Source: Moniliella sp. 'wahieum' (taxonomy: Eukaryota > Basidiomycota > Moniliellomycetes > Moniliellales > Moniliellaceae). Taken from it: a DNA stretch of 64,000 bases. A program made the position numbers and the translations under genes. This document shows positions 1 to 64,000 of this stretch, piece after piece. The notes beneath the pieces were generated by a model that was given only the letters and a program-made list of their open reading frames with translations, did not search any database and was not told the origin of the DNA. The stretch spans positions 1,116,001 to 1,180,000 of the forward strand of contig RSEE01000001.1 in NCBI GenBank assembly GCA_003971905.1, written 5' to 3'. Position 1 is the first letter of the stretch. Each line of letters begins with the position of its first letter.

Positions 1-2092
1 GTCCCGTGGTGTTGCGCAACCCTCTAGCTGTCTGCCAGCTTGTCCGGCTTGCCGCCAAGATTGCGGAGGAGGACCCAGATCGGCGTCGGCAGATGCTTGA
101 TTTGCTCGAGGCGTGGTTGCGGCACACGAGCGATATGGTCAACTACGAGGCAGCTAAAGCAATTTGCGAGTTGCGTGGTGTGAACGAGGTGGAACTCACC
201 AAACCTGTTTCGGTGCTGCGGGTCTTTCTCGGAAGTCCCCGGGGGGTTCTTAAGTTTGCTGCCATTCGCACGTTGTCCAACTTGGCCCAGACTCATCCGC
301 AGGCGGTCAAGGCATGCAACCTCGAGATGGAAAACCTGATTACGGACCCAAACCGCAGCGTAGCGACCTTTGCTATCACACACTCTCCTCAAGACGGGCA
401 ATGAGGCAAGTGTGGACCGTCTGATGAAGCAAATTTCCTCCTTCATGACGGAAATTAGCGATGAATTTAAGGTGGTCGTGCTCGATGCGATTCGGTCATT
501 GTGCCTCAAGTTCCCCTCTAAACAGTCTGTCATGCTTAATTTCCTTTACTCGGTCCTTCGCGAGGAAGGGGGTTATGATTTCAAACGCACGGTTGTGGAT
601 GCAATCATTGACATGATCCGATTCGTCGGGGATTGCAAAGAAGTCGCTCTGGCACATCTGTGTGAGTTTATCGAAGATTGTGAATTCACCAAGCTCTCGG
701 TCCGCATCCTCCACTTACTTGGTCAGGAGGGGCCTTTCATGCCTGCGCCAGCCAAGTTCATCCGCTACATCTACAACCGCGTCATTCTTGAGAATGCTAT
801 TGTTCGGGCAGCGGCAGTCAACAGTCTGGCCAAATTTGGCCTTCATGTACCCAAGTTGCGCCCTCGCATCTCTGTTCTCCTCGAACGCTGCACGGATGAC
901 GTTGACGACGAAGTGCGCGACCGCGCTGTGATTCAACTGGCCCTCCTTCGTCAGCCTCCGCTAGGTGCCAAGCTGCTCGGATCTGATACCAAATCCACAT
1001 TCCGTCTTGCAGCGCTAGAAGAACAACTGACGGGATATTTGGCTGACCCGGCGGCCCAGGCCCAGCCCTTTGATGCTGCCTCCGTTCCTCGCATCACTCA
1101 CGAGGAGGCGACCCAGGCCGCATTGCGGGCCAAAAACGATGCCATCGCTTCGGTCGCGATGGGTTCGGACGCCACGGCGCGCGGGCATTCGGGCAGGAGG
1201 CCCATCCACTTCCGCTGCGGGCGCGGCGGCGATGGGTGCCCCCACCGCATCCCCTCTCCCTCCTACTGCAGCGACGGGCGAGTCGGCATATGCTGCACAG
1301 CTTGCTTCTGTGCCCGCTTTGGCCGAACTGGGGCCTGTACTGCACTCGTCCCGCCAGCCCGTGCTGCACAGAAAGCGAAACAGAGTACACCGTCGCTGCT
1401 GTCAAGCACGTGTTCCCATCCCACTTCGTGGTGCAGTACAATGTGACCAACACGCTCTCCGACACGGTGCTGGAGGACGTGCACGTCGCAGTTGACGGTG
1501 CCTTTGCCGAGGCTGGAGTGGAGCTCGAATCGATCGTGCCTGCTCCGCATGCTTTGACTGTCGCTGAGCCCACGGCATCGACGTACGTCATCTTTAAGCG
1601 GGGCTCATTCCCCTTGTTCTCGTTGGAAAACACGCTCAAGTTTACCTCGAAAGAGGTGGACCCCGTCTCGGGCGAACCCGAGGACGAAGGATATGCGGAC
1701 GAGTACCAGACTCTTGCTCTGGAAGTGGATGCAGCAGACTACATCGACCCCGCCTATGCTGACTTTGCCTCCGAATGGCCCGCCTTAGTGCAGGCGACGG
1801 TCAAGGAAACGTTTGCCTTGACGGCGATGCAAACGCTGCAGGAGGCGTGCGACCAGTTGGTCGAGTTGTATGGGATGCAACCTCTCGAAGGCACCGAGAC
1901 GGTGGGGGCAGCTACAGTCCACACACTCCTCCTTGCTGGTATGGTGTCGGTGCGTCCGATGAGGGCAAACCTGCCAAGGTGTTGGCCCGCTTCCGCATGA
2001 CGCTCGATGGCACGGAGGGTGTCATGCTTGAGCTCACTGCCCACTCGACTTCGGATCCAGCCGTGCAGCTTGTTGCTTCTGTCTTTGCCTAG
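1..2092 (+). CDS. SEC21: Coatomer subunit gamma (gamma-COP), 5' end outside the window
   Basis: Gamma-COP is a large subunit of the COPI coat, which carries cargo from Golgi to ER. The first ~1,000 nt encode the adaptin-type HEAT solenoid, including the stretches LMKQISSFMTEISDEFKVVV, FIEDCEFTKLSVRILHLLGQ and YIYNRVILE, which closely match family members. A Pro/Ala/Ser-rich linker follows (about 1,130-1,360), then the C-terminal appendage (ear) domain beginning near ETEYTVAAVKHVFPSHFVVQ and ending at TAG 2090-2092. The reading frame changes at about 391, 1,130-1,200, 1,355 and 1,940. At 391, removing one base restores the conserved AITTLLKTGNE. No intron was recognised. The N-terminal part lies upstream of the window. 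The family assignment is secure; the frame changes are probably sequencing errors. Confidence 0.93.
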
Positions 2093-2909
2093 TTCCATCT
2101 CCCGACGCCATTCGCCTTTCAAAACTCAATCGATGCTGCGCCTCTCGTTTGGTCTTACAGTGATGTGGATAGTGTAGTGAAACGCAGTATTTTGTCCGGA
2201 CTGGATTGAGGTCGGCGATGTCGACTAGTGAAAGAGAGTCAGCGGACAACTTATCCATGCTGCGGTTATTCTCCGCGGCCGGGCGTGATTGCGCTCATCA
2301 GTATACGCCCTAATGGCCACCATAGTCAACGTTCAACCCAGGTGCTAGTGCCCGTCGCGTTCAGCCAGTCCCGTCGCCCCCCCAACACAATTCGTACAGG
2401 CCTGAAAGCCATGCCCCGCCCCCCCGAGTTATAGGCGCAGGAGAGAGAGTGCTGCTGATGAAGTGATTACAGACAATGCCATTGTCGATGGAGCACCGAT
2501 GTTGATGGAGCTGAACGAGGAGCTGCGTAGGGGGAATCAGGTGTGGTTGCCGCCAACAAGGGCACTTTCACATGGGGTTGTGCGGCCGGGGCGGGGTGCG
2601 ATGGGGCCCACGTAACCCAAACCCCAACAGTTTTTAATTACACGATGTCCTGCGTAGCAGGGCAGGACTTGGTCAGTAGGGTTGCCAGCAGAAGGGCAGT
2701 GTTGAGCCGGGCATTGCGGGGGCACGCTTCAGGACAGAATTAGAATCCCTCTGTGGAGAAACAGGCCATGGCGGCGATCGTCACGTGTGAGCGTCAACCA
2801 CAATGCGAGCGCGTGGCCAACGCTTGCGCGGCTGCCACCACTCCTTTCAAGACCTTCAAACTTCACCACCCATCATTCACCCTCTATCCTCACCTCCACC
2901 TTCACCACC
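2093..2909. other. Intergenic region with a repeat relic
   Basis: The stretch between gamma-COP and the acyltransferase gene holds no convincing gene. Its short open frames lack any recognisable motif. It contains a sequence resembling part of the LTR-like element near 24.2 kb (see 2223-2280). The last ~100 bases before 2910 are C/T-rich (CACC/CATC repeats), as is usual for a fungal promoter or 5' leader. Confidence 0.6.
2223..2280 (+). repeat. Degenerate copy of the 24.2-kb LTR-like repeat
   Basis: This segment aligns by eye to 24222-24276. Both contain GACTAG, then a GAGAG(C/T)CAG-like stretch, then CTTATCC(A/T)TGCTGCGG and CTCCGCGGCC, at roughly three quarters identity. It is best read as an old, mutated fragment of the same dispersed element. 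No ends or target-site duplication could be defined. Confidence 0.4.
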
Positions 2910-5332
2910 ATGTCGATGGAGCGCAAATCCAAGGTGGGCAAAGCACCTACAGCCCTAGGAGGCGAAGAGGCTGTTAGCGCGGCCGCCCATCGCGAAGCCA
3001 AGCTGATGCAGAGCTTCAACTTGGACGGCTCCGTGTCCGCCCCTGCACCCAGTCGGGAGGAGCTCAACATTTTCGCCGCGTACAAGGCACGCTTCCGCGA
3101 GGATCCTCTTGCATTTCTCCATATGGTATGGGATTATGGTGTCGGCGCGGACTGGCGTAGCTACAAACTACATTGGTGCTCCTATCCTTTATCCCTCTGC
3201 CACAGTTGAGGCGATCCACAGCCTGGTCATGAGTGAGGCTGTGCAGCTGCGTATCAACCAGCTTGCCACTGCTCGGGTCGACGCTCTCCTTCCCGACGAC
3301 TCTGCTCCCAAGACAAACAAGGAACGCAAGGCCTACATTATTTTCAAGCAGCGCAAACACGCCGACATGGTTCGCCAGCTCTCCGATACGACGCGCGGGA
3401 TTGCAGAAAAAATGGCTGCACGGCTGGACAGCCCTCCAGTTCTCAAGATTTTCGCGGCTACAGTCAACAATGTTCTCGGCCGCCTGTACCACCAAGGCGT
3501 TTTCATCAACGTTTCAGAGATCATTGCCCTGCGCCAAATCGCACTGAAAGCAGCGGAGAAGAAACAGAGCATCGTCTTCCTTCCCTGTCACAATCCACAT
3601 TGACTACCTCACTGTAAGCTGGATCATGTTCCGCATCGGATCGCCGTTCCGCACATTGTGGCTGGGGAAAACCTGGACATGCCTCTTGTCGGCGACTTTC
3701 TCCGTAAGGGGGCGCAATGTTCATTCGCCGCTCCTTTAAAGGAGACCAACTGTATCCCGTTGTGATTCGCGAGTACATTGAGCAGGTCATCGCCTCGGGC
3801 AAGAATCTCGAATGTTTTATTGAAGGCACTCGATCCCGCACGGGCAAGCTCCTTCCCCCCAAATTTGGCATCTTGAGCTACATTGTCGATGCGTTTTTGG
3901 CCGGCCGCACATCGGACGTGTGGATCTGCCCCATCTCGCTCCAGTACGACAGTGTTATTGAGAGCGAAACGTACGTGTCGGAGCTGCTTGGCAAACCGAA
4001 AGAGTCCGAGTCGCTTATGGGTCTCCTGAGTGGCTCAACTGATATTCTCCAACTCAAGATGGGGCGGATCGACATTCGTTTCCAGCAACCTTGGTCGCTG
4101 AAAGAGTTTGTCGACTCGGAACAGATCAGTCGCACAGCTGCTCAGGGGGTCGAGTTCCAGCCCCGCACTCCAAAGGACAATCATATTCTGCTCAAGAGTC
4201 TGGGTTACCGCGTATTGAGTGACATTAACCGCGTGAGTGTCGTCATGCCTGCCGCTCTGGTGGGAACTGTGATCCTTACCCTCCGCGGCCGAGGGTGGGC
4301 AAACGTGAGCTCATTCACCGGGTCGAAATGTTGCGCGCACGCATCCTCCAGAAGGGCTACCGTGTTGCCGACTTTGGCACGATGTCCACCTCGGAGGTGG
4401 TGGACCGCGCGCTGGGATTGATGAAGGGCCTGATTGTTGTCCACAATGACTTGCTCGAGCCTACCTTTGAGCCAGTCAAGCGCTTTGATCTCTCCCTCTA
4501 CCGCAACCAAACGATCCACTGCTTTGTCTCCGAGGTACTCTTGGCCGCCACGTTCTACACGACCATGAAGCAAGGTCCCTCTCACAGCTCTGGGATGATG
4601 GCCCGGGACGAATTTGTGACTGAGGTCTCCTTCCTCTCGTGGATTCTCAAAATGAGTTTATCTTCCCTCCTGGTCGGATCGAGGACACTGTGCAACGGGG
4701 GATCCAGGAAATGGAGGCAGATGGTGTCTTCACTGTCGCTGAAGATGGGCAATTGGCCTTAGGGCCGAGGAGATTGCGAGTGGGCGGGAAACATTTGATT
4801 CCTATCTCTTCATGGTTTGGCCATTCATTGAGGGTTACTGGCTTGCTGCATGTGCCTTACTCTGTCTCATGCCTTCTTCGGAGCTTGAAACGGGGGAGCA
4901 CATCGTTTGGGTCAGCGCCAAAGAGTTTGAGAAGCGCGCTCAATTGTTTGGCAAGACGCTCTACCAGCAAGGCGAGCTCTCTTACCTTGAGGCCAACTCC
5001 ATCGCTGTTCTGCAGCAAGCTATGGTGAGGTATCAAGAGATGGGAATCCTTATGCGACGCTCTTCTAAGGCGATCAAGCCCATCCCTATCATTGGATTGC
5101 ACCCGGACTGGAAACCCCAATGGGAGGAGGTCCAAGGAGAACGGCGTCCGCGACCAATGGGCCGGCTTTGGGATTACCTCGTTCACCTCGGCACCTTCCG
5201 ACGTGAGGGAAGGACCGCAGGGAAGCGCTCATGGGTCAGCGGATCTTGCAAAACGCTTCGGGCAACACAGCACCTGTCATCGAACGTTCCCCTTGGCCAG
5301 AACGTCCGGTCGAGGCCTTGGCGCACCTTTAG
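2910..5332 (+). CDS. PlsB/DHAPAT-type glycerone-phosphate or glycerol-3-phosphate acyltransferase with C-terminal AHL
   Basis: The enzyme acylates dihydroxyacetone phosphate or glycerol 3-phosphate, the first step of glycerolipid or ether-lipid synthesis. The start is the ATG after TTCACCACC (MSMERKSK). The catalytic HX4D motif (H-x-S-H-I-D) lies at about 3,585-3,606 but is split by a two-base loss. Later motifs are RRSFKGD (3,730), FIEGTRSRTGKLLPPKFGIL (about 3,820-3,880) and ICPISLQYD (3,925). The frame changes at about 3,160, 3,592, 4,286, 4,655, 4,770 and 5,212, mostly single losses in G, A or C runs. In the last frame the protein ends ERPVEALAHL then TAG 5330-5332. AHL fits the peroxisomal PTS1 pattern [SAC][KRH][LM], as in mammalian DHAPAT. 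Well-known ascomycete Gpt2/Sct1 enzymes belong to a different subfamily. Family is certain; the peroxisomal assignment is an inference that depends on the last frame. Confidence 0.88.
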
Positions 5333-5701
5333 AGGGCCAGTTTGGATCTTATACCCCAAGGCCAAATTTTAAGCGCGTACAAGCGCACTTGCAAGCTGTT
5401 TGGTCAATCATTCGGCCTCTCTCTGTAAATGTGTTGCAAGATAGGGGGGAACGTGATGCGCTGTACTTCAAGCTTCTGTGTGCTGCTGCATGATACTCTG
5501 TTAAGGGGGGTGACGCAAATATTTGACCTGAAAACCAACCAACACGCGCGCGATTGGAAGTGAATCGTGAAGGTGGTCGGGGTGCAAACAGGAACTCATA
5601 CCCAAAGTTTGTGGAGAGGATGGCTGCGAAGAGGGTCAAAGTTGGAGAGAATGCACACCGCTTTTGGACAGAACACGTGTGGTAGATGCACAAAAAAGGA
5701 T
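5333..5701. other. Intergenic, nothing recognised
   Basis: This is the 3' flank of the acyltransferase gene up to the tRNA-Thr gene. The short open frames here show no motif, and the base composition drifts toward A/T. Confidence 0.6.
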
Positions 5702-5771
5702 GCCTCTTGGCCGAATCGAACGACCGATCTTCTCATTACTAGTGAGATGCTTACCACTGAGCCAAAGAGGC
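5702..5771 (-). tRNA. tRNA-Thr (AGT)
   Basis: On the minus strand the acceptor halves GCCTCTT and AAGAGGC pair perfectly. The anticodon arm is TCTCA-CTAGTAA-TGAGA, giving anticodon AGT after T33. The T arm is GGTCG-TTCGATT-CGGCC. There is no intron. The D arm is one or two bases short (GCTCAGTGGTAAGC, three-pair stem), probably another single-base loss of the kind seen across the window. Confidence 0.9.
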
Positions 5772-6147
5772 GTAGTGATTGAAGAAATGTAATTCCTAAA
5801 ACTTGGTACAGGCCTCCATTGATGTTAGTCCATCCACTACAATGTTAGACCGTAACCCTACAGCTGCTTCTACCCAAAGCCCAACTCGATATAGCAGTAG
5901 TTACGCATCCCTATTTAGTAGGTGAAATCATATAGGTTCGATTGTCATCTTCTTTTCCTGATCCATAGGTCCTTATTCACTGTGGTCAGGCCGCGATCAG
6001 GCCAACACGGCACCCTAAACCACATAACAAGCAGCGTCGATACTGTAACGCGTAACCGTCATGAGGAGCGATGAGCACGCCGACACTCTTTTTCCCAGGT
6101 TGCTAACACAGAAAAAAAGGATGACGAGGTGGGAGGGACAAAATATT
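5772..6147. other. Intergenic between two tRNA genes
   Basis: A/T-rich spacer with no recognisable gene or repeat. Confidence 0.6.
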
Positions 6148-6233
6148 TCCCCGACCGGGAGTCGAACCCGGGTCTTGACGGTTCCCTGCTGTGCAGTGAG
6201 AGCGTCACATCATAGCCGTTGGACCATCGAGGA
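6148..6233 (-). tRNA. tRNA-Glu (CTC) with a 15-nt intron
   Basis: Minus strand. The acceptor halves TCCTCGA and TCGGGGA pair with one G-T pair. The D region GGTCCAACGGCTA is typical of tRNA-Glu. The anticodon stem TGACG/CGTCA encloses CTCTCA, then a 15-nt insertion (CTGCACAGCAGGGAA), then C. Removing the insertion leaves the seven-base loop CTCTCAC with anticodon CTC. The intron sits one base 3' of the anticodon, the canonical nuclear position. The T arm CCCGG-GTTCGACT-CCGG is intact. Confidence 0.92.
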
Positions 6234-7037
6234 TTATTCATGAGACCCATCAATTCAAATGTATTTACACCCTCTGGTAATTCTTCATTTTCCCTGCGTT
6301 TCTCATATAGCACCCTGTTCCTCATGATGAACACGTCTCTTGGCCTCTTCTTTGTCCTCATGTCACACGAGAGAGCCTCCGTAGGAGCCTATAAGCTCCC
6401 TCCTTGTTTTTTCCCTGCATTTGGTTCGGTTGTGTCTGCCTCAAGATCGGGATGGCTCTCGTAGCATCAACAGAACTACTGTCCCAGACCAACAACTTTT
6501 ATTCCTGCGACCACGCAGCTCTTCTTCTGAAATTCCTCCATCAGATATACACACTCCCCGGGACATATACTGCCTTCGATGTCCATAACCGTCATGGGCG
6601 TCATGCATGAAACGGCCTGTACTTCAACGAAAAAGTGTGGCTAAAAATAAACTACAGTGTTGTGTTCTACTATTATGAGCTTCGAAGACCTTGACGGCAT
6701 CATCGTGGCGTTTATATTCGTTATTGTGCATCTGGGTATGAGGCACTTATGGGGGCACGTTGTTGAAAAGGAACGAAGCTTTTCCAGTTCGCGATAAGAG
6801 ATAGGACAGGATAGAGACCCCAAAGTACAAAAATGGTGGGACACAAACAGCAGAAGTCTACGCAATGCGCAGAGGGCTGTGGATAAGAAAAGTGGGGTAG
6901 CCAGTGGACGCAGTATGAAGAGATAAAAACAAGAAGAAATGTCGTTATTGCGACGTAAACGTAACAACTGAAAGGTAGAAGAATGTGCTCCCCCGTCAAT
7001 TCGGCAAAATGCCGAGAAGGAGATCTCAGCAGTACAA
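6234..7037. other. Intergenic, nothing recognised
   Basis: A/T-rich stretch between tRNA-Glu and the 3' end of the chitin deacetylase gene. A long minus-strand open frame runs through it, but only its upstream part, inside the deacetylase, is coding. Confidence 0.6.
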
Positions 7038-8494
7038 TTAGAGGACAACCCCAAAGCCCCGACGAATACCCCGCAATACCGGCAGACAGGCCTACACGTG
7101 GGGCGAGGCTCAAAGCGGATCCCTTGGTCGGCACTGGAACCTGCGGCGCTACCAGGAACAGCAGGGGAAGTAGCCGTGCTGATGGACGCAGCAGAGGCGG
7201 AGGAAGACGGTACAACACTGGTCGTCGTAACGGGTGCGGCCGTGAAGATGGCCGAACTTGCCTGGATCACATTTGCGCTGGGAACGCCATAGGATGGATG
7301 TGCCTGAGATGTACTGTTCGAAATCAGGGTAGACCACCGTTTGTTCGTGATAGGGCATCGTGTTGTTCTGGCACACTTGCACGGAGTAACGTGTTTGAAG
7401 GCTTGCTTGATTTTGGGAAGGAATTGCATGGCCATGTTCTCCGTGTTGGGGCTCAACTCGTGCGAAAGAACAATAATGCCGCCAGTTTGGAGAGCTGGAC
7501 TGGATCCTTGCGAAATCAAGATTGGTAGTTGGCCTCAATGCTGGCGGTGGGGGCGTTGCCATCGGGGACAATGTTCCAGTCATTAGTGTCTTCGTTGTCT
7601 CCCCAAATGATCGTCTCCAGTCCCAAGGCGTGAGCAATAGACCTCACGCGGTCATCCACGTCGCCATAAGGCGGGCGCCAGACGTTACCGTCACGCCGGT
7701 CACATACTTGATTGCCTTGGCCGTGTAGTACAACTCAGCAAAGACTTGGGAAGAGTGAGCGCGGTCATGTAGTTGTGAGACCATGTATGGGCAGACAGAA
7801 TGTGCCCATCTGTCAGACCCCTTTGGGCTTGCAAGGGGTAACCGATCACGTTAGAACCAATGTAAAGAGCGTGGCAGTTTGATTTTGCTGCTGGAGGAAG
7901 TCGTAAACGCGTTGTGGCTGCACTCGGGACCATCGTCGTAGGTGAGCCCCCATGTGCCAGGCTCTTCGCAACGCGATACATCGGCTGAGAGGCCTTTGAG
8001 CTTGGGTGTGGTACAGCCCGTAGCGGTCCACCAACAATCTGGGTCGGCATTGACATCGTATTTGGTCCCCTTTTGGCTGTTGAGCGGACTGCCTTTGGGA
8101 GGGATGTTAGGGATGGAGCCCTTAATCGAGTTCCACAAGGTCAAAGCGTCCGTGTCGTTATTCATGATGTCGGCAATCTTCCAGCTTGTAGGGAAAGAGG
8201 ATTGGAACTGGAGGACAGGCTGGTAGTTCGAGTAACCGCACTCGAACTTGGCATCGTGATTCTTGCCAAACGAGGCATCGTTTTCAGTGCTTCCGGTACC
8301 ATCGCCCTGGGGAAGGCGCTTTACCAGCATCGGCATGTTATTGTGCATCTTTGCCACCATTTGGTCGAAATGGGCCAGCGGGCAGCAGGGGGGTTGGTTG
8401 ACAATCTCATCCCGGTGTTGGAGCGGGTCGTGGGTAAGAACCATTCCCGCCGAATAGTTGCCGCAAGCAACGCAAGGTGAAGCGAGTTGATCAT
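7038..8494 (-). CDS. Chitin deacetylase, secreted and probably GPI-anchored
   Basis: A carbohydrate esterase family 4 (NodB-type) enzyme that removes acetyl groups from cell-wall chitin to make chitosan. The protein starts MINSLHLALLA, a short signal peptide (ATG at 8494-8492). Catalytic motifs appear in order: TYDDGPECSHN (motif 1, two Asp), HTWSHNYM (motif 2, metal-binding His), WRPPYGD (motif 3), GLETIIWGDNEDTNDW (motif 4) and IIVLSHEL (motif 5). A Ser/Ala/Thr-rich linker follows (about 7,100-7,250), then a hydrophobic tail ending GALGVVL if one G is restored, typical of a GPI signal. Frame changes occur near 8,475, 7,930, 7,885, 7,740, 7,690, 7,535 and 7,050-7,070; some could be introns, which I could not resolve. 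The enzyme class is certain; the GPI anchor depends on the last frame. Confidence 0.92.
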
Positions 8495-11084
8495 CCTGAA
8501 CGACCGCGTCAAATGATGAGAGAAGAGGAAAAAAGAGAAGGATCGATGGGGGGGGGGTGGAGGGATAATGGATGAGAGGAAGGCTGTGCCCCACCGCATC
8601 ATATTATAAACAGACGTCGAGGTAACCACACTTGGCAGACCAGCGCCTTCCCCCAAAACGGAGCCAATATAAGGCTTCACACTGTGATATGCCATACACA
8701 ACACGCCTACATACACTGGTAGTCGCCGGTGTCAGTATATTTACTGAGAAGAAGGGTAACTATTAGCTCAATTGCACACATGCAGTTGTATGATGCACTA
8801 CAACATCATTGATGAGTTCTGATCGATCTGAGAGGGGGGAAAGAACAGACGATGTAAACGTTCTCACCGGTCGTCTCACAGTTCAGATTGTTATATGCAT
8901 CTTCAGGCTCAGGCTGTTCTCGCTTCAAGCTTCACCTTCCCTATGATAGCCAACAAACGAGAAAATTACGCGTAGACTGTGTGCATCATCGATCATCGTA
9001 CATCGAAGCGCACACACACTCCTACTATTGTCAGAAAAGAACGCCGACTCTCCTCCCTTCACAAAGACGATGTTTTTGCTTGTGAGCATGTCTTCGAGCA
9101 TATATGCGATGACAATAAAGCGTAGCCATGGGAGCCATTGGGGCCACAGGCTGGTGTGTGGGGCAAAAGCTTTTCCTCCCATCTCCGACACAGGGTATAG
9201 AGTAGGGGCGAACTAGGGGTGTAAGCTGTAAGGCGCACTTGTGCATATTATGGGGGCCAACTGGCAGGCGGCCTGAAGCCTGCTTTCTCATGGCGACGCT
9301 GCACGCCACACCGCAGCCGGTATATAACACTGAGTACTGACTTGCTATTGCCCTCGATGTCTCTGCTTTTGGGTTATATGCATGTACCTACGCACACTTA
9401 TATCTGCCGGCGCACTCCACATCAAACACCGATCGTCCTCTCTTTTCTATACTCCATCTGCCCCCCTTCGAACCAACTCTTCTTCATCGGTTTGCACCGT
9501 ATATCATTGCATTCCAAAAGCTTCTTAAGTGTACTAGTGGGAAATGAGTGACACGGTTACTTTTTTGCCCACCCCCCCCAGAAGACTCGCTCAACCGGCG
9601 TTTTCTGTTGAGCCACCGGGTGGCTCGTGCTTTGGCCAATGTCCCTTCAGTTCCTCCTCAGGCCTAGGAGTTCCGTGTTTTCCTTGTTCCGCAGCTTAGC
9701 CCCTGGTGGCGACTCGCTGCTTGATGTTCCTCATAGGCGTTGCTGGTTGGCTTACCACCACCACCACCATCAGTGCGATTGCATCACCCTCGAGGACCAT
9801 CCGGACTCCAGGTCTCATCATTTTCTAGTATACTAATCGAGCCCACTGGATAGTTAGGAGCGAATGGCGTTTTACAAGTTACTAAATGGCTTCCTTCAAG
9901 CTTCAGCTTCATCGGCCCTTCATGCTTCATCAGCGCATCAGCCCTCCAAATTCATCGGCCGTCACAGAAGCTCTAGTTCAACACCTGCGAGATAGTCATT
10001 TTCTTAGATCGGACTCTACTATAGCGGGAGGTGTGGGTTATGCGAGTTACGCCGGTTACGCGTTCCGCGCGTTACGCGTTACGGTTGAACGATGAACTTG
10101 TGATCAACGTTCATGAACGCGGTGAACGTGCTAGGCGTAAGCGATGATGGGCTCCTCCACACGCTTCTAAATGGCGAAACTCAACGCTTTTTCGCTCTTC
10201 GTCGAAATCAGCGCAGCTCTGAGAGTCTGGGGTTGCTCGCCAGGATCACCGATCACCTCGTGAACCATATTTTTGTTCGCCCTCGCCGACCCGCGCAACG
10301 CTTTGCCTCGAGATACGTCCTGTCTGGCATGCTCATCTCATGCACAGCCGTAGCCGTAGCCGTCCCACGGCTGATGGCTTGGCCACGTTGAGCTTGCTGT
10401 AACATGTCATTCGCGCTCAGTTCCCTGGCAACGTGTCTTCAACGTTCAACGTGTAATTTGAACGTTCAGCCGCGTAGCCTGGGGCATGGGTCCTCATCGA
10501 CTCAGTGAGTACTCATCGATCATCGATCAACCTCCAGCCTCAGCACCACTGCACTCCACATTGGCCTCACATCATCCATCATCCATCATCATGCATGACC
10601 CCACCGGCACCGCTGCTAGGGTTGCGGCCGCCGGTGCTGTTTCGAGGCACGGGGGCTGTGCTGTGGGCGCGAGGCGGGAGGCCCCTGGGGTGGGGCCAGT
10701 GGATCATCACACTGCCGCCACGCCGGGCGGAGTTTCCCCACGTGCCGCGTCGATGCTGCATGCAGTCCAGAGCCAGCGCCTGCCCACCACCATCTCCTCC
10801 CCGCCCCCAACCCACGCCCACGCTCGCGCCCTCGCTCGCGCCCGCCTCTGCCTTCCCGTCACTTGCCCACCCCCCACTACCACCTCTTCCGCTCTGTCTG
10901 CGCACCTCTCTGCAAATGCCTCCGCCTCTGTTCAAGTGGAGGAAGGCGCGCCCGCAACCGAGTCTTCGCCGCGATCCAGCTCCCCTGCTGCGTCCTCTGC
11001 GCGTGGCCGGGGCACCCCACTACTGCCGGAACTGTCACTGTCAAATAGTACGTCGCACCTCTGTTCGAACGATACCGTTCTAAC
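8495..11084. other. Long intergenic region
   Basis: About 2.6 kb without a convincing gene. The first ~350 bases upstream of the deacetylase contain T/C-rich tracts and a poly-G run near 8,550 and probably carry its promoter. Two heptamer units ACGCGTT lie at 10,058-10,080. CATC repeats at about 10,565-10,595 precede the ATG-containing region before the next gene. Open frames at 10,486-11,083 are Pro/Ala/His-rich and could hold an upstream exon or leader of the next gene, but I cannot show this. Confidence 0.5.
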
Positions 11085-14000
11085 ATGGCTTTTACAGACT
11101 CGCTCCTCCCACAGCTTAGCAGCCGATTTGCCTTGCTTCGAGGACAGGATGCGCAGGACATACGAGACCGGCTTCGAGCCCAGCGGCAGCGTGGCACTGA
11201 TGCATACCTGACCGAGCAAGAGGAGTCCGACTTGCTAGCCCAGTGGCAGCTTCCTCCCGCCTCCTCTGCAACTGGGCCCACATTGACCCCCTTCTCATCC
11301 TCATCTTCGACCTCGGGATTGGATCGTCTCTGATGAGCTGCTGAGCAACATGTCTGCCTCCGCGTCGAGCTGCCCCCTCCGCCCACGCGACCCCAGTTTC
11401 TCTCCTCAATGGGTCGGGCTTCGGTAGTATCGAGTACCTCCTTTCCCGCCGCCCCGGAACCGAGAACACCGAAAGCCAATGCGCCAGGACCCACCAGTGG
11501 CTCTGTTGAATCCCAACTGGAGGCTACGTCAGCATCAACCGTGCCACAGAACTTGCACATGACGAAGATCAGGAAGAAATGATGGACGACCTTCCTGCAG
11601 ACGGGGAATTCCGAAACCCCAAACGGCAAAGTGTCTTGGAGAACTTGTCACCAGAAAATTACAAGAGAGTCAGCCTAGCGCTCGAGCAGGTTCTCCAGGA
11701 CTTGGACGGTCCGGTTCCGAGGCCTCTGAAGAAGGGGATGTGGGTTCCCAAGACACCTCGTCCGCCCGCCCTATATCGACTGTCTCGGTGGAATCGCTTG
11801 CCATTGGGGTTCCAGGAGGGTTCCCCACTCGTCCTTCTCGCTCTCTCGACCAACAGGAGGTGCGCTCTCCCAGCAGACCCTCCGTGGTCGTCCCACCCCA
11901 CTGCGCGGTCTCCTTCACATCCGCACTTACTACCGACCCCTGGGCTTTCTTCCAGAGGACCCTTACCTATGCCTTCACGTGGCGCTCCGCCTTCTCGGCT
12001 AAAGGCAATGTTCAGAGAATGACAGCACTGCTGAACCAGCTTTCTCGCGCCGCTCCTGAACCATTCATCAAACACTCTTTTCTCCTTCTACCTCTATGCA
12101 CCCCATTCCCGCGCCGGTTTCCAACACAGATGCACCCATCGCCAAAGGGGATGCGTCAGTTTCTAAGGCGGACGTGCACGCGACAAATGCGAACACGCCC
12201 TCCTCTCAGTCTATGCAAAAGCATATCTCTGGTTCGCGGTCAGAGTCGTCCGGTTGCTCTTTTACCACTGCATCTGACTTGGAGGCTGAATCGGAAGGTC
12301 CGCTTGAAGCGGAGGGATGCCACTAAGCGCAAAGGAAACTAAGCCACTTCACCATCAGCAAAGGTTACAAATGAGAGGCTGACTCTGCCCCGGGTGCCAT
12401 CACATGCGTCTTTCCCCGTCGCAGGGACCGATGCTGTGGAGGATGCGGCTCTTCCCGACACTGAGCCTCAGCAGTCTGAATCAGAGGTTGAATCCTGGTC
12501 CATCCTTAATCATCCCTCCCTCGCCGGCCTAGCTCTTTCTCCGTCCTCCTTGGAGTCTGCGCCACACCCTGTGAGGCGGGCGTTGGTTCCTATAGACTCT
12601 TCCTACCTGTTGACACTGGCTCTTTCTCCACAGCGGAAATCGACCCCGCTAAAGAGAGGGCGCGGAGGATCGCGCAGCACAGCTGTTCGGGGGAAACGGA
12701 GCCGTTTGATCAGCCTAAACCCTTGATGTGCCCACTTTCCAAAGCCGTCCACGTCTTCCAACCCCATTAGGGAAGCCTCCTCATGGGGTAGCGGAGGAAG
12801 CGCTCCAGGGCTATACGAGGGAGCGGCGTCACGGGCAAGTGCGGCAGCGTCGCACGAGGAGGAAGCGGAGGAAGCGGGGAAAGTGGTGGAAGCTTTCCAC
12901 GAGCAAAGGGAAGCCTCCTGAGGGGAAGCACTGCTTCGCCCCGTAGGAGCGAGGGAATGATCTCGCCCTACACTCAGGACCTTAAAGCCTTAACGGCTCA
13001 GATCCAGTCGGATGATTCAATTCACCTTGGTGTACCACTGGAGCAAGGGGTGGCATCTCCTGTCGTCGTTACGCATTCTCAAAGGAACTTTTCTCGGCCC
13101 GCCTCCAACTACCAAGCAGATGATGTACTTCATCACTCCGATTCAGAATTTGGACACGCATTTCTCCAGTCGTGTCTCTCCGTGGTTCTTCATCTGGTCC
13201 AATGCGGGAATCGGCCAGTAATCACCTTCTTTCGTCTTGACAAAGTCGAACTCGGATCACGAAGGGGAGGGCTCGCACCCCTCTCACACATCTCCCCGGT
13301 TCCTGCTTCATCAACCCTTTCCTCTCCCGTTCCGAGACTGGCTCCTCTCCCTTCACCTGGTGCAGAGACTGTTTCTCCTCTTCCCTCCCTAGAGCAGAGA
13401 CCATTCCTCACCTTTTCCACTCGAGTGGAGACCGTTCTCCCATTTCTTCTCGAGTGAGAGACCGTTCCTCCATTCCAGTGGAGACCGTTCCTCCCCTTCT
13501 TCCTCGAGTGGAGACCGTCCCTCCCATTCCTTCCCCTAGAGCAGAGACCGTTCCTTACCGTCTTTCCCCTCGAGTGGAAACTGTTCCTCCCATTGCTTCT
13601 CCTCGAGTGGAAACCGTTCTCCCATGCTTCTCCTCGAGTGGAAACTGTCCCTCCTATTCCTTCCCCTCGAGTGGAGACCGTTCTCCATTCCTTCCCCTCG
13701 AGTGGAGACCGTTCTCCCCTTCTTTCCTCTCGAGTGGAGGCCGTTCCTCTTCCTTCGCCAGGGGTAGAGACGGTTCCTCCTCTTCCCTCACCTGGAGTGG
13801 CGACTGTCCCCCCCATTCTCTCTCCAAGCTTGGAGAGGATTAGCCCTATGCCAGCGGCAGACTCAGGGGCGCGATCTATCGGGCGGGCCAATTCGTTTAT
13901 GAAACGCGCAAGGGGTGCCCTGCCGAACCTTCACTTGCCGCTGGCAGTCCTACTTTGGATCCCCTCTCGAAGGGGGATGCAATCGTCTGAAGCTCTGACG

Positions 14001-16093
14001 ACTTCAACTCAGCGTTCTTCCAAAACACTCTTGAATACACCCAGCCGCAGTCTCCACGCTTGGCCACGAACTCATTGCGTCGCTCTCCAATGGAGAGCCC
14101 CCCTGTGTCAGGAGGGTTGCGTGTTCTATCAAGGGTTCAACTGATCAGCTTTCCTCGTTCCTTTGTCACGGCGGAAGAGTGAGGGTCGTATGACCAAGCT
14201 CATTTCACGGATGGGAGCATTGGGCGTAAGGGGAGGCCGAGAGAGAGCCATGATGGCGGAGTGCCCAGCATGCACGTTCTGCAGACCTGCACAATCGCAT
14301 CGTTTCTCCGGGCGAAAACGCTGATTACGCGCGACCCTGGTAGCCCTACTGGAAGCAGTCTGCATGCCTCGATGAGTACTACCCCAGCCACACTTGCCCC
14401 ATCTTCGTTGGACGCGCGGGAAGAGACTACTTCCCTACGGTTCCCACAAGCCCTCTGGTGCAAGCGAATATTGAGGAAGAACCCGAGCCACCTGCCGCCC
14501 AGGATATCCCTCAACCAGTGGAAGTATCTGTTCCACTCTCCGACGAAGTAAGCGCAGCTCCCGCTGTCCCTAAAACCTGAGTCCCGTGTGGCATCGATGG
14601 TAGCCGTCTCTGAGGTGGAAAAGCCGTTGCCCCCCGTGTCTCATGCGGCAGAGCCCTTGATACTGAGTCCACGGCCGTAACCGAGGTTCATCTCAAGGAT
14701 GCCAAAGGGGATTGAGCCGAGCAGATTGAGCCGGAGCGATGGAGCCGGAGCAGAAGGAGCCGGTGCAGATGGAGCGGTGGTGCAGATTGAGTCGGAGCAG
14801 ATTGAGCGCGAAGATCCCATCCCCCTGTTGATTCCCCGGCGGAAATTGCATCAGGCGGAAAGGCCGAGGTGACATCCCCTGTACGTGTGTCGCCAAAGCA
14901 AAGAGCGGCGAAAGACGGGCAAGGAAGTGGTACGCGCACTCTTATTTTCCTTGATGAGGTGGATGAAAATAAGCGCAAGTCAATTCTCTGTGTTGTCGCG
15001 TCATTCACGTATGGGGAGGACAAGTCGAGTGGGCCCTGATATGGAGGCTGAGTTCCTCGATTTACTCAAACGCCAGCCCACTCCCGGTGGGGTCAGCACC
15101 TCGGCGGCAATGGCCAGTCTCGAGGGCCGCCCAACCCGACGGCAACTTGAGCACCAGCATTGATTTCCCAGGAGATGACTCGGTGGAGGCAGTTGGATTT
15201 GAACCGACCTCTGCCCCGCCGTCGCCTCGTCTCAACTGCAACACGCTTTACACAGTCGTCGTATGCTGGGAGTGTTTACTCGAACGACGAGGAAGTCACT
15301 TTCGAGGCGAGCGAGCACGATGTGTTCCCCCTATCCCTTTGGCCTATCGGGAAGAGGCGGTTCGTCGTTCAGCTCTGGCTGGGCTCGAGGTTACGGAACG
15401 TGCAGATGGAGCATGGTGTGGCAAGTTCTCCGTGGCCTCTCTGATCCGAGGGATAGTGTAGTGGGTCGGAAAGTCTCAGCTGCTTCTTCCCCGCCCCGGG
15501 GCGAGGGAATCCGATTTATGACCCCGAGGAGAGGGACGAGCGCCATCTGTCCTCTCCAACTGAAAGGGATGATGGCGCAACTTCTTGCATCCCACCGACC
15601 CGTCGCTGCTCCCGCAGCTCCCTCCCGATGACTTGTACAACCTCCCTCTTCCCCTGCTCGCCAGGAGAACAACTGATGCACCCACCTCGGCGGATGTCCA
15701 AGACGAGGTGCCCGACACACATGTCATCTGGACTACGGACCACGATGTTGCGGCGATGCTGGAATCTCTTTCGCGTGGAACGACTCTGCCAAGTTCGAGA
15801 TAAAGATTGACATGGGGCCAGCCAGGATCCCGCCCCTGCCCCACGCCTGCCCCGACGTGGCTCTCGACTGGGAGGAAGAGCATGCCCGTCGACTCGAGGT
15901 GGAGAAACAGATATACAATTTGTTCGCGCCCCAAGCAGGCCCTTCGCCCACCACTCTAACTTTCTTCCTCCCTCACCTCTCTGTACCCTTTGCACACCAT
16001 ACCCGTATCGTATTGTCATCTTTTGCCTGTCACGGGGTTCCCATTGATGTGCCCATTGCACCCACCACTTTCCCAAATTTTCCGTCATTGTGA
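11085..16093 (+). CDS. Long Ser/Pro-rich, mostly disordered protein with 11-residue repeats (unrecognised)
   Basis: I do not recognise this protein. The suggested start MAFTDSLLPQL at 11,085 has a good context (CTAACATGGCT) and leads into a helical, charged segment (RFALLRGQDAQDIRDRLRAQ, then LTEQEESDLLAQW). A second conserved-looking segment is at about 11,570-11,700 (DDLPADGEFRNPKRQSVLEN, LSPENYKRVSLALEQVLQDL). After this it is Ser/Pro/Glu-rich with the 11-residue repeat at 13,364-13,815. Another charged segment is near 15,870 (ALDWEEEHARRLEVEKQIYN). The frame changes at least ten times, so exon boundaries, length (up to ~1,650 residues) and the exact stop are uncertain. It could be one gene or two. 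No enzymatic motif is visible; a scaffold or regulatory role would be a guess. Confidence 0.5.
13364..13815 (+). repeat. Coding minisatellite, about 15 units of ~33 bp
   Basis: Units resemble CTCGAGTGGAGACCGTTCC followed by a C/T-rich stretch. They range from about 29 to 34 bases, with 33 as the complete form. A 33-base unit encodes 11 residues of the type RVETVPPIPSP. Units shorter than 33 have usually lost a base in a C or T run. That suggests the true array is in frame and has been damaged by consensus errors. Confidence 0.8.
14690..14820 (+). repeat. Imperfect GAGCCGGAGCAGATT-type tandem repeat
   Basis: A run of about eight short units (GAGCCGGAGCAG, GAGCAGATTGAG and variants) encodes Glu/Pro/Ile or Gly/Ala-rich sequence depending on frame. 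It lies inside the long low-complexity gene. Confidence 0.55.
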
Positions 16094-16261
16094 CCATGTT
16101 TACTCCACCATAGTTGAAGCTATGTATGCGCCCAAGGGTTGCCACAGCTGATTGAAACACCCCGCATGTCGCTGAAAACGACGGCCAGCTCAGCTAGGTC
16201 GTAAGAAAGACGGGAATTGCTGTAGCGGTACGCATGTGGGAAAGTGAAAATCACCCATCCA

Positions 16262-18423
16262 CCTCACTAGCCCACTCCTTAAGGCATCCTTGAACTCCTC
16301 AGTCTCGGCTCGCTCGACCACCCTCGGAATTCGCACACGCCTTCCAATCCGCACGCTCCGGCACGCCCAAGTAACGCCAAGAATGTGCGCGGGAAGGAGA
16401 TAGGAAAGCGCGTTTTTCCTACGTTCATCGCGAATGTTTCCCCCCCAACGTCGAACCGGACATAATCCGGCTGCACCGTTGGCTCCTCTCCTTCCCCGTC
16501 CTCTGTGGAGGCAGTGGCTCCTGTCGATCGGGAAGGCAGGAGGAGGAACTTGCGAGCCGCGTCGCCCTCAAGCATCTCCCATCCATGTTCGTGCGCTGCC
16601 TCGCGAAGTGCTGCACTGAGCCCCTTGGCGCGTTCCTGGCTCACGGGCACAATTTGAACTTGCATGTGGCCCGCACGGGTATGCGACGTTCTGCCCATCT
16701 CCCAGGAGAAGGGCACAGCGGCATAAGAGGCATACATCTTGGTCAATGCAGATCGGTAGCGCTCCATCTCTTCCCGCAGTGCATCCTCAACACCAGGGGA
16801 ATACAAAGAAGCCAGATGGGCAATGGGGAGAATCAGAACATGTCCCCCTCCCGGGATCCCGGCGTCCGCTCCGCCCACCTCAGTCGCATCAGCTCGAGGC
16901 AGTTGGCCCTTGGGCAAGGCGAGATAGACCTCCTCCCCAATATGGGCTACGAGATGGCTTGAGCTTGCGGGTTTGACAAACAGAACCAGCAGTCCTGTGG
17001 CGCAACTGCCCGCAGCACCCTCGGCGCTCGCGCCGCGCTCGGAGCGCTGCGGACACTGCCGAATGTAGTGACCTGGGAGGCCACATGCCTTGCACACATA
17101 TCCCTCCGGTGGCGTGTCTTTGTCCTCCGTCAGAGTAGAGGGACAGTCGCGGATCAAATGTTCACCCGATCCACAATCCGGCAGACATATCCTGCCCCTA
17201 CCTTGTGCCGAGTGGGACAGTCCTTGATAAATGTCCTCCCTGCCCACAGACGTGGCAGGTATAACTGGCATCCGGCTCGCGGTTAGCCCGCTTGGAAAAG
17301 CGAAAGTTGTTGTTGTTGTCCTCTTCTCGTGCGCGCTTTGTCCCACCCAAAAGGGGGAGCGGGTGGTGTTTGCTCCCGGTGTCACTTCGGGGTGCGTCTT
17401 GCCCGGCACCAGAGCAATGGCCATGAACCATTTCTTTTTGTCTTCGTTGGCGAAAGAGGCCAGGGAGATGAACCGGGTCGGGTACGTGCTTCGTTCGATG
17501 AGTTAAAGTTCTCATATGGTTCACGTTCCCACCACACTCCTGCCCCTTCTCCGCTCCCCTCCAACGCAAAGAAGTATCGGGGTTTTCCCATCCTAGCAAG
17601 CTCGGCCAGGGTGGCGCACCTCTCACGTTGGGTACAGGAGAATGCGAAAGGTTGGTGACACCAGTTGGCCAAGCATTGGCCAAGAGCAAATCCAACGGGG
17701 GGCGGTGGCTCTCGGCCGCAGCCGCTTGGGACACTGCTCGGCAATTTGTAGGGTGTGGGCGGCTTGTCGCCGCGCCTCGGCGAGGGTTTTGGGTGCTTCA
17801 TTTCCCGCCTGCGGAGGCGGGGCGATAGAGACAAGGACGGATCGGAAAGCAGAGTCTGCACACTTTGGTGTGTAATGTAGGGGCTCCATCCTTCCTCTTC
17901 TGCAGGGGCAGGGAATCAAACGAAGCCCGCCACGCGCCGGCGTCCCATTTCCCTCCGCAAAATGCCACCCGTAATCCTGCCACCTCCGCTACACCAGACT
18001 TTCCAAGGAAAGTTAGGTTGGTGGTCAACTGCGCGGGTATCGGCTTGCCATCGAGTGCGGAGCGCACAGTGTCGGCAGAGGACGGCCCGGGAGGTAAAAT
18101 ACGTGGGTAAAGGTACTAGAGTTCAAAGAAGGTCAGCATGGCGTCTAGGTTCATCATACGAAATGGAAAGAAAGGGACGCACTGGTGATCTTCCCGAGAG
18201 TAATCTTCCTCTTGCTGCTGAAGGTCGTCGGACGGGGCAACAGCAAAAATGTCGCCCAAGAGGAAGAGGGCGCCAAATTGGCCATACTTTTTCTGGATCG
18301 CAGCAACCTTACTGAGCAGCTGCGTGAACTGCCCACGCGGGTTGGCGATGCCAGCCTTCGGGTGTCAGCTCCAATCGAAGAGATGGTGGACAGAGAAACG
18401 TACGTGCGCACTGGTTCGCTCAT
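16262..18423 (-). CDS. CWF19L1/Drn1-like protein: metallophosphatase-like N-terminus, zinc knuckles, CwfJ C-terminal domains
   Basis: Homologues associate with the spliceosome and intron-lariat debranching. The N-terminal part reads MSEPVR, then AGIANPRGQFTQLL, AAIQKKYGQFGALFLLGDIF, matching the metallophosphatase-like domain. The middle has WWEREPYENF, then Cys/His knuckles: CHVCGQGGH (about 17,260), CGSGEHLIRDCP (about 17,160) and CKACGLPGHYIRQCP (about 17,050, a perfect C-x2-C-x4-H-x4-C). The C-terminus has the HIT-like region (VYLALPKGQL, HVLILPIAHL, HMQVQIVPVS) and the end domain (YVRFDVGGETFAMN, then in another frame VPERADWKAC and EFKDAL). A 48-nt intron is likely at 18,356-18,403. Frame changes occur near 17,600, 17,470, 17,230 and 16,370. 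The exact stop is unclear. Family assignment is strong. Confidence 0.85.
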
Positions 18424-18652
18424 CGTAGATGTCGATGGTGGTGGTACTGCAAACCCAACAGCCAAAAGCTGGCCTGGCGATAGGGTTTTTTCTTCTAACT
18501 GGGGCGAAACTTTCAATATTAAGACCACGCGTACGCGATGTCGCCAGCTGCTACCAGTTCTTAGTACTCGCGCCGCTATATACAGCAACGCCAAGAGCCA
18601 ATGGGGGCCAATCGGGCCTGTCTCCTTCCCGCCTTGGCCTAGGCTACTTAAC

Positions 18653-19602
18653 TCAAACGCAGTCTCGGTTCATATTATTCCCCCCTCCCGGATCAAAGCT
18701 TCCATCTCTCGCTGCGCCGCCAGGAGGGGGCGGCTGGTGCACAGGCTGTTGCACAGGCTTGGGCGCTTGCTCGGACAGAGGAACGGGATAGACCAGCCGG
18801 AACGCATCTTTGCCTAGCAGCGTGTTAGCCGGCCTGTCCACAAAGAGGAGTCCCTTTACATGAAAAGAACAGAAAAAAAGGGAGGACGTACCGTTGAGGT
18901 AAAAGCGATGAAGTCGCTTGTCGCGCAGGAAGTTGAGCGAGTCGTACAGGCTAAGGGCAGCGACGTTGTCCACTTCGGTCTCGAGCACCACCTTGCAAAG
19001 TGTGTCAGTTGTCTCGGCGCCTCTTGTAAAACGGGAATTGCGGTTGTAGAAAATGACGAAGATAACAAACACGTACCTCTTCAGCACCTTTAGCGATCAT
19101 GGTGGCAACATTGTGCTCGACAATGTGCGCGCGATCCCCCTCCCGCGCCAGGACGTGTGGACACTCAACATGGCCACGTAGCCCCGCATCTTTCTCTGCC
19201 CCTTCGTGTGAGGGTTCCAGTTTGCTTACCACAACTGCAATGGCCCCACCCACTCGTTGCCCCGCACGACAGGCATACACCAGCTCACACAGCTCAGGCC
19301 TGCATTGCATCTGTTAGTTCACCTTGCGTAACCAGTTGGGGCCGAAAGAGGACATACCATTGTTGGAGAAAGTAGCGGTAGTTGTAGATCAAGTACGGCT
19401 CGCTGTGTGGGGTTAGCGCGCGTGCTGTGATCATCACGGGGGAGACGAACCTAAGTTCCTTTTCGATTAGATGGACCATCTCGGGCAGCTGGGCTTCGCT
19501 CGTATACGGCGCAAACTCAAGCTCCAAGTCTCCCGGAAGGCCTGGCAGAGGGGGAGAGGATGGCCGCGGGTAACCGCCATACATGAACGATGCACTGGAC
19601 AT
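18653..19602 (-). CDS. MAK3: N-alpha-acetyltransferase, NatC catalytic subunit (Naa30/Mak3)
   Basis: NatC acetylates protein N-termini starting Met-Leu/Ile/Phe/Trp. The start is MSSASFMYGG (ATG 19602-19600). Four GT-AG introns give a continuous match: 19403-19450 (48 nt, GTTCGT donor, branch GCTAACC), 19300-19357 (58 nt), 18992-19076 (85 nt) and 18814-18891 (78 nt, branch GCTAACA). Spliced, they join LIEKEL to SEPYLIYNYRYFLQQW, then PELCELVYACRAGQRVGGAI, VSKLEP, MLSVHTSWRGRGIA (acetyl-CoA-binding R-G-x-G), VVLETEVDNVAALSLYDSLN and RFYLNGKDAFRLVYPVPL. One single-base problem lies near 19,165. The Pro/Gly-rich tail after VPL is not conserved in the family. This gene shows best that introns here are real, short and distinct from the single-base frame errors. 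Confidence 0.93.
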
Positions 19603-20712
19603 GGTGGATGGATGGCGGGAGGTTGTTGGGGGGCGGTGGCAATTTGGCGGTTGTGGATGCTTGCCGCACTGCAAGGGAAGAACGTTTTTAATATTTCGGT
19701 CCAAGCGCCGTTGCGTGTTGGTCGACGGCGAAGTCGAATTGTTGTTGCTGCCAACCAAAGACGCACCTGTGGTTATACCGCAGGTTACGAACAGAGCCGG
19801 CGCCAACCCATCACCGCTTGGCCTAGGTACCCAGCGCGCAGCCACCTGCCCATCAGCTAGCGCCATCCTCATGCCCCATTCAACTGCTCCAGAGGATGCG
19901 CCGCTACCTTGGCCGTTCCCCTTTGCCCTCCGGCAAGAATGGAAAGCGCAAGATGGGTGTGTGCGGGGCCTTGACAAATGCGGCTAGTAAGGAACGGTGC
20001 TGGGCCACGTTATCATCTGACAAGTTGGATAGGGACAGGATGACCTCAGGTAGGTCCTTTTCTTATGGAAGCCTGGTAGAGTGGGTATCCCGGGGAGTCT
20101 TCCACTTCTGATTACCTCGTCCATGTGCTAGACCCGTCTTTGGGTGACCCAGCATCGCACTTCAATAACATGATGTTGCAGGAAATAAAGCGGATATAGA
20201 TTCGCCCAGGATCCGAGCGAAAGCTGAAAAACACTCCCTTCGATTGTGGAAAATGCCTGTCTGCCTTCGGGGCGCGATTGACCTCGGGGCGCAAGGCCTG
20301 ACAGTGCACTGGGTGGGTAAGCCCGTGACATAACCAGCTTGTTTGGGATAAAGCAGGGAGAAAGAACGAGGGAGGAAGCAGTGACTGTGGTTCACCCATG
20401 GGCGCCAAGTACAGACACAGGCCTGTCGAGCAAGCTTGGGACTGCTGCTGGCTACACTGGGCGACTTCTATTTCATCATTCTGTGTTTCGGCCTGTGGCG
20501 ACTTTGATTCGCGCATGTGTACGGTTGGGAACAGCAGCAGCACGATGATGCAGATGATGTTCGTCTTATTAGGAAGGCAGGAGCTTGTGGTGAGTAATGC
20601 CCAGGAGGCATCATGAGAGGGTGAATCAATGGCGCCCAATCTGGGACACTCATTGCCGAAAGGAAGCGGAGACTGCTAGCCGCATGATGACTCCGGAGTA
20701 GAAACGAAGTCA
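19603..20712. other. Region without a secure gene
   Basis: Between MAK3 and the SRP-receptor gene there are overlapping minus-strand open frames at 20,112-20,746. One starts MSVPDWAPLIHPL, and another contains a hydrophobic stretch NIICIIVLLLFPTV. These could be a small membrane-protein gene or the 3' region of the neighbouring gene. I cannot assign a function or even confirm coding. Confidence 0.35.
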
Positions 20713-21912
20713 GCGCGCGGGGCCGGGCGGCACAGTGCACGAACACCTTCCCCGACCACCCTCAGAGTCCCGACAGGAATACGCGCAGGTCTCGTCATCT
20801 TTATCTTGGGGTTGGCCGGACCAGGAACGCGAAGCCCCGAGCGCGTTAAGCCCGTACTCGACGCGGCCCCGATGAACCACGTCTGGATCCAATTGGTCCA
20901 CCCGTCCGCCCAGAAGATAATCGAATTCCTCCGCTTCCTCGTTCTCCTGCATCACCGAAGGTGAAGAGAAAATGGCCCATACACGGGCCCATAGGGATTG
21001 GCGTCCCTCCCTCTGAATCTCGTCAATCCCACTCAGCTTGGCCAGGCCAGCTGCTCCAGTGGAGCGACCAAGCTTCAGTGCGGCTCGATGGAAAGTCCAG
21101 GCGCTCTCGAATCCCATTTTCGCGCGGGAGAGAAGCTGTGCACGACGCTTTTCGTCCACCTCCTTAAGGAGAGGGGAGAGGTCCGCTCGCGTAAAGAGTA
21201 CCAGTACTGCGGGTGGTATCGACTTGATCGCCGTTTCATCGCGCAGCCGTTGGGTCGCCAGTGCCGTCAAGTCGCATGCAGAAAACTGTCTTCAGGTCAG
21301 ATCCGTAATTGGGAGGGGGAGGGACGCGCGGACATACTCTACAGTATCAGCCAAGGGAGACCCAGAAGCTGGAGCAGTGGTGGCGTTGGCTCCCCGAGCG
21401 GCCGTAGTGGCGTCGATGCAGAAGATGAGTGCATCCGCTTGAGAGAGGGAATCGAATGCGCGTCGGCGCAGACGTGGATGACCAGGGGTATCAATCAATC
21501 TCACTGCTGTGGAGCGTGGGGCTTTTTCAAGCAGTGCATCGGGGGCTCCCAGCACTGTCCACCCGGTTGTATCGACCTGGGAAGTGTGGGTATTGGACAC
21601 ACACCCGTATACCAACGAGGAAAACAGCGCAGTCTTCCCCGTGTCAGGGGGTCCGAGGAGAAGCGCAGTACGCGGGCCAGGCTTGCGGGTTGGTTCGGCC
21701 GGGGCTGGGGGTGTGCGGAGAGGGATGAAGCTCACGGCCAGCACAAAGAGCAAGGCGAGGAGGCCAATGGCGAGCACATCGACAATCGTAGAAGCAGGAG
21801 TGGTGGACAGGAAAGGAAGAAGCTCCTGTGGGCAGAGACCACGCGCACGGCCTCCTCCCGGGGGCCTTGGAGGACAGCAGGCCAAGTCAGGGCCAAAGTA
21901 GGCTTGGACATG
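20713..21912 (-). CDS. SRP102: Signal recognition particle receptor subunit beta
   Basis: This ER-membrane GTPase anchors the SRP receptor alpha subunit for co-translational targeting. The N-terminal anchor is IVDVLAIGLLALLFVLAVSF. The GTPase P-loop is GPPDTGKTALFSSL, followed by the switch region VRLIDTPGHPRLR (DxPG motif). Next come ADALIFCIDA and VLVLFTRADL, a variant of the NKxD position, as is common in the beta subunit. A 52-nt intron at 21,286-21,337 (GTATGT...GACAG) joins TV to DFLHAT, with one T missing just after it. The start is probably MSKPTLALTW at 21,912, one frame off from the anchor. The C-terminal end is not clear; the protein is conserved to about GRVEYGLNALG. Confidence 0.88.
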
Positions 21913-22578
21913 GTCCCAAGAAGATGGTGTCGATGGATCCGATCCTCCCAGGTCCAGGGTGCCTGGATGTGACGTTCAAATGTTCAGCAGTGCTGCCGCC
22001 TGGCAGCACACAGTCGCGCCATGCTCATCCACCGAAACTGAAACTGGTTAGACGTCGCTTTCAGGATCTTGCTCTCTCCCTCCCTCTATCGCCCAAGGCC
22101 AGGTGTAGCGACGTCCTGGTCCACTCGGCTATAGAGACGCAATGGTTGCTGAAGAGTTTTGGGCAGTAGCTTAGGCGATCGATTGAGAGATAGGCATTGG
22201 TAGTAGGAAGAAGGGCAAGGGCTACAGGAGAAGGCTACTAGTCGTTGGCTTACGCTGCTACGTTTGCATCAGCAGTCCTCGGAGAGCGGATGGAGCCTCG
22301 GGGCTAATGAGGCCAGAAGTGCACCGCCATCGGAGAAACCGCAGTCACCGACGCAACACAAGTCAAAGGTCAAACGAGCCAGTTATTAGTCTCTCTAGCC
22401 GAGGTGCTAGGACGATTGGAAACAGTGAGATGGGGTGTGTATATATCAGAACAAGATTGTGAGTTGAAGGATGAAAAGGATGTCAGCGCGAAGAGGAAGC
22501 GAGGTATGTACAGATTCATCGCAAAGCGGACAGAGAAGTAGTGGGGCGAATGGGGTGAAAAAAAAGGTGGGATCCCAT
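21913..22578. other. Intergenic, nothing recognised
   Basis: The stretch lies upstream of the SRP receptor beta start and downstream of the MSP-domain gene end. It holds no convincing gene, RNA or repeat. Confidence 0.6.
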
Positions 22579-23803
22579 TCAATCAATAGACCCACTTGGG
22601 GTAGCCGGCGGTCGCTTCCAAAATTTCCAAGGACGGTTACCTCGGTACATATTAGAAGGGGGCGAGCGTTGCCTGGTCAGTGGATTAACACTCCTGTTAA
22701 CAAAGGCCGAGAAACGTGATGAAGAGCCATGCTGTTGAGCGCGGGAACTTGTAACTGGGCCCTTAAAGGGGTCTTCTGCTGCAGGGGCATCCAATGCGAT
22801 CGTAAATGAGTCTGCGGATGAGTTCTTAGGCAATTATCCTCAGATTCCCAAGCAGCGGACGCATCCCCGTCCTTAACTGTGGGATGCTTCACGTCTTCGT
22901 CCAACAGTCCCAGTCCTCTTCTCTCTTCTTCTCATTTTTCTGTCCCGCTTCTTCCTCTTGTTCCTCCTCTTCTCTGGCAGGGCTGCGAGGCACGAGGGTA
23001 TGCTCCGGAAGAGGAGTGGAGGAAACTGGTGCTGGTTGTTCTTGCGAATTCTCTTCCACACCTCCATTCTGGGAAAAGAAACGGAACAGGCGCCAGACAT
23101 ATGCCAGGAGCAATCTCCAAACAAATAGCATAACCTCGGCAAACATGATGCCCGCCTCCTTAGCGTTGCGGGGGGAATTCCAACGTTCCTCTTCGTTCGA
23201 TGAGAAAGGTGTGTACGGGGGCGGAGATTCCTCCTCCTCAATGCCCGGCCAGTAGACGCGAAGTCGGGTGGAATGCACTTTGCTCTTTTTCGGTGGCTTA
23301 TGGAACAACTGACTGAGGGGCAAGGACGGGTCACGTAGACTCGGTGTGTTGAGCGCGATGCTGACCACGTTGAATTTGTGACGATGCGACTCTTCGGCGG
23401 CTCAACGTCATAGGCAAGATGTATGACTGATGGGGAGCAATGGGGCAGGGAGGGGGGGATTATATTAGGGTCTGCTTGGGCAGCAATGACGGAAGTGGGT
23501 GGGGGGCCAACATACCGATTATCCCAAGTGTGTCCCCCGGCGCAATTCGGGCTAAGTTGGGTTTGACAGCGTACCGGTCGGGCTTGGTGACCATCATCTT
23601 GATTGCGACGGGGTGAGGGTGAGGGTTGAATAGCTTCACCACTTGCGTGAGCTCCCGGGTCAATGGGCCTATGTTGAATCGCAGGGGTTATAGTGGGTGC
23701 GAGACCACAACAGGGCTGATGAAAGAGAAGGGGGAGAGGGAAGGAGAGACGTACGAGGGAAAAACAAGGCATGGTGGCTTGGCTTCACTACCTCAATCGA
23801 CAT
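22579..23803 (-). CDS. MSP (VAP-type) domain membrane protein
   Basis: VAP/Scs2 proteins sit in the ER membrane and bind FFAT motifs of lipid-transfer proteins at contact sites. The start is MSIEVVKPSHHALFFP (ATG 23803-23801). An 86-nt intron at 23,669-23,754 joins it to RPLTRELTQVVKLFNP, then VTKPDRYAVKPNLARIAPGD, the core MSP signature. A second intron probably begins with GTATGT near 23,513, followed by VIHLAYDVEPPKS. The rest reads through a Lys/Pro-rich segment, the hydrophobic stretch IMFAEVMLFVWRLLLAYVW (about 23,090-23,145) and Glu-rich sequence. It ends in a basic Ser/Arg/Pro-rich tail finishing PPATPSGSID at 22,579. Ordinary VAPs stop right after the membrane anchor, so the ~150-residue tail is unusual, and part of it could be another gene. 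Confidence 0.8.
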
Positions 23804-23941
23804 GGTGGTGGTGGTTGGTAGTCGGGAACGCGTGGGGTTGCTGGGTTCAAGAATGGCTAAAATGAGCGCAACTCCAGCCGCTGCGGCCAGCGCCGCAGCC
23901 ACGCGGAACTCCGGGACGTCTCCATACTTAGCGCTTTTAAT

Positions 23942-24020
23942 GACAGTCTGAGGATGCTAGAACGTTATATTCTAGCCATACTAGGCTCTGCCTGCACAGG
24001 TTCGAATCCTGTCATTGTCC
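23942..24020 (+). tRNA. Degenerate class II tRNA-like sequence
   Basis: The T arm is perfect (ACAGG-TTCGAAT-CCTGT, box B GGTTCGAATCC) and is followed by TTTCTTTTT, a polymerase III terminator. The acceptor GACAGTC/CATTGTC pairs at six of seven positions. A variable arm AGGC-TCT-GCCT is present. However, the D arm is nearly missing, and the anticodon stem GCTAGAA/TTCTAGC encloses CGTTATA, which lacks T33. It is probably a decayed Leu- or Ser-type tRNA gene, or one damaged by sequence errors. Confidence 0.45.
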
Positions 24021-24142
24021 TTTCTTTTTGAGCATTTCCCATCGTAACCCACCCTTCTAAATTCCTTCGTCGGCTGGTATACGCCTAGACGATACGATCG
24101 CCTAATTGAGATCAAATCCAATGCCTCTTTTCCTCCTCGCAT

Positions 24143-24720
24143 GTTACGGGCGCTCCGGTTATTTCCGGACGCTGAGCCCGCATGTCGTAGACATCTCAGC
24201 CCAACATGCGTCAGTCCGGTTAGACTAGCGAGAGAGCCAGTCGACACCTTATCCTTGCTGCGGATATCCTCCGCGGCCCGCCATGGCCGCATGGTTTTAT
24301 CGGTACGATGCTTTGTGCCTATTGCGTCCAGTCTTGTCAGAACCCTTCCTGTTGCACCCGACTGCGCAGCGTCAGCGCCTTGGGAAGCAAGGGCCGTGCA
24401 TTAGTCTTTACCTTTCTGGGAAGTGCCCCGCATTCTGTCTATACCTGTCATGAGGCACTTGTGGCCTGGTTCCTTCTGCTGTATATAAGCAGCCATGTAT
24501 AAGGCTTGCTAGCTGTGGTCCTTGTCGACCATCCTGTCTATTACCGTTGTGGTCTCCCCGACTACCAGTTCCTCTCTCGCCCTTTCACCTTCTACCACCC
24601 TTACACTTACGAATTTACGACTTACGTCGAGTGCACTGCAAGCCGCGGTTACTCTCATCAGTAGCGCTTACTCTTCTTTAGGACTCTGTCTGTTCCCGCC
24701 AGCTACATCGTACCAAGTGT
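24143..24720 (+). mobile_element. LTR-like retroelement remnant
   Basis: The segment begins TGTTACGG. It has a TATA-like CTGTATATAAGCAGCC near 24,478 followed by a long C/T-rich stretch, and it ends near a TGGTAACGCTGCGAG sequence that could be a tRNA-primer site. This order (U3-like, TATA, pyrimidine-rich U5-like, TGG) resembles one LTR. No second copy with matching ends is in the window, and no gag or pol frame follows. A related degraded piece lies at 2223-2280. Confidence 0.35.
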
Positions 24721-25427
24721 GGTAACGCTGCGAGGAACAGAGTAATTTCGGAGCTCCTGGACCCCTTCAGCTGGTCTAACGACCTACGTACGCGGCTCCT
24801 ACCTCGGAGAGGGTCTGGACTGCGGCCTTTGCACGCAGGCAGCCACCCAAACTAGAGGGTCTCTCTCTCGCCTCTACACCCGCTCGGTTCAACCAGGATC
24901 TGGAGCAGGAACCTAACGTACGAGCCACCGAGTGATCTGTTCAAGGGAGTTTATACCCCTAAACTACAGGGGGGGTCCCACCTCGGGACCCACCCCCATG
25001 TCATCGCATGTCAGTACAACCACAGATATTGGCGAGCGTCCGATTCCCAGAAGAGTAATCAGGCTGGTCAGGGTCCCTCAGTTAAAGCGCCAACATCTCG
25101 ACAAGCGGCCAGCATGCCAGCCAAAAATGGTGATTGGGTTGACTGGGAATTGTGGTTGTTGACGAGAGCATCTGTGAGCGACAAGCACATATCCATCCAT
25201 TTGCTGCTCTTGGCCTACCATCCTTCCCTTCCTGTCCACGCTATAGGACGCCCTCCGACACACCATCCTGATAACAACCGAGGATGGGTAAATGGTGCAG
25301 AGTAAAATAAGTGTGCAGAGGCGTTGGCAACAGCCAAAATTTTCGTGAGCGGGGGTCGTAGATGATTTCCCCAAGGTGGGAGATGATGAGGGGCAAGAAG
25401 CAAGAGAATACAAATGTGGCTGCATCC
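24721..25427. other. Region downstream of the LTR-like remnant
   Basis: There is no recognisable gene. It may be internal sequence of the old retroelement followed by the 3' flank of HSP60. Confidence 0.5.
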
Positions 25428-27152
25428 TTAGAAGCCCATGCCACCCATGCCACCCATCCCACTCATCCCACCAGGCATTCCGCCCGCAGATGCCTTTTCC
25501 ACCGGTGCGTCTACAATGCACGCCTCCGAAGTGGTCAAGAGCGAAGCAACACCCGAAGCGTCTTGAAGCGAGGTGCGGATCACCTTGAGCGGGTCCAGAA
25601 TACCCGCCACCACCATATCCTTGAACTCGGACGTGGCAGCATCGTAGCCATACGCGAAGTCGTCCATATGCGACTCGAGGAGGCGGCCCACAACGACCGA
25701 GCCCTCCTCGCCAGCGTTCTCCACAATCTGCCGAGTGGGCCGGGTAAGCGCAGCCTTGACAATCGATACGCCCAGCTGTTGGTCAAAGTTGGTTGTCTTG
25801 ACCGCAGACAGAGCCTGAGTGGCCTTGAGCAGTGCCGTACCGCCACCAGGCACAATACCCTCTTCTACCCCGCTGCCCGGGTGGCATTCAAGGCATCGTC
25901 GTACCGATCCTTCTTCTCGCTTACCTCCACCTCGGAGGAACCACCAACCTTGATTACTGCCACACCGCCCGACAGCTTGGCCAGACGCTCTTGTAGCTTG
26001 GACTTGTCATAGTCAGAGCTGGCCTCCTGGATGGCAGAGCGGATCTGCTCGGCGCGATGGGCCAGCGCATCCTTGTCCCCAGCGCCATCTAGGAAAATTG
26101 TGTCCTCCTTGGAAACGGTAATCGAGCCAGCCTGGCCGAGCATGGCGGGCGGGCGCGCTCCAACTTGATGTCCAGCTCATCTGAGAAGACAGTGCCACCA
26201 GTGAGGATGGCTAGGTCACCCGAATCGACTTGCGGTTGTCACCAAAGCCAGGCGCCTTGACAGCACAAACCGCAGCTGGCCGCGCAACTTGTTGAGCACG
26301 CACGCCGCAAGCGCTTCCCCATCCACGTCCTCCGCCACAATCAAGAGGGGACGACGCAACTGTGCCGATGCTTCGAGTGCAGGCATGATGTCCGCCAAAG
26401 CCGAAATCTTGTTCTCCGAGAACAGAATCAGGGGCTTGTCCAGCTCCACCTTCTGCGTCTTGACGTCGGTGATAAAGTAAGGGGAAATATAGCCGCGGTC
26501 AAAGCGCATGCCTTCCGTAATGTCAATCTCATCCTCCAGGGTACGCCCCTCCTTGACAGTAATCACGCCTTCCTTACCCACCTTCTCCATCGCCGCAGCA
26601 ATCAGCTCGCCCACATGCTTGTCCCCATTGGCCGAGATGGTGGCGACCTGGGCAATCTCCTCGGACGTCGTGACGGGCTTCTTGTGAGCTTCCAAAAACT
26701 TGATGACGGCCTCCACCGCAGCCTGCGTACCACGCCGAAGGTCCATTGGGTTGCATCCCGCCGCCACATTCTTGACGCCTTCGGCATAGATCGCTCGAGC
26801 CAACACGGTAGCGGCAGTGGTGCCATCGCCAGCAGCCTCGTTGGTCTTGCTGGCTACGTCCTGCACCAATCTGGCGCCCAGGTTTTCAAACTTGTCCTTC
26901 AGCTCAATGGCCTTGGCTACGGTTACGCCGTTTTGGTAATCTTGGGGCCGCCAAACGGCTGCTCGATAATCACGTTGCGGCCCTTGGGGCCCATGGTGAC
27001 GCTGACTGCGTCAGCAAGCAGATTGACGCCCTGAAGCATCGCTGCGCGGCCAGGATTGCTGAAGAGCACATCCTTGTGCGGGCAAGGGGGGACGTGCTGA
27101 AGGCGCGCACGCCGCGCAGAGGAACCTTGGCAGCCGTGCGCAGGAGGGACAT
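25428..27152 (-). CDS. HSP60: Mitochondrial chaperonin Hsp60
   Basis: Hsp60 is the GroEL-type matrix chaperonin that folds imported proteins with Hsp10. The start [20 protein letters not shown] is a typical presequence. Conserved segments follow: [56 protein letters not shown] (nucleotide-binding), [50 protein letters not shown] and [10 protein letters not shown]. The end is the Gly/Met tail [14 protein letters not shown]. Length is about 575 residues, normal for the family. The frame changes near 27,085, 26,935, 26,255, 26,215, 26,150 and 25,860; most are one-base losses (for example AAAA before the NGVTV position). No intron was needed. It is divergently arranged with HSP10, with 539 bp between the two start codons. 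Confidence 0.96.
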
Positions 27153-27691
27153 GGCAACGTGGTGGAGAAAAGGGCAGAGAAGCCAGTGCGGTATGGGTGG
27201 AATATGCAAGCCAGAGTGGCTGAAGGGCCGTCGTCTGCAACAGCCCCGTGCAGGTGGCGGACCGTAGCGGAAGCGGAACGGGCGAGCGCCAGAGGGAGAG
27301 AGATGGCCCGTGCGGGGCAGGGCGGCTGAGTCTGAGCTGAGCCAGCCTGTGCGCTCGCCCAGCCCCAACAGCAAACGCCATGTCGACGGCCGCCGAAAAC
27401 AACCGAACGCGCCGATTCTTGGCCTTCGTCTCGAAATGGATGTCCCTAGTGCCTCCCACTCACGTAGGCCATCGCTGGCATGGGGCGCAATGCATAATGG
27501 GGGAAGAGCAGTAGCCTTCGGTGTGGAAACACGAAATATTCAATCACCCATCATCGCACATGCCTCATGCCTCGCAACCAATTTCATAATTGCCAGAACC
27601 TTGCCGTCCGTTGTTCGGCGTGCTTCCCTTCCCTCCTCGCCCCTTCCCCGGTTGTGTTGTCTCGTCCCACCACCTCCAGCACTCCTTCGCC
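27153..27691. promoter_or_regulatory. Shared HSP60/HSP10 divergent promoter region
   Basis: This 539-bp interval lies between the start codons of two divergent genes whose products work as one machine. It should contain both promoters. I looked for regularly spaced GAA/TTC heat-shock elements and found only loose, badly spaced units (for example around 27,415-27,440 and 27,525-27,540), so I do not call one. Confidence 0.6.
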
Positions 27692-28083
27692 ATGCCTCCA
27701 CGATCAAATCAGTCAAGAACATTGTTCCCCTGCTCGACCGCGTGTTGGTGCAGCGTTTCAAGCCCGAAACCAAGACCGCTTCGGGGCTGTTCCTCCCAGT
27801 TCTGCCACCCAATCTCCTCTCCCCGAGGCTCATGTTCTCGCCGCCGGTCCTGGTGCAGTCACGGCTGAGGGCAAGCTGATCCCTGTTAGCGTCAAGGCTG
27901 GTGACAAGGTCCTCCTCCCTGGCTGGGGCGGCAGCTCCATCAAGGTGGGCGACGAGGTACGTCTTCCCGGTCCGGCCGGGTCCTGCGTGCGTCCAGTTGT
28001 GGTTCTGACCCTCTGTCTTTTGGCTATCGCAGGAGTTCCTCCTTATCAAGGACAGCGAGATCCTTGCCAAGCTCAACGAGTAA
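27692..28083 (+). CDS. HSP10: Mitochondrial co-chaperonin Hsp10
   Basis: Hsp10 is the GroES-type lid of Hsp60. Conserved segments are KSVKNIVPLLDRVLVQRF, TASGLFLP, VLAAGPGAVTAEGKLIPVSV, GDKVLLPGWGG and, after the intron, EFLLIKDSEILAKLNE and TAA. The intron is 27,957-28,032 (76 nt, GTACGT...CGCAG). A base is missing right after the ATG (context CGCCATGCCTCC), so the start codon is out of frame with STIKSVKN. A second single-base loss is near 27,797. Total length is about 105 residues, as expected. Confidence 0.95.
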
Positions 28084-28246
28084 TGCACATTCTGAAATTC
28101 GTCATTCTGATTTTACTCTGGGGGTCGGCCATTCGTTCCACCTCTGTTCTACCGCACCACTCCCTCATCCCACGGCCTTGGTTGGGGCCGTGGCCAATCG
28201 ACACGTTAAAACCATATCTACTGTACGCAATGTATTGAACGAGAAG

Positions 28247-28840
28247 CTAGAGCAACTTGAGGTGTCGTGTGATGGCATCCACTTGGGAGACAGGTGCCGG
28301 TCCAATCGCCAGCACCGTGCGGGACCCCGGCGTGACCTGGGTGCGGCCAGCATCTTGAATGGCCTTGGCCGAAATGCCCTGGGCCCGGGCATTTCATCAC
28401 TTGGTCAAACACTTCTTCCGATGGGGCCTTGACCACGACCTTGGCCTGACCCCGCCTCTCCCATTGACGGAGAAGGTCGGGTTGTTTGGCCAGCATGTAT
28501 TTGTACGCGGCCAAAGTCGCGTGGCCACACTGGGCGGCAATTTTGCCTTTGTCCATCTTGAGGTCTTGCCTGACCACTAGGACTAGCTTGCACTCTCCTT
28601 GGTTCGAGGTGTGTTGAGATTCTTCTCGCCTTCCTCCTCATCGGAAGTGTAGTCACTGTCGTCACTATCGTTGGAGTGGCCTCGGCTGGAAAAAGGGTAG
28701 CCCATTCCAAGGTAAAAGCCAATTACCAGTGACGACACTCCAACCGCGAGAAGTGTCGGGGCTGAGAGGGAGTCAGTGGTGTGCTTGGCAAGGGAGACGG
28801 GCAAAGACGTACCACTTGCCCAGGAGGGGTTGGCGCTCAT
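28247..28840 (-). CDS. PTH2: Peptidyl-tRNA hydrolase 2 (Pth2/Bit1 family)
   Basis: Pth2 hydrolyses peptidyl-tRNA released from stalled ribosomes. The start MSANPSWAS (28840) is joined by a 51-nt intron (28,762-28,812, GTACGT...CTCAG, branch CTGAC) to [20 protein letters not shown], a membrane anchor as in animal and other fungal Pth2. An acidic Ser/Asp/Glu linker follows. The catalytic domain has [20 protein letters not shown], with the conserved K, Q, C and H. It continues with [29 protein letters not shown] and ends ITRHLKLL. Frame changes lie near 28,590 and 28,385. Family assignment is certain. Confidence 0.95.
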
Positions 28841-29495
28841 GCTGATGTGCGCGACGTTGCCGCGGGCGGTGAGAGCAGATTGTCGCTTAAAGGACGACCA
28901 AGAAAAGTTGGGTTCCGCCGAGTACCGACGTTGCACATATCGCTGATTCCGCCGTGCTGGGGGCACCATCATGCATCACACATCACATGGCCATTGCGCT
29001 CATCCATGTCATCATCTATCAGCATCATCCATCATGCTCCGGCTGCTAGCTTGGCCCCGGCAGCAGCAGTGAGAGGTTGGGTTTTGGCTTGTCATATCGT
29101 CAGGTTGCTGTGTTACTGATGTACATCGACTGCGAGGAGAAAGCCGGGCTCCCAATTGTACTCCAAGGAGAATGGGAGTCCTGCACGAGCATCATGTGTA
29201 TGAGCCAACACACAGAGCCTCTTGTGTAAGGCACGCCTACCTATATAGCCACAATCCCGCAACACAATGTCCATTACTACGTGTGCGGTGTGCTGGCCGT
29301 CAAATCCTTTTGATGCCCCTGGCGCGCACAGGTTATTTGGGATGATTGTGTTATCCCGGCAGGAAGGAAAAGCCGAATAGTTCTGCCACAATAGTAACAG
29401 TGACGCCAAAGGATATGCGGGTACACACAAAAAGGGTGAGCCACCGCCAATAACGGACCAGCAAAAGCACAGATGCGACAAACAACCGTAGTACG
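28841..29495. other. Intergenic, nothing recognised
   Basis: Spacer between PTH2 and the end of VIP1. It contains an ATCA/CATC-rich stretch near 28,965-29,035. The open frames across 29,113-29,499 have no motif. Confidence 0.6.
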
Positions 29496-32400
29496 TCACG
29501 CAAAATGGAAGAAGGGGAGAAGCAAATAGTCAAGGGGAGAATTTAGGGGATGAGATGGGTGGTGACATAGCGCATCCGAGAGATTAGTCCCATCCGTGGC
29601 GTCCGTCTGGTCTGTCGTTTCAGTGTCGTCCGAGTTACGGCGGGAGCGTTTGTGTTGCTGAATCCGCACATAGAGCAATTGGGCGTCTTGTTCTTGTGCA
29701 CCAAAATAGACAGTGTCGCCTTCAATTTGTCCCCTGTCTGTTGGACCCAAATCGTCCACGCGCAGCGTATGCGCAGCAAGCTTAGCAATCGCCTCGTCGT
29801 AGTCCATGTGCTTGGTGAGCGCGCGTCGGGGAAGGGGGGCCAACGCATGTCGAGCATCGAGGTTGATCGAAAGGATATTGTCGCTGTGAGCACCCTCTGA
29901 GACAGTGATAACCATTGACCTTTCTGTCGCTTTTCTGCTGAACGCATCGAGCTCATCGATTCCATACCAGAGGCCGAGGAGGGGACTTTTTGCAGCCGCA
30001 AGAAGAGAAGAGAGAGAGGCCCTCCGGTTGTGCCCCAAGTAAGGCGTGGTGACGGGGGGTGAATTGCTGCTCTCACCGCAACGTTCGGAACTATTACACA
30101 GCAGTGGTCCTGATAGGCGTCGTGCCTCGCACGCCAAACTGTTACCGCCCAATGACGACGCAGCAGAGCGGCGGTTGCCGCCTCGAGTCAGGCACTGGCA
30201 CGGGCAACGTCTCCGGAACAGAGATTAGGAACCCGTTCGTACACCTCAAAGGTGATGGAGGAAAAGTAGTCGAGGGTGGAGTGCGCGGCATAACAATTGG
30301 CAGGTCCGAGGTGTAGATCAAATTGAGCAGGGTATGCATGTGGCTTTCTTTGGTAAAGTACAAACAGCCATTCCTTGATTGGTCTCCACCCCCTCAGCGC
30401 CACGAAAGTCAGAGATAATGTTGTTAAGGAGCGGCATTGACGTCAACAGCCCAATCTGCTCCTTCTCCATGAAGGTCATGCCATACTCGCGCGACAAACA
30501 TAGTTGTATAACCCCAATGTCTTGTAGTACAACTCAAATAATGCCTTGAGGCCCCTGCAATGCCTCCGTGGTTGCTTGTGCTTGTTATCCAACATCGTCC
30601 TGCCACCTCTCTTGCTGTTCGAGACCGGGCTCGTCCCCGTCAGACGCTGCCCGATCCGGCTCACCTTGGACGTAATCGAATCAATGGCAGCTCCTTCTCC
30701 TGTTGACACGGATACCTCAACCTCGGGATCGGCGAAGATCCTCTCAAGAAAGGTACGGTTGTGCAGCCCATCATGGTCAGCATGTCGTACAGTTCCGATA
30801 CACGCGATGGATCATGAGGGTCATTTTCATAATCATTGAAAAGCTTCTCCCAACGCTCACGGAAAAGAGCAGGCGTCTCATGCGTACACCACCGACGCTG
30901 AATAGTATTCACATCCAACCGTGCATAGTTGGCTGCCATTGTCTTGCGGAGATGTCGCAGGAGAGCAACCAATTGTAAACCCAGTTCCCTAGGGGGAGAC
31001 AATCGTCCGGCCAGTCGTCGGGAGCGGGCTGGTCGGGACGAAGAGCGGACTTAAGCCGTTTCTTGACTTTGTCCATCAGGTCTTTGGCTGCATTGCTATC
31101 GTCCAGCAAGTCCTTTCGTACCATCATATGAATCGGATCGGCACTTTGGAGCGGCTCACCGTTGAAACCATTGTAGACCACCCTGCTCCTCGTGGACTAG
31201 GACTGTACGTCGGTTTGCCCGCATTGTGTTCTCCCCAGCAAGGCCGCAGTAAACGTCTCGGCACTTGCCGCTACTCGCGTTCGGACGAAGTGTAGACCTA
31301 TAGATCCAGTCAGTGGTCAATAGGACTCAACGCAGGCAGAAGGGCGTCCGTGCAGTTGCGCAACGTGGATGAATTCATCAATAGCAAATCGCGGCGCATG
31401 TTGAGCCCGTACTCTTTAGCCTGGTGCCGCGCAGCATGGGAGAACTCGCCACCCCACTTGATCACGAGGGTCATTTTCTCTAGTTCATCTGTCTCCTTGT
31501 TGAATGACGGCTTCATTTGAATCTTGGTCCCAGTAGCATCCTTCTTCCGCTGAATCACGTCCATAATTAGTGATAAGTCCTCCTTAGCACCCGGATGGGC
31601 GGCAGTCTCCCGTGCGGCCTCGATACCATCTCAAATTGGAACGGAGAATGATTTCCTCCTCTTTTGTCCGTGCAAGAGACGGATCATCGGCGCAGTCCAA
31701 TTATCGATGACCTTAAAGGTGCGCTTGAGCTTCTGCTTAGGAGTTCGGTCGCCATGCCGCAATACAGTCACATTAGACCGCAGTTTCCACCCTGGCTGCT
31801 CGCCCGAGATCATCGAGCTGGCCAGGTCTGGGCCGAAGGAAGGGGCGTCATGGTTAGCCCTGCGGCAATTGCCGCAGGCCGCACGCATGTGCTGTCCTTT
31901 GCTCGAGGTAATGCGGAGGAATTTGGATATGATCTCAGCAGCACGATCATAGTAGTAATCGTTACCTTTGACGAAAGACCAGCCGTTGACATCAATCACG
32001 TAGCTTTTCTTACCCACCCGCAACATATCAAATCCACACACATTCTGTTTGAACGCACGGCTAATCGTGGTGGCCATCTGTTTTTCAGCATTGTGAGTTG
32101 GGTAATGTACCGGATCTCCTTGCCCTCGGGTTGCGTTTCACTAGTCCATCCACACCGGCGACTTGCGCGTCTCGGCATGAACAAATTGGGATCCAAACGT
32201 GTAAACCTTGATGTCCTCCGCATTGTCCACGTCCATAACTCCTCGTAAATGTAGGACCCAGACTGACGCGGATGAACAAGGTTGGATCATACTCAGACGA
32301 CTTGTTGCCCACTTTGCGGAAGAGCCGCCTTCCCCCACCGCCTTGAGATTTAGGTAGGTAGATATGAATGTTGTGGTCTTCACCGCTAACTGGCTTCTCG

Positions 32401-32997
32401 AGAAACGGCTTGCGAATCTCCCGGCGATGCACGCCTTCGCCCACAACCACACGTCTTCGTCATCCTCTTGATATAGGCCACTTGAGGCGGCAGGTTTCTG
32501 CGTTTGTCAACCGGAATTCCAATCGTGCTCTGCAGATGGGTTGCGACGTGTGGTCAAGGTTGTTGTACGGACCCCCATCGCGAGAGGCTTCGAGACGGAA
32601 GGGTGTGGGGACCCCTACGGCATCGAGAATGGCAACACTAGACGGCGGTCCCACAGTACCTTTTGGAGATACAGGTCATTGATGAGAACGGTTTGCGCAG
32701 GTCGGCATAGGCAATGGCCTTATCCAGGGGGAAGCCTGCCGAAAAGAAGGAGATGAGCACGTCGACAACAGGCCAGGCAGTGGGTGGCTCGTCAACCAAG
32801 ACCTTGTCGCCAAAGGTGATGATTTGGACGGTGAGTTCCTTGTTGGCGAGGAGACGGTTGAGAATGCTCTGCATGGGCTTGGACCGCGCCTTGCGGTCCA
32901 TGGCGGCAATGCCCAGCAGAATGGCACGCCCCATGGCATGCAATGAGCGACGGGGGTTGGTCGAAGCGTAATGGTGGTGTGATGGTGTAAAGCCCAT
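29496..32997 (-). CDS. VIP1: Inositol hexakisphosphate/diphosphoinositol-pentakisphosphate kinase (Vip1/Asp1/PPIP5K)
   Basis: A bifunctional enzyme that makes and degrades inositol pyrophosphates controlling phosphate, cytoskeleton and cell-cycle signalling. The N-terminal ATP-grasp kinase reads [123 protein letters not shown] and [20 protein letters not shown]. The C-terminal histidine-phosphatase domain opens with [19 protein letters not shown] and continues with [32 protein letters not shown] and [20 protein letters not shown]. It ends around [11 protein letters not shown]. At least nine frame changes occur. The true start may lie up to ~220 bases further upstream, since coding-like sequence continues, and the last ~100 codons are uncertain. 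Confidence 0.93.
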
Positions 32998-33977
32998 GGC
33001 GGTCGTGCGCGTCTTCTGGACTGACGGCCGCGTCAGGCCAGGCCTCAGACCCCACGCCAGGAGTCCACTGGTATGGATCCTCCTGTCCTCCGCCTGCGCC
33101 GCTCCCGTACACGTGCGTACACGGCTGAATGAATGAATTTTGAATCAAGCTTCGGGCTTGAGGAGGCTTGAAGCTTAACGCTTGACGGGCCGCGCAGCAG
33201 CCGACCACATAGTGAACTTTCAAGCTGGCTTGGGCCCTCTACTTAATCCTTACATCAGCACCCCCGCGTTTGCACGGTCCCATTGGTCTTGGCTCTCTCG
33301 GGAGGACTGGTGCAGCCCACTACCCTCTGTCTCCGCTCTGATCTCAGATCTTCTTCTCTCGCGTATGCCGCACCGCCTGTCCCCTGCAGCCTCAAACTAA
33401 TCAGGATGCGTTTTCATCGCCCTTGTTGAACCACGGAGAGAGTATCCCATTGCATCCCTGTATATACTTCCGCCTCCTGCATCTGCCAAAAATCATGAGA
33501 AAATCACTTCGCTGTTTTGTGCATGATGGCCCCATTGGTCGGGGCAGGCAAGGTGCTGATGTTATTGAGGGGCCAAACATCCATAAGCTCGTTGTGGTGT
33601 GGCTAATGCTTAGCGCTTATGGGTATTAGTGCAGTCTTCCCCCCACTGCTATCTGTATGTGGCGCTGTCCATGAGTGGCACTATATACAAAAGCGCCTCA
33701 GCGTCTGAGCCCCTGAGAACAAAGAGCCTGCAGATGAGCCCCTAGGCATCATGCATTGCCCTACGGATGACTGCGAGTGCGGGGCTCTTGATATCGTCTG
33801 CCGCTCATGCATATCAAGGTTGAGTTTACGTTCAACGCCGATATACGGTCTCGCACGTTGGTCCACCGAGATGCGGTGACATTGTGAATAACGTGTGTGT
33901 AAAACCGCCCCACTGCAGCCACCTCCCCACCACCACCTCCCTCCCATCTTCCCTCCCCATCGTCCTACACCAGCACC
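32998..33977. other. Intergenic between divergent VIP1 and cytochrome b5-like gene
   Basis: The first ~220 bases may encode the N-terminal extension of VIP1. The rest shows no gene. A cluster of AAGCTT/GCTTGA elements lies at 33,148-33,185. Confidence 0.5.
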
Positions 33978-34412
33978 ATGTCCCAGTCTTTACGCTGCCG
34001 AAGTCCACACGACAACACGGCGACTCGGTGGGTCGTAATTGACGGCCAAGTTTTGACGTCACCTCTTTCCTTGCAACGTACGCCCCCTCCCCCACAGACT
34101 CTAACGTACTCAGTACTCACTTTAGCACTGACTATCACGGCGATCGTTAACCCCCTATACACATGCATAGCATCCGGGTGGCCGCGACATCCTCCTCAAC
34201 AACGCCTCTAAGGATGTGAGTGAGCTGTTCTGGAACTACCATTCGGACAAGATCTTTGCAGGCCAGGCGGCCAAACTCAAGATTGGCCAAGGTATGTCCT
34301 GATTGTGGCTAAGCGTACCACAGAATCTGACCCCCTTCCCTCCCCCCACCCTTCTTCAGTGAAGCGGGTGCCAAGATCTAACCTACACCCCACATATCCT
34401 GCCTGTGTATAA
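33978..34412 (+). CDS. Small cytochrome b5-type heme-binding protein, three exons
   Basis: This gene is hidden by short exons. Exon 1 (33,978-34,077) gives MSQSLRCRSPHDNTATRW, then VVIDGQV and, with one base restored, FDVTSFLA. Exon 2 (34,171-34,291) gives HPGGRDILLNNASKDVSELF and WNYHSDKIFAGQAAKLKIGQ. Exon 3 (34,360-34,412) adds VKRVPRSNLHPTYPACV and a TAA. HPGG carries the first heme-ligand His, and the His of NYHS is in the place of the second. Introns of 93 and 68 nt have GT-AG ends (GTACGC...CATAG and GTATGT...TTCAG). The phase between exons 1 and 2 needs one more small indel. Only about 105 residues are seen, so it is either a free b5-domain protein or the N-terminus of a truncated larger enzyme. 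Confidence 0.65.
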
Positions 34413-37400
34413 CCCTCCCTCGAACCCCCATTGCGGTGCGGTCCTGCTCCATATTTTCGACCAATCCCTGTTCTCGATTCAGGGTAAATTGACCAAGCCT
34501 GGACCCCGCTTTCCCTTGCCCCTCGTTGGGCCCATTCCTGTTGATTCCCTCTGGTGATTACCTGCTGTGACGACCCTTACGTGTCATAATGAAGAGACGA
34601 TGTTTGACGGACTCCAATAGCGAAGAGGTGTTCTATAAGTAGCTTTGGCCATTTTCGCATTGTAACACAGCCAGATTGGGGAAGCGGGTCGATAAATACG
34701 GCCACAGTTAATGCGTTGCGGAGTACTATAGAGTATGCAACAGGTGGTGCCCTACCGTGAATGGATTGCGAGGTGAAAAAAAACAAAAGAAGACCAGTGA
34801 ACCCCTCAAACGGAGCGAAGATTATAGGGAAGAGATGACGCTGGATCCTGGGAATTGACGCTATCAGTTACGGAGAGCTGCGTTGAATCTGAGAAATGGC
34901 CTGATCCAGGCTAAGACCCGCCTGGTATACATACCCAGGAGAGCGCGCGCTCCGAAGTCCAACCACGTTTGATGATGGTCGGTTTAAACGATGTACATGG
35001 TGGCCCGAGTGGCCAACACGCATATCCCACAGCGACAATAGCCCCCCCCACCGCTCAGGTCAAGCCGGTTGGCCTAAATGAGAGCACCAAGTTTCCGATA
35101 TCTTTGCGACGATCGTCGCCCCGTCACCGCTTACTTTTCCTTTCTCTGTTGCGCCTGTGGTAATCAACCCCTCTTTTGACATGTGTCTTCCTTTCTGCAC
35201 CTGCATCCTTTTCCTTTTTAGATTAGTCTGTACCCCTGTTTGGTGGGGATCGCTTCCCCACCTTCCATTCTCGTATCTTCCCATTTCCTATCCAACTCCT
35301 GACCGTTTCCAGCTAATCGATGCAGTACAGGCATCGTCTCCACTTAGTTGCCTCCCCGTCTCAAGCTCGTCTCCCAGCTTTCAATCTGCCAAAAGTCGCA
35401 CAAGCCTTGCTTCAGAGTGTAGAGTCCCCGTACCAGCTTCTCCTGTGGGTTTCTTTCCAACCACGTCGTCAGCCATCCTGTTCAGTCCCTGCTCTGGCCG
35501 TATTTGTCCTCCACTGCCTCTACCCGTCCCCAACCCTCGGAAGGTTCAGATTACGCTACTACAGCGCAATGTGGTGGTTACGGCCTTGCCACACGTGCAG
35601 CCGCTCGGCTTCACACCGAAAGGCCTCTTATCGTCCCTAGCTCCGCTCGGATCCACCAACTAGCCCAAGCCTGAAACTACCGTGAGCCTTCTTCCGTCTC
35701 CTATAGGGGATTGTACCCCCCAAACCTGGCTGAGCCCCTGGCAGGGCTTTTGCCCGTGACATATATACATCCGGATGGATATGAAATTCTGCGGATGCAG
35801 GAGGATGTGAACTCATGCCGTCATATGGGTAGACCCCAGGCTGGAGCCCAAGACCATCATTTAGGTGTGCTTTCCCTTAATTGGCGGAACGGAACAGAGA
35901 CCGCTAACGGTTAATCGATCCTGAAAACAAGCGGCGCATTCAACGGAACGAGAGACGAGGCGAGAGCGGCCTCCTATTCGGGACGGCAGTTGGCAGAGCG
36001 TGCAAGGCGACGTATGCGTCAGAACAAGCAAAAAAGATCAGCGTTCCTATAGTTCGTGGTCCTATCGAGGGTTGTCCTGCGGGCAGGCGACGACAGAGCA
36101 GACACCAAGTCCTGTCTCTGGAACAATTCAAGTCTTGTATAGGATTGCAGTAGGATCAGCACGATGGATGAAGGGCCATACAGGACAGGATCTATAAGGA
36201 ATGGACAGCACAACGAAGAAAGGGATTTAAGAAGCAATACCAATACCAATGGACCTCACAAGGGAGCACAAACCAAGTGGGGAAAGGTGTTACACTAAGC
36301 CACAACATCCGCCAGAACGGTCCAAACAAAAAGGCCCAAAATAAGGGCAGGTTCTCTGCCCGCAGAGCCAGGAAAGCGAGGGGTGGGGATCTTGCTACGA
36401 AAACGAGACGCGCACCACACCAGAATTACTATTATGACTTCCAAGGTTCTGATGTCCATAACTGAGAGCTACACTGACGCTGGATCGTCTTGGACGTATG
36501 TGAAGAGAATCAACCCTACAAGTTTTGCATAGACCGAAGGGAACAACATGATGCTCCATTTAGACGTAATATGGAGCCCATGGGCTTGTTTAACGTTTAG
36601 ACAAGCCGGCCTGGTCTTGACACTATAGACACAACCCACAGACAAAAAAATGTATCAAGGGGAGCAAATCAGCTCAGCCCTCTCTGTTCTGCCCTCCGCC
36701 GAGACACCCTATGTGGGTCCTCGAGGGTAGGAATAAGAAAGGGCCACATATTTCGGATGTTCATGGATTTTTCTTTTTGGCTGGAGGAGTGGGCTGACCG
36801 TCAGCGCGTCAGCACTTCTACTGGTATTTGTGCAGTCCATGAGCATAATGGTGCGGTATGGGATCAATACCGTATCACGCCAACCACACTTCAGTTGTCC
36901 TTCTAATAGAAGCCCTGCACCGCTGTGGGGTGCGATAGGGACCTGTTTGGTTTGAGCTACCGAGGTCACTAATAAACGAACCCAGGGGGCCACAGGCCAT
37001 CCCCTTCGTGTCCTTCTCTCCTGTATATATATAGGGAATACAAGAGAGGTCGAGGTGCATTTTTTTTATAATCTATAACCTCTCGCTATTATCAGACGAA
37101 GCACATGTGCACGACCTCACAGCGCCTCCACGTAATATGCACACATATTATCTTACTTCCGTGGGGGGGGGGCTGCATATGCCCACGGCGTTCACTTTAA
37201 CGCGGAGATAACTCGTCGCAAATGCTGGTTTGCCCCTCTCTCATTGCAGCAAAAACATCATCGTACATGGTCCACTTCTTCAAAGCGGGCATATTATCAG
37301 CCACGATTTATAAGCTTACCATTGTGAACCTATAGAACGTCCTTGCAGCAGTGCTCTCACCCACATTTACGGCCATAATGCATGATTAACATGCACTCGC

Positions 37401-37913
37401 ATCTCTACACGACGGAGAAACTTGTCCCCCGCCGTTCATTATCATCCACATCAGATAAGCGCTAATGAGCAAGGCAGCGGCAGTGTCATATATATATAAG
37501 CTCGCTTGCCACAGTATACTGAGGAGAATGTAAGCAATCGTTTATGGGAGGAAGCAAGGGCAGAGGACATGGTGCAAAGCAGAGGAACAGAAAGGAAGAG
37601 AGAGACACGCTCAACGGGAGAAGAAATTGGAAAGGGGGCGAGATCAGGATCGATCGATCAGCCACAAGGAAAAAAAAGAGGGGAAATACATTGAGGAGCC
37701 CAAATAATGTAAGACACTCTCTGCCTTTATCGTGAAACAAAATAATACAAGTGTGCTTTTGTTACGAAAAAGTCCCTTCCGCAGTGCTACACGTCAACGC
37801 CAACGTCGTCCGCGTCAACGCGTCGTGCTTGACCGCGTCACCGTTCCTGCGACATACATCATGGGGGTTTTCCTCGATATCGATAAAAAAAAACGTTTTA
37901 CAAACGTTTTACA

Positions 37914-37934
37914 AACGTTAAACGTTAAACGTTA
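37914..37934. repeat. AACGTTA heptamer x3
   Basis: Three perfect head-to-tail copies of the palindrome AACGTT plus one A, preceded by two CAAACGTTTTA units. Confidence 0.9.
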
Positions 37935-38240
37935 CGCGTAAGCGTACGTAAATACCTTGCTGCCAAGCCGAGCACACCTTAGCTTCAATGACCATGTGGT
38001 TTTCTGGATCCCAGGGAGGGTGTATCAGTGTGGGGGATGTGAAGAAAGGTAAAAGTGTCTCTCGTTTCCGTCAACACGTATGTTACAGCCTGACAGTTCA
38101 TCAGCCGAAGCTGCCACCGACTCCCTGCACAACATTATACGTCAAATAACATGTCAGCTGTTGAACGTTGATCTCAGGTCTCACACCACCAGCACACTCA
38201 GCGGCTGTTGGCTTCAAGCATTGTCAAACTTCAAGCTAGC

Positions 38241-38286
38241 TTCAAGCTTCAAGCGTCAAGCTTCAAGCTTCAAGCTTCAAGCTTCA
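38241..38286. repeat. AAGCTTC heptamer array
   Basis: About six copies of AAGCTTC (palindrome AAGCTT plus C), one altered to AAGCGTC. Further loose copies lie just upstream. Confidence 0.9.
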
Positions 38287-39411
38287 TAGCATAGGATTCA
38301 TATGTTAGTAACATACGTGCAGTACTAAGCGCTAATATATGCCGTCAAGACAGTAACGGCCAACAAAATAATTCGAGAGCACACTGGATAGCTCACTGGG
38401 GTACTCATGGATCATCACTGGGAAAAAAACACATATACGTCTCTTCTTCCACACTCATTCGTATCCCCTCGTGCTACACCCTGTGCTACATCACCTGTGT
38501 GGCCTGGCTCTGCCACTCAGTGGCTCGCGGCCTTGACCCCATGAGCGGCTGTGAATGTGAATGTGAATGTGAGCGCTGGAGCGAAGCTATTAATAACATG
38601 CAGGCGCAGCGTTTCTCTGTCCCAGCCTCCAGCGCTAATAAGCGCTATTAGACTTTGCAACTGATATGAATTGAAAGTCTTTGGATTCTCCGTCAGCGCG
38701 TCAGCGTCAGATCCGTCAAACGCGTCGCAATCTCAGAATCTTAGAGAAAAAACGAGAATCAATATTGTGTGGCACCAAGAAAGCTTAAAGAACAAAAGGC
38801 TGTTTCTCGCTTCTCATCTGCATCGATTGATCATGTTGATCGATGGTCGGTGGTGCTGGAGGTAGTGCTATAGTAGGGTTTCTCTGCACGGCCCTTAATT
38901 GGTCGGTGACGCGGTGATGCTCGCCTCTATGCAGCTGGACGGAAGGATTCCGCTCGCACGTTGCGCACCCCTGCGCGCACTATCACCCTTCAAGCTTCAA
39001 ACTACACTGCACCAGTGTGGTGCCACACAGAGGTTTCGATCTGCGGCCTCATGCACCTCATGCATCATGCATCTGCATCATGATCATGGCCCTCGGGCTC
39101 AGAACTTCATGTGCCACGGATCAGGTACGCATGTCCCTGCCGATTATCGATTGCGCATAAAATGAAAGACTTAAGTGTTGACTATAGTGGCAAGTCTTCT
39201 GCTGCCGTTTGTATATGTTTTGGCGGCTGGCTGACTCTCATTTTCTCTGTCGCGTTTGGCGTCCCGGTGGCAGCTGTCACATGTCACATGTCACACGTCA
39301 CAAAAGTCAGACAGAGCCAGAGGAAGATGAAACATCAGATCTCAGAGAGGCTGCCAGCCTGCCATAGAGCCTGCCCCAAACACGTGTTCTTTTTCTTCTT
39401 AGAAAGCTCAC

Positions 39412-39428
39412 AAGCTTCAAGCTTCAAG
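39412..39428. repeat. AAGCTTC heptamer x2
   Basis: Two adjacent perfect units followed by AAG, in the same design as 38,241-38,286. Confidence 0.85.
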
Positions 39429-39662
39429 ATGCTCGGCATGATCGTAGGGTTTAACCGCAACGTGCTTAAATCGGCAACTGTCGGGCCGGCTATAAGCTTT
39501 TTATAAGCGGTAACTAATATCTGACGGCAAAAGATATTATGCGGTACTCCGCTTTTGTAACGCGGTAAAAACATGTAACAGGTAACATGTATAACACTAT
39601 GGGGACGGGATGACGTGTGGCCATTTCATTCTGAATTTAGCATTCGCAGATCTTTGAGACAG

Positions 39663-39902
39663 TGTTGGCCTAGGGAGCCGGACGGGCAGAAGGATGAGGA
39701 GAAGGTGATGGATTGGAGCCAGAGTTGGGTCTGGGTACAGAGGCATCTATATAGGAGGCTGGACTAGGCACAGGGACAGTGAGTCACACAGGAGAGAGTG
39801 CAGGGCACAGGGACAGTGACACGCAGGGACGTCAGCGTGGAAGCCGATGGAACCGAGGCGAACCTGGTCTACCGACTGGGAGCCAGAGGATCACAGTCAA
39901 CA
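39663..39902 (+). repeat. Left LTR of the TRIM element
   Basis: 240 bp, TGTTG...CAACA. It contains a TATA-like CATCTATATAGGAGG near 39,745 and two copies of GGCACAGGGACAGTGA about 55 bases apart. Confidence 0.93.
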
Positions 39903-40400
39903 GAAGTAAAAGTAGTAGGGGTTGCGCCCCGAAGCGATTTGGTGGGCAAAAGTAAAAAGCACCAGTTATAGGTGTAGTGAAAGAAAATTGGAAACTTGGA
40001 GTAAATGCGGTCCAAGGTCGTTTGGCATCAAAATTGGATGCGTTTGGTAGTTGTTTGGTTCCGCATGCCTGGTGCCAGGGGTCCATTGGGCATGGGAAAT
40101 GAACGGGCGCTATGCGTCAACCGTCTTGATCTGTTTGGGTTCTTTTGTTGTTGAAAAAGAGGAGTGGAAGAAGTTGGGTGACCACCCCCCCCCATCCTTT
40201 CCCCAGGTGCCCCGGATGAATTGGCAATCCGGGGCGTGTAGCCGTGGGTGGGGCACTTGATGAGCAGCCACCCCCGCTTTCTGCGATTCGCCTGCGCCGT
40301 TTTGTCGTTGGAGGAATTTCGTCTCGTTGACGATACCCGACACGTTTTGTTCGTCGTGTGTTGTCCCTAAAAATCATTGCCCCATCTGTGGGGGACGAGT

Positions 40401-40479
40401 GTGCCGATTGTGGCGGTAGTATGCCGATTGTGGCGGTAGTATGCCGATTGTGGCGTAAGGTGCCGATTGTGGCGGTGGT
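40401..40479 (+). repeat. 20-bp tandem repeat inside the TRIM element
   Basis: Four units of GTATGCCGATTGTGGCGGTA-like sequence; the third has lost a G and the fourth is slightly diverged. Confidence 0.9.
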
Positions 40480-40598
40480 GTTGTTGGGCGGGAGGACGGG
40501 TGTGTCTTGTGGGCTTGGCGGCTTAGCTTGGGCTTGTAGGCTTGGGGGTGGGCTTGCTTGAAGAGCGCTCCCCTTCCGGGGGGATCAGATTGTAGCTC

Positions 40599-40837
40599 TG
40601 TTGGCCTAGGGAGCCGGACGGGCAGAAGGATGAGGAGAAGGTGATGGATTGGAGCCAGAGTTGGGTCTGGGTACAGAGGCATCTATATAGGAGGCTGGAC
40701 TAGGCACAGGGACAGTGAGTCACACAGGAGAGAGTGCAGGGCACAGGGACAGTGACACGCAGGGACGTCAGCGTGGAAGCCGATGGAACCGAGGCGAACC
40801 TGGCTACCGACTGGGAGCCAGAGGATCACAGTCAACA
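40599..40837 (+). repeat. Right LTR of the TRIM element
   Basis: 239 bp. The only difference seen against the left copy is one missing T (CTGGTCTACC against CTGGCTACC), so the insertion is recent or the copies have been kept alike. Confidence 0.93.
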
Positions 40838-40970
40838 GACAGAGACAGAGAAATGCTACACCTCTCAGGCCTCAGGCTTGCTTGGCGCTCACATGCACGT
40901 TGCACGCTGAGCGCTCAAAGTCGCTCATCCGGCATGTGCTCTGTTGTTCGTACAACGTCAACAATCCGCA

Positions 40971-40991
40971 ACCGGTAACAGGTAACCGGTA
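40971..40991. repeat. ACCGGTA heptamer x3
   Basis: ACCGGTA, ACAGGTA, ACCGGTA in tandem: the palindrome ACCGGT plus A, with one variant unit. Confidence 0.85.
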
Positions 40992-41090
40992 ACCCCACAC
41001 ATGAAACGCGAGGCTCGCCAGTAGAGGTCTCAGATCTCAGACCTCAGGCCATAGACCTCATATGCATCATGCAAACCCACCAAGCACAGG

Positions 41091-41192
41091 AAGCCAATGG
41101 TTTGTCGCACTCAGGCCAGTACCTTCTGGCCCCCGCCATTCGCTTCAAATCGCCTGTAGCGCCAGAGTGGATGTGAATGAGCGCAGAGCGTG
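41091..41192. repeat. Dispersed repeat, copy A
   Basis: Shares with 61,171-61,284 the ordered blocks AGCCA(A/G)TGG, CCTTCTGGC, CCCGCCATTCGC, GTAGCGC and GAATGAGCG. It is diverged and has no coding potential that I recognise. Confidence 0.5.
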
Positions 41193-41227
41193 GTGTAATA
41201 GGCATATGTGGGCGCGATGATCGATAA

Positions 41228-41263
41228 ACGTTGGACACGTTGGACACGTTGAACACGTTGAAC
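41228..41263. repeat. 9-bp tandem repeat ACGTTGGAC/ACGTTGAAC x4
   Basis: Two copies of ACGTTGGAC followed by two of ACGTTGAAC. Confidence 0.9.
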
Positions 41264-42265
41264 CATCTCAACAGATACGTCTGAGAAACATTTTTCCAGT
41301 ACAAAAAAATATCCTTTGATGGCGATCTGATTCCCTGCACGCAGCACCCGCAGGTGTTAAGATCCGGGGAAAGATCGGGCTTTGTGGAAAAGCTATTATA
41401 GACCTTGAATGCGTCCAGTTTTGAGTACTCGGCATTCTTCTAACAATACGCTTGTGCTCTACAACAGTCGATACAACATCTTTGCGTTCGACAGGTATGA
41501 CGGTTTGTCTATTCTGAACGTCTTATCGATCGACGTACCAATAACAGCTACCTACGTTTAAGTATATAAGTTAATCGTCGGAACCCACAACCTCGAGATC
41601 TGTGAAATCAAAAAGGCACAGTGATTGATGATTAAGATGGTTAAACGTTAATGCAATGGGCGCCCTCTGTGTTGTTTTCTCGGAGGGGGGGGTTAGCTTT
41701 CTAAATATGTATTTGATGCTATGAAGGCATCACAGATCTCAGAGGGGTGTGTGCGGTGGTGTATAATTTAGTCCAAACTTACTATAGAGTTCTTGTCTCA
41801 ATTGGATGGCTCCTATTAGCGAAGGGAGAGGTGAGAAAAAAGAGAGGCGGGGGGAGGGACTTCATATGTCGATGGTGGGCCTGCTGGAGTAGCTGGTGCG
41901 ATTCTGACATTTGCTGGAGAGTGCTTTTGTGTGTGTACGTGGCAACAAGCTTCAAGCTATACATATTAATGTTTACACAATTATATTCACACAGTCATGC
42001 ATCATGCTCATGATCCTACAACCTCCCATAACCCAAACCCCGCGCAGCAACAGAATAGAGCCTGAGGCTCAGGCCTGAGGGACGCTTCCCTGAGGCTTCA
42101 AGCTCACGCTCTCAAGCTCTCAAGCTTCAAGCTTATTCAACACGACTAACGACGTACTAACATTCAACGAACGTCGTTCAACCTAGTGAGCTTTCAGTGC
42201 TCTCGAATATTTTTGTTTTGGCCGTTTTGTTGTCTTGACGGAGTGTATAGTACTCGACGTGTTAT

Positions 42266-42300
42266 TACGTTCAACGTTCAACGTTCAACGAGTTCAACGT
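42266..42300. repeat. AACGTTC heptamer array
   Basis: Perfect units at 42,273-42,279 and 42,280-42,286, flanked by partial units on both sides. Confidence 0.88.
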
Positions 42301-42431
42301 CCAAATGGAACCTTCAAGCTTCAGGCGTCACACTCACGCGTCACGCTTCAAGAGCTAGTTTCAAGCAGTAACTAATAACTAGCAACTAATAAGCGCTAAG
42401 CGAGAGAGTGCCTAGTTTCGGGCCACGAGTT

Positions 42432-42466
42432 ACTAGTTACTAGTTACTAGTTACTACTTACTAGTT
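42432..42466. repeat. ACTAGTT heptamer x5
   Basis: Five head-to-tail units (palindrome ACTAGT plus T), the fourth altered to ACTACTT. Related ACTAGTG and AACTAGT doublets lie at 42,917-42,930 and 42,964-42,977. Confidence 0.9.
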
Positions 42467-43950
42467 AGGCTTCGCCTGCCCGGCTACGTACTGTTTTGCA
42501 AGAGCTGTGTTCCTAAGTTGGGCGTACGTTGCTCAAATTGCACCCATTCCATTATATTCAGCGACGCATTTGTTTGTTTGTTGGGTGCTTTTGCCGAGCG
42601 CCGAAGACCACCCAGTACTGTGGCCCTGAGCTTGAACCTTGAGCTCTTGAAGGACTCGACGTTAGGCAGATAGCAGTGTAGGCGGTAGGCGTGTGGCATG
42701 TGGCATGCGAGCGCTGGGCGTGCACATTGGACGCTGGGTGAATTGGCTGAGGCGCTGGGGCGCTGAGGCGGTTGTTGAAGGCGCTGAAGCTCTGAAAGGC
42801 TACGGAGTACTGTGGGCGTTGGCGCCGCGCCGTTCAGGCTGAGGCGCTGACGTGCGCTGAGAGACGAGCGATGTGGAAGAGGCTGCGCGCGAGGTGATGT
42901 GGGTCTGGAGGTAGGGACTAGTGACTAGTGACTACAATGATAAGTACAACGTACCAACTTTGTAACTAGTAACTAGTAACTAATAGCCTCCTCGAAGTGC
43001 GTTGTGCGCGGCGCTCCTGTGCTCTCCGCCACGCCAATCCGAAGCATTCCGAAACAATATCCAAAAAAGCCTAACAGTGGCAACGCACCTTGGGTCGTGC
43101 GCACACCTGTCGTATCACAGCTAGGCGGGAGGCACAACGGGGGACACGCCCCTGAAGTTCGCTTCTAGGGGACTGCGCGCCGATACGTCCTGTTTAGCCC
43201 CTCCGAAGCTTGGGCTTTTGGCGTTGAAGCTTGAAGAGAAGTGTGCAGCTTGGAGGCGAGCCAGCCCTAGGCGAGCCTCGGCGCCAGCGTACCTGTGGAG
43301 GGAGTGGGTACTGGGTGGATGGTAGAAGTACATACGTCTCCGAATACACCCGATACTGACAACTGTGACATGTGACAACGCGCAACTGCACCTCACAACC
43401 GCAGGGACACACACACACACCACGCACCAGGCAGCTCAGGCCCTGGCCTGCGCCCTCCTCCTGCCCGTCAGCGCCAGAGAGCAGCACACAGGCATCCTCT
43501 GGCATGCTTACTTGTTGCGCTGTGCTGTACTCGTCTTCGCTTCGCGCACAGCCCCCTTAAAACATCTCGCCATCCACACGCCCATCACCCTCCCGGTTTC
43601 CCCACTTGCCCGCCCAGCACAGCCCCACACAGCAAAACGCAACACAACACATACACACACAGCGTCTGATCGATCTCATCTCGCTCCGTTCTCATCTTCC
43701 CCCCCTCTCTTCTCCCCCTCCGTCTCCATGCCCATCCGCTCCTAGCATCCACGGCGCCGTCTGGGTCGTTGCCCCCGACCCCGCCGCGCAACACCCAGTG
43801 CTGCTCCCGTTGGGCCGCTGGCTGGGCCTCGCTCGAGCCCAATGGCCTCCTCCTCATCCACCTCCCCGCCCCCGCCAGCGCGAGCGCCCATGTCACACTT
43901 GCCTCCTCCTTGCACTGTCGTCCGCACCCGCAAGGTTGCTCTCGACAGCC

Positions 43951-45643
43951 CATGACCCCCCCTTTGGTCCAGACTCCCTCACCCTCACCCACACTCATCC
44001 GCACCGCTGTCACCAAGCCCGAGCCCAAGCCCGAGCACGAGCCTGCGGCAAACTCACCTTCATCACAAGCGTTCGGGCAGTATTGGTAACTGGTTCCGCT
44101 CAAATGCCCGCCGCCCCTCCTCCCAATTCTCCTGCCACCGGGCCGGCACCCCTGCCCAATTCAAGCGAGCGCCCCTATGCAGTGCAGGTCGAGCTTCTGC
44201 TTCTGCCCGCCCTGACCATAACCACTACCCTGTAGCCTGGTGTGACTTTGACACGGGGCCAATGTGGCTGGCCAAGGGATCTTTACCGTGTAGTCCCCTC
44301 CTTTTTCCCAAGTCAACTCACCTTCTTGCAGTGGAATTTAGGTCACTTAAATTGCGCTCCATGATGAGTCTGACCACACTGTTTTCTTTTTGCTTTCCGC
44401 AGCCCCCACGTTTCGTTTTCCGTGTGGGCCAATGCCGACCTGGCTAACGATTGGGCGTCGGCCCTGGCGCCGCTCTTGGACTCCAACCGTTCTCCGGTTC
44501 AAACACCAATGCTGCGCAGTACACCATCTCTCCCCGCCCTCAATGCCCTGGCGCCACGACCGCCTCGGGCTTGCCTGTGCCTGCGCCAGCCCCCACCTCG
44601 CTCACGCGCCCTTACTATTCTCCCAACTTGCCAAGGCCCAATTCCCTTCTCAACCCTCCACGCCTTCCGTTGGCTCACCTCAATTGCGTCAACGTATTTG
44701 CCCCTTACCCAGAGGAGAACGGTACACGCTGCAACACTCTGACGACGGGGGTTGACCGGCGCAAACCCAACCTACTTCAACGGGTAGGCCTCTTGCCTCG
44801 GACGCGTAGTCAACGTGTGTTGCACTCTGGCAATCCAAACCAACCGCGCCCCCTTCCTTGGTCTTCCCTGTTGGCCGCACTTTTTCTTCGACTTCCTTTT
44901 TCAGCGAGACTCCGATGGCATTACAACACGCCTCCCGCCGAGGCTCGGACGCATCCTCTCTCCGGTGCTGAGTACGGTCGCCTGTGCACCTACCCAGGTG
45001 GATCTTCAGCGGCACATTTCGTCCAGCTGGTTGCTCCCTCACCCCCCACACCCTCCTCACCCCCCTCCTTCGGCCGAAGGCGACTTTCATCCGTCTTACA
45101 CCCCCTCCCTTGCGGCCTCGAGCGAGCCCAAGAGCCCACCGCTGCCTCCCCACGGTGCGTTGGACCTGTACATGGACGAACCGACCGTCGTTGGACCCGC
45201 TGGTTTCCTTGGTTGATCCCCCGATCGGTCGTCCCAAAGTGCTTCCCCCAGATGGCGTCCATGCCGCAGCTGAGCATCGAGAGTAGGAGGAGAAAGCGGG
45301 ACTCCATGCCTTCCCCTGGGCTGGCGGCGCTTTGCTTCGGCGAGCCAGTTGGTTGGGCCGCGCCCCCCACGGAGGAGGAAACGGCGCAGTTTGATTACCT
45401 CTCCTTTCCCTTGGGACGGGGAGAATGAAGTAACCAGGAGGAAATGCCTGCTGGGCTTGCCCGACTTTGAAACGACCACCAAACAACCCTCTCACCCATT
45501 CCGCTCCGACGCGCTGCTGGTCACGACCTTGACGCCGGGAGGGGGTCGACACCCAGACGAGGGCGTATGCTACTTTTGGTTATGACTCTCTGGCTGCCTC
45601 GCTACAAGAGGCCGAGCGCCCTTTGCCTCGTTCGGCCCTTTGA
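43951..45643 (+). CDS. Putative Ser/Pro-rich disordered protein (unrecognised)
   Basis: I do not recognise this gene. A plausible start is MTPPLVQTPSPSPTLIRTAV at 43,951. Coding-like, Ser/Pro/Asn-rich sequence continues through several frames: WANADLANDWASALAPLLDS (about 44,420), RPYYSPNLPRPNSLLNPPR (44,610), ETPMALQHASRRGSDASS (about 44,905), GALDLYMDEPTVVGPAGF (45,150). A plausible end is GYDSLAASLQEAERPLPRSA at 45,643 (TGA). An intron is likely somewhere in 44,275-44,400, where a GT-rich, T/C-rich stretch interrupts the sequence. A long opposite-strand frame covers part of it but looks like a composition shadow. No domain was found, so function is unknown. Confidence 0.4.
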
Positions 45644-46599
45644 CCGCCTAGTTCAAATACCCTGCTCTTTCTTCATCCACGCGAATCACGACCCCTTCCA
45701 TCTGCATACGACACTCTATCAGCATCAGCCCTCACATGTCCCGCTTCCGCTATCGGTATTCGAATGTGTCCTACTGCTCGACTCTCTCCGTCCATACTTC
45801 AGCGAGCCATACACGTATCCCCATAGATTGGTAGTAGGACAAGAGCAGCACAGCAATAGCTGATTCAGCCCCCAAAACACTGTTCAACACCTGGCAGTAG
45901 CCCAGGATCCGGAACCTGTAGAATCCCGTGTGAGATTGGGGGACCATAGGCACGGTTCCTTATACAGGAATCGGACCAGTTGACATCCAATAGTTCCAAC
46001 GTCACCAGCTTTTGCCGTTCGTGTTGCCTCAGCATCTCGCCCCGGATAGGTTCGACAAGCATATGCTCACCTCCCCCTAGGACATGCCAACGGATGGCAC
46101 TAAGGGTGGCTTGGTGTTCCACAAGCTCTTGCTGTACCTCGAGCACCATGCACCACTAGGTTCCTTTGTTTGCTTGTTGTGCGCCCGCGCTGGCTCCTTG
46201 TCCTTACGCGACTAGCACGTAGTGCCAAAAGTGTCAGCTCGGGAATCCGATTCGTTGTCCCTGTGCTGGCGATGATCGGAAGCGGACGACGAAGCCGACG
46301 CCAGAGCCAGGGCCTGCTCAGGGCTTGGACCCGTACGCAACTGAGGCCCCAAATCGTCCCTCCCCCACACAGAGGAACCTGCTTAACGCCGCAGCAAGCT
46401 AGTGACCCCCTTGTGTGCCCCTTATACCCACCCAATCCCTACCCACTGAAGGATCCTGTTTGTTGTCAAGCCAACCGAGCAAACCAAGCCGACGCGAACG
46501 CCGTTGATGCTCCCACCTCCCTCTCGCTCAGTTCCGGCGGCAAGAAAGGCCAGGGGAGCTTGGCCCATGCGGCGTCTTGTCCGGTGACCTGATCAATCT
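45644..46599. other. Unclear region
   Basis: A minus-strand frame at 45,865-46,149 (MVLEVQQELVEHQATLSAIR and onward) has protein-like composition. It could be a late exon of the gene that starts at 46,918 on the same strand. I could not connect them. Confidence 0.3.
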
Positions 46600-46918
46600 G
46601 TAGCGGGAGAATTCAGTATGCTGGCCATGGTACGCGACCCCCCCCTCCCCTCCCCTTCCCTGGCGGGAGATGGTGACGTACCTAATCGAGAGGGCGCATT
46701 TTTTTGGATGGGCGCATTCGCTTGGTGCGCTCCGCGGGGGTTGGGGCTGTAGCAAGGGGACCTCCGTCCTCGGTTCGGTGGCGGGCAGGTTCTCGTCCCG
46801 CTTGCGCTTGCCATGCACTGGTTCCACCGTATAGTCCACACCAACCGCTCCCCGGCATCGCCGCCATACTCCGTGTCCGAGTCGAGCACGTAATTTTCTT
46901 CCAACTCGTCTGCCATCG
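46600..46918 (-). CDS. Putative gene 5' part: acidic N-terminus with a nuclear-type basic patch (unrecognised)
   Basis: The start MADELEENYVLDSDTEYGGD is followed, one frame later, by WTVEPVHGKRKRDENLPATE. A GTACGT donor near 46,680 suggests a first exon of about 235 bases and an intron ending in a CTACAG near 46,600. Acidic starts followed by KRKR are seen in nucleolar proteins such as Cms1, but I see none of the diagnostic later motifs of that family. The remaining exons were not found with confidence. Confidence 0.4.
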
Positions 46919-47945
46919 TTTCTCCTTCGTTGCCGGTGGGTCGGGGTGCGGGGCGCGGGTGGGTGGACCTTGGCGAGGACGACGATGATGATGATGGCGG
47001 AAGAAGTGAGGCGGGCGGAGGCGGCCACTACAGCCGGGCCAGACTGGGCCAGGCGCGGGCTGAACACGCGCGTGACCGCGCTGAGCTGCTGAGGCTGAAG
47101 GCGCTAAAGCTTGAGCGGCGAAAAGCGGGCCGACTGTCGATCGCAGGTTTGCTCTGGTTTTATTTGCGGACAGGGTTGCTGCACACTGCCCCGTGGCCAA
47201 CGTTCAAAGTTGAAGTTCAAGAGGGGTGTTTTACATTGTTCTTGCCAGGTTCCAGATCCGTCACACGTCATCGATCATCCATCATCGTCGACAGCCGATG
47301 GAATGGGAGCGGTCACGCTCACGCACAGTTGAAGCTTTGAAGCTTGACACGTGAAGCGCGTGAAGGGCGGGAGGGTGGGTTGACGCGTTGACGCAAGAGA
47401 ACCTCATATCTTTTTAGTGGGAGCAGTAGGTGGAGCCAAATTCCGACTGTGGGGCCTCGGTTGTTGTGCGATGGCCACATTTCTCTGCACTGCGTGTGAA
47501 GCTGGTGAAGCTTGAACACGTGCTACCGGGAGAACCGTTGGACGTCATGGGGAACCATATGCGAAAGAACGCCAACTCCGCCTTGAAGGCAGAGCACTCA
47601 CCAATACAGAAAAAATATATACCAGGCAGAGGGTCAAGCTGCTCACGCGTTAACCGCGCGTTATACAAAACAGCCTGCAAGTAACAGGGATCCGACTCGG
47701 CATGACGATTCATCGTGAAGAGCGATGACACCCACAAAAGAGGACATGGATGGTACGATAGATGCGTGTTGAAGTCATATGCGGGGGAAGGTAGACGAGG
47801 GAATTTTTTCGGATATTGAACTAACGAGAAGGGGATGAAAGCTTCCTCGTTAACGGTATGATGTGTTGCATGTTGCACGGATAAAAGCACAAAGAGCGGA
47901 AAGGTGCGCTGGGTTCCGGCTTTGGTCCTGTGACTCTCCTGTCTC
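46919..47945. other. Intergenic, nothing recognised
   Basis: The stretch contains GAAGCTT elements near 47,330-47,350. It holds the 3' flank of the dehydrogenase gene. No gene or RNA was recognised. Confidence 0.55.
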
Positions 47946-49368
47946 TCACGTGAGAAGACGAGTGAGAATGTTTGCAGGTGTCTGGGAGACTTGGTTGTAA
48001 ATCTGCTGCCCTCGGGGTGTGAGACGTCCGAGATGTCGGCCATGAGGTAGGCGAGGCCCTGCTTGGAGTCCGAGTGCTGCTTGTCCACATTGTGAGAACC
48101 CAGGATCTCATTGATCGCCCGTAGTACACCGGGCTGGTTTGGTGTACATAGCAGATTCGTACGGCCTGGTCAGCCTCGGTGATGGCACGTAGATCCACTT
48201 CGGGAAAGTGACCGAGCCAATGGAGGTGCCAAAAGGGTGAGGGCGAGCCAACGCAGAGGCCACCTCAATCCAATCATCCGTTGTGCCTCCTCGGTTGACC
48301 GCCAATGTGAGGGGTGAGAATGATGTTGCGACAGGCACGTAGGTCCTCGACCCACGGATGAGTGCATTGGTAAAGGTGTCCTTACCATTGGCCGCAGGCT
48401 CCTTGGGGAACACTCCCAGCCGCCCCACCCAACTGACCCGACTGCAGCGCCGCCACCAGCGCTGGTACATCCACCACTGTGCCACGGGCATTGTTGAGAA
48501 GTAGGCGCCTTTCTTCATGGCAGCAAACTGGGCTTGGCCAAACATGTTGCGCGTATCCGCCTGGTCAGGTAGTGGACCGTGACAAAAGTCCGCCACTTCC
48601 AGCACTTCCTCCAACGTGTCCAATTGCCGTGCCGAACCCAAGGGCATGAGGGGCAGCACGTCGTAGTAAACCACCACCCATTCCCATGCTCTCGGCCAAA
48701 ACCGAGAGCTGGACCCCATGTGGCCGTATCCGACAATCCCAGCGTCTTGCCCGGATTTCAAAGCATTGCTTTGACACCTTGTTCCATTCGCCCGCCTTGA
48801 GCTCGCCTACCGGTCCGTCAACTGCCGCGACAGTGCAATCATCCCCAATCACCAGTTCGCCAGAACGTGAATTGGCAAAGGGCGAGTTGAACACCACCAC
48901 ACCACTCCGGCTTGCGGCCTCGAGGTCGACCTGGTTGGTACCGATGCAGAAGCAGCCGACGGCCAACAGCTCTTGGCATGTGCAAAACCTTGGCCGTCAA
49001 CTTGGTGGACCGGATCCAATCACGTTGTACTCGCCAATCTTGCTGCAAGTTCCGCCTCGGACCAGGCCGAGGTGAAAAAGTCGACTTGGAACCCCCTGTT
49101 CACGAAGGATCTGCACTGCGCCCGCCGACATTCTTCAACAGCAAATCTTGAGGTCGACCGCGTAAAGGGATGCAAGAGACGCGGCGTTGTGACACCATGT
49201 TTCCCGCCCAGGCAGCACGGGGGCAAGGGTGGGCGAGCCGCTGGTGGACAAGTACTCGAGGCGTCGCTACCACTCACGCCAACTGGTGGGCTGGGGCGGC
49301 CGGATGGCGATGGGCGCAGCACCCGTCTGTGGACGGTGGAAGGCTTGGGTGTGGTGGTCGTCGCCCAT
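47946..49368 (-). CDS. SER3: D-3-phosphoglycerate dehydrogenase (Ser3/Ser33 type, with ACT domain)
   Basis: First enzyme of serine synthesis: it oxidises 3-phosphoglycerate to 3-phosphohydroxypyruvate with NAD. The start is probably MGDDHHTQAFHRPQTGAAPI (49,368), a non-conserved extension as in yeast Ser3. Conserved parts are EQGFQVDFFTSAWSEAELAA, AVGCFCIGTNQVDLEAASRS, VVVFNSPFANSRS, ELKAGEWNKVSKQCFEIRGK, the NAD-binding GIVGYGHMGSQLSVLAES, FGQAQFAAMKKGAYF, FPKEPAANGKDTF and EVASALAR. The C-terminal ACT domain has GSVNFPEVDLRAITE, VRICYVHQ, SDSKQGLAYLMADISDVS and ends QTPANILTRLLT. Frame changes are frequent (for example near 49,130, 48,870, 48,760, 48,590, 48,480 and 48,010). Family and domain order are certain. 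Confidence 0.94.
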
Positions 49369-50144
49369 GAGGAGAGTGGGAAGAGGGAATGCACAAAGCG
49401 GTGGTGGCGACCGGGCAGGACCGGGGCGGCGAGGTCCGTTGAAATACGTCTCTGGCTCCGCCTGGACCACCTGCCCTTACGGATTCAGGATGAACACGTT
49501 GATCGTTGGACTGCCGACGTTTGCGCAATAATTAAATCGGGTGCCGGGCATTGCCGCGCCCAGCTCAGCGCCAGTGTGGCATCCTTCGCCCGCCTGCCGC
49601 TTTTCTCCGTTGCCCAGAAGCCGCTTTGGGGGGGGGGCAGACCAGCACCGTCCGATCTAAGATCCATCTCAGGCCTCAGGGTCCCCCTCTTTCCACTCGA
49701 TCAGCCGGAACTAGTAACCGGTCCATCTCTTGTGTCGCATGTCACTGACGTGACGGACAAAAACGTATACGTGCGCGCGTCAAGCTTCAAAATTGACATC
49801 TTGGAACTCATCAAGCTCATCACAAGCGCATCAAGCCTCATCGATCTCATCGACTTTTCATCGACTCCAATAAGGGAACGTACGCTTGCAGGCCAAATAA
49901 AGTGTTTGGGTTTTACATGCACGTGCTGTTTGGCCATAGCAGTCGGGTTTCCCCACGGCCTAGCGAATGTCTGATGCTGCCGAGGGCCACCTGGCTCGGG
50001 TGCCTATAGCACAAGGAAGACCAGTTTGAGCCCCTGCTTCCATCAAGGGTTTACACGAGGCTACGGTCACATTTCATGAAGTCTAGGTTTCAGTATTCAT
50101 ACTTGTCCTAGCAGGTCCTGCTAATTTTGTGGTCACCCTGGTGC
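49369..50144. other. Intergenic, nothing recognised
   Basis: It probably holds the dehydrogenase promoter on the left and the citrate synthase 3' flank on the right. ATCTCATCGA-type sequence lies near 49,800-49,865. Confidence 0.6.
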
Positions 50145-51544
50145 TCACTTCTTCAGCAGCTCGTTGAGCGCGGCAATGCTCATCGACTTGGGACGCTCGA
50201 TCGGCAGGCCCAGCGCACGGTCCCATACCAGCTGGGGCAGTGCACCCAGCGCACGCGACACACCAAAGATGACCGTGTAGTAGGTGAACTCGGACAGACC
50301 GTACGCGTCCAACACGCAGCCCGACGCGGCATCCACATTGGGGAACGGGTTCTTGGTCTTGCCGTGCTCCTTGAGCACATCGGGCGCCACCTGGGCCACC
50401 TTCTTGACCAGCTGCACAATCGGCGCCTCTTGCAGCTCAGGGCGCGTGTCGCAGAACCGTTGGAGCGCAATAAAGCGCGGGTCGGGCTTGCGCAGCACTG
50501 CGTGCCCGTACCCGGGCACCACCCGGCCCGACTTGAGCGTTGCCCAGAGCGCATCCCGGATCTGGTCCAGCGACGCACCGTCCCCAACCTCCTTCTGCAA
50601 CGCAAGGTTCCACCCCAGCACCTCCTGGTTGGCCAGCCGTGCAGGGGGCCAGCCAGACCCAGCAGACCGGCCGAGTAGGACAAGTAAGGGTCAGACAGCG
50701 CCGATCCGACCAGGTGGGTCGTGTGGCCGACACATTCCCGCCCTCGTGGTCACCGTGGATGGCGATGTAGAGACGCAGGTAGTCAATCATGCCCACGTTG
50801 TCGCCATAGCCAATCATGCTCGAGTAGTTGCCAATCCAGTCCTTGTTGGCATCAATGGCCTGCTTGCCATCGCCCTTGCCAAACGTGTTGTAGTAGATCC
50901 GGGCCGCGACGGCAGGAAGCTTGGCAATCAGCGTAATCGAGTCCTCCAGCGTTGGCTGCCAGTACTCGGTCTTCTTGAGGCCCTGCTTGTACTTGGCAGC
51001 AAAGACCGAGTCGTGGTTGAGCGCCGCCACGGCCGCAGCAAACTGGGTCATGGGGTGCATCGTCTTGGGGAAGCCGTCAATGAGCTTGATGACTAGTCGG
51101 GAGGGACCCCTTGGCAGCCAACTCTTGCGACAGTTGCTTCACCTCGGCCACCGTCGGCACCTTGCCCGTCAGCACGAGCCACAACATGGACTCGGGCAGG
51201 ATCGAGTCGCCGACCAGGCCCAGGTCCGAGGCCTTGGGCAGCAGCTGCTGGGCCTCGGGGATGGACTTGCCGTGGAAGGTGATGCCCGTCTCGGCGTCGA
51301 GGACACTGCCCTCCCACAGCATCACCTTGAGCCCACGCATGCCACCGAGCAGGTGGGAGAGCTTGACCTCGCCCAGGCTGGCGTCGGCATACTTGGCCTT
51401 GAGCTGCTTGAGTGCTCCTGCTTCTCGGGCACGACCTCGGCCACGGCTTGGGCGAGCGTCTTGGTGGAGGCGTAGCGCAGGCCGGTGCGGAGGGCGGGGG
51501 GGGGCGCGGGTGGCACGCAGGGTGGATGTAAGGGAAGGGAGCAT
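50145..51544 (-). CDS. CIT1: Citrate synthase, mitochondrial
   Basis: It condenses acetyl-CoA and oxaloacetate to citrate in the TCA cycle. The N-terminus [16 protein letters not shown], then [20 protein letters not shown], is an Arg/Ser/Ala-rich mitochondrial targeting sequence. Conserved segments follow: [75 protein letters not shown] (first catalytic His), [20 protein letters not shown] (continuing to the second), [17 protein letters not shown], and [14 protein letters not shown] with the catalytic Asp. It ends [11 protein letters not shown]. Frame changes lie near 51,480, 51,425, 51,100, 50,690 and 50,640. No intron is required, though one near 51,090 cannot be excluded. Expected length is about 465 residues. 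Confidence 0.96.
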
Positions 51545-53325
51545 GGCTAGGGAGAGAGGAAGGCGGGGCGGGTAAGGACGGGCGGTGGACGCCGAGGGCG
51601 GGAGGGCGGCGAGTGTATTTATATCGCAGCCATGTGCTCCTTCCGGACCAGTGGGGGGGGGGGGCACGGGCTGGGACGGGGGCAGCATTGCGCAGCAGGG
51701 GCAGCTGGTGGCTGGTGGCGGCTATCCACTGCACGGAGAAGCGGTGCGGAGCGGGTCGGCGGGGGCGGAGTGTGCCCCCGTGCGGGTGCCTGGAGCCCGC
51801 ATAACCCTAGCAGAGGGCGTGTGCTTGGTATGTAGGCTGCATGCGGGGGCGGGAATAGGCAGGCGAGCGCATTGCGCGTGCCTGCGCTCGGGCCGGGCGT
51901 CGGCCCGGGCCGACACGCGGACGCAGACTGGCCGGGTGCGGGGTGCGTGAACGCGTCGAGAAGAAGGCCAAGCGTTGAACGTTGAACGTTGAAAGTTGAG
52001 CGCCCGAGACAGACGCGCCCAGAGCCGTGAAAGGCGGCGCAGCACACACCGGCGCATGGGCCTCCGTGCAGCATCCCAGCCATGCCTAGCACCCTGGCAT
52101 CCAGCAGGCCTGCGCGCCACCCGGCCAGTGACCGCCACTGGTCACTGCTCACGCTCACGCCCCGTGCTCACCACCTGGCCTGCCCGCCGGGATCTCCCAA
52201 CCTCTCCCCCAGCGCAACGGCCAGGGCGCCTCGCCCCCGCCCCACACACCACGCACCCGTGCAAGCCGCACGCGCAAGGCGTAGGGACGAGTCAGCGAGT
52301 AGTGATTGTCACCATCTGCGCGTGGGGGTTCGTGAGACCTGAGGCCAGGATGCCTGGGGCCAAAATGGCTGCCACGCTTCGCGAAATGCCGTCAGGGTGT
52401 CTGTCATTGTCTTCAACTCATTAATCCTTGCTCATTCGTCTGGGGCAGCGTAGCAGCGGCGGAAGTAGCGGACGGCAGACCAAAGCAACCCACTCAGGAT
52501 CCGCAGGCCAGCGTCCTCCGAACATCCCGCCCAGGCCGAAGCGCCCTTGCGGCTCCGCAGTTGCTCCGCTTGGTCCGTTTGTTGGGGCAGGACGCGCCCA
52601 GGGGGTCCTCGACTACCTGCACGCCGTGCATTGCCTTGAACGGAGGCAGCCACCCCAAACAGGATGCCCCGTCGACCCCATCGGTCATCGATCAGCATCG
52701 CTCTAGCGCAAAACACGCGCTGGGCCGGTACCGCCGGGATCGTGCTGCAGCCCTAAGGCCTAATAGCCCAAGGGCTACTACGATCTATCGGAGTACTAGT
52801 GACCTAGCGCCTCGATCTCACGCAGACAGTGGCGCCAAGGGAGGGCGGGCTGTGTGCCTGAGTCTAGACCAACTAAGCATTGCTCCTCCGCTTCCCCACT
52901 ACGAAGGCACACTTACCCCACACAATCCTACCTTAGCTTTTTTATTTCTTCTTCTTTGGGGCGCCGGCTGCATCAGTGGGGTGTGCTCTGCGTCATGTAC
53001 TCCTTCATTCGACTAAAGGGTCTCACTTGTCTGGTCACCAGCTGCTAGTTACTAGCTTTACTCGTTACCGCCTTTTACCGCTTAGCGCTTCATCCTAGAC
53101 TTGCGGTCCTGGCTCCGCGTGAACAATTGATTGCTCTACCCCAACCACGTGAGCCAAGCATTCATTTCGTGGGCAGCACTGGTAGCGCAACTCCACCACA
53201 TACCAGCAGGGGACGATGAAGACAAAAGGAACGAAAACGTTGCGAGGTCACGCGGGTCACGAGAATGACCTGCAGCAGCGATGGCTCGAACCAAGCTGGC
53301 AAAGAGGATGCGGGCAAGCCTTGGC
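51545..53325. other. Long intergenic region
   Basis: About 1.8 kb without a recognisable gene. It carries a G-run of about 13 bases near 51,652 and an AACGTTG heptamer array at 51,971-51,991. Open frames are Arg/Pro/Ala-rich and look like composition effects. Confidence 0.55.
51971..51991. repeat. AACGTTG heptamer x3
   Basis: AGCGTTG, AACGTTG, AACGTTG in tandem, upstream of citrate synthase. Confidence 0.85.
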
Positions 53326-54417
53326 TTAGGCCTTGCCAATCTTCTTCATCTCAGCAAGCATCAACGCGCCAATTTGGGCAGGCGAATCGGCAACAATGGC
53401 GCCGGCCTTGGTCAAGGCCTCGACTTTAGCCTCCGCGGTACCCTTGCCACCCGAGATGATGGCGCCGGCGTGGCCCATGCGGCGGCCAGGAGGTGCGGTG
53501 CGGCCGGCAATGAAGGAGACGACAGGCTTAGGCACTGCACGGGTCTTGTTGTACTTCTCCAGGTACTCTGCCGCATCCTCCTCCATTGACCCAATCTCAC
53601 CAATCAGCACGATCCCTTCGTCTCCGGGTCATGGACCAGGAGCTTAACCAAATCCAGCGACGTCGAGCCAGGGTAGGGGTCTCCACCAATGCCCACCACA
53701 ATGCTCTGTCCAAGACCGACGTTGGTGGTCTGGTTGACGGCCTCGTAAGTGAGCGTGCCGGAGCGCGATGCAATCCCAATCGTTCCCGGGGTGTGGATGT
53801 GGCCGGGCATGATGCCAATCTTGCAGCCTTTGGGGTTGATCACACCAGGGCAGTTGGGCCCAACCATGCGCGACTTGCTTTGGGAGCGCAGCGCATCCGC
53901 AATCACAATCTCGTCTTTTTGAGGAATGCCCTCGGTGATGGTAACAATCAGAGGGATCTCATTCTCAATCGCGTCCAGCACAGCCGCCATGGCAGCTGGG
54001 GGCGGCACATACACCACCGTTGCATCCGGCTTGGTCTCACGCACCGCCTCCTGCACCGACGCAAACACGGGCAGACCAAGGTGCGTGGTGCCAGCCTTTT
54101 TGGGGCTGACCCCACCCACAAGCTTAGTGCCATACGCAAGCGCCTGTTGCGAGTGGAACGTCGCCTACAAAACAAGGGTGTGTTAGCCGTTGTGCAAGAG
54201 CCAAGCCAAGCAAAGCAAAGTAAAGCCAAGGCCAGGCCAGGCCAACCTACCGTTTTGCCAGTGAAGCCCTGGGTCAGGACCTTGGAGTCGGCGCGGACCA
54301 TGATGTTGGGGATGGTGTCCTCGTACGAACGACGGGCGGCCGAGTGGCGAGCCCACGCAGGGCGGTGCGGGCGAGCGGGGCGGCAGCGCGCGCAGACAGA
54401 CGAGTGGGAAGAAGCAT
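53326..54417 (-). CDS. LSC1: Succinyl-CoA ligase alpha subunit, mitochondrial
   Basis: Alpha subunit of the TCA enzyme that makes succinate and ATP or GTP from succinyl-CoA. The start [20 protein letters not shown] is a targeting sequence. It continues in the next frame with [20 protein letters not shown] and GFTGKT. An 86-nt intron (54,165-54,250, GTAGGT...TTGTAG) joins T to [20 protein letters not shown]. The CoA-binding and catalytic parts follow: [85 protein letters not shown] (the phosphorylated His is in RMGHAGAI). It ends AEMKKIGKA. Frame changes lie near 54,345 and 53,610. It is the next gene after citrate synthase on the same strand. Confidence 0.96.
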
Positions 54418-57571
<3,154 letters not shown>

Positions 57572-57977
57572 GGCGGGCGAGGGTCGGGGGTGGGTGGTGG
57601 AAGGCGATTTGGTTTTCATTTTTTCACTGGTGAGGCGGCCCTTTGAGCCGCCATCGTTAAAAAAAGGTGGGAGCGGAATGCGCGCAGTCGGGTCCGGGCG
57701 GAATGGAGTTGGATTGTCGATGATCGATCGATGATCATTATCGATGGCCACTGCACTCTGGCCTTGCAGTATGGACTAGACCCTTTCAGCGGCCTTCAGA
57801 CGCAATGATATGCACGATCGGGAGGTTGTGTAGGCTCACTTTCTTCCCCCCTCCTTATGAACGTGCTTCTACAAGCCTCCCCTGTCCCTCCTCTCTTTCC
57901 TGTACCCACTCGAGACTACTTACCCCAACCGCAAAAGCATCTTGGTACTCATTCATGGACCTGGGGGTTTAGAACGT
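57572..57977. other. Intergenic, nothing recognised
   Basis: Short promoter region of PRP43, with ATCGATCG-type sequence near 57,715-57,745, and the 3' flank of the phosphorylase gene. Confidence 0.6.
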
Positions 57978-58967
57978 TTAGAGCTCTGTCGACGTGATCA
58001 CCGTCTCGACCAAGAGGCGCATCTGCTCGGCCTTGCGGCGCCCGACCTCCATCACCTCCTCGTGGTTCGCAGCAGCCAGATCCTTGGAACCTTGGTCTTG
58101 TCCCTTGTTGTCGCGCAGGGCGGCGCGGGCGTCGAGATAGTCATCCACCACCACCTTGTTCGTAATGAGGCTGAGAGCAAGCACACGCATCCCTGCATGG
58201 TGGGCAGCCACCACCTCCGGCGCCGTGCTCATCCCCACACAGTCGCCTCCGATCTGGCGAAGGAAGCGACTTTCGGCCCGGGACTCATACGTAGGCCAGC
58301 AACGTGCACGTACGTTCCCTGCTGCAGGTCGGCCTCGGGAATCTGCAACGCATTCGCCGCTTTAAACAGAGCAAGACGGAGCGGGATGTCATACGCTTCG
58401 AAAGGGGTGGGAACCGCGGTCCGAAAGCGGCCAGGTTGGGACCCACCAAAGGCCCAGCACCCTGAGAAATGGTTAGCCGCTACAACCAAAGAGAGGAGGG
58501 GAAGGGACGTACGCTCAAACCAGGGAAGGAGATATGGTCATGGAGAGCAACGATGGTGCCGACATCAAACTTGGGGTTGATGCCGCCGCCGCGTTGGTCA
58601 CGACGATGGCCTGAGCACCAAGGGCACGGAACAGGCGGGTGGGGAAGACGACTTCCTTGAGGCGGAAAGCCCTCATAGCCATGGAAGCGGCCCAGGCAAG
58701 CGACACTGGCACCGTCTTCTCCCCCTTAAGGAACCCAAGGGCAAGCAGGGACTTGTGTCCCTCCGTGGTGGTCTGGGGGAAACCGGGGATGTCGCTGTAG
58801 GGGATCTCGATCTTATCATGCAGATGGTCTCCGAGGCCAGCCAGGCCCGAGCCACAGATGATGCCCCACTGGGGGTATTGCAGCGCAGGGGGAACACGCG
58901 CACGCACTCCGCCCACAGCGGTCTGGAAGGCTTCGGGAAGCAACGACAGGTCAAGAGGGGCGAGCAT
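57978..58967 (-). CDS. PNP1: Purine nucleoside phosphorylase
   Basis: It splits inosine and guanosine with phosphate in purine salvage. The start MLAPLDLSLLPEAFQTAV (58,967) leads to GIICGSGLAGLGDHL (phosphate-binding GSGLG-type loop), IPGFPQTTTEGHKS, FPTRLFRALGAQAIVVTNAA, then SFPGLS. A 51-nt intron (58,462-58,512, GTACGT...TCTCAG, branch GGCTAACC) joins to GAGPLVGPNLAAFGPRFPPL. Next come AYDIPLRLALFKAANALQIP, QQGTYVHVAGP, GGDCVGMSTAPEVVAAHHAG, ALSLITNK (substrate-binding Asn of the family) and the end VETVITSTEL. Frame changes lie near 58,690, 58,590, 58,420 and 58,280-58,240. Length is about 325 residues, as expected for the trimeric class. Confidence 0.95.
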
Positions 58968-60462
58968 GGTAGTGGGTGGTGGTCGGGGGGGAATGAGGTC
59001 ACCGCTAACCGAGGCAAGTAATCGAGCCACGCTTCCAGTGGCTGCAACCATGCTGCGGTGTCCATTGGCTGGGCCATGCGGAATTTAGATCTCGTCACAT
59101 ATTCCAGCCCTTCGTCACGCCCTGGTTTGCAAGGTTTCGCAGGGCTTCGCAGTAAGCGGGGTAAACGTGGTAAACATGAATGTGGTAAAGGTGGTAAATG
59201 TGAAACGTAAAATACGTCAAGCGTCAGCCTCTTCCTCTCCTTCTATTCCCCCTTCTCCTCCCTCTGACTGCTTGCAAGATGTGGGTATAATGGCCTCCCT
59301 CGCTCAATTTAATGGTCCATAGTTACAGTTTGGCCTGAGACCAGGCGAAGCGACTTGTAACACAGGCGCTCAATAACGTCTTCGGTACTCGTCTGAGCAT
59401 GCGCATCACTGTGCCATCAAAACATGTAAACACCACACGCAGTCCTTGATCCGCGGCCCCCCTCTCATATATGGGCAAGAAGAGTAGGGAAGCAATGCTC
59501 CTGATAATCAGCCCACTCCCACCATCTGGAGAAAGACAGCCAGTGCCCTTTGCTCTCCGAGTAATAGGGCGTGCCGCGAGACCCGTATCCCCAAAGGTAC
59601 AATGCCCTTCTGGTCCTCGGGTAAGGCAAGGGTCAGTGGAAAGGATACGGTCTCCCTGAGCGACGTACTAGGCAGGGGTAAGGAAGGTGTGAGTGTTTTG
59701 GCGCCTCGGTGAGATAATGTTATCGACGGTATAAGGACGCTCCACAGGAGTGTAGTCGAGCAGACTACGGCCCTTCGGCATAGCTAAAACCCGTGCCCCT
59801 CAGTAGGACGTCCTAGTACTTTACCCAAGGGCAGACGCGAAAAAGGATGCCTCACACTGGACCACTTCGACGGAAAAAAGTGCCATTAAGAGTAGGGTGT
59901 TAGTACATCATCAGCCATAGAATGGCTACTGCGCGATGGGGGCTCATTAATCATGTGCATATCGGCCTGGATGAGCGTGATGTGTAAACCACTTTCCCTT
60001 GCTCAAAGGAAAAAAGCAGCAAAGCGATCCCGTCGGAAAGCGCTAATGAAAACGAGAGACTACGAGTCTAAAACTGAAGAGCTGAAGCAAGCGTGGGCAA
60101 CATGATGGAGAGATGGCGACATGCCCGCTGAGAGGGAGGATGTAAAGCGGGAAAACCCTGAAGCTCTTCAAAGAAGTGCGATTTCTGCATAACAAACATG
60201 ATAGCGGAACCTGTTCCAGTTTGAGAGGCGAGAGGTGACCGATAACCAGAGATGAGTGCTGCGCACGACGTGCAAGCTGGCAGGGCCAGTCTGCAGAAGC
60301 TTGAATGGTTAACTGATGGGTTGATACGAATGCGGGCACATAGTAAAGAGTACGAGGCGGGCCACTTGAAACACTTGAAGCAGAACATTGTACGGCCACA
60401 ACGCCCAAAGCCCAGGACTGGTCACCATGTCGGAGGGGGAAAACTAAGGGTAGTCGTTCCAG
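58968..60462. other. Intergenic region with hairpins
   Basis: No protein gene was recognised. GTGGTAAA repeats lie at 59,160-59,200. The part at 59,560-59,860 is rich in short inverted repeats, such as GTAGTC-GAGCA-GACTAC near 59,752-59,768 and GGCCCTTCGGC beside it. It could be a structured RNA, but it does not match the landmark sequences of U1-U6, 5S, SRP or RNase P RNA that I know. Confidence 0.4.
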
Positions 60463-60771
60463 TTAGGGCTTGGCGCTTGGAGTCGGCTCAGGGGGAGACT
60501 CTAAGGGTTTAGGCGGCCCCGTTCCAAGGGTGCTGTTGAACCAATTAGTCCAGGATCTGCCTGGGTCCACAATGTTGTCGGACGCGTCGAGTGCGAGGGC
60601 TTGGCACTCGGGGTCGGATGAAGCTTCTTTTAGTGTGATTCCCTTCTTTGCTGCGGCTTCGGCGAGAGCAGCATCATAGGCCCGCATTGGAGGAATGACG
60701 ACCCAAGCGGAGGTGAGGATTCCCACCACGGATGCGACCATGGGCGCGCGCCATCGCTTGCTGAATGACAT
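60463..60771 (-). CDS. Small single-pass membrane protein, 102 residues (unrecognised)
   Basis: One uninterrupted frame, without the breaks seen elsewhere. It starts MSFSKRWRAPMVASVVGILT (60,771), giving a basic start and one hydrophobic segment (about residues 9-29, ending VVIPPMRAYD). A helical Ala/Lys/Glu segment, a C-containing stretch (SDPECQALALDASDNI) and a Pro-rich end (PLESPPEPTPSAKP) follow. The shape resembles small inner-membrane mitochondrial proteins, but I cannot name a family. The 309-bp length with a clean start and stop favours a real gene. Confidence 0.6.
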   Translation of the reverse strand: MSFSKRWRAPMVASVVGILTSAWVVIPPMRAYDAALAEAAAKKGITLKEASSDPECQALALDASDNIVDPGRSWTNWFNSTLGTGPPKPLESPPEPTPSAKP

Positions 60772-60932
60772 GGCGAAGTGTGGAGTGGGCGGTGGAGCAA
60801 GCGGGACGGCCTGTAGTTGGGGAGTCCTGCGTATGCTGAGGCCCAGCAGCCGGAGCGATTCCTTGGCGCCTGTGGCCGATAGCGGAATCGGTGCGCGGAA
60901 CAAGAGGTGGACCGAGAAGCGCATCAGATGTA

Positions 60933-60953
60933 ACGCGTCACGCGTCACGCGTC
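60933..60953. repeat. ACGCGTC heptamer x3
   Basis: Three perfect head-to-tail units of the palindrome ACGCGT plus C. ACGCGT is also the core of the fungal MCB cell-cycle element, so it could bind a factor, but the array may equally be neutral. Confidence 0.9.
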
Positions 60954-61170
60954 ATCCGTCAGCGCATCCTGCGATGCGTCAGCTCCCCAGGGCACAGAAC
61001 CGAGATGGAAGCGCGGAATAGCCGTGCCTCCTTCGCATTCCGCCTGGATCCCAAAGATGCGCCTTGGGCATGGATGCCCTGGCGGGATTGGGCTGCAGTT
61101 GCACACGTCGAGGCAGGACACCCGGCGCGCACCTGTCCGGCATGCTCATCCGGCGTACCAACCTGGGCAA

Positions 61171-61284
61171 AAAGCCAGTGGGGTCGCCCGCAGGAGTGTG
61201 TTTGTGGGCGCCCTTCTGGCTCCCGCCATTCGCCTCCAAACCCGACGTAGCGCGCTTGGATACGAATGAGCGTGGCGGGCGTGT
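61171..61284. repeat. Dispersed repeat, copy B
   Basis: Counterpart of 41,091-41,192, sharing the blocks listed there in the same order and orientation. Confidence 0.5.
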
Positions 61285-61606
61285 GTGCAATGAAAGCCAT
61301 TTCCAACGATGCATGATGAAGCAAGCTGTGCGAGGGACAGTCTGAGTACCCAGGCTGGTTCTGAGCGCACTCCGGACTCAGCGGCTGCCCGTGACTAGTG
61401 AGACCAGCCAGCCACATGCGACTCAGACCGAGTACTGATTACCTGCGCCTGTCATGCACATGCACCTCACGGGCGTGCAAGCGAATAGATAGCCCTGTCT
61501 CTTCTGCCTCACCACCTCATTTCCCTCCCCGCCGTTCCTCCTCCTTCCCTTGGCTCCCCCACCTCACGCCCCCTCCCTGCCTCCGCCCGCCGCGTCCTCC
61601 CTGGCC

Positions 61607-63455
61607 ATGGCGACCACCCTGCCATGGCAAGGAAGCCTCCCCCTGCCGCCCCAACCCGAGCCTGCGCAGCAAGCCGCCCCACCTGTGGTTCCGTATCCAG
61701 ACAACGTATATTACCCCCCTCCCTACGACCAGTACGCCGCCTACCCTTACACCTCTGCAGTGCCCGCACCCTTCCCGCCTCATCAGCCACCCCAGCAGGA
61801 ACCTGAGCCACCCCTCTTCCCCACCCTCTTCCCTGCACGCCCACCCGCCCAACCCCAACCCCAGCCCCAACGTCAGCCACCCCTCCCTTCATCCCAGCCT
61901 CAGCCTCAGTCTTATTCTCAACCTCTTACTCATCCTCAACCCCAACATCAACCCGACCACATCCTCAACCTCGACCACATCCTCAACCTCAACCTTACCA
62001 TCAACCTCCCCACCAGCCCACCCCCAGAATGAGCCTCAGCCCGAGCCCAGCAGCAACGCGAGCAACGACATGCCTGCAGACTCCCCTCCGCCAGTACAAC
62101 CAGCGCGGCGCGGGCGCCCTCCTAAGCCTGGGTCGCGGGGGTCGAAGCGTCGTGCACGCCTGGCCGCGCAAGCTGCTTTAGAAGAAGCCCAAGCTACAGC
62201 ACTAAGGGAGAAGGAGCGCGCCGCAGCCGAAGCCGTGGCGGCCCTGGAGGCCCTCGATTCCCAACTCCCTCTTTCCGCTGAGGTCGGGGCCGAGTTCCCT
62301 CGGCCCCCGGACATCGATCTTCTGGCGCCCTTAGGCGACATAATGGGTCAGCTCGCGCACACCGCTCAGAATGCTGCACGATTCCTGCACCTTTCGCCGC
62401 CGAGCGCCGGAGAAGTGTCGGCAGCTGCAGCGACCCAAGCGGCCGAAGATGCGTTAAATCTGAACCCGCTCATTCCCCGATCCAAGCCCGGACGCAAGCC
62501 ATTGAATGACGTGCCAGCAACCAAACGAACAGCACAGAATCGGGCGTCGCAACGCGCCTTCCGCGAGCGCAGGCAAGCGCACCTCATGGAATTGGAGGCA
62601 AAGGTTGAGCGCTATGAGCGGGAACGCACCGAGATGGCCGCTGCCCTCACTTTCCTAGCTACCATGGTAGCCAAGCAGCAACCCCGTTGCGCCATGCTCG
62701 AAGCCGAACTGGCTCAGCTCAAGGAGGAAAGAAGTTGCCTTCCAAAAGATGGACTCCTGGACCTGTCCAGGAATGAACCTCCCCCGCCAAGGGTGCCTCA
62801 CGGGAACGAACGAGAGGAAAGAGGCCCCGACGATAGGGAACTCCCACCCCTTCGTCCAGCTACACTTTCGCTCCCGCGTCTCGCATCCCTGCCTTCTTTT
62901 GGGGATTTTTCCCCGCTCTCCAGTCGAGCACCCAGTCAAGCCAGCGCGTCCATGCCTCGATCGCATGCGGGTTGGGGACCCGGACAGGAGTGTCCAACAT
63001 GCGAGCCGGGCTGGTGTACATGCGGTGGCGGGGGCGACGACCTGCCGCCGATGGAGGAGCTGATGCTGGATCGGCGCGAGAGCCGGCACGGTTCGAGGGA
63101 TGGACGATCGTCCCGGGGGGAAGCGCTCCCTTTGCTCTTGCCTCTTCGACGAAGGCAGCCCTCGCCCGAGATGCGGCGCAAAAAGCCGAAACTGTGGAGT
63201 GTGTCGGAGCGGCAGCCGGCGCTGGGGGCATGGGGATCCGCCCCGGCGCCTCGGCGTGCCTCGGGAACAGCCTCACTCCTAGGCTCGGGGGCTCGGAGTG
63301 GAGCGTCGCTAGCACGTACCAGTGGCCCGACCTCGAGGAGAACGCAGTCCACATCTCACAGCGGACAGGGCTCCTCCATCTTTTCAGGTTCAGGTTCCGG
63401 TTCTCGCCCACCCTCAATCCGCCTTGGTTCGGTGGAACCCGAGTGGAGGGAGTAG
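61607..63455 (+). CDS. HapX/Yap-type bZIP transcription factor
   Basis: HapX proteins bind DNA with the CCAAT-binding complex and control iron-dependent genes. The start MATTLPWQGSLPLPPQ is at 61,607. The first ~140 codons are Pro/Gln-rich, with frame changes near 61,960-62,030. Next is RRGRPPKPGSRGSKRRARLA (62,110), an AT-hook-like basic patch, and an Ala/Glu-rich helix. IPRSKPGRKPLNDVPATKRT resembles the short CCAAT-complex-binding segment that precedes the bZIP in HapX. The bZIP basic region AQNRASQRAFRERRQAHLME (62,530) is of the Yap/HapX class, followed by heptad ELEAKVERYERERTEMAAAL. A cysteine cluster CPTCEPGWCTC (C-x2-C-x4-C-x-C, about 62,990) resembles the iron-sensing Cys-rich regions of HapX. 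The end is a Ser/Gly-rich tail stopping at TAG 63,453-63,455. The bZIP is certain; HapX identity is likely but not proven. Confidence 0.85.
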
Positions 63456-64000
63456 GGATGCATCGGATCGATTGGGATGTGTTGTACAATTATCGATGGA
63501 GACCAGAGACGGGATGCAGGCACATTAGTAGGTAAACTGGAGGATGGTTGCGAACATGGCTCGCGACCCATCTGGGAAATGCGTGGGTAGGGCATGGGGA
63601 GTGCTTTCTCCACTGCAGCCGGTGGTCAGAAGGTGCATCGACCGGAGCTCAACGTCACAGATTGGTTACGATGGATGAGTGGAGGTTTCGGGGCCAGGAA
63701 AGAAAGCGACCGACCGGTACGTTCGAATGACCCCTGCTGAGATGTTCAGACGTCGGCGCTGCGCGGTGTAAAGGTCTGCAGCGGCAGGGCCTCGCAAGAC
63801 TTGCTAGCAGGGCCCATACCTGGGCTATGCCTGGTCTATACCTGGCGTATGCCTGGGCCGGTCTGGCTTGCAGCGCCCATCAGCGCCAGCCTCGGTTATT
63901 AGCAGCGGAGTCCCGCGTTGGCGGACAGTGGCCCCGTGTCCAGGGGGACACTGTGCGAGTGTCGGCACTGTCGGCTAATGGCCCGCCGGTCCCAGGCGCG
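63456..64000. other. Intergenic to window end
   Basis: 3' flank of the bZIP gene. Apart from the 11-bp repeat at 63,816-63,859, nothing was recognised. The last ~150 bases are G/C-rich. Confidence 0.6.
63816..63859. repeat. 11-bp tandem repeat x4
   Basis: ATACCTGGGCT, ATGCCTGGTCT, ATACCTGGCGT, ATGCCTGGGCC: four units alternating ATACC and ATGCC. Confidence 0.85.

What the first reader, a model, noticed from the sequence alone, without database searches (positions are those of the whole stretch)
39663..40837. Complete TRIM-type retroelement with intact target-site duplication
Two ~240-bp direct repeats with TGTTG...CAACA ends differ by one base, bound 696 bp without coding capacity, and are flanked by a perfect 5-bp duplication GACAG. 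This is a full non-autonomous LTR element of only 1,175 bp. TRIM elements are well known in plants and reported less often in fungi. The near identity of the LTRs suggests recent movement, so an autonomous partner should exist elsewhere in the genome. No standard primer site lies next to the LTR, so priming may be unusual.
Basis: seen in the sequence. Interest (0 to 1): 0.72.

Follow-up and report, generated by a model that had tools for sequence, protein, structure and literature searches.

The report
Mini retrotransposon with likely Copia partner
This is one damaged copy of a small, protein-less jumping element that has recently spread through this genome, most likely by borrowing the machinery of a larger Copia retrotransposon with which it shares only the short start signals for DNA copying and the extreme ends.

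Summary
Confirmed: 240- and 239-bp direct repeats, 696-bp interior, 5-bp duplication GACAG. It belongs to a dispersed family with 219 LTR-end matches in the 69.5-Mb assembly. Full copies are about 1.40 kb; this one lacks 220 bp ending at the inner edge of the 3' LTR, so its polypurine tract is gone; (3) a priming site is present, beside the other LTR, at 40598-40585. Transposition is shown directly: 6 of 9 TRIM loci tested have an uninterrupted homologous locus elsewhere with a single TSD copy (not found for the window locus), and 14 of 16 isolated copies have a perfect 5-bp TSD. LTR pairs show no substitutions in the 27 rows compared, only indels. A candidate helper was found: a 5.27-kb Copia family (RVT_2, integrase; 19 PBS matches) with unrelated LTRs that shares 17 nt across the 5' LTR/PBS junction and 21 nt across the PPT/3' LTR junction. 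An exact-match search found no larger element with the TRIM's own LTR end. The primer RNA is not identified; an anticodon-arm half-tRNA is the lead. New member of a known kind.

The parts
39658..39662 (.). Target-site duplication GACAG, left copy
   Evidence: (left and right 5-mers identical)
39663..39902 (-). 3' LTR in the element's own orientation (240 bp); on the minus strand TGTTGACTG...GGCCAACA
   Evidence: orientation from PBS/PPT shared with a Copia element
39902..39903 (-). Junction of a 220-bp internal deletion (1-bp microhomology) that removes the PPT and ends at the inner edge of the 3' LTR
   Evidence: 220-bp deletion run in the window copy; the longest deletion run in the other 15 isolated copies is 34 bp
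39903..40598 (-). Remaining internal domain (696 bp), no coding domain detected in the full-length relative L002
40401..40479 (.). Minisatellite of four roughly 20-bp units inside the internal domain
   Evidence: family D2; three isolated copies have a 20-bp insertion run, whose position was not checked
40585..40598 (-). Primer binding site GAGCTACAATCTGA, directly after the 5' LTR
   Evidence: identical 14 nt in Copia L069/L070
40599..40837 (-). 5' LTR in the element's own orientation (239 bp, one T fewer)
40838..40842 (.). Target-site duplication GACAG, right copy

Best explanation
The feature is one internally deleted copy of a non-autonomous miniature LTR retrotransposon (TRIM-type) on the minus strand. 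Shown: the family is dispersed; isolated copies are flanked by 5-bp TSDs; empty homologous sites exist for other copies; the interior has no recognised coding domain; the 17-nt PBS-side and 21-nt PPT-side terminal segments are shared with a 5.27-kb Copia family whose LTRs are otherwise unrelated. Inferred: a transcript made from a TATA-like promoter in the LTR (motif recognised by eye) is taken up by Copia particles; an RNA that pairs with GAGCTACAATCTGA, probably a half-tRNA ending in the anticodon arm as in Ty5 and Drosophila copia, primes the minus strand; the PPT CTGGCCAGCGGGGG primes the plus strand; Copia integrase recognises the TGTTGAC...ACA ends and makes the 5-bp TSD. The window copy lost 220 bp including the PPT, during its own synthesis or later, so it can probably not be copied further by this route.
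For: Family: 219 LTR-start matches at 3 mismatches or fewer, reversed control 0. TSD: of 27 clusters kept, 17 have an exact 5-bp TSD: 14 of 16 isolated two-LTR copies and 3 of 11 arrays or array/nested pieces (some of these rows overlap). Empty sites: 6 of 9 joined-flank queries hit one uninterrupted homologous locus (87-97% identity), with a single TSD copy at the junction; a seventh (L025) lies in a repeat whose other copies run across the junction. LTR pairs: 0 substitutions in all 27 rows. Helper: in L069 RVT_2 (2.4e-34), integrase rve (1.5e-9) and SH3_retrovirus, with integrase upstream of RT as in Copia; shared ends in L069 and L070; of 21 exact PBS-junction matches outside AACA-ended LTRs, 19 read GACAG as in L069 and 2 lie in TRIM copies; 15 of those 19 lie about 4.8 kb from a matching PPT junction among the 100 listed of 160; 4 of 4 Copia copies looked at have 5-bp TSDs by reading of the printed ends. 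No larger element with the TRIM's LTR end: 0 exact hits.
Against: No expression, packaging or mobilisation data exist. The shared ends could be convergent or common to other Copia families that were not sampled. The primer RNA was not found: four pattern searches gave no gene recognised as the predicted tRNA (with 24, 36, 57). The window locus and L007 gave no empty homologue, but only 40 of 153 candidates were scored and 32 of the 40 were one repeat, so this says little. 2 of 16 isolated copies lack an exact TSD (L020, L027). By exact match the PBS was intact in 13 of 16 and the PPT junction in 12 of 16 copies, window included.
Confidence: 0.82

Rival explanations
1. The TRIM is mobilised by a different, unsampled or extinct autonomous element, and the Copia family merely uses the same primer and similar ends.
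For: TRIM (L002) and Copia (L069, L070) LTRs and interiors are otherwise unrelated (beyond the 21-bp end match only one 38-nt, 76% match). Only exact-match patterns were used to look for alternatives; a family whose LTR ends in AACA and has T after the PBS would have been missed.
Against: Both terminal segments are shared at exactly corresponding places (17 nt and 21 nt). Outside AACA-ended LTRs the exact PBS junction was found only in this Copia type and in two TRIM copies. Both families make 5-bp TSDs.
Confidence: 0.15
2. The repeats are a local tandem duplication or assembly artefact.
For: The assembly is redundant and copies differ mainly by indels. Some copies do sit in tandem arrays.
Against: 219 LTR ends, the listed ones on many contigs, TSDs, and six empty homologous sites with one TSD copy.
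Confidence: 0.02
3. The 220-bp deletion is a template-switch product of reverse transcription, not a later genomic deletion.
For: It ends at the LTR inner edge, beside a G-rich tract, with 1 bp of microhomology.
Against: A cDNA without PPT could hardly start its plus strand. The window copy also carries five other small deletion runs. Both scenarios give the same structure.
Confidence: 0.35

Closest known systems
SMART FRetro129 with putative helper FRetro64 (rice relative; PMC3281118, passages seen)
   Same: Non-coding small LTR element with 5-bp TSD; no LTR similarity detected to its putative helper beyond an 11-bp motif, but similar PBS and PPT
   Different: FRetro129 shares 96% identity in its interior with FRetro64; here the shared stretches found are the terminal 17 and 21 nt, and the element is 1.4 kb, not 292 bp
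Fungal Helenus TRIMs of rusts (PMC10886601, abstract and passages seen)
   Same: TRIM; 5-bp TSD; PBS similar to that of Copia families; PBS mostly complementary to a tRNA anticodon loop; in one pair the LTRs of TRIM and Copia are not similar
   Different: Helenus LTRs carry a tRNA-derived sequence; none was found in L002 at E 5 or better. The primer tRNA is not identified here
TRIMs recorded in three of five Boletales genomes (PMC5689174, passages seen)
   Same: TRIM-type non-coding LTR elements in basidiomycete fungi
   Different: Given as copy counts in the passages seen; no helper or empty sites described there
Wukong TRIM (maize; PMC4528315, passages seen) and Cassandra arrays (PMC7215508, passages seen)
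   Same: Tandem LTR-interior-LTR-interior-LTR arrays
   Different: Plant families; no sequence comparison was made

Membership tests
TRIM | Two near-identical terminal direct repeats with TG...CA ends | tested here: met
TRIM | Target-site duplication of fixed length | tested here: met
   GACAG; 14 of 16 isolated copies
TRIM | PBS after the 5' LTR and PPT before the 3' LTR | tested here: met
   Met by the family (exact PBS in 13 of 16 and exact PPT junction in 12 of 16 copies); the window copy keeps the PBS and has lost the PPT. That they work as PBS and PPT is inferred from position and from the Copia
TRIM | No coding capacity | tested here: met
   Three longest distinct ORF pieces of L002 give no Pfam family above cut-off (one match at E 0.68); ORFs up to 242 aa stop to stop exist and are taken as chance
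TRIM | Small size (stated as under 1000 bp in PMC10886601) | tested here: inconclusive
   Full copies about 1.40 kb and window copy 1175 bp. The same paper includes Helenus up to 1263 bp, so the limit is not strict; a limit of about 1.5 kb is recalled, not seen
Helenus / TRIMp3 | tRNA-derived sequence in the LTR | tested here: not met
   Rfam scan of L002 at E 5 or better: only three weak RsmY matches far below cut-off
Ty1/copia superfamily (proposed helper L069) | RVT_2 reverse transcriptase with integrase upstream of it | tested here: met
   (RVT_2 in 352-1800 minus; rve in 1709-3823 minus)
Anticodon-arm half-tRNA priming (Ty5/copia type) | PBS complementary to a host tRNA anticodon arm | tested here: inconclusive
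   Best of 22 distinct tRNA sequences held: tRNA-Phe, 11 of 14 aligned at tRNA positions 27-40, unspliced; 7 of 200 shuffled PBS reached 11

The most novel reading that the evidence does not exclude
A TRIM family is mobilised in trans by a Copia element although the two share only about 38 nt, namely the LTR tips plus PBS and the PPT. Recognition would then depend on primer, PPT and integrase ends alone, with no shared packaging sequence or LTR homology.
Probability: 0.5. Interest if true: 0.55.

Novelty: new member of a known kind. Interest (0 to 1): 0.42.

Why it matters
Helpers of TRIMs are rarely identified: one plant survey found larger elements for only 11 of 289 TRIM subfamilies by sequence similarity (PMC4717578, passages). 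Here a candidate helper emerged from the two short replication signals instead, in the same genome. That gives a concrete pair in which to ask the minimum that an LTR parasite must share with its host element. The empty homologous sites also make the family a ready set of likely polymorphic markers.

Tried and rejected
Primer search: I predicted a tRNA-Tyr half primer from the PBS and looked for it by pattern. The single hit is no tRNA. One search gave one hit (control 2), no tRNA by reading (where permissive ARAGORN settings gave many false calls, which I discarded). One search gave four hits: one a TRIM copy (L075), two homologous to each other (L073, L076), none a tRNA by reading. One search gave 66 hits (control 46); many look like other tRNA genes caught from the D-arm, and none was recognised as tRNA-Tyr by reading. 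One of them (C126), which I took for tRNA-Tyr, looks like a leucine-type tRNA (by reading). tRNA-Phe is only a lead. tRNA-like promoter in the LTR: rejected. Ten further Copia copies: not fetched for the same reason; two of them were fetched. Dating: not used as a clock, because differences between copies are almost all indels and the loci were picked by similarity to the window copy. My note says that most tRNA loci come in pairs; the count is 16 of 30. Papers: searches are search listings; passages seen are.

Full report
Observation. They enclose 696 bp and are flanked by GACAG on both sides.

Family. In the window's own genome (69,493,810 bases, 223 contigs) the first 27 bases of the LTR match 219 places with up to 3 mismatches (100 listed) and the reversed control none. 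With the whole element as query, 106 matches were reported from 40 scored of 183 candidates. Full-length copies there match the window copy in two parts, query 1-240 and 240-1175, with about 219 bp of their own between them. Of the listed matches only the window runs end to end.

Orientation, PBS and PPT. A search for the LTR/interior junction gave 160 matches. Of the 100 listed, 79 are perfect and 21 have one mismatch, 18 of these the same one (CCAGAG). Two of the 18 were fetched (L069, L070). Both are 5.27-kb Copia-type elements, 99.66% identical to each other, with their own LTRs of about 210 bp (LTR pairs 99.5% and 96.8% identical). In L069 the scanned ORF pieces contain RVT_2 (2.4e-34), rve integrase (1.5e-9), Pol_BBD and SH3_retrovirus. 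Their genes show which end is 5'. Read in that direction, the TRIM's LTR begins TGTTGACTG and ends GGCCAACA, the interior begins GAGCTACAATCTGA, and CTGGCCAGCGGGGG stands immediately before the 3' LTR. The Copia has the same 14-nt PBS (17 nt including the LTR's last ACA) and the same 14-nt PPT (21 nt including TGTTGAC). The rest of the LTRs and interiors is unrelated, apart from one 38-nt, 76% match.

The window copy is deleted. Sixteen isolated copies were compared with the array copy L002. The window copy lacks 220 bp that end at the start of the 3' LTR, with 1 bp of microhomology. This removes the PPT. The longest deletion run in the other 15 is 34 bp; L020 has a 110-bp insertion. The window copy's PBS and LTR ends are intact. 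Substitutions against L002 number 0-4 per copy; most other differences are 1-bp deletions.

Transposition. In one search I clustered LTRs in loci L001-L038. Single LTRs, clusters within 30 bp of a locus end, and plus-strand clusters whose first LTR does not start at base 1 were left out. Of the 27 clusters kept, 16 are isolated two-LTR copies by my sorting, and 14 of these have an exact 5-bp TSD (exceptions L020, L027). Three arrays of three or four LTRs have a TSD around the whole array (L012, L034, L038). The other eight are pieces of arrays or nested copies without one, some overlapping those arrays. No first-last LTR pair in the 27 rows differs by a substitution; 0-7 gap columns are seen. 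The loci were found by similarity to the window copy, so young copies are over-represented. For nine loci I joined the flanks with one TSD copy and searched the genome (40 scored of 153 candidates). Six have one uninterrupted homologous locus at 87-97% identity (L006, L015, L016, L037, L030, L004). Alignment shows a single TSD copy at each junction, and homology extends over the flanks held. L025 lies inside a dispersed repeat whose other copies run across the junction. L007 and the window locus gave no homologue, but 32 of the 40 scored places were that one repeat, so nothing follows from this. Of the 30 tRNA loci fetched, 16 fall into groups alike at 82-98% over long stretches. With the empty sites this suggests that the assembly holds two haplotypes or subgenomes, so these insertions would be heterozygous; that is inference.

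Helper. Outside LTRs ending in AACA, the PBS junction occurs 21 times exactly: 19 as in L069, and 2 inside TRIM copies. Of the 19, 15 lie about 4.8 kb from a matching PPT junction among the listed places, one at 3.3 kb, and three have no listed partner. Four Copia copies looked at have 5-bp TSDs by reading: TACCC, TGCGT, CATGG, TTCAG. An element with the TRIM's LTR end and PBS but a different next base was not found (0 exact hits). That the Copia mobilises the TRIM is inference from shared signals, equal TSD length and apparently recent activity of both.

Primer. The PBS does not begin with the TGG of a tRNA 3' end. A 2024 study of fungal Helenus TRIMs reports PBSs complementary to tRNA anticodon loops and similar to those of Copia families (PMC10886601, passages). 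I tested this and could not identify the tRNA. Of 22 distinct tRNA sequences held, tRNA-Phe fits best (11 of 14, unspliced, at positions 27-40), but 7 of 200 shuffled PBSs did as well. It is a lead only, and most of the tRNA set was never seen.

Coding and promoter. Three ORF pieces of the full copy L002 (191, 242, 119 aa) have no Pfam match above cut-off. No tRNA-like sequence was found in L002, so a Pol III type TRIM is not supported. A TATA-like CTATATAG stands in the LTR; I read it by eye and did not test it.

Verdict. An ordinary kind of thing, well supported: a recently active TRIM family, with this copy crippled. The part of interest is the candidate helper, which shares only the terminal signals.

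Noticed in passing
L002, L003, L008 (G000 contig C145:52602-58397): TRIM copies in a direct array of LTR-interior units followed by inverted pieces. Three other arrays (L012, L034, L038) carry a single TSD around the whole array, as expected from LTR-LTR unequal exchange or insertion as a unit.
   Followed up: partly
L006 (C55:233232-234631) and empty homologue L091: One TRIM lies about 13 codons before the end of an ORF that, in the uninterrupted homologous locus, has a fatty acid hydroxylase domain (PF04116, 3.3e-11).
   Followed up: partly
L090 (C1:621040-621200) and L011 (C32): Two TRIM loci lie next to tRNA genes: an array ends 20 bp upstream of a tRNA-Thr, and a tRNA-Phe lies about 120 bp from an LTR. 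Targeting was not tested.
   Followed up: no
L099-L102 and further places listed: A dispersed repeat, about 200 bp in L025, with 32 places in the list, into which the L025 TRIM inserted.
   Followed up: no
Whole genome G000: 16 of 30 fetched tRNA loci fall into groups 82-98% alike, and TRIM copies differ mainly by 1-bp deletions (some tRNA-Ala copies too): probably a heterozygous long-read assembly with indel errors.
   Followed up: partly
L039-L068: 25 of the 30 fetched tRNA loci hold nearly the same tRNA-Ala(AGC) on many contigs; gene copies or a repeat.
   Followed up: no
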